IMG/VR virus record: IMGVR_UViG_3300044701_004230
Span: 1 to 42,046 of that record
Direction: 5' to 3' (one strand)
Source of the DNA: a virus
DNA length: 42,046 bases
Shown here: positions 1 through 42,046 of the stretch, one piece after another
Layout of the letters: each line of letters opens with the position of its first letter
Position numbering within the stretch: the first letter of the stretch is position 1
Position numbers and translations under genes: made by a program
Notes under the pieces: model-generated
Database searches by the model: none
What the model was told of the DNA's origin: nothing
The model's input: only the letters and a program-made list of their open reading frames with translations

Positions 1-3000
1 CACCCTCAATGGGACTAGCCGGCGGGGTGGCGGTGGATATAAACGCGGCGGCACCAGTAGCTCCGGCAGGACCAGTCGCACCGGTTACTCCGGTCGGGCC
101 GACAACACCAGTGGCTCCAGATACACCAACAGCCCCTGTGGCACCAGTGGCACCAACCACACCAGTCGCACCGGTTACTCCGGTCGGGCCGACAACACCA
201 GTGGCTCCAGATACACCGATAACACCAGTGGCCCCCGTGGGTCCTTGAATACCCGTTGCCCCAGTTGCCCCGGACACGCCAACGACACCGGTTGCCCCGG
301 TTGGACCTTCGCTACCGGTGACACCCTGAGCCCCAGTGGCTCCCGATATACCAATGACGCCTGTGGCGCCAGTGGCACCTGTAACACCGATGACTCCAGT
401 AGCTCCAGAGACGCCGATTACGCCAGTCGCCCCAGTAGCCCCAGTAACCCCAGCAACTCCCGTTGCACCGGAAATACCGATAACGCCCGATGCCCCAGTC
501 GGGCCCTCGACACCCGTTGCACCAGTGACACCAATAGCGCCCGTTGCGCCAGAAACACCAACAACACCGGTAGCGCCCGTTGCGCCAGAAACCCCAATGA
601 CGCCCGATGCGCCGGTAGGACCTTCTACGCCAGTGGCACCAGTTGCTCCCGAAACACCAACAACTCCAGACGCTCCGGTTGGACCAGTAGTTCCCTGAAC
701 GCCAGTTGCACCAGTTACGCCGGTAGCGCCCGTAACTCCAACAACGCCAGTTGCGCCCGTGGGACCATCTATCCCAGTGACGCCCTGAGGCCCAGTGGCG
801 CCCGTAACTCCGACAACGCCCGTCGCGCCAGTGGGGCCAGTGGTACCCTGAACTCCAGTGGCACCTGTCGCACCCTGAACTCCAGTGGCTCCGCTTACGC
901 CAACTACTCCAGTTGCACCACTGACGCCAACAACACCAGTAGCACCAGTGGCGCCGTCAACTCCGGCAACGCCAGTTGCGCCTGTAACTCCGACTGCCCC
1001 CGTTGCACCCGATACACCGACAGGGCCGGAAGCGCCAGTAGGTCCGGCGACTCCGGTTGCGCCAGTAGCACCCTGAGGGCCAACATAGCCCTGGGTAATG
1101 GCAGTACGGATGCTACTAGGGGTATTTCCGGAGTGCAGGAAGTGCGCGGTAACATTGCTCGTATGAGTGGTCTCTGCATAAACCTTGACCACTACCCGGT
1201 CCGTCGGGTCAATAGCAATTGGACTGGTGGCGACAATTAGGGCTGTGTAGTAATTGCTAGAAGTGGCATTGATTTCCGGACCGTCGAGTTCAAATAAGAA
1301 TGTCTCAGTGCCGCCAGTATTGCGCTTGTAAACCTTGAAATTTAAATTAGTACTACCACTAGTGTCGCTGACGTAGGCCCAGAAGCGGAACTCGTACTCA
1401 CCAGCGGGGATTTCGGTAAGATTTGGGTCGCCTGCGTCGGTGGCGAATTCTTCGATAATAACTTGGCCGGCGGTGTCAACCACCACAGCGGTCATGTCGT
1501 CCTGTGGATCCGAGTCGGGGGTGTCCGGCTGCAGCGATTCATAGCCGCTGATATCCGAGTCAGCCTGACCAAAGTACCAGACACGACCAGAGGCGCTGAT
1601 GCCTGCAGCGCCAGTGGCACCTGTTGCGCCGGTAACGCCAACGCCGGTAGCTCCGGTGATTCCTACACCAGTCGCCCCAGTCGCTCCAGATACGCCAATG
1701 ACACCGGTCGCGCCAGAGACCCCGATTACGCCGGTGGCGCCAGTCGCCCCGTCCGTGCCAGCAACACCGGTAGCACCAGTTATGCCGACGCCAGTAGCAC
1801 CCTGGATGCCGGTTGCTCCAGTGACGCCAGAGGGGCCAGTCGGGCCATCCACGCCAGTCGCGCCAACTGGGCCGGTTGCGCCACTAATCCCGATGACTCC
1901 AGTGGCTCCAGTGGCTCCGGTAACACCGATAGGACCAGTGCTACCCTGGATGCCAGTAGCGCCAGTTGCCCCCGAAACACCAGTGCTGCCCTGGAGTCCG
2001 GTTGCTCCAACCGCGCCGGTTGCGCCGGTGACACCAACACCTGTTGCACCAGTGGCTCCGCTGACACCAATTACGCCAGTGGCACCCTCTGGTCCTTCTA
2101 CGCCAGTTGCCCCCGTGTCGCCGGTAACGCCAGTAGCACCGGTTGAGCCAGTGTCTCCCGTGACACCAGTTGCACCTGAGACCCCGATGACGCCAGTTGC
2201 GCCAGTAGCTCCTACGCCAGTAGCGCCAGTGATTCCAACTGCTCCTGTTGCACCCTGGACACCAGTAGCACCTTCCGGGCCAGTTGCCCCTGTCACGCCA
2301 GACGCCCCGGTCGGGCCCTCGACACCCGTTGCACCAACGGGACCCGTGGCACCGCTAATTCCAATAACACCCGTAGCGCCGGTCGCGCCAGTCACGCCGA
2401 CAGGACCCGTACTTCCCTGTACTCCACTTGCTCCGGTTGGGCCTTCGACCCCAGTAGCTCCATCTGGGCCCGCTACGCCCTGAATGCCGGTGGCACCAGA
2501 CACGCCAACTGCCCCGGTAGCACCAGTCACGCCAGTAGCGCCTTGAATGCCTGTAGCACCGTCAGGACCAGCTACGCCAGTAGCGCCGGTAATGCCATCC
2601 GGACCTGTTGCACCAGTCGCGCCATCAGCGCCCTGGACTCCCGTCGCGCCAGAAACACCAATCGCACCAGTTGCTCCATCAGCGCCCGCGACACCTGTTG
2701 CCCCAGAGATGCCAGTGACGCCCTGAATACCCGTTGCACCAGTTGCCCCAGCAATTCCAGTTGCGCCCGATACGCCAACAGGGCCAGTTGCACCAGTGAT
2801 ACCGTCAGGTCCAGTCGCCCCCGTTGCACCAGTTGGGCCCTGGATACCAGTTTCTCCGGCCGCTCCGGTCGCACCAGTTACGCCAATCACCCCAGTCGCG
2901 CCAGCAGAAGCTATCAACTGCCAGTCAACACCTGGATATCCCGGATAATAAGAAGCAAAAACTCCAGTTAATGTATAATAACTAGAACCAAAATAAGTTA

Positions 3001-4117
3001 CAATATCTCCCGGTGCATAATCTATACCATTTACCCATTCGCCAGTATAGTTCCACAGGGCATCAGCCCCGGTGGCGCCTTGAATACCAGTTGCGCCAGA
3101 TACCCCGATAACGCCAGTTGCCCCGGTCGCGCCATCAGCGCCAGTAACACCCTCGGCCCCTGTAGCGCCCGAAACTCCAGTGGCTCCAGTTACACCAATT
3201 TGGCCGCTTACTCCGCTGGCTCCAGTGGGACCCGCGATGCCAGACGCGCCTTGGGCACCGCTCGCTCCAGTAGCGCCTGTAACCCCCTGAGAACCAATTA
3301 TTCCAGTCGCACCGATGGGCCCCTCTGGACCCGTTACTCCGGTAGCGCCTTGTGGACCGACATAGCCTTGGGTAATCGCGGTACGAATACTGCTGGGAGT
3401 ATTGCCAGAGTGCAGGAAGTGGGCGACTACATTACTGGTGTGAGTTGTTTCAGCGTAAACCTTGATAACGATGCGATCAATCTCATCAATATAAATTGGG
3501 CTAGTTGCTACAATCAGTGTAGTATAGTAATTACTGCTAAGAGCATTAATCTCGGGGCTGTCGGCCTCAAAAAGTAATGTTTCAGTCCCGACGGAGTCGC
3601 GCTTGTATACCTTAAATACTAAATTAGTACTACCACTAGCGTCGCTGACGTAGGCCCAGAAGCGGAACTCGTACTCACCAGCGGGGATTTCGGTAAGCCC
3701 TGGATCCTCAAAATCGGTTGCAAATTCCTCTATTATTGCCTGACCACCGGTATTCACTACGGTGGTTATCATGTCATCTTGAGGGTCTCCATCGGGAAAA
3801 TCTGGCTGCAGCGATTCGTAGCCAGCAATATCCGAATCGGTTTGTCTGAAATACCAAAGACGACCAGTTGCACTAATGCCGGCTGCTCCAGTGGCGCCAG
3901 AGACGCCAGTTGCGCCAGTTACGCCAGCGGGCCCCGTGGGTCCAGCAACCCCAGTGGCTCCCCCGGGATCGCCAGCAGGGCCCTGCGGACCAACTACGCC
4001 AAGGGTTAATAATTGAACTACCGGATCGGTGGTAACTACAACAACTTCTTCATTGCCCTCTGTTTCAACCGAAACATTGACAATAGTGTCTGAAATCTGT
4101 ACGATAGCGTCAGGCAT
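1..4117 (-). CDS. Collagen-like tail fibre protein, C-terminus outside window
   Basis: The frame opens at an ATG at 4117-4115 and has no stop down to the left edge, so at least 1,372 codons are present and the C-terminus is missing. After about 41 N-terminal residues comes a Gly-X-Y array starting [14 protein letters not shown], with triplets rich in GAT, GPT, GVT and GVS. Collagen-like stretches lie near residues 42-76, 255-348, 405-839 and 1013-1352. They are interrupted by two copies of a ~175-residue beta-rich domain (about 77-255 and 840-1013) and one ~55-residue insert (348-404) with [17 protein letters not shown], which resembles small carbohydrate-binding modules of fibres. Phage collagen-like repeats form trimeric stalks, so I infer a virion fibre with sugar-binding parts. 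It overlaps the upstream gene by 8 nt, so translation is probably coupled. Near the left edge the repeat ends and a new domain seems to begin. Confidence 0.88.
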
Positions 4118-4442
4118 TCGCGTCCTCCGGCGCTGTCAGGCCCGGATCGATTGTCACGGTGCCCTCCAGCCAGTAATCACGCGTCAGGTCAGCGTACTTA
4201 ACCATCAGGTCCCAGAAAGCCGCTTTTTTCAGGGGGGTTGTCTCTTCCCAGTCAAGAATCATTTCAAATTCACCCCCTGCCTGATCGGTCACATTTATTT
4301 CAAACTCAGCAATTTTGGTCCGACGCTTTTCGTCCCAAATTTGAGCAAAAACTTCGTGCCCAGTCAGGTTAATTGGCAGCGTAATTTGCCTCTTGAAAGT
4401 GGCACGCTGGTATATAGTAATGTCGTACCTTCCTGGGACCAC
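4110..4442 (-). CDS. Small beta-sandwich virion protein (LtfC/p132/Gp6-like)
   Basis: 110 residues with a GTG start. It begins [19 protein letters not shown], followed by [14 protein letters not shown]. This 'YDI.I.Q.ATF...I...DLTG....AQI' pattern is typical of a small beta-sandwich family found next to phage tail-fibre or head-fibre genes (Pfam describes it as an LtfC/p132/Gp6 domain; recalled, not searched). It lies directly upstream of the collagen-like fibre and overlaps it by 8 nt, so the two are probably co-translated. I infer an adaptor or base protein for the fibre. It follows the terminator of the capsid gene, so it needs read-through or a weak local promoter in 4443-4481. No clear ribosome binding site precedes the GTG. 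Confidence 0.7.
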
Positions 4443-4481
4443 AGAAATAATCCAGCTAGATTAGTTTACCCGCAAACAAAT

Positions 4482-4507
4482 AAAAAAGGAGGCCATTTAG
4501 GCCTCCC
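4482..4507 (-). terminator. Intrinsic terminator after the capsid gene
   Basis: On the minus strand a perfect 7-bp stem (GGAGGCC/GGCCTCC, loop TAAAT) is followed at once by six T. It sits 20 nt past the stop codon of the major capsid gene and would end most capsid transcripts, reducing expression of the fibre genes downstream. Confidence 0.88.
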
Positions 4508-4526
4508 AGTATTACGGGATCGAAGA

Positions 4527-5420
4527 TCAGATAGGGGTCGCAGTAGCGTTGACGCCAGCCAGGCGAGCAGCGGCACGGCCGTTGATCAGAGCCATGCCAC
4601 AGTACCACTCAACCCGGGTCACCAGGGTCGGGGAATCGGTAGCTTCACCCAGATCGCGGACTTGAGGACCACCGTTCTGCAGGCCGGTCAGCAGGTCATT
4701 GCCGAAGGCAACAACGTAGATGGACTGGCTGCTGGGGGTGCCATCAAGGATAGCAACGTTCTGATGGTCGCGATCCAGCTCAAGAACAGGAACGCCGCCG
4801 TAGAAGAGTTGCTGATAGCCGAAATCGTTGCGCTCGATGTCGATCTGACCGTTGGCACGGGCAGTCTTGCTCAGGTGACGACGAGCAGACTTCGACATAA
4901 CCAGATACTTCTGGCCGCCTTGGGCGTCCACAGCATCCAGTGCCTCGTCAAGCTTGCCGGTATCGAGGGCGCCGCCACCGTTGTTGATGTACTGGCTGGA
5001 ACCGGAAGGCAGGCGAGCGGCCAGGCCGTCGAACTCGGCAGCGTTGCTGTTGGAGTCACCGTTGATGAACAGACCCTCGAAGGCCAGACGCATTGCGCGA
5101 GTCTTGGCTTGGATCTGATAGGCACGAGCTTCGGGGCCTTCCAGGTCCACGATAGCGCGGTCAACTTTGATGTCACCACCGAACAGCTTCAGCGCTTCGC
5201 TTTGCTGCTTGACGGTGGCATAGCTCTCGGCGTAGCCATCGTTGAAGGCACGGAAGCCCACGTCGCCGAGGGACTCCTCACGCTTCCAGAACAGACCGTT
5301 GCCTTGCACTTCGCGGAAGGGCAGGCTTTGCAGCAGGGGACCGGCGGCGAGTTCGGTAACAATTGCCAGTTCCTGGGGATTGGTTGAGTGCTTCTTAGCC
5401 TCAACAAGAGTAAGAGCCAT
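4527..5420 (-). CDS. HK97-fold major capsid protein
   Basis: 297 residues from ATG. Sequence features match HK97-type capsid subunits: an N-terminal region with LPFREVQGNGLFWKRE, the central FGGDIKVDRAIVDLEGPEA segment, then QIQAKTRAMRLAFEGLFINGDS and EFDGL, and a C-terminal part with VPVLELDR and RVEWYCGMALING. The length is in the usual range for a mature-size subunit without a fused protease. The gene follows the scaffold gene, with its own 137-nt leader and terminators on both sides, and its codons are more GC-rich than those of the fibre genes, as expected for the most abundant virion protein. No protease or portal lies nearby. The leader contains a palindrome (see 5466-5480). Confidence 0.88.
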   Translation of the reverse strand: MALTLVEAKKHSTNPQELAIVTELAAGPLLQSLPFREVQGNGLFWKREESLGDVGFRAFNDGYAESYATVKQQSEALKLFGGDIKVDRAIVDLEGPEARAYQIQAKTRAMRLAFEGLFINGDSNSNAAEFDGLAARLPSGSSQYINNGGGALDTGKLDEALDAVDAQGGQKYLVMSKSARRHLSKTARANGQIDIERNDFGYQQLFYGGVPVLELDRDHQNVAILDGTPSSQSIYVVAFGNDLLTGLQNGGPQVRDLGEATDSPTLVTRVEWYCGMALINGRAAARLAGVNATATPI

Positions 5421-5465
5421 GATTCGTTAAGTAGTTGGATGATTTTGGAGAGGAAAATCGCGTTC

Positions 5466-5480
5466 GGAATGTCACATTCC
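5466..5480. promoter_or_regulatory. 15-nt palindrome in the capsid gene leader
   Basis: GGAATGT-C-ACATTCC is a perfect inverted repeat 46 nt upstream of the capsid start, followed 1 nt later by a second small palindrome, TAGCGCTA (5482-5489). It could be an operator or a short RNA hairpin in the 5' leader. No convincing -35/-10 pair was found beside it, so its role is open. Confidence 0.4.
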
Positions 5481-5557
5481 TATAGCGCTAGACCCTCCCC
5501 GCTAGGTCATCACAACCAGGCCAGGGCTGGGTACTTCAACTTAGAATACCAAACATT

Positions 5558-5580
5558 AAAAAGGGGCCAGTAATGGCCCC
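5558..5580 (-). terminator. Intrinsic terminator after the scaffold gene
   Basis: On the minus strand GGGGCC-ATTACT-GGCCCC forms a 6-bp GC stem followed by five T. It lies just past the scaffold stop codon and upstream of the capsid leader, so capsid and scaffold transcripts are separated. Confidence 0.87.
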
Positions 5581-5600
5581 CAGAATATGTCAGATTGGGA

Positions 5601-6353
5601 TCAGCCAAACGCTCGCTGGAACAGTTCCTCGCGGGTAAGCGAAGACAAATCTTCACCAGTAACGCCATTCGAGTCCGTGCCGCCATAGCCGATACCAGCA
5701 CCAGATCCCTTGTTACCTTTGAAGAAGGTGCCGTAAATCGGGTGATTCTTGAACTGGCTCAGGTAGTCTTCGGGATTGACGCGACGACCTGAATCCTTAT
5801 CCAGGATCGGATCGCCAGCACTGTCAATCACGGTCACGCTACCGTCGGCTTCAAGACGAAACTGGCCGCCAATTTGGTTTGCCAGCATATCAAAGAAAGA
5901 TACGCCGTCAGCCGAATCGGTACGACCGCCAGCAGAAAAGAATACCTTCTCAAGGGCATAGCGCTTGCGGAACTCTTGCAGTTCGCGGTGGGCAGCATCT
6001 GCCTTTTTCGCAGCCTCAGCAGCCTGACCACCATACTTCTCTTCGAGTAGAGCAGTCCGCTCATCAGCAGCGGCTTTTTCGCGGGCAGCGATCGAAGCTT
6101 CCTCCTGCAGCTTGCGATATTCGTCGGGGTTGATCTGTGCAAACTTTTCCAGTTGCGCAGCTTTTTCTTTTACTTCCTTCTCATAAATTTTACGAGCTTC
6201 GCGTTCGGATTTCAAAGCCTTTAACAGGTTTTGAACTTCGTCTTCGCTATAAGCTTTGCCTTCGGCAACCTCAATGTTGTCGGGGCTATTATTAGGCATC
6301 GCGCTTGTCTCAAGCGACTGTGCGTTGTCTTCGGGCATTGTGCTAGGCGTCAC
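5601..6353 (-). CDS. Head scaffolding protein
   Basis: 250 residues. It is highly charged and helical: residues ~38-135 form a predicted coiled coil (KALKSEREARKIYEKEV, KAAQLEKFAQINPDEYRKL, many Ala/Glu/Lys heptads). A conserved C-terminal half carries FFSAGGRTDSADGVSFFD and a Gly-rich tail. This layout, directly upstream of the major capsid gene, is that of phage scaffolding proteins, which guide procapsid assembly and are then lost or cleaved. The longest frame begins with GTG (6353). ATGs at 6338 and 6299 are alternatives, and no strong ribosome binding site decides between them. It is preceded by the Cys-rich gene and followed by a terminator. Confidence 0.82.
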   Translation of the reverse strand: MTPSTMPEDNAQSLETSAMPNNSPDNIEVAEGKAYSEDEVQNLLKALKSEREARKIYEKEVKEKAAQLEKFAQINPDEYRKLQEEASIAAREKAAADERTALLEEKYGGQAAEAAKKADAAHRELQEFRKRYALEKVFFSAGGRTDSADGVSFFDMLANQIGGQFRLEADGSVTVIDSAGDPILDKDSGRRVNPEDYLSQFKNHPIYGTFFKGNKGSGAGIGYGGTDSNGVTGEDLSSLTREELFQRAFG

Positions 6354-6379
6354 GCCTATAGGGCCAAATAGTGTGCCTA

Positions 6380-7336
6380 TTAGTTATCAGGAAGAAGAGG
6401 CAGGCCCAGTGCTTTTAGTGTCTTGTTGGACCATTGCCCAGCATCTGCATACGTATACCACTTGTTATCGCCCAAAGGCCCACTGGTCCATCTGTATAAT
6501 ATAATCACCTGTGTTTCCATTACCGCTCCATTGCTGTTGTATCTAAAATTTCCGTACGGCTGAGGGGCGCCGCTGCAGGTAGATTCTCCGAAGTTGTTAA
6601 AGTTGCAGGGAACGCATCCGCAGCAACAGGCGCAAAATGGCGCGGCGCATCCTAATCCAAATTGCAGGCCACAGGTTCCACTGTTAAAGGGGTCCTGGCA
6701 GCCACCACAGTTATTAAAAGCCCCGTTAATAGTTATGTAAGGCCACCACCTCCAGATAACAGTTCCGCTGCCAGGATTGCATGTAGTAGAAGTTTGATTA
6801 AAAACATTTCCGTCGCTACCAAAGTATTCGTACCAACCGCATGTGGGTACCGGATCGTTTATCCCAATCGAAAAATTAAATACATTAGTTGTACCAGAAT
6901 AACTTATAGCAGCGGGGGCTTGAGTAGTACCAATCTGCGCTTTCACGGCTTCATAGTTTGCGTTACAAGTTTTCACCAATTGACATCCGCAAACTGATGT
7001 AGGCCCCGCAGCAATGTTAACCGTAGCCAGCGCAAGAGCGTCGAGGTCGCCGTTCAGTCGATACGCCCTCTTCACGCCATACTGAACTTGCAGGTTTCCC
7101 GTACAGTCCCCGGTTCCATTGCCGCCAAAGCCGCTACATTTAGTTCTACATTGCTGAATCGATGGATCATAGACGGCATTGGGATTCCCAAAGAATGTAC
7201 CATAGCAACCGCATGGGCTATCGCAATTATAATAGGAGCCCGCCTGTGGACCAACCGTGGCTTGGCATTTTCCCGTCGTGTCACATTCGTTTACATTGGG
7301 CGGGCACAGTGCCTGCGGCGTTCCTTGATACGGCAT
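6380..7336 (-). CDS. Cysteine-rich putative virion protein
   Basis: 318 residues, function unknown. About 25 cysteines occur in several clusters: an N-terminal part (CPPNVNECDTTGKC), a middle part, and a dense cluster APFCACCCGCVPC near residues 235-250. The C-terminal ~50 residues are Cys-free and end in a beta-rich segment with ILYRWTSG. There is no signal peptide or membrane segment. Its ATG overlaps the stop of the upstream zinc-ribbon gene (TAATG). Its place at the end of the adhesin block, and the parallel with the second Cys-rich protein at 16707-17699 after another LamG/small-protein pair, suggest a disulfide- or metal-stabilised virion surface protein. That is inference. Confidence 0.72.
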   Translation of the reverse strand: MPYQGTPQALCPPNVNECDTTGKCQATVGPQAGSYYNCDSPCGCYGTFFGNPNAVYDPSIQQCRTKCSGFGGNGTGDCTGNLQVQYGVKRAYRLNGDLDALALATVNIAAGPTSVCGCQLVKTCNANYEAVKAQIGTTQAPAAISYSGTTNVFNFSIGINDPVPTCGWYEYFGSDGNVFNQTSTTCNPGSGTVIWRWWPYITINGAFNNCGGCQDPFNSGTCGLQFGLGCAAPFCACCCGCVPCNFNNFGESTCSGAPQPYGNFRYNSNGAVMETQVIILYRWTSGPLGDNKWYTYADAGQWSNKTLKALGLPLLPDN

Positions 7337-7725
7337 TATCTAGACCACTTATCTTTAGGACACAGCATTTTGGGCGGCCCGGCCACCCATGTTTTTGCCT
7401 CCATGAAGCATCCACACTCAGAACATCTTTTTGATTCTTCTATAAAATGTGGACAGGCTTTACATGTCTCGTAGCGCTCCTGCCGGATCTCCCTGGATAC
7501 CTTTCCGCTAACAACGGCCTGTTTTGCTGTTTGGATAAACCCCTTTGCCATCTGGCCAATGTTTGTTTTTACTTCCGTGTCGTGAGCAGGCTCAGAGCGC
7601 TTGGCATATTTGTTTTTTGCGGCCTGTAGTGCCATTCCAGCTATATTCCTCTCTTTCGGCCACGCTGAGCATGGTCCAGTTGGCAGAGCTCCACCGCTTC
7701 TGAGGTCTTCGATGGAATTTATCAC
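7336..7725 (-). CDS. Zinc-ribbon protein
   Basis: 129 residues from a GTG; an ATG at 7635 (residue 31) would give a 99-residue protein and is a credible alternative. The C-terminal ~50 residues contain RYETCKACPHFIEESKRC, then CGCF..KTW and CPKDKW. This is a Cys4-type zinc ribbon (CxxC...CxxCGC...C) of a type common in small phage proteins. The N-terminal half is basic and poor in motifs. The stop overlaps the start of the downstream Cys-rich gene by 1 nt, so the two are translationally coupled. A cytoplasmic role in assembly, or metal delivery to its Cys-rich partner, are possible but unproven. Confidence 0.7.
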   Translation of the reverse strand: MINSIEDLRSGGALPTGPCSAWPKERNIAGMALQAAKNKYAKRSEPAHDTEVKTNIGQMAKGFIQTAKQAVVSGKVSREIRQERYETCKACPHFIEESKRCSECGCFMEAKTWVAGPPKMLCPKDKWSR

Positions 7726-7755
7726 AAAAATAGAAAATCTGACCTATTATACCGA

Positions 7756-8190
7756 CTAGACCGTTATCCTAAGTATTCCGTTCGCATCCCATACTATCCT
7801 GTATTCGTCGCCAACTGGAGCTGATACAACCTCTCCAAAATTAATATAAAATAGTGGAGGATCATCTACTACGGTATCATTGTAGACCATAGCATGAGAA
7901 GCTGATAATGTAGCAGTTGATACCGTCCAAACCACGTTATCAGCATCTAGCATTGCGTCGTTAGTGGTTACCTGGGTTACCGCCCAACCAGTGATAATCT
8001 TATCGTCTTGTGTGTAACCATACTGAGTTGCTAATTGCGTCGCGCCAGTTTCGGCAGCGGCTTTTGTCGTTGACGACGCCGAGAAAGTGAACGCCGAATA
8101 TAAATTTACTTTATAAGTATGGCTAGGCAGAAAGATTCCACCAGCAATTTTAGGCAAGGTATGGTCGTAAACACTAATTGCTACGGGCAT
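7756..8190 (-). CDS. Small beta-rich fibre-associated protein, paralogue 1
   Basis: 144 residues, beginning MPVAISVYDHTLPKIAGG. Motifs include HTYKVNLYSAFTF, TQVTTNDAMLDADNVVW and a C-terminal strand EYRIVWDANGILRIT. It is clearly related to the protein at 13972-14403 (same start MPV.(S)VY..TL, same VTTNDA..DADD.VW, same WNANGI ending). It is more distantly similar in layout to 17711-18130. All three follow a LamG fibre gene. This type of small all-beta protein is frequent beside tail-fibre genes. I infer a fibre chaperone, a tip domain encoded separately, or a decoration subunit. Confidence 0.72.
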   Translation of the reverse strand: MPVAISVYDHTLPKIAGGIFLPSHTYKVNLYSAFTFSASSTTKAAAETGATQLATQYGYTQDDKIITGWAVTQVTTNDAMLDADNVVWTVSTATLSASHAMVYNDTVVDDPPLFYINFGEVVSAPVGDEYRIVWDANGILRITV

Positions 8191-8234
8191 AATAAATACT
8201 TACCTAGCATAAATTACCAAATAAACTAAGCCGC

Positions 8235-9599
8235 TTACCATGTGCTAAGATCGACTTTCTGCCATTGATTGGTACCAGTTGCTATCAGTAATGCGTCCTC
8301 ATCCCTAGCAAGTTCGCCGTCGCGGCCGGGCTGAGTCCTATAAGCGACATCAGAAGTACGCGACGCCCTCTCAGTGGGAGCCCATTCCAAGGTGCTAGAA
8401 TTCCATTTCAGGTATTGATTCGAAAGTGCGGTACTAACGGACGAACCAACGTCATCAAAATCCCTAAACTCAAACGCTGTGGTCTGCCATTGGGCAGAAG
8501 TTCCATTGGTTCCCAGAGATAGATGACGATTGGTTGGGTTCGAAGAGGCTCTTATTGGTAGCGAATACAGGCCACTGGTTCCGCTGATCGGAGTATAAAG
8601 AGCGGCACCTCTGGTGACCCTGAATTCATCGATGTATCCATTGAACCTGTAGCCAGCGGCAAGCGGTGAGCCGCCAATGGTTAGAGTCGCATTGGTCGAT
8701 GGTCTAACGGGAGCAGACTGTCCCGACGACAATGAGGTTGTTCCATTCGCAAATTGATACCATTGACTTCCGGTCCAGCAAATCCCAAGATGTATCCATG
8801 TATTCAAACCTATTCCGGCTATCGAAAAAGCGGAAAGCCCAGTTGCATTAGCTATATGTATGCTGAGCTGGGCCGATGTATTTGTTCTAATGATCCAATG
8901 ACTGCCAGTCGGACTCACCGAAACATTGGGCCCACCGGCCATAGCTATTATTTGGTCTGTGTTATAGCCAAGTTGGTATATCCACGCTTCTATGGTAAAT
9001 GGTGCGTCAAAAATATCCACAGCATTTGGACTTCCTACGGTCAGGTAAGTCCCGTCAACATTATTGAAATAAGCAGAAGTTCCACCAAATTTACTCTGTG
9101 CCGTAGTAATCAATGGTGAGCCATTTGGCGTTACAGGCAGATTATTAAGGGAGCTGTCTGAAAAAGTGCCGTCAAAGTGCAGTAATGCTGCTGTTGGGCT
9201 TTGAATCGGCAGCAATGCTTTAATTGCTTCCGGAACGGTTGATTTGCCAGTTCCACCTTTCGCAATTGAAACAGTACCTGATATTTTGCTATTCTGAATA
9301 GTTCCATCTGGTATTTTGGCCGTGGTAACTGAATTAGCGTTCAGCACCATGCTCGACGGGCCTTCGCCGTTATTGCTGACTGTTATAGAACCTTTGTTTT
9401 CATTTTTTATATAACCAATAATTCTTTCACTGGAATTATTAGCATCTAAAGAATGTAGATAAACACTGCCAGCCTGCCTCTCGCATACTAGTTCACCAGG
9501 CAGGCAAGCATCTGTTCCACCCGGTTCGATTGCAGCAGCTATCTGAACCTCGGAATCTGCTGTGCTCTTGTGTGCTATATGCTCGGACTGGATTGTCAT
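8235..9599 (-). CDS. LamG-containing tail fibre protein
   Basis: 454 residues from ATG. Residues 1-135 are the shared fibre N-module (LPGELVCERQ, YIKNENKGSITVSNNGEG, then GGTGKSTVPEAIKALLP). Residues ~136-340 form one complete LamG/concanavalin-like sandwich (ALLHFDGTFSDSSLNN, QSKFGGTSAYFN, FTIEAWIY, YIDEFRVTRG). The C-terminal module (~345-454) carries QYLKWNSSTLEWAPTE and ends NQWQKVDLSTW. LamG folds of this kind bind glycans, so I infer an adhesin on the virion tail. It pairs with the small beta protein just downstream and shares its N- and C-modules with the two fibre genes upstream. Confidence 0.85.
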   Translation of the reverse strand: MTIQSEHIAHKSTADSEVQIAAAIEPGGTDACLPGELVCERQAGSVYLHSLDANNSSERIIGYIKNENKGSITVSNNGEGPSSMVLNANSVTTAKIPDGTIQNSKISGTVSIAKGGTGKSTVPEAIKALLPIQSPTAALLHFDGTFSDSSLNNLPVTPNGSPLITTAQSKFGGTSAYFNNVDGTYLTVGSPNAVDIFDAPFTIEAWIYQLGYNTDQIIAMAGGPNVSVSPTGSHWIIRTNTSAQLSIHIANATGLSAFSIAGIGLNTWIHLGICWTGSQWYQFANGTTSLSSGQSAPVRPSTNATLTIGGSPLAAGYRFNGYIDEFRVTRGAALYTPISGTSGLYSLPIRASSNPTNRHLSLGTNGTSAQWQTTAFEFRDFDDVGSSVSTALSNQYLKWNSSTLEWAPTERASRTSDVAYRTQPGRDGELARDEDALLIATGTNQWQKVDLSTW

Positions 9600-9644
9600 C
9601 AGGGTCTGGGAGTAATTAAATTTTATCCAGTGGCCTAAGTCAGT

Positions 9645-12600
9645 TTACCCGTTCGGGAATGTGGCAGTAGGTCTGACAAAATCAGACACGTATCGGGCTA
9701 CACCTTTAGTGATCCGCAGGTCATCAATGTACCCTAGAAAATTTATACCAATAGCGCTACTGGTAAGGCCGGTTACATCTACCGTACTATTAAAAGAAGG
9801 CGATACAAAGGAAGTTGAACTACCGCTGGCGATGTTCTCCTGAGAGCCGTTAACGAATATCCTGCATGTGCCTGAGCTTCTGGTGAATGCCACATGAACC
9901 CAGGTATTGAGATAAAGCGCTTGGGCGATATCTACACTGTATATATCGGAAAGAGTGCCAACGTTGAAGCTTGCTTGCAACCTGTACCCAAATCCAGCAT
10001 CTCCATACCTAAAGACAAATCCAGAGCCACCATAATTAATAGAGAATATTGTTGCATTATTTGCGTAAACATATGGCACGGCGCCACTCGTATTGGATGT
10101 GACGTAAACCCAAGCTTCAACTGTAAAATCACCTGTCCCAAAAGCAAAGCCACTTGGTGTCCCCGTCGAGAGGTAGTCGCCAGTACCGTCAAAGAAGGCG
10201 CTCGAGCCACCAAATTTATTTCGCGTTGTACTGATTTGAGCGTTGCCGAAGGGAGTTATGGTCAGGTTGTTTAAACTGCTATCGACAAATGTCGTGCTAC
10301 CATTCGTGCCATTCGCACGTAATAACAAGCTAACATTACTGAAATTGGGATCAGTTACTACTGGATCTGAAACGTCAGGGAATGCGGTAGTACGCGGGAC
10401 AAAATCACCCACGTAGCGGGCCACTCCCCTTGTGATGCGAAGATCGTCAATATTGCCCTGGAAGTTTGTGCCAATAGTAACATTCGTTAGGTTGGTTACG
10501 TTTGCTGTACTTGTAAAGGAAACGAATTGGAAAAAGGCTGAGCCAGTACCTACAGACAGATACTGTCGATTACCATTGATGAACAATCGGCAAACATTTG
10601 AGCTTCTTGTGAAGGCAATATGAACCCAAGTATTCAGGTATGTAGATTGCGAAATATTCGCGTAGTAAGTATTGGCCGCCGTGGCAGAGTCAAGGGTTAC
10701 CTGTAATCTGTGCACATATGGAGAAGCACTATCCGCATACCTGATAGTAAGGGAGGTACTCCCATAATTCATTGTTAGTATCTGGGGAAAAGCTAAGGTG
10801 CTAGCCGTGATACGGACCCAGGCTTCGACGGTGAAATCCCCAGTCCCGAAAGTTAGGGCACTTGTTATTGCGGGAGAAAGAAAGTCGCCCGTTCCGTCGA
10901 ACAGCCCACTCGAGCCACCGAACTTGCTTTGAGCAGTGCTAATCTGCGCATTGCCGCTGGGAGTGACTGTCAACGCGTTAGGGCTGCTATCCGTGAACGT
11001 GGTGCTACCGTTGCTACCATCCATGTGCAACAGGAGGCCAACATTCGCGAAATAGGGGTCGGTTGACGACTCTGCTGGCACCGCTGTTGGGGCGGGTGGA
11101 AACGCGAAAGCCCTGGGCGTAAATGCTGTCCAGTAGCGTGCAACTCCTTTGGTTATCCTGACTTCATCTATCCAGCCCAAGAAAACATTACGAAAAGTGC
11201 CAAGACTGGTAAATGGCGTCATTGCCCCAATTCTCATAGGGGCAGTAGTCGCTGGGCAGAAGTCTGTGGTTATCGAAGTGTCTGTTCCCACCTGTGTTCC
11301 ATTTACAAACAGGCGGAGCACGTTACCATTACGCACCGCAGCAACGTGGTACCATACGCCCGCTGTCGAGAACGCGAAGGCACCCGAGGCTGACCCCTGC
11401 GTGCCGCCACCGCTATTGAAGCCCCAGGCAAATTGCAGGCTACTAGTGCCAGCATAAAAACTAAAAACGTTTTCAGTAGTTGAAGCATTGGATTGAGAAA
11501 CTATAGCGTAGGTACTCGGTCCCTGGGCATTGACTAGAGTTGGCCTGATCCAGGCTTCTATTGTAAAGTTTCCAGTACTAAAATGATGTATGCTACTTGC
11601 CGGGAAGGTTACAAAGGTACCATTACCAAAAACACCCTGGTCCTCGACGCCATTGAAGTATGCACTTGCCCCGCCAAACTTGCTTTGCGAAGTGCTAATA
11701 AATACTGCGCTTTGAGCCGACTGCGTTCCATCGAACCCGTACTGGCTATTATCGACGAAGCTGTTACTGCCATCGGCATTATCAAAGTGAACGAGTAGAG
11801 TGGTATTGTTAAAGAATTCGTCAGCGACTCCAGCCGCAGGCGGATAAGTAAAACTAGCAGTCGTAATCGAAGGTGACCTTAGTAGCGTGTAATTCCATGT
11901 GCTGTAAGGAGTACGTCGCCATGTATTTGTCGCAATACAAACATAAAGATATTCGAAATCTTTAGATATTTGGCCAGCCTTTCCGGGCGCATTTGTACTG
12001 GCTGGAACTGGCCAGGATATGTTTTCAGTTGGAACCCAGCTAGAGTTGGTTGAGTTCCACCTAAGGCACTGGTCGTTTTCAGCGATAGTCTGAGTTAACG
12101 CGCTATTAACGATCTGGGCTCCGCCAACGGAGGTTACGGTCAATGCATTAGTGCTAGAATCTGTAAATGTTGTTGAGCCACTGAGTCCATCCATTCGAAG
12201 CAATGTACTAACACTGGACCAGTTCTGGTCATTGACTCCTTCTCGGAAGGGTGCAGCAGGTATAAAGTCGGCACTGTAACGAGCAACGCCTTTTGTGACC
12301 CGGAAATTGTCCAGGTAGCCATTAAGGAAGTAAGAAGCCCCGTCACCCAGTCGCCCTATTACGCAACCAGTGGCGAGCGACAAGGTTACGCTATATGAGT
12401 ACTCCGAATCCCTTATCCCATTAATATAATAGCGCCATGTCGTACCGCTTCGAGTCAGGGCGATATGATTCCATTGATTCAAAGGAATTGTAGATACCGA
12501 TAACCCTCTATCGGCACCATTCGAGAAAACCTGAAGCTTGCCCGTCGAGGTGATGTACCACACCATTGCGTTGACCCTTGAGCCCACTCCACCGATCGGA

Positions 12601-13943
12601 ATAGTATCAAAAAGTGAGTAATTATTATAAGAAGTCATGTATATCCAGGTCTCAACCGTGAAATCACCCGTCCCGAAGGCAAGGACAGCATTTGCCGGTA
12701 GAGTTAGATAGCTACTGGTACCATTGAAGAAACCAGCATTGCGACTAGCCGTGACAAGGGTATTTACATCGTTTAAAGCATTTATCGAAACATTACCACT
12801 GCCGGATGATAATCCATAGGTTTGCCAAGTAATATTCGAGCCATCCGTAGTTAGTACCTTGTTTGTATTGCTGGCCTGACTTGGCAGCAATGCAGTAATG
12901 GCAGCATCTCTTGTAGTTTGGCCAGTGCCACCTTTCGCGATTCCTATCGCGGCCGATAATTTTGTATCAACAATGGTACCGTCGAGAATTTTTGAATTGG
13001 TAACGGCACCGTCATTCAAGACAAAGCTGGTAGATCCATAGCCATAGTTGGTTACTGTTAGAGAGCCTTTGTTCTCGTTCTCAATTCCAGCGCTTAATTG
13101 AGCAATTGTTTTAACCGTTGTTTGTGCAAGCATCCTGACTTCCCCATCTCCCCTATGTATTACAACTTCTCCTTGCCGCAGCGGATCCGGAGGCGCAAAT
13201 AGACCCAAGAGATTGCTAATTTTTGCACTACCATTTGGTGTAACAGTTAAATTATTGATACTGGAGTCCGTAAATACCGTTGAGTCATGAGGGCCAACCA
13301 TGTGAAGTAACAGGCTGACATTAGAAAAGTACGGGTCGTTAACTCCCTCGGGGAAAGGTCCAGTCGGGAGAGTAAAGTTAGTGCTGTACCGAGCTACTCC
13401 TTTGGTAATTCGAAAATCTTGAAGATTTCCATTAAAAGGAAGTGGACCAGTGTTTTCGCTTGATCTTCCTATTATTGCACCAGTGGCGAGCGATAAGTCT
13501 ACGCTATAAGTGTATTCAGTAGCATCTTTAATTCCATTTATAAAATATCGCCACGTCGTGCCGCTTCGGACGATGGCAATGTGATTCCACTGGCCCGCCA
13601 GCAATGCCGAGGTAGACATTCCTCTGTAGTTGCTCGCAGAATATATATTAATTCTCGCATTAGCCTCTACAATAATTAGCATCGCGTTATTTCTTTGAAA
13701 ACTGGTGCCTATTGGTTGCGTATCAATAATCGTACGAGCATTATTCGGTGCGCCTAGATAGACCCACGTTTCAATTGTGAAATCAGATGTCCCCATGGCG
13801 AGGACATTGTTGGCCGGCAGAGTTAAATAGCTATTAGACGCACTAAAGGAACCACTCAGTCCGAACGGAGTGAGGTCCGTCACAGTGGTTGCGAGACTAT
13901 CCGTCGTATTTTTCAGCCTTATCCTATCTGGAAAAACAGACAT
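9645..13943 (-). CDS. Giant multi-LamG tail fibre/adhesin with permuted LamG units
   Basis: 1,432 residues from ATG. It starts MSVFPDRIRLKN, like the fibre at 14443-16677 (MALFPERIVFKN). Five LamG units are recognisable by the FTGDFTVE.W core and the 'DDLRITKGVARY' end. The last three (about residues 710-952, 955-1188, 1195-1432) are normal tandem units. The first two (about 27-238 and 397-611) appear with the C-terminal part first and the N-terminal strands (NVSLLLHM..STTFTDSS) last. They split a conserved backbone: the ENENKGSLTV/GGTGQTT/LLPSQ module (~243-395) and the QCLRWNSTNSSWVPTE module (~613-708). Role inferred: host-glycan binding. It is by far the largest adhesin in the block. Confidence 0.87.
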   Translation of the reverse strand: MSVFPDRIRLKNTTDSLATTVTDLTPFGLSGSFSASNSYLTLPANNVLAMGTSDFTIETWVYLGAPNNARTIIDTQPIGTSFQRNNAMLIIVEANARINIYSASNYRGMSTSALLAGQWNHIAIVRSGTTWRYFINGIKDATEYTYSVDLSLATGAIIGRSSENTGPLPFNGNLQDFRITKGVARYSTNFTLPTGPFPEGVNDPYFSNVSLLLHMVGPHDSTVFTDSSINNLTVTPNGSAKISNLLGLFAPPDPLRQGEVVIHRGDGEVRMLAQTTVKTIAQLSAGIENENKGSLTVTNYGYGSTSFVLNDGAVTNSKILDGTIVDTKLSAAIGIAKGGTGQTTRDAAITALLPSQASNTNKVLTTDGSNITWQTYGLSSGSGNVSINALNDVNTLVTASRNAGFFNGTSSYLTLPANAVLAFGTGDFTVETWIYMTSYNNYSLFDTIPIGGVGSRVNAMVWYITSTGKLQVFSNGADRGLSVSTIPLNQWNHIALTRSGTTWRYYINGIRDSEYSYSVTLSLATGCVIGRLGDGASYFLNGYLDNFRVTKGVARYSADFIPAAPFREGVNDQNWSSVSTLLRMDGLSGSTTFTDSSTNALTVTSVGGAQIVNSALTQTIAENDQCLRWNSTNSSWVPTENISWPVPASTNAPGKAGQISKDFEYLYVCIATNTWRRTPYSTWNYTLLRSPSITTASFTYPPAAGVADEFFNNTTLLVHFDNADGSNSFVDNSQYGFDGTQSAQSAVFISTSQSKFGGASAYFNGVEDQGVFGNGTFVTFPASSIHHFSTGNFTIEAWIRPTLVNAQGPSTYAIVSQSNASTTENVFSFYAGTSSLQFAWGFNSGGGTQGSASGAFAFSTAGVWYHVAAVRNGNVLRLFVNGTQVGTDTSITTDFCPATTAPMRIGAMTPFTSLGTFRNVFLGWIDEVRITKGVARYWTAFTPRAFAFPPAPTAVPAESSTDPYFANVGLLLHMDGSNGSTTFTDSSPNALTVTPSGNAQISTAQSKFGGSSGLFDGTGDFLSPAITSALTFGTGDFTVEAWVRITASTLAFPQILTMNYGSTSLTIRYADSASPYVHRLQVTLDSATAANTYYANISQSTYLNTWVHIAFTRSSNVCRLFINGNRQYLSVGTGSAFFQFVSFTSTANVTNLTNVTIGTNFQGNIDDLRITRGVARYVGDFVPRTTAFPDVSDPVVTDPNFSNVSLLLRANGTNGSTTFVDSSLNNLTITPFGNAQISTTRNKFGGSSAFFDGTGDYLSTGTPSGFAFGTGDFTVEAWVYVTSNTSGAVPYVYANNATIFSINYGGSGFVFRYGDAGFGYRLQASFNVGTLSDIYSVDIAQALYLNTWVHVAFTRSSGTCRIFVNGSQENIASGSSTSFVSPSFNSTVDVTGLTSSAIGINFLGYIDDLRITKGVARYVSDFVRPTATFPNG

Positions 13944-13971
13944 CTACGATGTATCGCTGAGATAGGATGCC

Positions 13972-14403
13972 CTAGGTTACGGTAAATGTAAATATGCCAT
14001 TCGCGTTCCAGCTTATTCGAAATTGTTGTCCATCGCTCACTGACTCTATTGCATCAAAATTCACGAAGGCCACTGGGGGCTCACCCGCGTCCGATGCATT
14101 GTACAATATGGCATAAGCCGCCGTTATAGAACCCCCCGCTGCTGTCCACACCGCATCGTCTGCGTCGAACTTTGCGTCATTTGTCGTAACCGTGCTTACG
14201 GCCACGTTTGTAAGTGCTTGACCGCCAGTTGTATACCCAAAGCTATTGGCCGTTTCTGTGCCACCAGTAGCGGCTAGGGTTGCATGAGTTCCATCGAACG
14301 TTGCTGCCGTTAACAGCTTTACCTTATAAGTATCGGATGGACTATTGCTACCATCAAGGAACCTGAGCAAGGTGTTGTTATAGACGCTGACCGTAACTGG
14401 CAC
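13972..14403 (-). CDS. Small beta-rich fibre-associated protein, paralogue 2
   Basis: 143 residues from a GTG, placed at the same point as the ATG of its paralogue at 7756-8190 (both read MPV). It shares DTYKVKLL, STVTTNDAKFDADDAVW and SWNANGIFTFT with that protein. It sits between two LamG fibre genes with short gaps (39 and 28 nt) in one operon. Function unknown; probably a structural or chaperone partner of the neighbouring fibres, as for paralogues 1 and 3. Confidence 0.72.
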   Translation of the reverse strand: MPVTVSVYNNTLLRFLDGSNSPSDTYKVKLLTAATFDGTHATLAATGGTETANSFGYTTGGQALTNVAVSTVTTNDAKFDADDAVWTAAGGSITAAYAILYNASDAGEPPVAFVNFDAIESVSDGQQFRISWNANGIFTFTVT

Positions 14404-14442
14404 CTTAAAAGCCTAAAACTTTCCGGTTAGTTTGCCTAATGA

Positions 14443-16677
14443 TTACTTTAATGGTAGCTCCATCGCTGGCGGAGTGAAGCTACTTGTGTACCTGGCCACG
14501 CCATAAGTATAGCGAAAGTCATCAACATAACCATTTAAAAACACAAACGTTGATCTCCCGATGTACAATGGCCCATTGGTAGGATTACCAAGCCATGTAG
14601 TATTACCGGTTAAGTTTCCATCTGTAAATATACGTATACGCTTTTCTGCCGCCACATGAGTCATGGCAATGTGATGCCAATTATTTAGTGTTATCGTTCC
14701 ACCAGTCGTCTGTTGGAAATAACCGTAGAGTCCGCTAGTCTGCTGGAAAGCAAACCTGACACTCCCTCCCGCTACGGGACCAAATGCCCAGTAAGCGTTT
14801 ACAGAGCTAGTAGTGCCACCACAATAGATTAGAGGAGACCAGAATACGCCACCTGGATACTGATCACTTGCAAAACTTGTACATCTTACCCAACATTCAA
14901 TAGTGATATCTGTTCCCCACCAAGTAACCAAGTTACCAGGCGGACTTGCAAATTGCAGGGAGGAATTAGTTCCATTGAACAAGGCAGAAGAGCCTCCGAA
15001 TTTGGACTGAGCCGTGCTCATCGCAAGTCCACCGTTTACCGTGGCTACGTAATTATTGGCACTAAGGTCGGTAAATGTTGTACTGCCATTCGCCCCATTC
15101 ATCGCGTAACGCAGCGATACACTCGAAAATAATGTGTCCAGATAGCCAGCCTTGGGGGGTGCTGCCACCACGGCTGTGTCTTTTGCTGGTGGGAGGATAA
15201 TATTCGCCTGACTCGGCTTCTGCTTTAAGGCAATTGTCATGCGGTATGCAGGATTGCCGTCGGCAAAGGTAGACGATGCATACGTTAGATCGGTAGAAGC
15301 AACGCCTGGAGTAAATTTCCTTCCCGCGTGAGCCTGGAGGGATCCGCTAATGAAACCCGTATCACTGGGAGACCATTCATAGTCAAAGTATAGCGGTGAT
15401 TCCAGCGTCCCAGGGGTTGCGGTCATGCATCCTCCAGCAGTAGTACAATTTCCACCTTGATGGAGTAGATAAAGTACTACACAATTAGACGTAGTAGTAG
15501 TGATGCTTAGAGGTTGCTTGGCCCCTGGAGTCGTGGCGGTATTAAAAAGGGAGGTGACTGCATCTATCGGATTGGTTGTAGCAATATTTCTAAATACTAT
15601 TATCTGGGCATCTACATCATAACTACTGGCTTGAAATGTAAAAACAGCATTGGGTTCAGCGCTGCTAGCCGCATATTTGTAATATACTCGAGTTCCCGAT
15701 TGAAAGTTAATATCCGTGCGCAATACATTAGCAATAAGCACCCAACCGGTCGGGGTTGGCGGAGATGCAACTCCAGTGGCTCCAACTGTCTGTATAACAA
15801 TTATGCCAATATCGCCAGCCAGGTGACCCGCAGGCCATGGGACTGAAATAGATGTCGGAATATTGTAAAATACTTTCGCTCCAACGCCTACAAATTCAGG
15901 AATAGGTGGACCAACTTTTGTCGGAGCAAGAGTCGAGGCAGTAGAGCTAATTATCAGTGGCACAATCTGAGCATAGTTCCATGTCGACAATGGCGCTCTC
16001 TTCCACCTGTTGACACCAACGCAAGAGTACAGGTAGTTCGAGTCGAACGCTAGCTGTCCAGGCCTCCCAACGTCCGTTGCCGATGCTGGAACTGTCGACG
16101 CCGGAATGTCTTGATCTGGCACCCAATTAGACGTTGTTGAATTCCATACAAGGCAATCCCCATTTACTGGCGGATCAGTTACCGTATCAATATTTTCATA
16201 TTCATTTAGAATAATCTTTTTCGAATCCCAAGAAAGAGTGGTTCCGTCGGTCGCGAGAACCTTGTCAGTATTGCCAGCCTGGGAAGGGAGTAGTGCATTT
16301 ATCGCCGTTGTGGCAGTCGTTTGCCCGGTACCCCCTTTCTCAACGCTTAGTGGACTGGCGAACTTGGCATTGGGGATACTTGCGTCAGGAATATTTACAG
16401 CAGTTACACTGTTATCATTTAAAACAAAACTAGAGGATCCTTCGCCGAAGCTTGTAACAGTTAACGACCCCTTATTCTCGTTCTTTATTCTGGCGCCTAC
16501 CTGAACTACGCTACCGGATATACTTAAAGAATAAAGGCGGAACCCGTCAGATTCTCTATACATCAATAACTCACCCGGGACCAGGGGACTTATTGATCCA
16601 GGCGCTACCTCTGCGATAAGAGTAGAAGTACCGGTTGTGCTATTTTTGAAAACAATTCTTTCAGGAAATAGCGCCAT
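14443..16677 (-). CDS. Tail fibre protein with fibre N-module, beta domain and C-terminal LamG
   Basis: 744 residues from ATG. Residues 1-150: shared fibre N-module (PLVPGELLMYRES, IKNENKGSLTVTSFGEG, EKGGTGQTTATTAINALLP, DKVLATDGTTLSW). Residues ~165-245: the linker module with CLVWNSTTSNWVPDQD and VGRPGQLAFDSNYLYSC. Residues ~255-495: an adhesin-type beta domain (PWPAGHLAGDIGIIVIQ, PTGWVLIAN, RVYYKYA). Residues ~513-744: LamG (SLRYAMNGANGSTTFTD, AQSKFGGSSALFNG, ITIECWVRC, YVDDFRYTYGVARY). It shows the uninterrupted backbone that the 1,432-residue protein contains in split form. Role: glycan-binding tail fibre, by inference from LamG. Confidence 0.86.
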   Translation of the reverse strand: MALFPERIVFKNSTTGTSTLIAEVAPGSISPLVPGELLMYRESDGFRLYSLSISGSVVQVGARIKNENKGSLTVTSFGEGSSSFVLNDNSVTAVNIPDASIPNAKFASPLSVEKGGTGQTTATTAINALLPSQAGNTDKVLATDGTTLSWDSKKIILNEYENIDTVTDPPVNGDCLVWNSTTSNWVPDQDIPASTVPASATDVGRPGQLAFDSNYLYSCVGVNRWKRAPLSTWNYAQIVPLIISSTASTLAPTKVGPPIPEFVGVGAKVFYNIPTSISVPWPAGHLAGDIGIIVIQTVGATGVASPPTPTGWVLIANVLRTDINFQSGTRVYYKYAASSAEPNAVFTFQASSYDVDAQIIVFRNIATTNPIDAVTSLFNTATTPGAKQPLSITTTTSNCVVLYLLHQGGNCTTAGGCMTATPGTLESPLYFDYEWSPSDTGFISGSLQAHAGRKFTPGVASTDLTYASSTFADGNPAYRMTIALKQKPSQANIILPPAKDTAVVAAPPKAGYLDTLFSSVSLRYAMNGANGSTTFTDLSANNYVATVNGGLAMSTAQSKFGGSSALFNGTNSSLQFASPPGNLVTWWGTDITIECWVRCTSFASDQYPGGVFWSPLIYCGGTTSSVNAYWAFGPVAGGSVRFAFQQTSGLYGYFQQTTGGTITLNNWHHIAMTHVAAEKRIRIFTDGNLTGNTTWLGNPTNGPLYIGRSTFVFLNGYVDDFRYTYGVARYTSSFTPPAMELPLK

Positions 16678-16706
16678 ATTATTTTAATATCAAATAGTAT
16701 GCCACC

Positions 16707-17699
16707 CTAGCATCCCGGCTCCGACGTGTTCGATACACAGGTCAGGGTTGTAGGGTCGCACTTTTCGCACGGGGGACAATCGGAGTTACAGCGACATTTG
16801 GCGAAACAGGCTGCCGGTGGCGTCCATGTCTGACATTTTTTTATGTAGTAAGTTGTTTCGTTAGTGACAGGATTGTAGAAGTACCCAGCTTTAGTATTGG
16901 TATATCCTGCAGGCGCTGTTGGGGGAACCCAGTTCGGATCGTACGTACCTGCGGATGTTGAGGGGATCGTTTCACACAAAATGAGTTCTCCGGGCTGTTG
17001 GCAGGCCTCACACGGCTGATCTACCAGCACCTGTTGGCCATTTATGGAGACACTTTTTAAATCAGAGGGTATATAAGATGCGCAATACTTTACGCCAGTT
17101 AGCACTCCACATTTTGTAAGATTTTTACACGACCAGCAGGCTGGGTCGGGGTACCACGAACCGTCGTCCGAGCACAGTTCGCAAACGCGTGTTTCATTGC
17201 ACCAACAGGGTCCACTATTGGATATCTGGCACTGTGATCCGCCATTTCCATCGCTTTGGCAGGTTGAGCACTCATCGCAATAGTTGCCAGCACAGCCATC
17301 CGGTAGCGGACCGTTTACATTGTTTTGATAAAATGAAGTACAGAATGCATTGCATTCCTTTTCTGGCTCAGGGCATTCGCCACAATTGCATATTATATAT
17401 CCTGGACCGTATCGACAACACCTGGTGCCACAGCAATCTTGCGCAAGACACGAAAGCCCTGGCGTAGACTTCCCACATTCCGTTCCACAAGTAGTCGTAC
17501 CGGTGCCGCAATCCTCGCTAGCTTTTTGAGGACCAAGAAAAGTACACTTGTTGTTTATGCATGCATATCCAGATGCGCATTCTTCTGTGTTATAGCACGC
17601 GGTTCCTCCTAGAATCGCTCTGGTTACGCCAGTTGTCAGGAACTCCGAGGCGGCTTCGGACCTCGCTTTATTGTAAAACCAACTAGAGAAGGAAGCCAT
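16707..17699 (-). CDS. Very cysteine-rich putative virion protein
   Basis: 330 residues from ATG with an AAGG just upstream. Roughly 42 cysteines occur in patterns such as CYNTEECASGYACINNKC, QDCCGTRCCRYG, CDECSTC and RCNSDCPPCEKCDP. These recall EGF/knottin-like or metallothionein-like folds, but no single family is recognised. There is no signal peptide; the first ~30 residues are amphipathic and Cys-free. It follows a LamG gene and a small beta protein, exactly as the other Cys-rich protein follows the set at 6.4-9.6 kb. Disulfides would not form in the reducing cytoplasm before lysis, so either metal binding or oxidation after release is expected. Function unknown. Confidence 0.75.
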   Translation of the reverse strand: MASFSSWFYNKARSEAASEFLTTGVTRAILGGTACYNTEECASGYACINNKCTFLGPQKASEDCGTGTTTCGTECGKSTPGLSCLAQDCCGTRCCRYGPGYIICNCGECPEPEKECNAFCTSFYQNNVNGPLPDGCAGNYCDECSTCQSDGNGGSQCQISNSGPCWCNETRVCELCSDDGSWYPDPACWSCKNLTKCGVLTGVKYCASYIPSDLKSVSINGQQVLVDQPCEACQQPGELILCETIPSTSAGTYDPNWVPPTAPAGYTNTKAGYFYNPVTNETTYYIKKCQTWTPPAACFAKCRCNSDCPPCEKCDPTTLTCVSNTSEPGC

Positions 17700-17710
17700 G
17701 TCAAGCCTTA

Positions 17711-18130
17711 CTACTGATTCTGCAAGGTGATGGTACTGGCGTTGACTATCAAAGTACTTAAGCTGCTGCTCGCATCAAAACCGAAATCGGTATAGGCTAC
17801 CAGCTCATCCGCCGATGACGCTCCTCCCCTGGACTTATAGTAAATACAGCCGCGTGCAGTAATTGAGCTGTTATTCCACGAGACAGCAGGAAAATCGATC
17901 ACTACTTTATCATTGGCAATGTTTTTGGTCACCGCTGTAGCGAGAATGACGCCACCCGCTATGTAACCAGGACCAGTCGCTTCATTAGTTATGTCAGAAC
18001 GCTTTAGATGAGTATCTTTATTTGGTGTATATGCACTCGTTACCAGCATTATCTTGAAAGTGTCAGTGTCAAAGTCGATAGCGCCGCGAGCAATATCGTC
18101 AATGGCCGAGTTATAAATCAGAGATGCCAT
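17711..18130 (-). CDS. Small beta-rich fibre-associated protein, paralogue 3 (divergent)
   Basis: 139 residues from ATG. It begins MASLIYNSAIDDIARGAIDF, then DTFKIMLVTSAYTPNKDTH and GPGYIAGGVIL. This 'D(T)DTFK(I/V).L.TSAYTPN.DTH....(E)..G.GY.AGG' pattern is common in small phage virion proteins of unknown function (recalled). It also matches the general plan of paralogues 1 and 2 (DTYKVKLL... FGYTTGG...). It lies 23 nt downstream of a LamG gene and 11 nt before the Cys-rich gene. A structural role near the fibres is likely. Confidence 0.75.
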   Translation of the reverse strand: MASLIYNSAIDDIARGAIDFDTDTFKIMLVTSAYTPNKDTHLKRSDITNEATGPGYIAGGVILATAVTKNIANDKVVIDFPAVSWNNSSITARGCIYYKSRGGASSADELVAYTDFGFDASSSLSTLIVNASTITLQNQ

Positions 18131-18153
18131 GAGATTGTTCTACTTTGAGAGTT

Positions 18154-18978
18154 CTAGTAATTAGGGAATGGTAAGGCGGGCGGCGTAAACGAGCCCGTGT
18201 AGCGCCCGACCCCCTTGGTCAGTCGTACTTCGTCCATGTAGCCCTGGAATGCGGTCCCGACCGCTCCGGCCTCTCCTGGGATGGTGCCAATCGCGATCTG
18301 GGGATTGGTACTAGGTCTGGCCCGGGCCGCTAGCGCAAAGGTCTGACTTACGCCATTGATGGCCAGGTGGGCGTTCGAGCCGACGACAGATACAGACAAG
18401 AACGACCAAGCATTATTTGGCGCAAAGACGCTACCGGTAGAGGCAACACTTACTGGGGTTCCTGTATTGTTCGCAAGTTGCAAATTGATAAAACCTGTAG
18501 AGGTAAGCTGAATCAGGGTATGGATTCCAGTAGTGTTGTTCCAGGCGACACCAGTTCCACCTGTGGACATGATTCTGGAACCACTGGCCTTGGAAGCCGT
18601 TGGGTATATCCAAGCCTCAAACGTGAAGTCGGAAAGTACAAAGTCAAAATTAACGTCATATGCACGGCTTAGGAAGTCGCCAGTACCATCGAACAGCGCA
18701 GATGCTCCGCCAAATTTGCTCTGGGTAGGATTCATCTGAACGTTGCCATTCGGAGTCAGGTTCAGTGCAAAGGCACTGCTGTCCGTAAACGTAGTACTGC
18801 CAATAGCTCCATCCAGGTGGAGAAGTAGGCTGACATTAGAAAAATTCGGATCACGAACCAGGGGCCAAGTACTAGCCCTGATTTGTAGCACCTGTTCGCG
18901 ACCTGTCCATACCCCTGAGGCAGTGGAGAGATTAGGGCTGCGCAGCGCCCCGATAAGGCCACCATTGAGCCCAATCAT
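18154..18978 (-). CDS. Single-LamG putative tail adhesin
   Basis: 274 residues. The ATG overlaps the stop of the upstream gene (TGATG), so translation is coupled. After ~40 residues without a clear motif comes one LamG unit: NVSLLLHLDGAIGSTTFTDS, QSKFGGASALFDGTGDFLS, FTFEAWIYPTA, and YMDEVRLTKGVGRYTGSFTP at the end. Unlike the other three fibres it lacks the GGTGQTT backbone module, so it may attach differently or be an added subunit. Inferred role: glycan binding on the virion. Confidence 0.82.
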   Translation of the reverse strand: MIGLNGGLIGALRSPNLSTASGVWTGREQVLQIRASTWPLVRDPNFSNVSLLLHLDGAIGSTTFTDSSAFALNLTPNGNVQMNPTQSKFGGASALFDGTGDFLSRAYDVNFDFVLSDFTFEAWIYPTASKASGSRIMSTGGTGVAWNNTTGIHTLIQLTSTGFINLQLANNTGTPVSVASTGSVFAPNNAWSFLSVSVVGSNAHLAINGVSQTFALAARARPSTNPQIAIGTIPGEAGAVGTAFQGYMDEVRLTKGVGRYTGSFTPPALPFPNY

Positions 18979-19337
18979 CAGTTAATCTCCTCGTAGCCAA
19001 TGACGAGTTCCAGGTCACCAGCCGCTGATGCTATGGCCCGCAGGCTATCACCTTCCTCTAAATAGATATAAGCTTCACGAGTTACGAGTAGTTGAGTTGC
19101 GTCGGCGGGCACGTTAATAGTTTTAGCTAAATAGAAGTCGGTAGTGCCGTCGTAAATTGTTAGACTGATCTCAGCAGGTACGGCGCCGTCCACATTGGCG
19201 CAGTAAACACTATTAATCTTAAATACTTTGCCACTTGCAGCGCTGTTACTTAGCACAGCGGCCAATGACGTTGTTACGGCATAACGAGCTGTTCTGCCGA
19301 TAATTGCTGTCGGAACTCTGAGATTGGGTGCTGCCAT
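18978..19337 (-). CDS. Small virion-type beta protein
   Basis: 119 residues from ATG. The sequence is all-beta in character: VFKINSVYCANVDGAVPAEI, LTIYDGTTDFYLAKTINVP, AYIYLEEGDSLRAIASAAGD, ELVIGYEEIN. The 'FKINSIY.AN.......(V)S(L)...DG......LA......P......(E)..(Y)LEEGD.L' plan is typical of small structural proteins found near tail-fibre genes in many phages (recalled). It overlaps the LamG gene start by 1 nt and follows the 333-residue protein by 3 nt, so it is part of the distal tail operon. Exact role unknown. Confidence 0.72.
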   Translation of the reverse strand: MAAPNLRVPTAIIGRTARYAVTTSLAAVLSNSAASGKVFKINSVYCANVDGAVPAEISLTIYDGTTDFYLAKTINVPADATQLLVTREAYIYLEEGDSLRAIASAAGDLELVIGYEEIN

Positions 19338-19340
19338 GGT

Positions 19341-20342
19341 TTAGTCTGCCCACCAATAGGGATAAATGTCGGAATCAGTCTCGTAAGACTGAGCGACCCA
19401 GTCTCCATAATAGCTGTCTGTTGGCGTTGTCTGTACGCTGCCCGAGGCCAAAGTAATGGTAAACGTATATTCATAACCACCTACGCTTATATTTAATGGC
19501 GGTTCGCCTAATGGAGAGTAGAAGTTCAGATTCGAGTCATAAGGGAGCCCGGTTCTGGAGTCTATCGTCTCGGAGATACCGACAACAGGTTTCCACGTAA
19601 GGGTTCCACCGATATTGACGACTACATAGAGTGTTGCCACTGAAACATTAGCGCTATTAGTCGTTACAACAGAGACTATTTGTCCTTCCCTCTCCGGCGG
19701 TTGAGTGAACTCAGTGTACACATCCTGAGTTAAAGTTGTGCCAGTGGGAAGCGGTCCTGCACTGAGCCAAGTGTTCGCAGTCGTGCCCTCTTCTAGCTGC
19801 CAATTCGCTACATAGACCGATTCACCAGCATCTAATCCAAGTAAGACATAATATTGTACCTGGGGCCTGGAAACGTACCCAGTTATACTGACCCTTTGCC
19901 AAACACCAACCGTTGCGCTTACGGTCTTCGAGGCAACTGTCGCAACACCCGAGCCAAAAACATCGTATTCCTGGAATGTAAGCGTTAAGGTAGGCGCTGG
20001 ACTGGCAGGGGTCACTCCCCTTACGTAAAAGGAAAATGTATAATATTTTGGATTGACAAAGTCATTGACTCTTACATCTACTACGAATGTTGAAGCTCCG
20101 GTCCATTCATCACCGGTAAGCGCACCATCTACGGGACTTGCTATTACGTTTTCTGTATACGTGCCGCTGATTCGGCCGCCAGGGGCAACCGTTGAGTTCT
20201 TCTGCAACTGATTGATAACTACGTCCTCGATTAGCTCATAATAAGGCGCGGGAGGGGCTTTCGGAAGCACCGGGACCGCAGTCGTTCGTACGGAAGCCCT
20301 GGTAGAACTATTGACCGCCAATATCGGTTGATTGATTGGCAT
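19341..20342 (-). CDS. Putative tail tip/fibre protein with a jelly-roll-like domain
   Basis: 333 residues; the ATG overlaps the upstream stop (TAATG). After a Pro/Ala-rich N-terminal stretch (PVLPKAPPAPYYE), residues ~85-190 look like a carbohydrate-binding jelly roll: YYTFSFYVRGVTPAS, VGVWQRVSITGYVS, then VYVANWQLEEGTTANTWL, a common signature in phage fibre domains. The C-terminal part is Tyr/Asp-rich. It is encoded in a run of four overlapping small genes between the tail tip and the adhesins. A minor tail or receptor-contact protein is the best guess. Confidence 0.65.
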   Translation of the reverse strand: MPINQPILAVNSSTRASVRTTAVPVLPKAPPAPYYELIEDVVINQLQKNSTVAPGGRISGTYTENVIASPVDGALTGDEWTGASTFVVDVRVNDFVNPKYYTFSFYVRGVTPASPAPTLTLTFQEYDVFGSGVATVASKTVSATVGVWQRVSITGYVSRPQVQYYVLLGLDAGESVYVANWQLEEGTTANTWLSAGPLPTGTTLTQDVYTEFTQPPEREGQIVSVVTTNSANVSVATLYVVVNIGGTLTWKPVVGISETIDSRTGLPYDSNLNFYSPLGEPPLNISVGGYEYTFTITLASGSVQTTPTDSYYGDWVAQSYETDSDIYPYWWAD

Positions 20343-20554
20343 TAAGTTACCTTGATGTAACGAGCTCCATCGGCACTGACCATGTAAAGTTCCACAACAT
20401 CCAATGTGCCGTTATAAAACCCAACAAGCAGCCCAGGACTTGCAGCGGGGGTTATCGTGGCAGCCAGGTCAGGGCGAGTGGGTAGCATGGATATCGTTAC
20501 ATCTACATCTTCGTAGATGGGTTGCGAGCTAATATAGCCGGGATCAATTGGCAT
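20342..20554 (-). CDS. Small hypothetical tail-operon protein
   Basis: 70 residues from ATG, beginning MPIDPGYISSQPIYEDVDV and ending YMVSADGARYIKVT. The plan looks like a short beta protein. Its stop overlaps the next ATG (TAATG), and it lies 2 nt after the preceding gene, so it is clearly part of the operon. No family recognised. Confidence 0.6.
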   Translation of the reverse strand: MPIDPGYISSQPIYEDVDVTISMLPTRPDLAATITPAASPGLLVGFYNGTLDVVELYMVSADGARYIKVT

Positions 20555-20556
20555 CG

Positions 20557-20820
20557 TTACCAGTTGCTATAGTAAATACCGTTAGCGAACGTTAGCTGTA
20601 CGGGCCTTCCCGCTGGGATCGACGTTATTCCCAGTCGTCTTGTTACGTATTTCTTCTGATTATAAGCAACAATACCTAGGCCGTAGTCATTTAATTCCAC
20701 CCACGTACCCGTCACGCTACCTTCGAAGTCGCCCTTGATCGGCGATCCACTCTCCCTGGTCGAGATTTCGGCAACTCTATTCGCCGTTGAGATCTCCAGT
20801 AGCGAATTGATGAGTTCCAT
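20557..20820 (-). CDS. Small hypothetical tail-operon protein
   Basis: 87 residues; the ATG overlaps the upstream stop (TAATG). It begins MELINSLLEISTANRVAEIS and contains FEGSVTGTWVELNDYGLGIV and a basic stretch YNQKKYVTRRLG. It ends in GIYYSNW. No family recognised; the tight packing argues for a structural or assembly role with its neighbours. Confidence 0.6.
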   Translation of the reverse strand: MELINSLLEISTANRVAEISTRESGSPIKGDFEGSVTGTWVELNDYGLGIVAYNQKKYVTRRLGITSIPAGRPVQLTFANGIYYSNW

Positions 20821-21548
20821 TACACAGTATAGTAACCAAATTGCTTGAGGTCAAAGTAGAAAACAGCTTGGTTTCCATTGCCAAGGTTTATGGTGCTTTC
20901 GGTTTGAGCAACCGAAACCAACTGCCCGCCGCCAGTTGTCACAGTTGCGACCGAAAAGACCAAGTTCGCACTAGCCGTAACGGTTGCACCAGATTGATCA
21001 AGTGCTGCCTGCGTGATGTTGATGGTGTCGCTGGCGGTATAACCATAACCAAAGTCATCTATGCTTACAACCCAGTCACCCGTAGATGCGCCAAGATTAC
21101 TTACGGTTAAGTTAACTGTAAGACCCTTGCCGCTACCCGAAGTCGTCGTTGGCAGGTTCGTGTATGTACCGTTAACACCAGCGGAGGGTCTCCCCGTGAC
21201 AGTGCCCAGCGTTAGCGCGTTCCCATTACCACGGCATAGTGCAACATGGGAGAAGGTCAGACTGGTGCCGGAACCATCATGCGTAAACACTGCTCCTTTC
21301 CGGGCTAGCCCAACGCCGTCATCAACGTAACCAGCAACATCGCCAGAGACATACTTAAACGTCTGCCTAACATATCCGCCCACTCCATACGCCACTTCAC
21401 TCGACAGAAAGGTCGTATCATTCGTGGTGCCGGGTGTATATGATGTTCCTGGCAGGTTTATTAACCTTGCCTCAAAAATATTATCCACGAAGCGATTAAC
21501 GACCTGAGTGTTCAGCTCAGCACTCGATATCTTGGCCGCTATCGTCAT
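20820..21548 (-). CDS. Hypothetical distal tail protein
   Basis: 242 residues from ATG. It starts with an amphipathic region (TIAAKISSAELNTQVVNRFV), followed by Gly/Thr-rich beta sequence with SGSGKGLTVNLTVSNLG and VSIDDFGYGYTASDTINI. That 'G.G..Y...D.I.I' motif is often seen in repeats of phage tail-fibre and baseplate proteins. The C-terminus reads GNQAVFYFDLKQFGYYTV. It lies 29 nt downstream of the 909-residue tip protein. A baseplate or fibre-connector role is inferred only. Confidence 0.62.
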   Translation of the reverse strand: MTIAAKISSAELNTQVVNRFVDNIFEARLINLPGTSYTPGTTNDTTFLSSEVAYGVGGYVRQTFKYVSGDVAGYVDDGVGLARKGAVFTHDGSGTSLTFSHVALCRGNGNALTLGTVTGRPSAGVNGTYTNLPTTTSGSGKGLTVNLTVSNLGASTGDWVVSIDDFGYGYTASDTINITQAALDQSGATVTASANLVFSVATVTTGGGQLVSVAQTESTINLGNGNQAVFYFDLKQFGYYTV

Positions 21549-21577
21549 CTTAGTAAATTAAAATCAGCGTAGTTTTC

Positions 21578-24307
21578 CTATGCGCCAAATAGGTTGGCGT
21601 TAATTAGCGTTGCTCCAGCAGTCACGAGGGTTCCATTCGCCCCTATTGGCAGGGATCCAGTAGCAGTTAACGACAACAGATTGCCCGGTTGCAGGATAAG
21701 ACCCGACACCCAGCAGGTCGATGTCCAGCTAACGGCGATGTCTGTTGGGACAGCAGGTGTCAAGATAGAGGTTGACTCGCTGAAGGGTAAAACAATTTTC
21801 GTTCCAAAATGAACCTGGATGACGAAGGCGAGCGGACCAGTCGTCGTGTAAGTTTCACCAGTAATGGCCGGAGGTGTTATTACGTTGCTCGGTGGTGTGG
21901 GGGGATCTTCGTCAAGTGACGGTATAGAGTTTCCCTGCAGGTTGGAAGGCACTGTCAGCGTGCCGTTGGAGTCACCGACCCATATGCCATTAGTCACTAC
22001 GGCTGTTTCTGTTTGGGTGACCCCCCATGAACAGGCATCCATGCGCAGGGCAAGTATCTTGCCTTTCTCTTGGTCGACGAACCTAAATGGCATCCCGGGA
22101 CGCCAGCCTGTGACGATTTCGGGCCTCAAGCTTTCTCCGATCGTATACCCTAGCGAATCGCCCTTAATGAATCGGATGAGGTAACTCGAATATACATCAA
22201 CGGCAGCCAGTATCTCGTCAGCCGTTGGCAGCAGCAGCGGGACGGGCATTTGTTCCTCGACCACATACGGACCAGCTTCTACCGGAGGTTCAACATATGT
22301 ATTTACGAATATCGGATATTCAGCAGTCCTTTCTTCGGTATTGGCAGTTGTCTGAGCAACGCTGTCGGGGGCCAGGGGCGCCGCTGTTATCGTCCTGGAC
22401 CTGCGGCGAGTCCTGGTGAGAGTACCGTTCAAAGCATCCAGCGAGGCACGGAATATTCCTGTCTGCTTGTCGGCAGAAGATGTCCAGGTATAAGTGTCCT
22501 CGATATTAACATCATCAACATAACTATTCTCTGTGACGGTTCTAGAGCTTCTGTAAAATACACCATTAGGCGAAGATACGGAGACATTTGAAGTGGTGTC
22601 ATGAATATTCAATACACCAGACTCCCCTTCTCTGATTTCCCCTCCCACGACATCAAAAACCAAATACGCAGGTGTAGTCTGATAACCAGGGGGGCCGGCG
22701 GTGTAGGCGGGGCTGTAATCCCAGTAACTTACCTTGCACTCCGCTGGCCACTCAAAACCGGAACTCGTTGTTATGTATGCCACCGGCCATGGGCAAGTGA
22801 GTACATAATATTTGGTTGCTGGATCATACACAGGAGAGCACACTGTAGCTTGGTTTTCGGCTTTTCCTAGGATCGATCCAATAATTATAGAACTTTGACC
22901 GTTAGAATCAAGTGGCGACAGGTATACGCGCTTTCCGTCAATGTAATACGCACCCCTGGTCGTGGCGAGCACATCGCCTATCGATAACGCTCTTTTATTG
23001 TAAGTAAGTGTCGTTCCACTTCCGACTCTGACAGTTCTAGTGGTACTACCATTTATATAGTTAATTTCCGAAAACTCTCGAGGCAAGCCGTCTACCGAAC
23101 CTGCCCGCCAGTCAAATGGCTGAGCGGCGGTCAATATATTGTCATAGTTGTCGACAACTGTCTTAACCAGCTCTCCGGCAGGGCCGAAATAGCTAGTGGT
23201 TTCCGTGTACCCCTGAAGGATTTCATTCATTCCCTCGAAAGCACAGGATCCGTTTGGATTGCAAGCCGTGGCCCATGTGTAGCGGCAATAGGCGAAAAGG
23301 TCCGAAAAGTACTGACCATTCAACTCTACCGCTGGGCCATACTTATAAGAGGTAGATTTATTGTTCTGATTGGCGGGGCCTTCGTAGTAGGTAAGGTCAA
23401 TGACCCTGTTGTAAGCCTCCAATATAGTGGGCTCCTCAGAGGTCTGGTAACCCTCGTTACACGCGATCAGATCAGGATTTCCCGCCGGTTCGCCTGGAGA
23501 GTTGCCACAAGCACTGGTCCTGCCCGCCACCGTTGACGTTGTGCTCACACCATCGATGCCGCCCAACCCTGCGCCTATTCTCGCGAAGGTGGTAGCCGGA
23601 TACTGGATGAAATAATATGACTCTGTTATTGTCTCTTCGATCTTGCTGGACTCTGATCCCAACAGGCCTGCGGCAACCTGGTACGCAAGTTTTACCGTGT
23701 CAGGGATGGCTTCGCCGCCCAGCATTGGCCTTGCCGATATTGCCGTAGACTGCAGCACGGAGACCCATTCGCCGGCAGCAGCAAGATCCGGGGTGTCGCC
23801 ATCGAAGAATGTAACAACTTGATAGCTTCCTTGGTTGTCCTGATAAAGGCATTGACCAGCAGAAGCGAAAGAAGCTCCGCAATTACTCAGGTCCTGGCGT
23901 TCCGGCTCCAGGGGCAGTGGAACCAAAGGCAGTATCTCCGATGGATCATCGTTCAATGCTGCAAGCGTTAGCCTACAGCCAATATCTATCTCCAGCGAAC
24001 TCGATTCTGCATTGTATCCCGTGGAAATCACATACAGATACCCCCTGGGATGCCGTATGGAGGCAGAGGTTACGGGATCCTGTATATCCAGAATTACAGG
24101 GACTCCCCTCTTGAACTGATTTCTTTCATAATCGCCCAGGCTTTGACCTGCCGGATTCTCGCCAAGGACGACCTGACCGGTGGTGGAGATTAATCCGTTC
24201 TTGAAAGCACTGGAATCAGAAACCTGCCACGACAAAAGATTTGAAGTATAGTTAACTCCACCTATTGTAATCGAAGCAACTCTTGCCTGATTTACAAGAT
24301 AAGCCAT
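21578..24307 (-). CDS. Large tail tip/hub-type protein
   Basis: 909 residues from ATG, directly after the small gene 24309-24707 (1-nt gap). The N-terminal ~120 residues (ASITIGGVNYTSNLLSWQVS, LISTTGQVVLG, GVPVILDIQD, PRGYLYVISTGYN) look like the first domain of tail hub/Tal-type proteins, where a coordinate-frame statement (G.....L..W.V) precedes a beta domain. The middle has eight or so cysteines and a long Thr/Tyr-rich part. The C-terminal ~100 residues are Pro/Thr-rich beta sequence. Its place after the tape measure and a small distal gene is where siphovirus tip proteins lie. No lytic or peptidase motif was seen. Confidence 0.65.
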   Translation of the reverse strand: MAYLVNQARVASITIGGVNYTSNLLSWQVSDSSAFKNGLISTTGQVVLGENPAGQSLGDYERNQFKRGVPVILDIQDPVTSASIRHPRGYLYVISTGYNAESSSLEIDIGCRLTLAALNDDPSEILPLVPLPLEPERQDLSNCGASFASAGQCLYQDNQGSYQVVTFFDGDTPDLAAAGEWVSVLQSTAISARPMLGGEAIPDTVKLAYQVAAGLLGSESSKIEETITESYYFIQYPATTFARIGAGLGGIDGVSTTSTVAGRTSACGNSPGEPAGNPDLIACNEGYQTSEEPTILEAYNRVIDLTYYEGPANQNNKSTSYKYGPAVELNGQYFSDLFAYCRYTWATACNPNGSCAFEGMNEILQGYTETTSYFGPAGELVKTVVDNYDNILTAAQPFDWRAGSVDGLPREFSEINYINGSTTRTVRVGSGTTLTYNKRALSIGDVLATTRGAYYIDGKRVYLSPLDSNGQSSIIIGSILGKAENQATVCSPVYDPATKYYVLTCPWPVAYITTSSGFEWPAECKVSYWDYSPAYTAGPPGYQTTPAYLVFDVVGGEIREGESGVLNIHDTTSNVSVSSPNGVFYRSSRTVTENSYVDDVNIEDTYTWTSSADKQTGIFRASLDALNGTLTRTRRRSRTITAAPLAPDSVAQTTANTEERTAEYPIFVNTYVEPPVEAGPYVVEEQMPVPLLLPTADEILAAVDVYSSYLIRFIKGDSLGYTIGESLRPEIVTGWRPGMPFRFVDQEKGKILALRMDACSWGVTQTETAVVTNGIWVGDSNGTLTVPSNLQGNSIPSLDEDPPTPPSNVITPPAITGETYTTTGPLAFVIQVHFGTKIVLPFSESTSILTPAVPTDIAVSWTSTCWVSGLILQPGNLLSLTATGSLPIGANGTLVTAGATLINANLFGA

Positions 24308-24308
24308 A

Positions 24309-24707
24309 TCAAATCTCCGTCAGACCAAAAGAGACAAGGGTCATGGCTGGTCCAAATTTTTGATAGCTGGGAGAGGTGGTAAAGATAGCATTCGTAGTGA
24401 TTGAAGTGCCGAATGTCGAATCTATTACGCCCAGGGCAACAGCCAATCCATCGGCGCGATCGGCGTCCCAGGCTTTGTACATATCGTCAAAGCTTGCAGC
24501 CGTTGCGTTCATTAGCGGCGTTGATATCGCCCATATATGACGCTGGTTATATGCCGGCCCCGTCAATATCGCCGATCCGCTCACCGAGAAGTTGAAATTA
24601 GCCGATTCTGCATACGACCTGGGGATCGTATCATCGACGAATTTATCCAAGACGAAATTATATACCGTAGACGCCGAAGATGTAAACGATATAGCAATAG
24701 TTGACAT
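24309..24707 (-). CDS. Putative distal tail component
   Basis: 132 residues from ATG (MSTIAISFTSSASTVYNFVL). It contains YNQRHIWAISTPLMNATAAS and FDDMYKAWDADRADGLAVAL, and ends FGPAMTLVSFGLTEI. The pattern 'R..W.(I)(S)......(F)..(L)....WD..R..G' is seen in short tail proteins located just before the hub gene. Its place after the tape measure and before the 909-residue protein fits a distal tail (Dit-like) or tip connector role. No catalytic motif. Function is inferred from position. Confidence 0.6.
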   Translation of the reverse strand: MSTIAISFTSSASTVYNFVLDKFVDDTIPRSYAESANFNFSVSGSAILTGPAYNQRHIWAISTPLMNATAASFDDMYKAWDADRADGLAVALGVIDSTFGTSITTNAIFTTSPSYQKFGPAMTLVSFGLTEI

Positions 24708-24725
24708 CTTTTACGCAGCGCTGGG

Positions 24726-25085
24726 CTAGTTTGCCAAAGGCGGCATATTAGCCAGTGCTCTATATTTGTTTATATTATCGAGATCGTAGCCGCCGAGATA
24801 CCGGTGCTTGTTGTCCGCAAAAGCCTGTCGGAAGCTATCGATGGAGTTCACCGCAACCTCGAATACTCGATCAAACTCACTAAGCAGCATGGCCACGACT
24901 TCCTCTCCGGGGGAGTCACCGTTGATTGCCTTTTCCACTGCAATCCTGCAATACGCTAAGCAGTACATCAAATCCTCTTCCGACATCTCCTCTATTGGGC
25001 ACTCTGGTAGTATCGGTCCTGGCACGGCGAGTGCATTTTCCCAGTAGACTTTAGCAATATCTTCCGGTGAACCAAAAACAAACAT
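24726..25085 (-). CDS. Hypothetical protein after tape measure
   Basis: 119 residues; the ATG overlaps the tape-measure stop (TAATG). It is acidic and helical: SPEDIAKVYWENALAVPG, PIEEMSEEDLMYCLAYCRIA, VVAMLLSEFDRVFEVAVNSI, YDLDNINKYRALANMPPL. It is not a recognised family. Its size and helical nature fit a small assembly factor or tip component. Translation is coupled to the tape measure, which would keep the two at a fixed ratio. Confidence 0.65.
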   Translation of the reverse strand: MFVFGSPEDIAKVYWENALAVPGPILPECPIEEMSEEDLMYCLAYCRIAVEKAINGDSPGEEVVAMLLSEFDRVFEVAVNSIDSFRQAFADNKHRYLGGYDLDNINKYRALANMPPLAN

Positions 25086-28000
25086 TAACGATACCTGTTG
25101 CGCTTGATTTTGGTTAATTCTACCAGAATATCGGAGGCTGCTTTTGTTGTGTTAGCCGACTGAATCGTCACGTTGTTCGTAACACGTCCCTGGGGGCTCC
25201 TCAGGGCGGCTCCGAGCATCTGAGAGAGGGAATTATCGCGCCCGGTCGAGGAGCTTCCCACAGCCGCAGCAGCGCCCGTATTAGCGCGTATCCCACCACT
25301 CGGAATATCGAGGCCAGCAGTGATATGAGCCGGAATGACGGTACCGGCGCCAGGGGCCGTCCATTCGCCCCAGGCAGGGGCGTTGATATAGGACAGCTTG
25401 CCGGAACGGCTGAGGAATGCCTCTTGTCCCAGCTCGTTGACCCTGTATGTTGTACCACCGGTCGTTGGTCCACCAGACGCCAGGCCGGCAATGAATTTGA
25501 AGGCATCCCAGATGGGCGGTGTAGCCTGTCGCTGGCGCTGTTGCTGCTGCTTTTGCTGGGCCGGAGTTGGTCCCTTCGGGGCTCCACCGGTTGGCGTTGG
25601 TGTGGTGACGCCACCGTCATTGCGAAGTCTATTAATTTCGACGAGTAGATTTCTCTGCTTCTCAAGTTCTGTTGTAATGAACTCTTCCTTCGTGAGGGCG
25701 CCACCGGTGGCTTGTAGTTGCTCCCACTTTGCTTTCGCAATGTTATTGTTTGATTGCTCAATTAAAGCTTCCCACTTTTGAACTGTCGCCGTTGCAGTTT
25801 CCTTAATTCTGGCAATCTCCTCTTCAACTGCCTTTAAATTAGCATTGTATGTGTCTTTCTTCTTCCGCTCATCCTCTTCGAGTTTATTTATTTTGTCTTT
25901 ATGCGCTATCTCAGCGTCTCGAGCCTCATTCTCAATCCTTCTTTCCTCTCTCGTCCGCTCGTCTTCAATTTGCTGCTGTTCAGCCTCCCTTCTCTTCTGA
26001 TTCGCGGCCTGCTCGGCCTTGATTTTGTCTATCTGTTTCTCCCTTTCAATCCTCTCAAGTTGAGCCTGTGCCCTGAGCCGATCCTCCTGTGTCTCGCCCT
26101 GCGCTGCTTCTTTCTTTAATTTACTAACCTCCAGAGCCTTTAGCTGACTCTCGGCAGGAGTCGGCCCCGTCAGCGCAGCAATTCTTGCATCGTATATCGC
26201 ATTCTCTGCAGCCAGTACACGATTTAACCGCTCAAGCTGATCATCATAATATCGCTTTACCCCGGTCTTGTTAGCGTCAATATTGCGCTTCTCCAGCTCC
26301 CAGCGACTCTTCTCCGCCTCTTTTAATTTTGTAATGTTATCAATATCTTCTTTATACTTGGCTTCCAGAGCCGTTTTCCGCTTTTCGGGTCCGATGAGTG
26401 CCGCTTTCTCGGCATTCCGTGCCGCATCTATCTCCGCCTGCGCAACTTCTTTTATCGCATTGCCCTGCTCTTCTAGTTTCTTTACTTCCGCGTCGATTGC
26501 GTTTGTCACAGCATCGGAAGCTGCCACATTCAGACCCAAGGCCTTGGCTCGCAGAAGTAGTGCGTCTTTATTTATCTCCAAAGCTGCATTTTGCCTGGTC
26601 ATTTCCTCAATAATCGCGACTGCGGCTTTTCTCTCCTCCTCGGTCGCAAATGTCGATTCCTGAAGTGCTTTGATTTTCGCGTTATTCCTGGAAATTACTT
26701 GATCTATGCCATTTATCAATGTGGTATAGACCGGCTGCCCTTCCGCTATTTTCTCCTGTGCTGTCTTGCTTGATTTTGCCAACTTTTCTAGCTCAGCCTC
26801 GCCGCCTGCAGCCGCCTCCTGAACGCCAAGAAACGATTCCCTGGATGCATCGAGCTCCTGAGCTAACGCAGCCTGATCGACGGTCGTGAGACCAAGGAAG
26901 CGTCGGAAGATATCAATAGTGGCCTGGAAGCGACCAACGCGTTCAATGGCTCCTTCCCAAGCTGCATTCCCAGCCTGTAGTTCAGTACGCAGGCCATCGT
27001 AGGAATCTGTCATCGATGTTGCAATGTTGATATTGCTCTTCTTCACCTCATTTGCTTTTTCAACTGTTTTACTATACGTATCCCATACCGTAGCAACCGT
27101 CGCAACTACTCCCGCGATGACTGCGAAGGCCGCAAAACCTAGAAGTATATCCTTCAGATTCGACTTAACTGCAGCCATTGCGGCAGCTTGCTGATCCAGT
27201 CTTATTCTTGTTTGTCCAACCGCAGTGGCAAATGTGCCAAGATTAGTGGCACCATTCCTTAAAGCATTAGCAGATTCCGTACCGAATTTGGTGAAGGCAT
27301 TAGTAAGTAGAACCTGCTTAGGGATTAAGCTCCCCGCAGCACCTCCCATCTTACTAAACAGTGGCAAAGGCTTGGTAAGAGCTGAAGTTATGGTCGCCCC
27401 AAGGCCGCCAAAGAGATTTGCCAATGTTTTAATTGGCGTTGCAACCAGTGCCTGACTTGCCGCATAAGCTCCAGCAGCAGCCGTGCCAGCACCCTGGGCA
27501 GCCGTCAGCCCGAGTGTCGCAGCAGCCTGGGCCGCCAGGGCCCTAGAGGCCGCCACCGATGCCGCAACAAGGCTTACAAGTTGAGTGCTCGCAAAAAGTA
27601 CGACAGCAGCGCCAACTGCTATCATTATGGGCTTGAATTCAAGCAGAGTATTGACAATTTTAAGTATAGGATCAATTGCCTTGATCAGTACGAGTATTGC
27701 TTGCAATACAACGTTTGTAATCTCAAGAATCGTTCCACCAATCGCCTCCAGGACAAGGGCAAGAGTCTTAATTGCTTCCGTCTTAGACAGTCCAGAGATA
27801 AAGTCGACGAAGACCGCCCCAAAGCCTTTAAAGATAGCGGAGACTTTTTTGAATTGTTCGCCAAATTGCTCAAGTGATAATTGATTCAACGCAGCAATTT
27901 TTGCCTCGGCCTGGGCAATCGTAACATTGCCCGTCGCCACTGCTTTAGCGGCATCCAGAGCACTGGTGCCGAGTTTGCCATAAATCAGCTTTGACTTATC

Positions 28001-29056
28001 CAGTAATGGCAGGACTTTTAATAGCACTGATGAGGTTACTTCACCAGCTTTAACCATCTCGTTCAACTTTTGAACCGATACGCCAATCGCGTTCGCCAGG
28101 TCAACACGGAAGGCCGGATCCGCTTCAGAGATCTGCTGGTTCAATTCTTCAGCCATCAGCTTACCCTTGCCGAAGGCTTGAATCACACCATTCATTATCC
28201 TCTTCGACTCATCGGCGCTCTTACCGAAAACGGCAAACCTAGAGCTTAATGCCTGAGTGATCTTGCTTACGTCTTCCAGACTTCCGCCAGACTGAAGGAT
28301 CGCAGGCGAAAGTTGCTGGAAGCCCTGCCTGACGGTCTTTAGGTCAACGCCAAGGTTCAGGGAAATCCTTGAGCTTTCCGATAGCGCAACACTTGCTCCT
28401 TCCAGTCCCTGTCCAATTGCTTGGAATGTTAGCTCTGTCGATTGTATCTGTTTTAAGGCATCGGAAAATTGATTAACGAAGCCAGTGACTTGCTGTATAA
28501 TAATTGCCAGACTTTGGAAAATATTAACTGCCTGGCTGATGCCTTGACCGAAGTTCAGAAGCCCTTGAAGGTTGAGGTCGCTCTTGAGACGTGACCAGAA
28601 AGAAGAAGCGCCAGCCTGTTCAAGTGCCTTACTAAGTGCCGCGACTCGTTGATTGGCTATAACCCATTGCTGGTTTGTTACAGCAATCGTCTTGCCATAC
28701 TGATCAGTCGTTACAGCGATTCTGGCAATCGCATCACGAGTCTGCTTTGCCTCATTAACCTGTTGCCTTAATTTTGAAAGGCTACCATCTTGAAGTTTAT
28801 TTGCCTCTACATAATTCCTTATAAGTTTATCTGCCGCTGGATTTATTTCTCTTTCTATGACTTGCGCAATCTTTTTACCGCTACCGTCATCCCTAAAGAC
28901 TATCTTGGCTTCGATTTCGGTTTGACCGCCAAGACCTTTTTGCAGTAACCGCCTGGCTTCACTTGATCCCCTGGCAGCTAGGTCGAAAAAATCTGACAGT
29001 GCGGCTTTCGCCTGACTGGCGTCTCCTACGATGCCTATGGATAAGTCTTTGCCCAT
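25085..29056 (-). CDS. Tail tape measure protein
   Basis: 1,323 residues from ATG at 29056 (MGKDLSIGIVGDASQAKAAL). A TTG 45 nt upstream is in frame but lies inside the terminator hairpin of the tail tube gene, so I prefer the ATG. Residues ~230-352 match the tape-measure N-terminal domain (LGVDLKTVRQGFQQLSPAIL, FGKSADESKRIMNGVIQAF, KLMAEELNQQISEADPAFR). Long hydrophobic segments lie at ~425-505 and ~630-655, a Lys/Glu/Arg-rich coiled coil at ~785-1140, and the C-terminal motif YRVNELGQEAFLSRSGKLSY near residue 1220. It sets tail length; at ~1.5 Å per residue the tail would be about 200 nm. There is no lysozyme or peptidase motif. Confidence 0.93.
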   Translation of the reverse strand: MGKDLSIGIVGDASQAKAALSDFFDLAARGSSEARRLLQKGLGGQTEIEAKIVFRDDGSGKKIAQVIEREINPAADKLIRNYVEANKLQDGSLSKLRQQVNEAKQTRDAIARIAVTTDQYGKTIAVTNQQWVIANQRVAALSKALEQAGASSFWSRLKSDLNLQGLLNFGQGISQAVNIFQSLAIIIQQVTGFVNQFSDALKQIQSTELTFQAIGQGLEGASVALSESSRISLNLGVDLKTVRQGFQQLSPAILQSGGSLEDVSKITQALSSRFAVFGKSADESKRIMNGVIQAFGKGKLMAEELNQQISEADPAFRVDLANAIGVSVQKLNEMVKAGEVTSSVLLKVLPLLDKSKLIYGKLGTSALDAAKAVATGNVTIAQAEAKIAALNQLSLEQFGEQFKKVSAIFKGFGAVFVDFISGLSKTEAIKTLALVLEAIGGTILEITNVVLQAILVLIKAIDPILKIVNTLLEFKPIMIAVGAAVVLFASTQLVSLVAASVAASRALAAQAAATLGLTAAQGAGTAAAGAYAASQALVATPIKTLANLFGGLGATITSALTKPLPLFSKMGGAAGSLIPKQVLLTNAFTKFGTESANALRNGATNLGTFATAVGQTRIRLDQQAAAMAAVKSNLKDILLGFAAFAVIAGVVATVATVWDTYSKTVEKANEVKKSNINIATSMTDSYDGLRTELQAGNAAWEGAIERVGRFQATIDIFRRFLGLTTVDQAALAQELDASRESFLGVQEAAAGGEAELEKLAKSSKTAQEKIAEGQPVYTTLINGIDQVISRNNAKIKALQESTFATEEERKAAVAIIEEMTRQNAALEINKDALLLRAKALGLNVAASDAVTNAIDAEVKKLEEQGNAIKEVAQAEIDAARNAEKAALIGPEKRKTALEAKYKEDIDNITKLKEAEKSRWELEKRNIDANKTGVKRYYDDQLERLNRVLAAENAIYDARIAALTGPTPAESQLKALEVSKLKKEAAQGETQEDRLRAQAQLERIEREKQIDKIKAEQAANQKRREAEQQQIEDERTREERRIENEARDAEIAHKDKINKLEEDERKKKDTYNANLKAVEEEIARIKETATATVQKWEALIEQSNNNIAKAKWEQLQATGGALTKEEFITTELEKQRNLLVEINRLRNDGGVTTPTPTGGAPKGPTPAQQKQQQQRQRQATPPIWDAFKFIAGLASGGPTTGGTTYRVNELGQEAFLSRSGKLSYINAPAWGEWTAPGAGTVIPAHITAGLDIPSGGIRANTGAAAAVGSSSTGRDNSLSQMLGAALRSPQGRVTNNVTIQSANTTKAASDILVELTKIKRNRYR

Positions 29057-29088
29057 CAAGACACCGGAACCTGGTTTAGATTGCCAAG

Positions 29089-29109
29089 AAAAAACCCCCA
29101 AAATGGGGG
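29089..29109 (-). terminator. Intrinsic terminator after the tail tube gene
   Basis: On the minus strand CCCCC-ATTTT-GGGGG is followed by six T, about 30 nt past the tube stop codon. It also covers the in-frame TTG upstream of the tape measure, so tape-measure mRNA must come from read-through or from a promoter between the hairpin and 29056. This gives high tube and low tape-measure expression. Confidence 0.88.
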
Positions 29110-29139
29110 TTGGTAGCTGTATTCAAGCCAGATTGGAGG

Positions 29140-29772
29140 TCAGGGAGTGGGGCTAGGAGCGGGGTTGGCGTCAAGGTCAATCCGATAGGCGCCGTAGCCC
29201 TGGAGGGTGGCTTCCCAAGAAACGATGGCGCCAGCCTCGATCGATTCGGTGTAACCGGTCAGGGTGCCATAGCCGTAGATGGTCTCGTCGGTGCCCGTGG
29301 GGCCCACACGAGCGAACTTCACGCGCAGGCTGTCGGCCACGGTGTTCTGCTCAGCCAGGCGGACGATCTGGTAACCAGCATCCTTAAAGTCGGCAACGCC
29401 AGCCAACGACACACTCCAGCTCTTGGAGGTAGGCACCGACAGGTTAAAGCCCTTGGTTTCGTCGTCGTAGGTCAGGATTTCTTCCGAGTTGGTATCGGTC
29501 TCAAGCGATGCGTTGGTCAGGCCGTACAGGCGGGCAACCTTGTCAAGGCCGTCCATGTCGAAGGCGGTGCCGGCAACCGTGAAGATGCCGCCGGTATAGG
29601 TGACCGAAGAGGTCGGGCTGAGCACGTTGGCGTTAGCGGCGCCAAGGTTCATGAAGGCAGTGCTGGAGGTGCCGGTGCCAGTGCTGATGCCAGTGAAGGC
29701 CGTATCTACGTCGGCGGAGGCCAGAGGCATAATGTACACATTATAGCCAAAGGCCGCTGAAAAGTTTGCCAT
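29140..29772 (-). CDS. Major tail tube protein
   Basis: 210 residues from ATG (MANFSAAFGYNVYIMPLASA). It shows the usual plan of tube subunits: an N-terminal strand, ATGTGTS-type linker (FTGISTGTGTSSTAFMNLG), a middle GLDKVARLYGLTNASLETDT, then ETKGFNLSVPTSKSWSVSLA and a C-terminal strand set ending YGAYRIDLDAN. Phage tube proteins carry 'T...W.(V)...G' in this place. It lies directly before the tape measure with its own terminator and a ~100-nt upstream gap, and its codons are GC-rich like those of the capsid gene, which fits the second most abundant virion protein. Confidence 0.83.
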   Translation of the reverse strand: MANFSAAFGYNVYIMPLASADVDTAFTGISTGTGTSSTAFMNLGAANANVLSPTSSVTYTGGIFTVAGTAFDMDGLDKVARLYGLTNASLETDTNSEEILTYDDETKGFNLSVPTSKSWSVSLAGVADFKDAGYQIVRLAEQNTVADSLRVKFARVGPTGTDETIYGYGTLTGYTESIEAGAIVSWEATLQGYGAYRIDLDANPAPSPTP

Positions 29773-29874
29773 GGGACTGATTTAGCGGGTTGAACCCAAG
29801 CGAAACGATAAAGCGGTTACCCCGCTATTATTATTTTGCCAAACTATTGTTATTCCAATTTTAGATTGTGAAAA

Positions 29875-30309
29875 TCAAACCAAAATCGGTGAGTCGCTGG
29901 GTATCAATACAAGGGTTTGGACCAAACTGCCCAAGCCATCAGCAGTTGCCAATGTTTCAATTGCTGTAGCCTTTCCAAATATTTCAACCATTCGCCTTGC
30001 TGCGTCAACCATTGTCGTACCAGTGGCCGGTGGCCATACTATTAAAAATACCTTCCACGTAATAATCGCATCGCTTGTGTTTGTAAGGTATTTCATATTG
30101 TTAACATTTCCAGAATCGTGTATAACTACTTCCAGTCCGCTTTGCGATTTCAGGTTCGGTAGATCGGCGCCCGGTGTCAAGATACTAATCGAATCTATCG
30201 GGGTTGAATTCTTAACAAAAGTATAAGATCCAACCAGCGACATGAACTCCGTATCACCAGTCAGGGTGTCAAATATAATGTCAGGAGTAGTCGCAAAATT
30301 CTGTGTCAC
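29875..30309 (-). CDS. Tail terminator-like protein
   Basis: 144 residues from a GTG. It begins VTQNFATTPDIIFDTLTGD, then DTEFMSLVGSYTF, GLEVVIHDSGNV, WKVFLIVWPPATGTTMVDAA and ARRMVEIFGKATAIETL. The plan (short helix, beta sheet, 'W.(V)(F)L.(V)...', long helix with A..(M)(V)..F) is that of tail terminator/completion proteins, which cap the tube and join it to the head. Its position directly upstream of the tail tube gene supports this. The 5' side is next to the opposite-strand HNH gene. Confidence 0.65.
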   Translation of the reverse strand: MTQNFATTPDIIFDTLTGDTEFMSLVGSYTFVKNSTPIDSISILTPGADLPNLKSQSGLEVVIHDSGNVNNMKYLTNTSDAIITWKVFLIVWPPATGTTMVDAARRMVEIFGKATAIETLATADGLGSLVQTLVLIPSDSPILV

Positions 30310-30359
30310 AACTACTCAAAAGCGTCATATTAGCTTGCCTACACAAGGTAAACTAATGC

Positions 30360-30418
30360 GAACAATCGCATAATAACCATGTCCAGGTTGAAATTCCCTG
30401 TACTCCTGACGATTGTTC
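30360..30418. repeat. 9-bp inverted repeat between HNH and tail-terminator genes
   Basis: GAACAATCG at 30360-30368 and its exact complement CGATTGTTC at 30410-30418 are separated by 41 nt. They lie in the divergent gap between the plus-strand HNH gene and the minus-strand tail-terminator-like gene. They may be an operator, a transcript hairpin, or a scar of the HNH insertion. Confidence 0.4.
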
Positions 30419-30436
30419 AAGAGAACTTGTAATCAG

Positions 30437-30991
30437 ATGCCTCTTCGAGCCACGGACTCGGTCACCTGCCCACCGTATGAACGCTCCTCTGATTACCTAC
30501 TTAACATGTCTGCCCTCACCAGCAAGGAGGCGCGACGGATTTGGCGTAGCTCGATAAAAGAAGCTTGGTCCAATCGTTGCGCCTATTGTGGCAAACCGCC
30601 AATTGATGACAACAGCCTAACAATCGATCACGTAAAACCACGCTGCCGAGGAGGCGAAGATCGCAGAAGTAATGTAATCCCAGCCTGTGTTAGCTGTAAT
30701 CTCGATAAGGGGTCCTCACAGGACTGGCTCAAATGGTATCGGGACCAACAATTCTACACTATTGAAAACGAACACAGGATAAAAGGTTGGCTATCTAATG
30801 GCACCGTAATGCCTCCCATGGAGCCATCCGAGCCAACTGATCACTTTATTGGCAACGAAGCGTCTTCAAGTGCGAAGACCGATCCTTCAAATTTTGGCAC
30901 CCGAACTGTCAATGACTTGCCACACGGCGAAAACACCTCGACGACCTTGTCAGATGCCTCCATGCTAGCGATCAGCATCCCAGTACACTGA
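30437..30991 (+). CDS. HNH endonuclease on the strand opposite to its neighbours
   Basis: 184 residues from ATG 30437; ATG 30506 (MSALTSKEARRIWRSSIKEA) is as likely and keeps the whole domain. The HNH core is intact: NRCAYCGKP, then LTIDHVKPRCRGGEDRRSN and IPACVSCNLDKGS, i.e. two CxxC zinc pairs, DH and a final N. The last ~50 residues (from 30841) are antisense to the chaperone T gene, are Ser/Thr-rich and look fortuitous. Free-standing HNH genes in phage late operons are usually homing endonucleases. The opposite strand and the position between two essential tail genes fit that. No ribosome binding site is obvious at either ATG. Confidence 0.8.
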   Translation: MPLRATDSVTCPPYERSSDYLLNMSALTSKEARRIWRSSIKEAWSNRCAYCGKPPIDDNSLTIDHVKPRCRGGEDRRSNVIPACVSCNLDKGSSQDWLKWYRDQQFYTIENEHRIKGWLSNGTVMPPMEPSEPTDHFIGNEASSSAKTDPSNFGTRTVNDLPHGENTSTTLSDASMLAISIPVH

Positions 30992-32021
30992 CCCTCGTCC
31001 ACTGAAGGGGCTAATATCACAACGAAGTCGCCCACCAGCGCCAATGGTTCTGGCGGCATGGCGTTTTCTGCGTTCGTTTTCAGATCCTTGTAGACGAATA
31101 GTGCCCAGGCAGGGAACAACCCCATATCCAATAGTGCCACAGCCGCAGCCCCATACCTCGCCGCTGGCGAGTTTGTTTCCTCCGGATCCTTATAGAAGCA
31201 AAAACTCTCAAGCGTAAACGGTTTCTTATTCTTTTTGCGATCCCTATTCATCTCTGCCGTTTGCAGCATCATCAAGGCCACCGGCAGTTCGTATTCATGC
31301 AGTTGGCGGCGATGCAATTCCTCGCTCGCCCTTACAGCATTCAACACATAGTCGTATGGCAGATCCCAGAAATTCTCGAGTTCGAACTCAGACGACCCCG
31401 GGAACCTGAACTTTAGCGTCCAGTAGTACTCCTGGAATGGGATTAGCCATCCACTTTCTTTCGTGTTGGCTTTTTTTCAATTTCTTCCACACTGAGTGCA
31501 TTCTCTTCTGTTTCTGCTGCTTTCAATTTTTCAATCGATTTAGCCTCTTCTTCTCGGTAAAGAATCGCCAGTCCTTCGATCAGGTCTGGGTGCTGCTTTA
31601 CGATGTCCTCAATCTTGAACTCGTTATCGATTCGATTGATGATAAGACAAGCAGCCTGCACCAGGTCAAGCCGATTCTGGGAATTCGTCAGATCCGAAAG
31701 CACTTTTTGGATGTCTTCGGCAAATTCAGACTCGATTTTATTTGCTAATTCGTCATCAGCGGCAGACGAGCCAGCGATGATGCCCATGATAATGTTGTAG
31801 GAGCTTTCGAGCCCCAAGTTATGAGCCCGCGACACCCGCCGAGCAAGACCGATCACCGAATTCGCGCTTGAATCAGACTGCTGGACCTGCTGTACAAAGT
31901 TCTTCTCCCCAGCCGTCAGATATCCCCGACGTTCGATCTCGAGAACACCTGACTCCTCGGTGCCAATTCGCTCAATAATGGGCTTGAGCCGTGGCTCTAC
32001 AACGAAGGGAAGGCGCGCCAT
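30841..32021 (-). CDS. Tail assembly chaperone GT fusion made by -1 frameshift
   Basis: The G frame (from ATG 32021) slips back one base at the heptamer at 31476-31470 and continues from 31470 to the TGA at 30841. The product is 393 residues: 184 of G and 209 of T. The T frame stays open from the slip site with no ATG before 31347. Its content is typical of chaperone T parts: YYWTLKFRFPG, FWDLPYDYVLNAVRASEELH, QLHEYELPVALMML, NRDRKKNKKPFTLESFCFY. In siphoviruses the G and GT products bind the tape measure during tail assembly. The unusual points are the order (before terminator and tube) and the antisense overlap of its 3' end with the HNH gene. Confidence 0.82.
31443..32021 (-). CDS. Tail assembly chaperone G (unshifted product)
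   Basis: 192 residues from ATG (MARLPFVVEPRLKPIIERIG). It includes a helical region with RGYLTAGEKNFVQQVQQSDS and an acidic C-terminal tail ending EEIEKKPTRKKVDG. It is the short, major product. The long product (see 30841-32021) leaves this frame at codons Glu182-Lys183-Lys184. In the family G is made in large excess over GT. It lies 30 nt downstream of the neck-type gene. The function call rests mainly on the slip site and the T part. Confidence 0.8.
   Translation of the reverse strand: MARLPFVVEPRLKPIIERIGTEESGVLEIERRGYLTAGEKNFVQQVQQSDSSANSVIGLARRVSRAHNLGLESSYNIIMGIIAGSSAADDELANKIESEFAEDIQKVLSDLTNSQNRLDLVQAACLIINRIDNEFKIEDIVKQHPDLIEGLAILYREEEAKSIEKLKAAETEENALSVEEIEKKPTRKKVDG
31470..31476 (-). 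promoter_or_regulatory. -1 ribosomal slippery site A AAA AAG
   Basis: Zero-frame codons GAA AAA AAG (31478-31470) contain the heptamer A-AAA-AAG, the same slip site as bacterial dnaX, in exact register. It is 24 nt before the zero-frame stop, and the -1 frame is open for 209 codons beyond. A weak TCCAG/CTGGA stem can be drawn about 35 nt downstream; no strong stimulatory structure is evident. Confidence 0.85.
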
Positions 32022-32051
32022 ATAGTCTAAAATTAGCGAAATAGTATTCCA

Positions 32052-32567
32052 TTAGCGGAATGCCTGCTCAATCGCCTGCGCGTAGATTTCTTCGTAGTTA
32101 AATTCAGGTACCGGCCCGCCACCCAATACAACCGATTCAAGCCATGGCCGCCCGGGAAGATACACCTTAGAGGCGTTCACATTGCCATACGGCAGTATGT
32201 AGCCGCCATAATGAACCAGGCCCGCATACGGCACGTTGTATTGTATGTCTATGCGATTACCGGTGACAGTTATCTGTCTCGATGCCATGAGCTTGCCGGT
32301 ATCGATGATGTTCCTGGTCCCTCCGGTGTCCCACGCCCATACTGCCGCCGATATGGCCTGATCTAGCGCCTCTCCAAGCCTTTCGGCAACAAGCTTTGCC
32401 GCCAGAGCTGTCGCCTCGTCCAGGTCCGTCAGCAGGTCAGCCGCATCCACCCCGGAAAGCTTCAGCCCAACGTTGAATCCAGGTATCGTCTTTTTCGCTA
32501 AGGAATATCTGACCTGCCTTGATGTCCCTACACCTTTTACTCTTACGTCCCGAAACGGTTTTCCCAT
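32052..32567 (-). CDS. HK97-gp10-like neck/tail completion protein
   Basis: 171 residues; the ATG overlaps the upstream stop (TAATG). It begins MGKPFRDVRVKGVGTSRQV. The key region is RNIIDTGKLMASRQITV, then IQYNVPYAGLVHYGG and LPGRPWLESVV. The 'IDTG.L..S......(Y)..YA..(V)(H)(Y)GG......RPW' pattern is that of HK97 gp10-type connector proteins, which complete the head-tail joint. Its neighbours (168-residue connector candidate upstream, chaperone downstream) agree. Confidence 0.8.
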   Translation of the reverse strand: MGKPFRDVRVKGVGTSRQVRYSLAKKTIPGFNVGLKLSGVDAADLLTDLDEATALAAKLVAERLGEALDQAISAAVWAWDTGGTRNIIDTGKLMASRQITVTGNRIDIQYNVPYAGLVHYGGYILPYGNVNASKVYLPGRPWLESVVLGGGPVPEFNYEEIYAQAIEQAFR

Positions 32568-33073
32568 TAGTTTTGGATCTCGGTGCCAGTTAGTTGCAGC
32601 TCAACACCGCCAATTTCTTGGTAAATAATGCTGTCAATACCGATGCCGCCAAAAATCCCCGAACTACGCTGGATTCTTGCGTTCATTACCGGGTCTTGAC
32701 CGATCTTAAATTGCACCTCGCGACCGGGAAGCATCCATTCCGGTTGTGTCGTCACTTGGGAAAACGCGAAACCCGACTCGCTGGACGTTCCAAGAACAAA
32801 AGTACTCGGTACCGTCGCATAAAGTAACGAATATCCGCGATAATAGAACTGGTCACCACTGGCACCTGGCAGCATTTGACCGTCAAGTTGGCTTTCCAGT
32901 GGTATTTTCTTCGATCCAGATGACACACCCGAGTACTGGATGCGTTTCATGAATGCCTTCACCAAGTAATAAGCACTTGGAGTTGAGCTAATCCGTCCAT
33001 CAGTAACCGACGGGATCCCATCAGCAACCACCAAAAGCCGAGAATTGGCGTACGGCAGTAAAGGTGATGCCAT
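32567..33073 (-). CDS. Putative head-tail connector protein
   Basis: 168 residues from ATG (MASPLLPYANSRLLVVADGI). It is beta-rich: YLVKAFMKRIQYSGVSSGSK, DGQMLPGASGDQFYYRGYSL, PEWMLPGREVQFKIGQDPVM, ending GGVELQLTGTEIQN. 'YYRGY' and 'LPGR.(V)..(I)G' are the sort of motifs found in head-closure proteins, and the gene overlaps the neck protein by 1 nt. The start has no ribosome binding site. A good AGAGAGG lies 35 nt upstream, before an ATG in another frame (33099) that would encode ~47 unrelated residues, so a leader peptide with coupling is possible. Confidence 0.6.
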   Translation of the reverse strand: MASPLLPYANSRLLVVADGIPSVTDGRISSTPSAYYLVKAFMKRIQYSGVSSGSKKIPLESQLDGQMLPGASGDQFYYRGYSLLYATVPSTFVLGTSSESGFAFSQVTTQPEWMLPGREVQFKIGQDPVMNARIQRSSGIFGGIGIDSIIYQEIGGVELQLTGTEIQN

Positions 33074-33160
33074 GTCGACACTTTTTCATAGTTTTCCATC
33101 GCACCTCTCTTTATAATTTCTTAAGAATTGAAGAAGGGCGAAGCAAGTAACCCGTATTAT

Positions 33161-33346
33161 TTATTGATCATCCGACTCACGACAGAACCGACACGATTGC
33201 AACCCAATATGCTGGACGTATGGAGCATATATTGCGTTCATCTTACGTTCCATTTGGCACCCATGACACCAAACCGGCACCGTCTCACTCGTCTCAACGA
33301 ATGATATCAATGAATTTATTTCATCGGAGTTCTCTGGGTGAACCAT
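33161..33346 (-). CDS. Small putative zinc-binding protein
   Basis: 61 residues from ATG with a good GGAG 8 nt upstream. It contains VPVWCHGCQMERKM and, 16 residues on, LQSCRFCRES, i.e. two CxxC pairs likely to bind one zinc. The N-terminal third is acidic. A TATACT box lies ~34 nt upstream of the start (33388-33383 region) and may be its promoter. It is separate from its neighbours by 87 and 135 nt. Function unknown; short Cys4 proteins of this kind in phages may bind nucleic acid or host proteins. Confidence 0.62.
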   Translation of the reverse strand: MVHPENSDEINSLISFVETSETVPVWCHGCQMERKMNAIYAPYVQHIGLQSCRFCRESDDQ

Positions 33347-33481
33347 AGAGCTACTCCAATCATTAAGTATTTGATTTCAGTATACCCGTGAACGTTGGTT
33401 TAAACCCGAAATTTTTTTGAAATTTTACTAGGCGGTATTTATTGTTACCGATTTAGAAGTGCCGACCAGTAATTGACATAG

Positions 33482-33877
33482 TCAGGAGCGAATTAAGTTC
33501 ATATAGCCACTAAATCCACCACCATACAGCGGACAAGACCCAAAGTATTGATACAACAGCCCCTGGATACGTGCAATTTCACGCTCTGGTGAGTAACTAT
33601 TACCCGGTTGACCCGTCTCCCACTCAAGAACATCCGCTTTCACAAGTGTCTTACCGCTGCTATCAGCATTCAACGTTGTCATATTCACCTGCGCTTCATC
33701 AAATTGATCCAACAGGTCCTGTATCGGGCTAACCAGCGTTGGAGAAATTTCAGCCAGTTGATTCATACATACAATAATCTGCTCCTTATGATATACGCTG
33801 ATCAACAAACCACTCGCAATTAATACCCGCACCTCATCGCCATTGCTCCACCCCGCTGCCGTGTTTAACGTGGCCAT
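33482..33877 (-). CDS. Hypothetical connector-region protein
   Basis: 131 residues from ATG (MATLNTAAGWSNGDEVRVLI). It has helical segments KEQIIVCMNQLAEISPTLVS and PIQDLLDQFDEAQVNMTTLN, and a C-terminal part with EREIARIQGLLYQYFGSCPL. The latter resembles the start of head-tail adaptor proteins (long helices followed by 'R(I)..LL..YF'), but no family is firmly recognised. A TATAGAAT sequence ~30 nt upstream could serve as its -10. The gap upstream (33878-33950) is a divergent intergenic region with the plus-strand gene. Confidence 0.58.
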   Translation of the reverse strand: MATLNTAAGWSNGDEVRVLIASGLLISVYHKEQIIVCMNQLAEISPTLVSPIQDLLDQFDEAQVNMTTLNADSSGKTLVKADVLEWETGQPGNSYSPEREIARIQGLLYQYFGSCPLYGGGFSGYMNLIRS

Positions 33878-33950
33878 CAGATGCAGAAAACATTGCTATT
33901 CTATATTTCCGTTATTTACACCATATAATATTAATAGTTACTTTTTCATC

Positions 33951-34130
33951 GTGCTACTGAACTCGTTATCCGTTTTGCTGGCAATTAAATCTAAATCTGA
34001 ATTCGGCACTCGCCAATTGTTAAGAGAACTTGAAACTTCATATAATGAAGGCTACGGCAAAACCCTGTTAATTCGTATTTTGCCACTATTAACCGTTGAC
34101 GAACGCGAGTGGTTAAGGGGGTTGTATTGA
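33951..34130 (+). CDS. Possible 59-residue plus-strand ORFan among late genes
   Basis: GTG start, 59 residues: helical and charged, SEFGTRQLLRELETSYNEGY, LLIRILPLLTVDEREWLRGL. The amino acid mix looks like a real protein, unlike shadows elsewhere. A perfect TATAAT (33924-33929) lies 22 nt upstream, but there is no ribosome binding site. The stop is one base from the stop of the convergent endonuclease gene. The first bases could be read further upstream, but that part is poor. No family recognised. Confidence 0.4.
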   Translation: MLLNSLSVLLAIKSKSEFGTRQLLRELETSYNEGYGKTLLIRILPLLTVDEREWLRGLY

Positions 34131-34131
34131 A

Positions 34132-34782
34132 TTAATGTCTTTGCAGGTATCTGATCGCATTCATTAGCCTGTCCTCGCTGTCCAAAAATTGTCCTATGCC
34201 GGTGTTACATCTTCCGCATAGTACGCCCCGCACCTTGCCGGTCCTATGATCATGATCAATGTGTAACGTTAAAGGATTCGATGGCTTCAGGGCGCATATC
34301 TCGCATGACCCGTTTGCCCTTTTTATCATCCTTTTATGTTCGTCACCCGAAATTCCATACTGCTTCAACCTGGAGGCATAGGTGCTTCTACGTCGCTTGC
34401 AATCATCAGAGCAGTACTTCAGTTTCCTTTGCGCCATAAATCGTTGTTCACATACGCTGCAATTATTTTGGATTATTGGCTTCTCGCGATTTTTTGCCTC
34501 CTCTTTCTTTTTCTGTGAATCCAAGGTTCGACAGGTTGATGAACAGAAAACATGATTGCCAGATCTTAGGGTCCTGAACACTTCCGAACACACCCTACAA
34601 CGATGATGAAATTCTGGTAAATCTTCGTGGCCGCTCTTGCGACGCTTGCTTCTTGATTTTTCGCCTAGCTTCCTGCATTTTTCACAGCAATATTTTTTAG
34701 TTAAAATATTGGTTTCAAACTTATTACTGCACAATGATCTCTTGCACTCTTTGGTGGCCAATTTAATCAACTGCGAATGCAA
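34132..34782 (-). CDS. Endonuclease VII-like HNH protein with extra zinc ribbons
   Basis: About 216 residues from a TTG; no ATG is available, and the frame is open back to ~34,900, so the start is uncertain. The C-terminal ~75 residues match recombination endonuclease VII (ISGDEHKRMIKRANGSCEIC, LTLHIDHDHRTGKVRGVLCG, RCNTGIG), with the CxxC pairs and catalytic D-H-D-H region intact. Before it come three treble-clef-like zinc ribbons (CKRSLCSNKF..YCCEKC; CRVCSEVF..FCSSTC; CSVCEQRF..YCSDDC). Endo VII-type enzymes resolve branched DNA at packaging; free-standing versions also act as homing nucleases. It lies first in the minus-strand block, at the point where transcription diverges. Confidence 0.82.
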   Translation of the reverse strand: MHSQLIKLATKECKRSLCSNKFETNILTKKYCCEKCRKLGEKSRSKRRKSGHEDLPEFHHRCRVCSEVFRTLRSGNHVFCSSTCRTLDSQKKKEEAKNREKPIIQNNCSVCEQRFMAQRKLKYCSDDCKRRRSTYASRLKQYGISGDEHKRMIKRANGSCEICALKPSNPLTLHIDHDHRTGKVRGVLCGRCNTGIGQFLDSEDRLMNAIRYLQRH

Positions 34783-34903
34783 TAGTTTGCCGGAAACGGG
34801 TGGGGGGTATCGTATCGGAACAGGTGAGGGATTGGTTTTCGGGTCTACCTGCGTGAGACGGGTGAGATTTCGGGGTGGGGTACATCTGTATTACGTTTCG
34901 AAT

Positions 34904-34969
34904 TGTGACATGAGGGGTCGGGTCGGAGGGGCTCGCCTCTAGGATGAAGGGGTCCAAAGGGAGAGACCC
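34904..34969 (+). promoter_or_regulatory. Cassette promoter and leader for gene 34970 (weak)
   Basis: TGTGAC at 34904-34909, then 30 nt, then TAGGAT (34940-34945) as a weak -10. The leader GGGAGAGACCC (34959-34969) is followed directly by the GTG start. TATTAC at 34889 may be a second copy of the upstream element. It marks the start of rightward transcription in the divergent region 34783-34969, where I see no other feature. Confidence 0.45.
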
Positions 34970-35251
34970 GTGACCACCTACCTTCCCGCTGAGCTGACCA
35001 TGCAACCCTGCGAGATCAGCAACCCCGACACCCGCATGCTGGCCCTCGAGGCGGGCATGGCACGGGACGCCGCCTACGACGCCCTGCAGGCCTACGCTGA
35101 CGCCGTGTACCGGGAGCTGGTGGAAGGCACCCACCACGCCCGGGGCCTGCGCTTCGACGCCTCCCAGGCCGACCTGATCACCAGGGGGATCCTGTCGGAG
35201 ATGGGCGTCGAGATGGCGCATGACTGGGAGTACGGCCCCACCGCCCCCTAG
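34970..35251 (+). CDS. Early-region hypothetical protein
   Basis: 93 residues. The GTG start is chosen because the conserved GGG-N5-CCC leader ends exactly before it, as in the other cassettes. The protein is helical (DTRMLALEAGMARDAAYDAL, AYADAVYRELVEGTHHARGL), with an acidic C-terminus ending WEYGPTAP. It is GC-rich with strong use of C/G in third positions. No family recognised. First gene of the rightward early block; the next cassette promoter starts right at its stop. Confidence 0.72.
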   Translation: MTTYLPAELTMQPCEISNPDTRMLALEAGMARDAAYDALQAYADAVYRELVEGTHHARGLRFDASQADLITRGILSEMGVEMAHDWEYGPTAP

Positions 35252-35326
35252 GTTACGTATTGTTACGGGCCTCGGCATCGATGCCCATCCGTCCTACCAT
35301 TAGCAAGTCGACCAGGGAACCACCCG
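35252..35326 (+). promoter_or_regulatory. Cassette promoter and start-associated leader
   Basis: Paired upstream elements GGTTAC and TGTTAC (35261-35266) 10 bp apart; exactly 28 nt; -10 TACCAT (35295-35300); leader GGG-AACCA-CCC (35315-35325) one base before the ATG of the 164-residue gene. Confidence 0.65.
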
Positions 35327-35821
35327 ATGACCCAGCTCTACACCCGCGCCACCGCCGACCGCGACGCCGCAGTGATCCGCTCCATCGCCCGCAACTCTGA
35401 TGGCCGCACTCTGCGCGACCTGCAGGATTGCATCGCCAACCTGAACCTTGACGCCCACGTCTGGCGCTCCACCTCTCGCGGCTACCGGGTGGCCATCGCT
35501 GGCCTGACCCTGAACTGGGTGGAAGTGAGCACGCTGTCCCAGGCCGCCGCCCTGGCTGCCCTGCGCATCCCCCAGCCTGCTGCCCCTGGCCCCCTGCAGC
35601 GCCTCGCCCAGTGGGCCAAGGGGTTCGACCTGCAGGAGCTGCGCTGGGACGTGGTCAACGCCCTGCTGGACCGGGGCGTGCCCGCCCTGACCCTGATCCC
35701 CCTGCGTCAACTGCCACGCCTGGTGGGCAGCACAGAGTACGCCTGCAAGACCCAGTGGTTTGAAGCCCCGCTGTGGATCCTGCATGAGGCAGAGCTGGAC
35801 GCCCGCCGCTGGCTCGACTGA
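35327..35821 (+). CDS. Early-region hypothetical protein
   Basis: 164 residues from ATG after a GGG-N5-CCC leader. Two parts: an N-terminal alpha/beta part (YTRATADRDAAVIRSIARNS, DLQDCIANLNLDAHVWRSTS, RGYRVAIAGLTLNWVEVSTL) and a helical C-terminal part (LQRLAQWAKGFDLQELRWDV) ending ELDARRWLD. There is no catalytic or DNA-binding motif that I can name. GC-rich. The stop overlaps the first of three short hairpin repeats. Probably an early host-interaction gene by position only. Confidence 0.72.
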   Translation: MTQLYTRATADRDAAVIRSIARNSDGRTLRDLQDCIANLNLDAHVWRSTSRGYRVAIAGLTLNWVEVSTLSQAAALAALRIPQPAAPGPLQRLAQWAKGFDLQELRWDVVNALLDRGVPALTLIPLRQLPRLVGSTEYACKTQWFEAPLWILHEAELDARRWLD

Positions 35822-35904
35822 TCAGCGATCCTGATGCATAGGGGTTCCTGATGACAGGGGCCCCATCCATCAGCAATCCTGATGCATCAGCAATTCCGAT
35901 GAAT
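35821..35904 (+). repeat. Three 19-nt hairpin repeats in a 364-nt gene-free stretch
   Basis: ATCAGCRATCCTGATGCAT occurs at 35821-35839 and 35869-35887, with a diverged copy at 35886-35904. Each can fold as ATCAG-N5-CTGAT. Between them lies another dyad, CAGGGGCCCC. The gap 35822-36185 also holds the orphan promoter at 35931-35980 and two further hairpins; no credible gene was found in it. Confidence 0.6.
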
Positions 35905-35930
35905 CGGCCAGGATCGATCAGGACTCCTTA

Positions 35931-35980
35931 TGTTACGAAATGTTACAATTTCTTGACCCGCTGCGAGGGCGTGATAGTGG
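35931..35980 (+). promoter_or_regulatory. Orphan cassette promoter without a gene
   Basis: Two TGTTAC copies (35931-35936, 35941-35946) 10 bp apart; a near-consensus -35 TTGACC (35953-35958); exactly 28 nt after the second element, TAGTGG (35975-35980) as a poor -10. Only a GTGAAC/GTTCAC hairpin follows, and no start codon or GGG-CCC leader. It may drive an untranslated RNA or be a decayed cassette. Confidence 0.5.
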
Positions 35981-35992
35981 GGTGGCGGGCGG

Positions 35993-36009
35993 GTGAACGG
36001 GGCGTTCAC
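35993..36009 (+). repeat. Cassette hairpin 1 (short form)
   Basis: GTGAAC-GGGGC-GTTCAC, a perfect 6-bp stem. It shares the outer GTGA/TCAC(G) ends of the cassette hairpin family but has a tight 5-nt loop. It lies 13 nt after the -10 of the orphan promoter. Confidence 0.55.
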
Positions 36010-36057
36010 GCTCACCCTGCCTCATCCTTGCCAGCCCCTCCCGATCCTCGTCCGCAG

Positions 36058-36097
36058 GCGTGAGAGTGAGCGGTCCCTGGGGCCAATGTTCACGATC
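36058..36097 (+). repeat. Cassette hairpin 2
   Basis: GTGAGC and GGTCCC pair with GGGGCC and GTTCAC(GATC), using G-U wobbles that exist only in RNA of this strand. The 40-nt unit is identical, base for base, to the one at 36426-36465. Confidence 0.72.
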
Positions 36098-36107
36098 GTT
36101 TCATTTC

Positions 36108-36185
36108 ATTACAGAATCCGCCCTGGCCAGCGCTGGGGCCATCCCAAAGCCTTACAATCAACCTGTACCACAAGGGAGAAACCCA
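36108..36185 (+). promoter_or_regulatory. Cassette promoter and start-associated leader (irregular spacing)
   Basis: ATTAC (36108-36112) is followed at 40 nt by TACAAT (36153-36158), a longer gap than in the other cassettes and without a clear -35. The leader GGG-AGAAA-CCC (36174-36184) is one base before the ATG. Confidence 0.5.
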
Positions 36186-36422
36186 ATGGGAGCCGTCAAA
36201 GCAATGGCAATTGAGCTCGAGATCCACCAGGATCAAGCAGCCGCCCTCGGCGATGCCGCCACCGCATTCCGCCTGGGGATGCTCGAGGCCTGCCGACTGA
36301 TCGGCGAAGTTGGCAACCGTCACATCGGCAGCTACGACGGCGACCCGTTCCTGGCCGTCAACGACTGCTGGCGGGCAGTGTTCGAGGCAGCCAACTACCT
36401 GAGGGAGGTGTCCGACCTGTAA
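36186..36422 (+). CDS. Early-region hypothetical protein
   Basis: 78 residues. ATG 36186 is chosen over earlier in-frame codons because the GGG-AGAAA-CCC leader ends one base before it. Largely helical: GAVKAMAIELEIHQDQAAAL, GDAATAFRLGMLEACRLIGE, then FLAVNDCWRAVFEAANYLRE. No motif or family recognised. It is flanked by two identical cassette hairpins. Confidence 0.7.
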   Translation: MGAVKAMAIELEIHQDQAAALGDAATAFRLGMLEACRLIGEVGNRHIGSYDGDPFLAVNDCWRAVFEAANYLREVSDL

Positions 36423-36425
36423 GCC

Positions 36426-36465
36426 GCGTGAGAGTGAGCGGTCCCTGGGGCCAATGTTCACGATC
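36426..36465 (+). repeat. Cassette hairpin 3
   Basis: 40 nt identical to hairpin 2. It starts a few bases after the stop codon of the 78-residue gene and ends 23 nt before the next ATG, with no promoter in between, so the next gene must be transcribed through it. Confidence 0.75.
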
Positions 36466-36488
36466 AAGCCATTCACCGGAGTCAATCC

Positions 36489-36755
36489 ATGCCCGTCCCA
36501 TCCGATCTCACCCTGAGTCAACTTGCCTTTCTGAGAGCCTGCGGAAACAGTGTCTGGGGTGTCAAGGCCCGCGATACCTGGGCCGACCCTCGCACCATTG
36601 GCAGCCTGCTCAACCGTGGCCTGATTGAGCTACATAAGCCAGCAGCACCGCTAGACAATCCCAGTGGGAACGCCCACCCTGATGGGCATTGGCAGCCGAC
36701 GCTAAAGGCGCTAAGATCTCCAGTGTGGCCCAATCAACCCCACCGCCTCGCATGA
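36489..36755 (+). CDS. Early-region protein, possible winged-helix fold
   Basis: 88 residues from ATG. The leader has no -10; it reads CCATTCACCGGAGTCAATCC, nearly the same as the leader of 37310, with CCGGAG as ribosome binding site. Residues ~7-48 (LTLSQLAFLRACGNSVWGVK, then RTIGSLLNRGLIELH) look like a small winged-helix domain, with a recognition-helix-like 'TIGSLLNRGLIE'. The C-terminal 35 residues are Pro/His-rich. It could be a phage regulator; this is a fold guess, not a family match. The stop overlaps the ATG of the 37-residue gene. Confidence 0.68.
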   Translation: MPVPSDLTLSQLAFLRACGNSVWGVKARDTWADPRTIGSLLNRGLIELHKPAAPLDNPSGNAHPDGHWQPTLKALRSPVWPNQPHRLA

Positions 36756-36865
36756 AAACCTTTATCGCCATCGTTCTGCTGATCCTTGCCGGCAGCACTG
36801 CCAATCTCCCCCTCGCCGCTGCTCTCCTTGCTGGTGGTATCGGCGTCGGGTTCGTGATAAAATAA
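36752..36865 (+). CDS. 37-residue hydrophobic membrane miniprotein
   Basis: ATGA overlap with the upstream gene stop, so translational coupling is likely. The protein, MKTFIAIVLLILAGS followed by LPLAAALLAGGIGVGFVIK, is hydrophobic almost throughout, with one Lys near each end and room for one long or two short membrane helices. The first half also resembles a signal peptide. No family recognised; candidates are an inner-membrane early effector or a small lysis-type protein. The hairpin follows after 4 nt. Confidence 0.6.
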   Translation: MKTFIAIVLLILAGSTANLPLAAALLAGGIGVGFVIK

Positions 36866-36869
36866 TTCT

Positions 36870-36905
36870 GATCGTGAGCGGTCCCAGGGGCCATTGTTCA
36901 CGATC
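36870..36905 (+). repeat. Cassette hairpin 4
   Basis: GATCGTGAGC ... GTTCACGATC, with inner GGTCCC/GGGGCC, two G-U wobbles. A full 10-bp outer stem. It lies just after the stop of the miniprotein gene; the next promoter element begins at its last base. Confidence 0.75.
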
Positions 36906-36978
36906 ATCACGTTTTGTTACGGGCCTGGCTTTCGCTGGGTCCTTGCTTTATACTAAAAAAGTTCAAGGGGAGAAACCC
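36905..36978 (+). promoter_or_regulatory. Cassette promoter and start-associated leader
   Basis: CATCAC (36905-36910) and TGTTAC (36915-36920) 10 bp apart; 28 nt; -10 TATACT (36949-36954); leader GGG-AGAAA-CCC (36968-36978) touching the ATG. -35 position reads TGGCTT. Confidence 0.7.
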
Positions 36979-37245
36979 ATGACCGCCCAAACGATGACAG
37001 TCACCGACCTCACCCCACTGTGGGACGTGCTCGCAAACCTGGGATGGCACGAGGTGCCAACCGATCTCAGTGAGATTGACGAGAACTGGTGCTTCAACCG
37101 ACTGATCGAGTACTGTGCCGGAGAGCTGGTGGACCTCGTTTACCAGGCCGACTGGGAATGGATGAATGAGTCCGCCCAGGAACTGCGCGAGATCTGGGCT
37201 GAGGCCCATGCTGACGACGCTCGCCACCTGGCCGGGCGCTGGTAA
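36979..37245 (+). CDS. Early-region acidic hypothetical protein
   Basis: 88 residues; ATG 36979 directly follows the GGG-AGAAA-CCC leader. Acidic and Trp-rich: LTPLWDVLANLGWHEVPTDL, ENWCFNRLIEYCAGELVDLV, YQADWEWMNESAQELREIWA. It ends with DDARHLAGRW. Highly negative small early proteins are often host-protein binders or DNA mimics, but no family is recognised here. It is flanked by cassette hairpins 4 and 5. Confidence 0.7.
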   Translation: MTAQTMTVTDLTPLWDVLANLGWHEVPTDLSEIDENWCFNRLIEYCAGELVDLVYQADWEWMNESAQELREIWAEAHADDARHLAGRW

Positions 37246-37251
37246 AAGCGA

Positions 37252-37287
37252 GATCGTGAGCGGTCCCAGGGGCCATTGTTCACGATC
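37252..37287 (+). repeat. Cassette hairpin 5
   Basis: Identical to hairpin 4 over the 36 nt GATCGTGAGC...GTTCACGATC. It ends 22 nt before the next ATG with no promoter in the gap, so read-through is needed for the next gene. Confidence 0.75.
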
Positions 37288-37309
37288 AAACCATCACCGG
37301 AACCGATCC

Positions 37310-37549
37310 ATGACCAACATCACCAGCAAGTCCACCAAAGCCGAGATCCTGGCCGCCTACGAGGCCCTGTTGGCCCAGTCCCAGGCCGAGACCATCACGC
37401 CAGCCGCAGCCCGTAACACCGCCGCCGTGGTAATCCGCGAGACTCAGGCCCTTGTAACGGATTGCTACAAGGCGGGAACCCTGTTGCACCAATGGATCTC
37501 AGGGATTGTTGCCGAACTCTCTCAGCCCGTGCTACGCTCTAACGCATGA
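37310..37549 (+). CDS. Early-region hypothetical protein
   Basis: 79 residues from ATG. It has the short leader class: hairpin, then CCATCACCGGAACCGATCC, then ATG, like gene 36489. Ala-rich and helical (TKAEILAAYEALLAQSQAET, AAARNTAAVVIRETQALVTD), with a C-terminal YKAGTLLHQWISGIVAELSQ. Possibly a coiled-coil or helical bundle. No family recognised. The last codons (GCATGA) run into cassette hairpin 6. Confidence 0.7.
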   Translation: MTNITSKSTKAEILAAYEALLAQSQAETITPAAARNTAAVVIRETQALVTDCYKAGTLLHQWISGIVAELSQPVLRSNA

Positions 37550-37583
37550 GCGTGAGCGGTCCTAGGGGCCATTGTTCACGATC
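37548..37583 (+). repeat. Cassette hairpin 6
   Basis: GAGCGTGAGC ... GTTCACGATC with inner GGTCCTA/GGGGCC. It begins inside the stop codon of the preceding gene (GCATGAGCGTGAGC), showing how tightly the element is tied to gene ends. Confidence 0.72.
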
Positions 37584-37591
37584 ATTTCACT

Positions 37592-37659
37592 TTGTAACGG
37601 ACCTGTCCGATCCGGCCCTCTTCCGATTATTCTTTAGAAGTCACCCAAGGGAAAACCCC
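37592..37659 (+). promoter_or_regulatory. Cassette promoter and start-associated leader
   Basis: TTGTAAC (37592-37598); 29 nt; -10 TATTCT (37628-37633); leader GGG-AAAA-CCCC (37649-37659) touching the ATG. The second upstream element is less clear (TTTCAC, 8 bp away). Confidence 0.66.
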
Positions 37660-37905
37660 ATGACCATCACCGAAGCCACCGCCCTGATTGTCGCCAAGTC
37701 CAAGGAAGCCCCGCTCGGCTACAGGAACTGCGGCAAAGCGGCCTGTATGTACTGGGCTACCACACAGCTTTGGAACGCCGAGTACGCTTCCTGGCAGGCC
37801 ATCGCCACTACCAGCCTGGGCTCCGAGAGCTCCGCTGCTCGCTGTGCCTGGGAACGTCGCACCGCCTACTCTGACGCCTCCACCCTGCTGCTACAGGCCT
37901 GGTGA
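37660..37905 (+). CDS. Early-region hypothetical protein
   Basis: 81 residues; the ATG directly follows the GGG-AAAA-CCCC leader. It reads TITEATALIVAKSKEAPLGY, then NCGKAACMYWATTQLWNAEY, ASWQAIATTSLGS and ARCAWERRTAYSDASTLLLQ. Helical, with three Cys and three Trp. No family recognised. Its stop codon TGA is the start of cassette hairpin 7. Confidence 0.7.
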   Translation: MTITEATALIVAKSKEAPLGYRNCGKAACMYWATTQLWNAEYASWQAIATTSLGSESSAARCAWERRTAYSDASTLLLQAW

Positions 37906-37939
37906 GCGTGAGCGGTCCTAGGGGCCATTGTTCACGATC
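37904..37939 (+). repeat. Cassette hairpin 7
   Basis: GAGCGTGAGC ... GTTCACGATC, the same 36 nt as hairpin 6, overlapping the stop codon of the 81-residue gene. Confidence 0.72.
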
Positions 37940-37953
37940 AAACTCCCTACCTC

Positions 37954-38005
37954 TCGACATTCCCGCCCGGATCCAGTACAATTCAGACAGTCAGGAGTTC
38001 ATCCC
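37954..38005 (+). promoter_or_regulatory. Sigma-70-type promoter and leader
   Basis: -35 TCGACA (37954-37959), 17-nt spacer, -10 TACAAT (37977-37982). No upstream TGTTAC element and no full GGG-CCC leader; instead AGGAG (37993-37997) as a classic ribosome binding site 8 nt before the ATG. Confidence 0.68.
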
Positions 38006-38287
38006 ATGTCCAACCAAGAAATCATCCGCGAGCAGATCGCCAATGCTGGCTCGGGCTTTGTGTCTGTCTATTTCACCAAGCTCAACGGTGAAGAGCGGCA
38101 GATGACGTTCAACCCTCGCCACTTCGGTGAGGTCAAGGGCACTGGCCACGCCATCAAGGATCCGGACGCCCTTGCTAACATCGTCCGGTGCATGGACATC
38201 AAGAAAGGCTGGCGAAGCTTTGACTGCCGCCGTGTCTTCCGGATGCGAGTCAATGGGGAAGTGCTAGACCTGATGCCAGAGGAATGA
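38006..38287 (+). CDS. SH3-like/WYL_2-type small phage protein
   Basis: 93 residues from ATG with AGGAG upstream. The sequence (GSGFVSVYFTKLNGEERQMT, then DIKKGWRSFDCRRVFRMRVN, GEVLDL) follows the plan of the small SH3-barrel phage family known as DUF2693/WYL_2: 'F..V.F.K..G..R.(M).......(D)......(G)(W)R(S)F....V......G'. Such proteins are common in early regions of large phages; their role is not settled (recalled family, not searched). The stop codon overlaps cassette hairpin 8. Confidence 0.75.
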   Translation: MSNQEIIREQIANAGSGFVSVYFTKLNGEERQMTFNPRHFGEVKGTGHAIKDPDALANIVRCMDIKKGWRSFDCRRVFRMRVNGEVLDLMPEE

Positions 38288-38323
38288 TCGTGAGCGGCCC
38301 TGGGGGCCCATTTGCTCACGATC
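38286..38323 (+). repeat. Cassette hairpin 8 (fully Watson-Crick variant)
   Basis: GATCGTGAGC ... GCTCACGATC with inner GGCCC/GGGCC. Both positions that are G-U wobbles in hairpins 2-5 are G-C here, which is what conservation of an RNA helix predicts. Confidence 0.75.
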
Positions 38324-38382
38324 GCGCTGCGATTATAGCCGACTCCAGTCCCGTTCTCTCGCTCTGTAATAAAAAATAACAT

Positions 38383-38436
38383 TTGACACCCCGCCCCGGC
38401 GGCTGTATTATTGGAGAGCCCAATCAGGTTTTAACC
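38383..38436 (+). promoter_or_regulatory. Strong sigma-70-type promoter
   Basis: Consensus -35 TTGACA (38383-38388), 17-nt spacer, -10 TATTAT (38406-38411), the best match to a bacterial housekeeping promoter in the window. The GTG start lies 26 nt past the -10. Leader AGG-TTTTAA-CC. Confidence 0.82.
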
Positions 38437-39150
38437 GTGGCCATCAATCAGAACGGCAGGATTTTATGGGAAGGTCCATCTAATTATGATGGCGCTCCCA
38501 TAGTTGTTATTGCAACAGGTTTCGAGGATGTATCAGCCAACGACAAGACCGGCGGCATGATCCAAACATGGATCCTGCGGCAAGATGTAAAGCCTAACGA
38601 GGCATTTAAAAACGGTTTAGGTGCATCTGTCTGCGGCGATTGCACACACGCGGGCTACAATAATAAAACCTGCTACGTGTTATGGTATCAGGCGCCTTTA
38701 GCGGTTTGGGGTTGTTACCAGCGCGGCAATTATCTGCCCATCGGTGATGACTGGCATCTGTTTGATGATGTAAGCCTACGTGTAGGATCTGCTGGTGATC
38801 CTGCTATGGTGCCCGGGAATGTATGGGTTGAGCCTATTCTGAGGGCAAAGAATCATACGGGTTACACTCATCAATGGCGGCAAGAATGGGCGCAACACCT
38901 TAAGGGTATTGTTCAGGCATCTTGCGATGGTTTGAATGATTACCTGGAGGCAACTGCCCACGGCTGGTCTACGTATCTTGTGACACCCGAGGGCATACCC
39001 GACCCCGCCGGTACTGTACACTGTGCCGCCTCTCATGAGCGCGGGCAAAAAACAAATTGCGCAACCTGCCACCTGTGCGATGGTAACAGTGCTAATGTAG
39101 TAATTCATGCCCACGGCACCCGTGGTAACAAGGTGGAGCTAACAAACTAA
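38437..39150 (+). CDS. Conserved phage protein of unknown function (DUF7227-like)
   Basis: 237 residues from GTG 38437. The longer frame back to 38383 begins inside the promoter -35 box, so I reject it. Motifs: VIATGFEDVSANDKTGGMIQ, TWILRQDVKPNEAFKNG, then SVCGDCTHAGYN and CYVLWYQAPLAVWGCYQRG, with a C-terminal Cys/His cluster (CAASHERGQKTNCATCHLC). I recall this plan as a widespread phage/plasmid family (DUF7227) without known function; the Cys pairs suggest zinc binding. Its codons are more AT-rich than those of the neighbours, so it may have arrived separately. The stop overlaps the next ATG by one base. Confidence 0.75.
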   Translation: MAINQNGRILWEGPSNYDGAPIVVIATGFEDVSANDKTGGMIQTWILRQDVKPNEAFKNGLGASVCGDCTHAGYNNKTCYVLWYQAPLAVWGCYQRGNYLPIGDDWHLFDDVSLRVGSAGDPAMVPGNVWVEPILRAKNHTGYTHQWRQEWAQHLKGIVQASCDGLNDYLEATAHGWSTYLVTPEGIPDPAGTVHCAASHERGQKTNCATCHLCDGNSANVVIHAHGTRGNKVELTN

Positions 39151-39461
39151 TGACAAACATCCTTTGGGCTTATGATGAATCTAGCGGCAGTTTTTCAGCA
39201 TTGCCAGCATCTCCCTGGCTGCTACCAGCTATAGGCCTGCTGGCATTTGCCGCCCTTTGTAAAAAAATAAAGCCACCTTCCGCCGTTGTTGTTGACACTG
39301 GCAGGCCCATAGATTATCAAACTATGGCCTGCAATAGCAGCAGATACTATCAACTATTGGAGAGGCAGAGTATAGGCGACCTGTCGGAATCAGAGCAGGT
39401 TGAGATGATTAACCTGGCCCATCCGCCTTGGGCAAGACCGGGGGAAACCTGGACCTATTAA
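39150..39461 (+). CDS. Small single-pass membrane protein
   Basis: 103 residues; the ATG overlaps the upstream stop (TAATG), so translation is coupled. After a short soluble N-terminus comes one hydrophobic helix (SPWLLPAIGLLAFAALC, residues ~21-37) followed by KKIK, which predicts the C-terminus stays inside. The C-terminal part has YQLLERQSIGDLSESEQVEM and ends in HPPWARPGETWTY. Its AT-rich codons match the upstream gene. Function unknown; perhaps a membrane partner of the upstream protein. Confidence 0.68.
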   Translation: MTNILWAYDESSGSFSALPASPWLLPAIGLLAFAALCKKIKPPSAVVVDTGRPIDYQTMACNSSRYYQLLERQSIGDLSESEQVEMINLAHPPWARPGETWTY

Positions 39462-39527
39462 CCTTTGCAACGGGCTGGCGCTGCTGGCCCGTTTTTGCTA
39501 TTATTGGAGAGCACACGGGAACATCCC
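39456..39527 (+). promoter_or_regulatory. Cassette promoter and start-associated leader
   Basis: TATTAA (39456-39461) and TGCAAC (39466-39471) 10 bp apart; 27 nt; -10 TATTAT (39499-39504); leader GGG-AACAT-CCC (39517-39527) touching the ATG. The core overlaps the terminator at 39470-39496, so ending of the upstream transcript and new initiation share the same bases. Confidence 0.68.
39470..39496 (+). terminator. Intrinsic terminator
   Basis: ACGGGC ... GCCCGT (6-bp stem, 10-nt loop) followed by TTTTT, 9 nt after the stop of the membrane protein gene. Confidence 0.8.
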
Positions 39528-39986
39528 ATGATCAGCCTGGCAGTCTACGATCCCCGCCCTTTGGAGCCCGACTGGGTTCGCTTCGGAGAGCATGACCCCG
39601 CCGAGGATCCCGGCGAGCTGAATTGGCTCATCAGCGAGCGCCGCTGGAATCGTGACCTGAAAGCATACGAAACCTTTGAGGATTCGGGCCATGATATTGA
39701 GGAACTGTTTAAGTTGCTAGATCACATTTACGCTAACGGAATTGAGGTTGAGGTAGAGGTTGACGCTACCGAAATGGGTCCGGTTGAAAGAATGCCAGCC
39801 ATACAGGAATGCGCCTGCTATAAGTGTAAAGTTGAGAGCTTTACTATGATGCACACCCTCATTAAGTTTAGCGATTGCGAGCAGGAAACTACTGATAACG
39901 ATGAAGCTCTATACATGATTGAAGCGGCTATTTATAATCGAGAAAAAATCTTAGCAGACATCAATCAGATTGATCCTACGCCATAA
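39528..39986 (+). CDS. Early-region acidic hypothetical protein
   Basis: 152 residues; ATG 39528 directly follows the GGG-AACAT-CCC leader. Acidic: YDPRPLEPDWVRFGEHDPAE, LNWLISERRWNRDLKAYETF, then HIYANGIEVEVEVDATEMGP, a Cys pair ECACYKCKVE, and a C-terminal helix AALYNREKI-like segment. No family recognised; the second half is AT-richer than the first, as in the two genes before it. Followed by cassette hairpin 9. Confidence 0.7.
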   Translation: MISLAVYDPRPLEPDWVRFGEHDPAEDPGELNWLISERRWNRDLKAYETFEDSGHDIEELFKLLDHIYANGIEVEVEVDATEMGPVERMPAIQECACYKCKVESFTMMHTLIKFSDCEQETTDNDEALYMIEAAIYNREKILADINQIDPTP

Positions 39987-40018
39987 AATATAACAAATTG
40001 GCTGATTCCTCGCGAGAT

Positions 40019-40052
40019 CGTGAATCAGCGCGAAAGCGCAGGCTGATTCACG
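40019..40052 (+). repeat. Cassette hairpin 9 (different inner stem)
   Basis: CGTGAATCAGC pairs with GCTGATTCACG (11 bp, perfect), with a small GCGC-GAAA-GCGC-type stem inside. The outer CGTGA/TCACG is shared with the other hairpins, while the inner six base pairs are wholly different. Confidence 0.75.
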
Positions 40053-40064
40053 CTCACCCGTCTT

Positions 40065-40139
40065 TGTTAACTTCTGTAACATGCCTTGCCACCGGCTTGG
40101 GCGGGCCCTATTATTAGGAAGTCCAAAGGGCACAACCCA
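40065..40139 (+). promoter_or_regulatory. Cassette promoter and start-associated leader
   Basis: TGTTAA (40065-40070) and TGTAAC (40075-40080) 10 bp apart; 28 nt; -10 TATTAT (40109-40114) with -35 TTGCCA 17 nt before it; leader GGG-CACAA-CCC (40128-40138) one base before the ATG. Confidence 0.74.
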
Positions 40140-40322
40140 ATGTCCATCTACACCGACAACGGCTACGCTGACCGCAAGGAGTACCTCGACGAGCTTCGCG
40201 AGGAATACGGCAACCTGGTCGACATTCTGATCACTGTGCTGCCTGCCAGTGAGGATTTCGACGGGCTTGTTACCGAGCTTGATGATGCTGCCTACGCCTA
40301 CCACGACCTGATCGGAGCCTGA
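40140..40322 (+). CDS. Small acidic early-region protein
   Basis: 60 residues; ATG one base after the GGG-CACAA-CCC leader. Strongly acidic: MSIYTDNGYADRKEYLDELR, EEYGNLVDILITVLPAS, then DFDGLVTELDDAAYAYHDL. Probably a small helical hairpin. No family recognised. The next gene begins 4 nt after the stop, with GGAG inside the last codons as its ribosome binding site. Confidence 0.68.
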   Translation: MSIYTDNGYADRKEYLDELREEYGNLVDILITVLPASEDFDGLVTELDDAAYAYHDLIGA

Positions 40323-40326
40323 AACC

Positions 40327-40662
40327 ATGCAAGTCACACTTGAATTCCAACTGACCCAGGACGACCTTGATGACATTGTCGACGCGGCCTGTCATGGCAT
40401 CGGCTACTGGGCAGATGAGGCAGAGTACAGCACAAGCTTGCTCAGCATCTCTGCCGAGGATGGCGCGGAGGTCCATGAAATCGGCAAGGCCGACATAGAA
40501 AAGACAATGGCCAGCATCATCGAAGGCAAAGTGTCGATCTCTGATAGCATCAGGAACGACATAAGTTCAGCCATCAGGGAGAATGATTACGGTTACATTG
40601 ACAGCTATGCCGCCGATGCGATTGTCCAGATAGCATGCTTCGGCGAGATTGTCTACGGTTGA
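40327..40662 (+). CDS. Early-region hypothetical protein
   Basis: 111 residues from ATG, ribosome binding site GGAG 9 nt upstream. It begins MQVTLEFQLTQDDLDDIVDA and has ACHGIGYWADEAEYSTSLL, then a helical middle (KADIEKTMASIIEGKVSISD) and a C-terminal helix YIDSYAADAIVQIACFGEIV. The 'D(D)(I)V..A.(H)GIGYWA' part resembles a small conserved phage protein of unknown function (recalled, low certainty). Acidic. Ends in a strong terminator, so it closes a two-gene unit with 40140. Confidence 0.7.
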   Translation: MQVTLEFQLTQDDLDDIVDAACHGIGYWADEAEYSTSLLSISAEDGAEVHEIGKADIEKTMASIIEGKVSISDSIRNDISSAIRENDYGYIDSYAADAIVQIACFGEIVYG

Positions 40663-40667
40663 CAAAT

Positions 40668-40689
40668 GGGGGCTTCGGCCCCCTTTTTT
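40668..40689 (+). terminator. Strong intrinsic terminator
   Basis: GGGGGC-TTCG-GCCCCC, a 6-bp GC stem with a stable UUCG tetraloop, followed by six T. It comes 5 nt after the stop of the 111-residue gene and before cassette hairpin 10, so that hairpin is not needed for termination here. Confidence 0.92.
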
Positions 40690-40698
40690 AACGCATGA

Positions 40699-40735
40699 GC
40701 GTGAACAAGCGCAAGGCACAGGCTTGTTCACGATC
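40699..40735 (+). repeat. Cassette hairpin 10 (third inner stem type)
   Basis: CGTGAACAAGC (40700-40710) pairs perfectly with GCTTGTTCACG (40722-40732), then ATC. Same outer ends as the family, another unrelated inner stem. It lies between a true terminator and the next promoter. Confidence 0.75.
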
Positions 40736-40744
40736 GCCCTGCTT

Positions 40745-40817
40745 TGTTAAGCTATGCAACTTTCCGGCTACCGGGCCCCTGGTCGATGTATTCTTAAGGA
40801 GTCGAAGGGAGCCACCC
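40745..40817 (+). promoter_or_regulatory. Cassette promoter and start-associated leader
   Basis: TGTTAA (40745-40750) and TGCAAC (40755-40760) 10 bp apart; 28 nt; -10 TATTCT (40789-40794); leader GGG-AGCCA-CCC (40807-40817) touching the ATG. Confidence 0.7.
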
Positions 40818-42046
40818 ATGCAATTCCAACTTCCAGCCAACCTCCGCCAGCAAGTCGCCGCCTACGATCCGGCCCTCAAGGCGATGCTGGCCGCCCAGGC
40901 TGTTGCCAATGGCACCGCGAAGAAAAAGTCTACCACCCCTCTGGGTGTTCCTGATGATCTGTTCCCGGCAGAGGTCATGCCGACAGAGCAGCAGGTCGAA
41001 GCCGTCAAGCGCATTAACTTAAAGCCTGCGGCAGAGCGTTTTGAGATCAGCCAAAGCGGCGACTACCTTTGCTTCCTTTATCACCACGAAAAGATTTGGG
41101 TTGCCGCGTGGCATTACACCGGAAACAACGATCTGCTCGACGAGTCGGTTCCCTACATCTACGGCCTGTCGGTTGCCTACAAGGCGGCACCATCAACCGC
41201 CGACAAGATCGGCAACGTCAACACTGGCAACTGGCAGCAGCTATTCAACAAGCGCGAAGACATGACTGAGGTGAAGTATGGCCGGGTGCTGTTTCTGAAG
41301 CGTACCAAGCTCTTCACGCTTGAGGCTATCCAGTCGGGCGATGATGGCCCAGGTTGGCTCTCGCTGCTCAATTCGTGGGGCAGTAGCTCAGCCCTCAAGT
41401 ATCCTGCCGCCCGGCAGTTCACTGATTCGATCCGCAATCGCATCCCGACGTGGAGCGACCGGGGCAGCCCCTTTGAGCGTATCAAAGACAAGAATAATTC
41501 TGTCGCCGCGAGACTTCGCAGCTACCACTCCAGCGAACCCGCGCCCGCTGGTGACGTGACGGCGGAATGGCTTTTCGGCACTTGCTATAACGTGTCAAGA
41601 AAGATTTTTGACACCCCGTATTTCCGTCGTGATCTACAGAAAACCGTTGAGCAGATCAACGCCATCTACCACGACCAGAGCGTAACCGACAGCGACAAGT
41701 TGAAGGAGCCGCATTGCCTGTGGCGGCAAAAGATGGAGAGCGCCAATCGACTGATCTCTGTCTACGGTGCCGACGTTCCTGTTGATTATGTTCAGAAGAT
41801 GTACGACATCGGGACCAATGTAACGGGCCAGGATGTTGCCGGATGCGTTGCCGCTTGGTTTAAGGAGAATGTACCCGTCGCTTCTTTCGTTGGCTGGCAC
41901 GAACGTTTCTACAACGAACTCCATAAAGAATGGGCTGGCAATTCAGACGAGAGGATGCGTCGCGCCCGGTTCAATAGCACTGGTGAGCCTGCCGCATACT
42001 TCAGCGAGCTTCGCGACACCCAGAACATGATGCTTGAGCTATGGCG
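40818..42046 (+). CDS. Large early-region protein, C-terminus outside window
   Basis: The frame is open from ATG 40818 to the right edge (409 complete codons, no stop). The start is fixed by the GGG-AGCCA-CCC leader. N-terminus MQFQLPANLRQQVAAYDPAL, then a low-complexity Ala/Lys stretch and a region with SQSGDYLCFLYHHEKIWVAA, LLNSWGSSSALKYPAARQFT, EWLFGTCYNVSRKIFDTPYF, and LISVYGADVPVDYVQKMYDI. No polymerase, helicase, nuclease or kinase motif was found, and I do not recognise the family. Being the longest gene in the early block, and the one with a full promoter module after a strong terminator, it is worth attention. Confidence 0.75.
   Translation, partial: MQFQLPANLRQQVAAYDPALKAMLAAQAVANGTAKKKSTTPLGVPDDLFPAEVMPTEQQVEAVKRINLKPAAERFEISQSGDYLCFLYHHEKIWVAAWHYTGNNDLLDESVPYIYGLSVAYKAAPSTADKIGNVNTGNWQQLFNKREDMTEVKYGRVLFLKRTKLFTLEAIQSGDDGPGWLSLLNSWGSSSALKYPAARQFTDSIRNRIPTWSDRGSPFERIKDKNNSVAARLRSYHSSEPAPAGDVTAEWLFGTCYNVSRKIFDTPYFRRDLQKTVEQINAIYHDQSVTDSDKLKEPHCLWRQKMESANRLISVYGADVPVDYVQKMYDIGTNVTGQDVAGCVAAWFKENVPVASFVGWHERFYNELHKEWAGNSDERMRRARFNSTGEPAAYFSELRDTQNMMLELW

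Follow-up and report, generated by a model that had tools for sequence, protein, structure and literature searches.

Fibre genes of the tail module

The window, by which the whole stretch of DNA analysed is meant, is the virus record IMGVR_UViG_3300044701_004230 of 42,046 bases, whose minus strand carries a tail module (Table 1). LamG domains are present in four proteins of the window, P0001 to P0004, and all four fibres match the Pfam family Laminin_G_3 (PF13385), P0001 in five stretches (3.3e-93; 310 bits, cut-off 27.6). The genes neighbouring P0001 include those of the tape measure and major tail proteins. P0001 most likely serves an uncultivated, siphovirus-like phage as a tail-fibre or tail-tip protein that binds the receptor. 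By analogy, the fold of its two LamG inserts together with their location beside the tail genes suggests a receptor-binding role for the inserts themselves.

Table 1. Tail genes and LamG-containing fibres of the window, with the parts of P0001 listed under the fibre
Feature	Position	Strand	Description and evidence
Major tail protein	29140-29772	minus	tail module
Tape measure protein	25085-29101	minus	tail module; the series of fibre genes comes next
P0004, 274 aa	18154..18978	minus	lone normal-order LamG (residues 43-274), stopping directly past the core
Fibre P0002, 744 aa	14443..16677	minus	shared backbone with sites 1 and 2 empty; one C-terminal normal LamG (514-743)
Fibre P0001, 1,432 aa	9645..13943	minus	open reading frame; backbone, two permuted LamG inserts and, at the C-terminus, three normal LamG units in an array
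Backbone, residues 1-25 (MSVFPDRIRLKNTTDSLATTVTDLT)	13869..13943	minus	alignment to P0002, L001 and L242 fibres
Insert 1 at site 1, residues 26-252 (227 aa)	13188..13868	minus	permuted LamG (core, then N-segment); profile matches; normal-order LamG at site 1 of L001; right boundary uncertain within residues 244-253
Insert 1 core, residues 26-199	13347..13868	minus	profile match
Insert 1 displaced N-segment, residues 203-243	13215..13337	minus	profile match
Backbone, residues 253-400 (RQGEVV..., NENKGSLTV, GGTGQTT, LLPSQ, LNDVNT)	12744..13187	minus	alignment
Insert 2 at site 2, residues 401-613 (213 aa)	12105..12743	minus	permuted LamG, placed in the loop that LNDVNT and DQCLRWNSTNSSW flank; profile; empty site in L242 and P0002; AlphaFold2 model
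Insert 2 core, residues 401-564	12252..12743	minus	profile match
Insert 2 displaced N-segment, residues 572-612	12108..12230	minus	profile match; AlphaFold2 pLDDT, with predicted strand VSTLL
Backbone, residues 614-700 (DQCLRWNSTNSSWVP...PGKAGQISKDFEYLYVCIATNTWRR)	11844..12104	minus	alignment
Three normal-order LamG units, residues 708-951, 962-1191 and 1198-1431	9651..11822	minus	profile
Fibre P0003, 454 aa	8235..9599	minus	shared backbone with sites 1 and 2 empty; normal-order LamG (131-350) after LLPIQ (site 3)

Segment order in the two inserts

The order of segments was read from a profile of normal LamG units, 229-230 columns long, built from six units of the window (three from P0001 and one each from P0002, P0003 and P0004) with inserts 1 and 2 left out. 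The six units from which it was built match the profile in order and at full length. In both inserts, the core comes first and the N-segment follows: insert 1 matches columns 49-229 at residues 28-199 (i-Evalue 5.8e-28) and then columns 1-41 at 203-243 (2e-12), and insert 2 matches columns 51-224 at 403-564 (7.4e-30) and then columns 1-41 at 572-612 (1e-10). Against the phage unit profile, the inserts score 93.5 and 99.7 bits. By sequence, both are circular permutants of the phage LamG unit, with rotated segments that are each significant and a common break point, AQIS/TAQSKFGG.

Over 229 aa, linker included, the two inserts share 52% identity, and their cores group in the core tree (SH-aLRT 93), with a normal unit of another phage locus, L003, as sister (98). 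Because of this identity and grouping, they are most simply read as one permuted unit in two copies. A recent duplication at the DNA level is ruled out by an identity of only ∼68-74% in the alignable parts. The original prediction for this locus described a backbone split near residues 17 and 395 by similar inserts of ∼645 nt that begin in the middle of a LamG domain and end in the N-terminal strands of the next, and it proposed the DNA comparison; the inserts are real, lie at 26-252 and 401-613, measure 681 and 639 nt, and have the ends described.

Insertion sites and the sister fibre

Site 1 is flanked by NTTDSLAT..LT and RQGEVV, and site 2 is in the loop between LNDVNT and DQCLRW. Homology of the backbone on each side of both sites, on which the original prediction depended, is clear in P0002, P0003, the fibre of L001 and two fibres of the related contig L242. 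P0002, P0003 and both L242 fibres pass through the two sites uninterrupted. The prediction had also proposed a search for variant versions of the fibre; insert-free homologues continuous across both sites, as expected of insertion into loops, are P0002, L242a and L242b, and a version with a normal unit at site 1 was found as well (L001/L002). Backbone searches with P0002 and with the backbone alignments A6 and A7 returned nothing beyond L001/L002 and L242, so close relatives of the backbone are few. When the L242 backbone served as the query, most of the matches were short. A scan of the genome contigs with insert 2 gave a single relative, L266.

L001 and L002 are two contigs (IMGVR_UViG_3300008448_000630 and 3300042691_021579) with identical fibre genes. 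The encoded fibre of 1,416 aa is orthologous to P0001; from residue ∼278 on, its DNA is 87% identical to that of the window, and the sequence immediately upstream of the gene can be aligned at 82%. The fibres are alike in their backbone and in site 2, which holds a permuted unit (core and N-segment) in both, with cores that are 95% identical. They differ at site 1, where L001 carries a normal-order LamG (columns 7-227) in place of the permuted unit of the window. The core of this LamG takes a different place in the core tree from those of the P0001 inserts and belongs to another lineage. The comparison shows that a LamG module was swapped at site 1 between the window phage and L001/L002, and thus one slot accepts either form of LamG. 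Permutation had been proposed to be what lets the unit insert as a loop. The inserts do sit in loops, but permutation is not needed for insertion, since site 1 of L001 and P0003 hold normal-order units internally.

Predicted structure of the inserts

AlphaFold2 (AF2) was run on monomers, for insert 2 on residues 380-640 with the normal units given as cores only, so that they were unable to guide the displaced segment; strand pairing was deduced from DSSP, pLDDT and colinearity. The insert 2 model has a pLDDT of 86.9 and a pTM of 0.81. The displaced segment has a pLDDT of mostly 91-95, with VSTLL, residues 578-582, predicted as a strand. Insert 2 is thus predicted to fold as one closed sandwich with the displaced segment ordered within it, in line with the permuted sandwich originally proposed. 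Structural alignment with VIA-align superposes model residues ∼20-238 on whole domains of the pentraxin, LNS and laminin-G types over their full length (1sac 4-204, Z 18.0; 3flp, Z 18.9; 1qu0 2935-3117, Z 16.1), and across LG and pentraxin structures, which share the concanavalin-A-like beta sandwich, Z is 15-21. A sequence search of the PDB with the profiles matched cores only and found no solved N-first phage unit.

In a model of residues 1-690, residues 400-616 alone give a complete LG match, so that insert 2 does not need insert 1 to complete its sandwich; a pairing of halves across the backbone would have spoken against the permuted sandwich. Pairs of laminin LG4-5 domains align over residues 26-617 of this model, which is what two inserts of one LG domain each should give; the pair rmsd is high (16), because the model does not predict how the two domains are placed relative to each other. 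For insert 1, model confidence is low to middling, its N-segment having a pLDDT of ∼36-72 on a two-sequence alignment, and it presumably folds like insert 2.

Most phage fibres are trimeric, and their chains commonly swap strands. The displaced N-segment might therefore pack on the core of a neighbouring chain, in which case the apparent permutation would be an intermolecular interlock. Such a strand-swapped trimer is improbable in view of the short distance from core to N-segment (the profile matches are 3 and 7 residues apart) and of a monomer model of insert 2 that closes on itself with high confidence.

The N-first unit and LamG order in other phages

The occurrence of both orders was surveyed at loci selected by their similarity to the window, which form a sample and not a census. 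Among the fetched loci, the calls comprised 640 N-first cores and 20 that are core-first with no further core behind them, the weakest of the latter being doubtful (N calls of 8-10 bits in L173, L105 and L095) and several being near-copies. Within this sample, the great majority of single-LamG proteins are N-first, with many ending ∼2 residues past the core, which identifies the N-first form as a physical unit. Core-first single-LamG proteins are found in L012, L032 and L212. As both orders occur as isolated domains, the phase of the segments is not arbitrary. Some LamG arrays terminate with an extra N-segment.

Couplings between the N-segment and the core were also compared. In normal units, the strongest couplings include 7-157, 11-153 and 12-153, which correspond to an antiparallel register of the first strand against the YIDDLRIT strand. 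Against random segments, the N-segment of the same unit has a rank of 0.68 (SE 0.02) in held-out normal units and that of the next unit 0.55 (SE 0.03). The rank of the own N-segment is 0.72 for permuted units and 0.92 and 0.99 for the window inserts, in a test comprising 16 non-independent permuted units, regions picked post hoc and several couplings in gap columns; the next-unit set likewise yielded strong single couplings. To this modest and partly post hoc extent, the couplings agree with an N-segment that occupies the same place in both orders.

These data bear on the possibility that the true phage LamG repeat is core plus N-segment everywhere and that the inserts merely reveal it. Such a repeat would fit the colinearity of the core-first order with pentraxin and LNS domains, as well as the extra N-segment at the end of some arrays. 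This explanation is very unlikely and was rejected on the single-LamG proteins, which are overwhelmingly N-first with ends close past the core, P0004 and P0002 included; the coupling test also favours the preceding N-segment of the same unit over that of the next. It is just as unlikely that the trailing N-segment is a non-folding remnant of a deleted LamG unit. Unequal recombination slicing arrays would be expected to leave such remnants, but conservation of the N-segment extends across both inserts and L001, the segment is predicted to be ordered, and a single core-plus-N unit recurs in other protein families, in some of them with a different break point. Finally, the chain order (the N-segment at 203-243 precedes the core at 403-564) would permit the N-segment of insert 1 and the core of insert 2 to form one normal-order LamG with the backbone looped out, a pairing that is hardly credible and was rejected on the arrangement of L001 and the AF2 model, as it leaves the core of insert 1 without an N-segment and the N-segment of insert 2 without a core, residues 400-616 match a full LG domain by themselves, and L001/L002 keep core and N-segment at site 2 despite the complete normal LamG at site 1, so that this N-segment has no other free core.

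Core-first units elsewhere are found in several contexts. They open the multi-LamG proteins of L038, L099, L164 and L201, and they lie inside virion proteins of L012, L032 and the L060 group, where the break point is a few residues earlier. In a Gly-rich fibre of L212, a core-first unit splits the stretch GGDSxF...GGGGG, a hairpin, that is intact in proteins of L121, L040 and L099. The core tree requires nine changes of order label, of which strongly supported branches force just two. As break points and host proteins vary, permutation or transfer has probably occurred more than once. Tentatively, the permuted LamG could be a general loop plug-in, a lectin cassette that closes on itself, enters the loops of unrelated virion proteins by recombination and can be swapped with a normal-order LamG at the same slot. 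The hosts proposed for it are the P0001 backbone, Gly-rich fibres of the L212 type, the virion proteins of L012, L032 and L060, and the interior of another LamG (L060).

Proposed arrangement and origin

The reading that very probably accounts for the locus as a whole is that of a receptor-binding fibre with two self-closing, circularly permuted LamG inserts in loops of its backbone. Each insert would be a complete domain closing on itself, in which the opening strand of the normal unit (VSLLLH...TFTDSS...TVT) is relocated to the C-terminal end and the chain enters and exits at the AQIS/TAQSKFGG loop. LamG domains could in this way use one pair of ends to form a linear chain, as in the array, and the other pair to project sideways from a loop, as in the inserts. 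A plausible origin for the permuted unit is a slice of a tandem array, comprising the core of one unit and the N-segment of the next (core_i + N_(i+1)), that was later copied to the second site; this is suggested by the array-type linker PFPEGVNDPYFSNVSLLLH, which the inserts retain. The lectin would be displayed laterally from the fibre and may bind a ligand on the host surface.

Relation to known domains

The window fibres have strong matches to phrog families and tblastn matches in phages. Phage Laminin_G_3 repeats (phrog_24074, phrog_3545; Synechococcus phage S-SKS1, phage DSL-LC04) are the same domain by sequence. In these repeats, the leading strand segment precedes the core and the units form a C-terminal array, whereas in the P0001 inserts the segment follows the core and the unit lies inside a backbone loop. 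Pentraxins (SAP, CRP, PTX3) and LNS/laminin-G domains (1sac, 1gnh, 1qu0, 1dyk) share the fold and strand order of the inserts (VIA Z ∼15-20), but identity is ∼14-18%, neither group is inserted in a phage fibre, and pentraxins form rings. The inserts are closer in sequence to the N-first phage units than to pentraxins and are not claimed to be pentraxins. Since the core-plus-N model aligns end to end with pentraxin and LNS/laminin-G domains, it is the N-first order of phage arrays that the model shows as permuted relative to them. The arrangement predicted as permuted is therefore permuted with respect to array units and is not exotic for the fold.

Concanavalin A, compared with other legume lectins, is the classic case of a natural circular permutant among such folds, a sandwich with adjacent ends that is permuted after translation. 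In the fibres described here, by contrast, both orders are encoded, in one gene and at one exchangeable site. The open literature searched held nothing directly on point for permuted LamG domains in phage fibres, which may still have been described.

Implications for phage fibres

The arrangement suggests that phages can mount a LamG adhesive domain in two ways, and it marks the backbone loops at sites 1 and 2 as tolerating a domain of 210-230 residues. Comparisons of natural circular permutants usually span distant families; in this case, a single gene contains both orders. With the same slot occupied by a normal-order unit in a sister phage, the locus is a natural experiment that directly tests how a receptor-binding protein is reshaped when domains are permuted, inserted and exchanged.

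Apparently nested and core-first LamG domains

When matched to a ∼230-column profile of normal, N-first phage LamG units, residues 511-934 of L060, another virus locus, follow the order of profile positions 30-170, 27-211, 156-215 and 4-39. A loop of a core-first LamG, in which the core precedes the N-segment, seems from this order to carry another, nested LamG, and the inner domain likewise looks core-first. The same apparent arrangement recurs in the loci L058, L062, L063 and L064. Core-first LamG domains also break Gly-rich fibre regions; in L212, the point of interruption lies in a stretch that is unbroken in other phages.

Features in the window and in other virus loci
Feature	Location	Strand	Match
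LamG apparently within LamG	L060, ORF with start near base 3000, residues 511-934		profile matches
Core-first LamG breaking Gly-rich fibre region	L212, first ORF, residues 100-560
Core-first LamG breaking Gly-rich fibre region	L050/L054, residues ∼1480-1830
Cysteine-rich protein, ∼330 aa	window 16707-17699	(-)	none in Pfam
Endonuclease VII-like protein	window 34132-34782	(-)	phrog_2914, 2.9e-28

The 744-residue fibre and neighboring genes

The structural gene block of the window includes the endonuclease VII-like gene. A look-alike of the cysteine-rich protein adjoins the fibres of the related contig L242 (3416-4432).

The first 246 residues of the 744-residue fibre (window 14443-16677) share 91% identity with the corresponding 723-residue ORF of the sister phage L001, whereas the C-terminal LamG units diverge strongly. 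Judged by this comparison, the C-terminal LamG is putatively a second case of an exchanged or fast-evolving tip.
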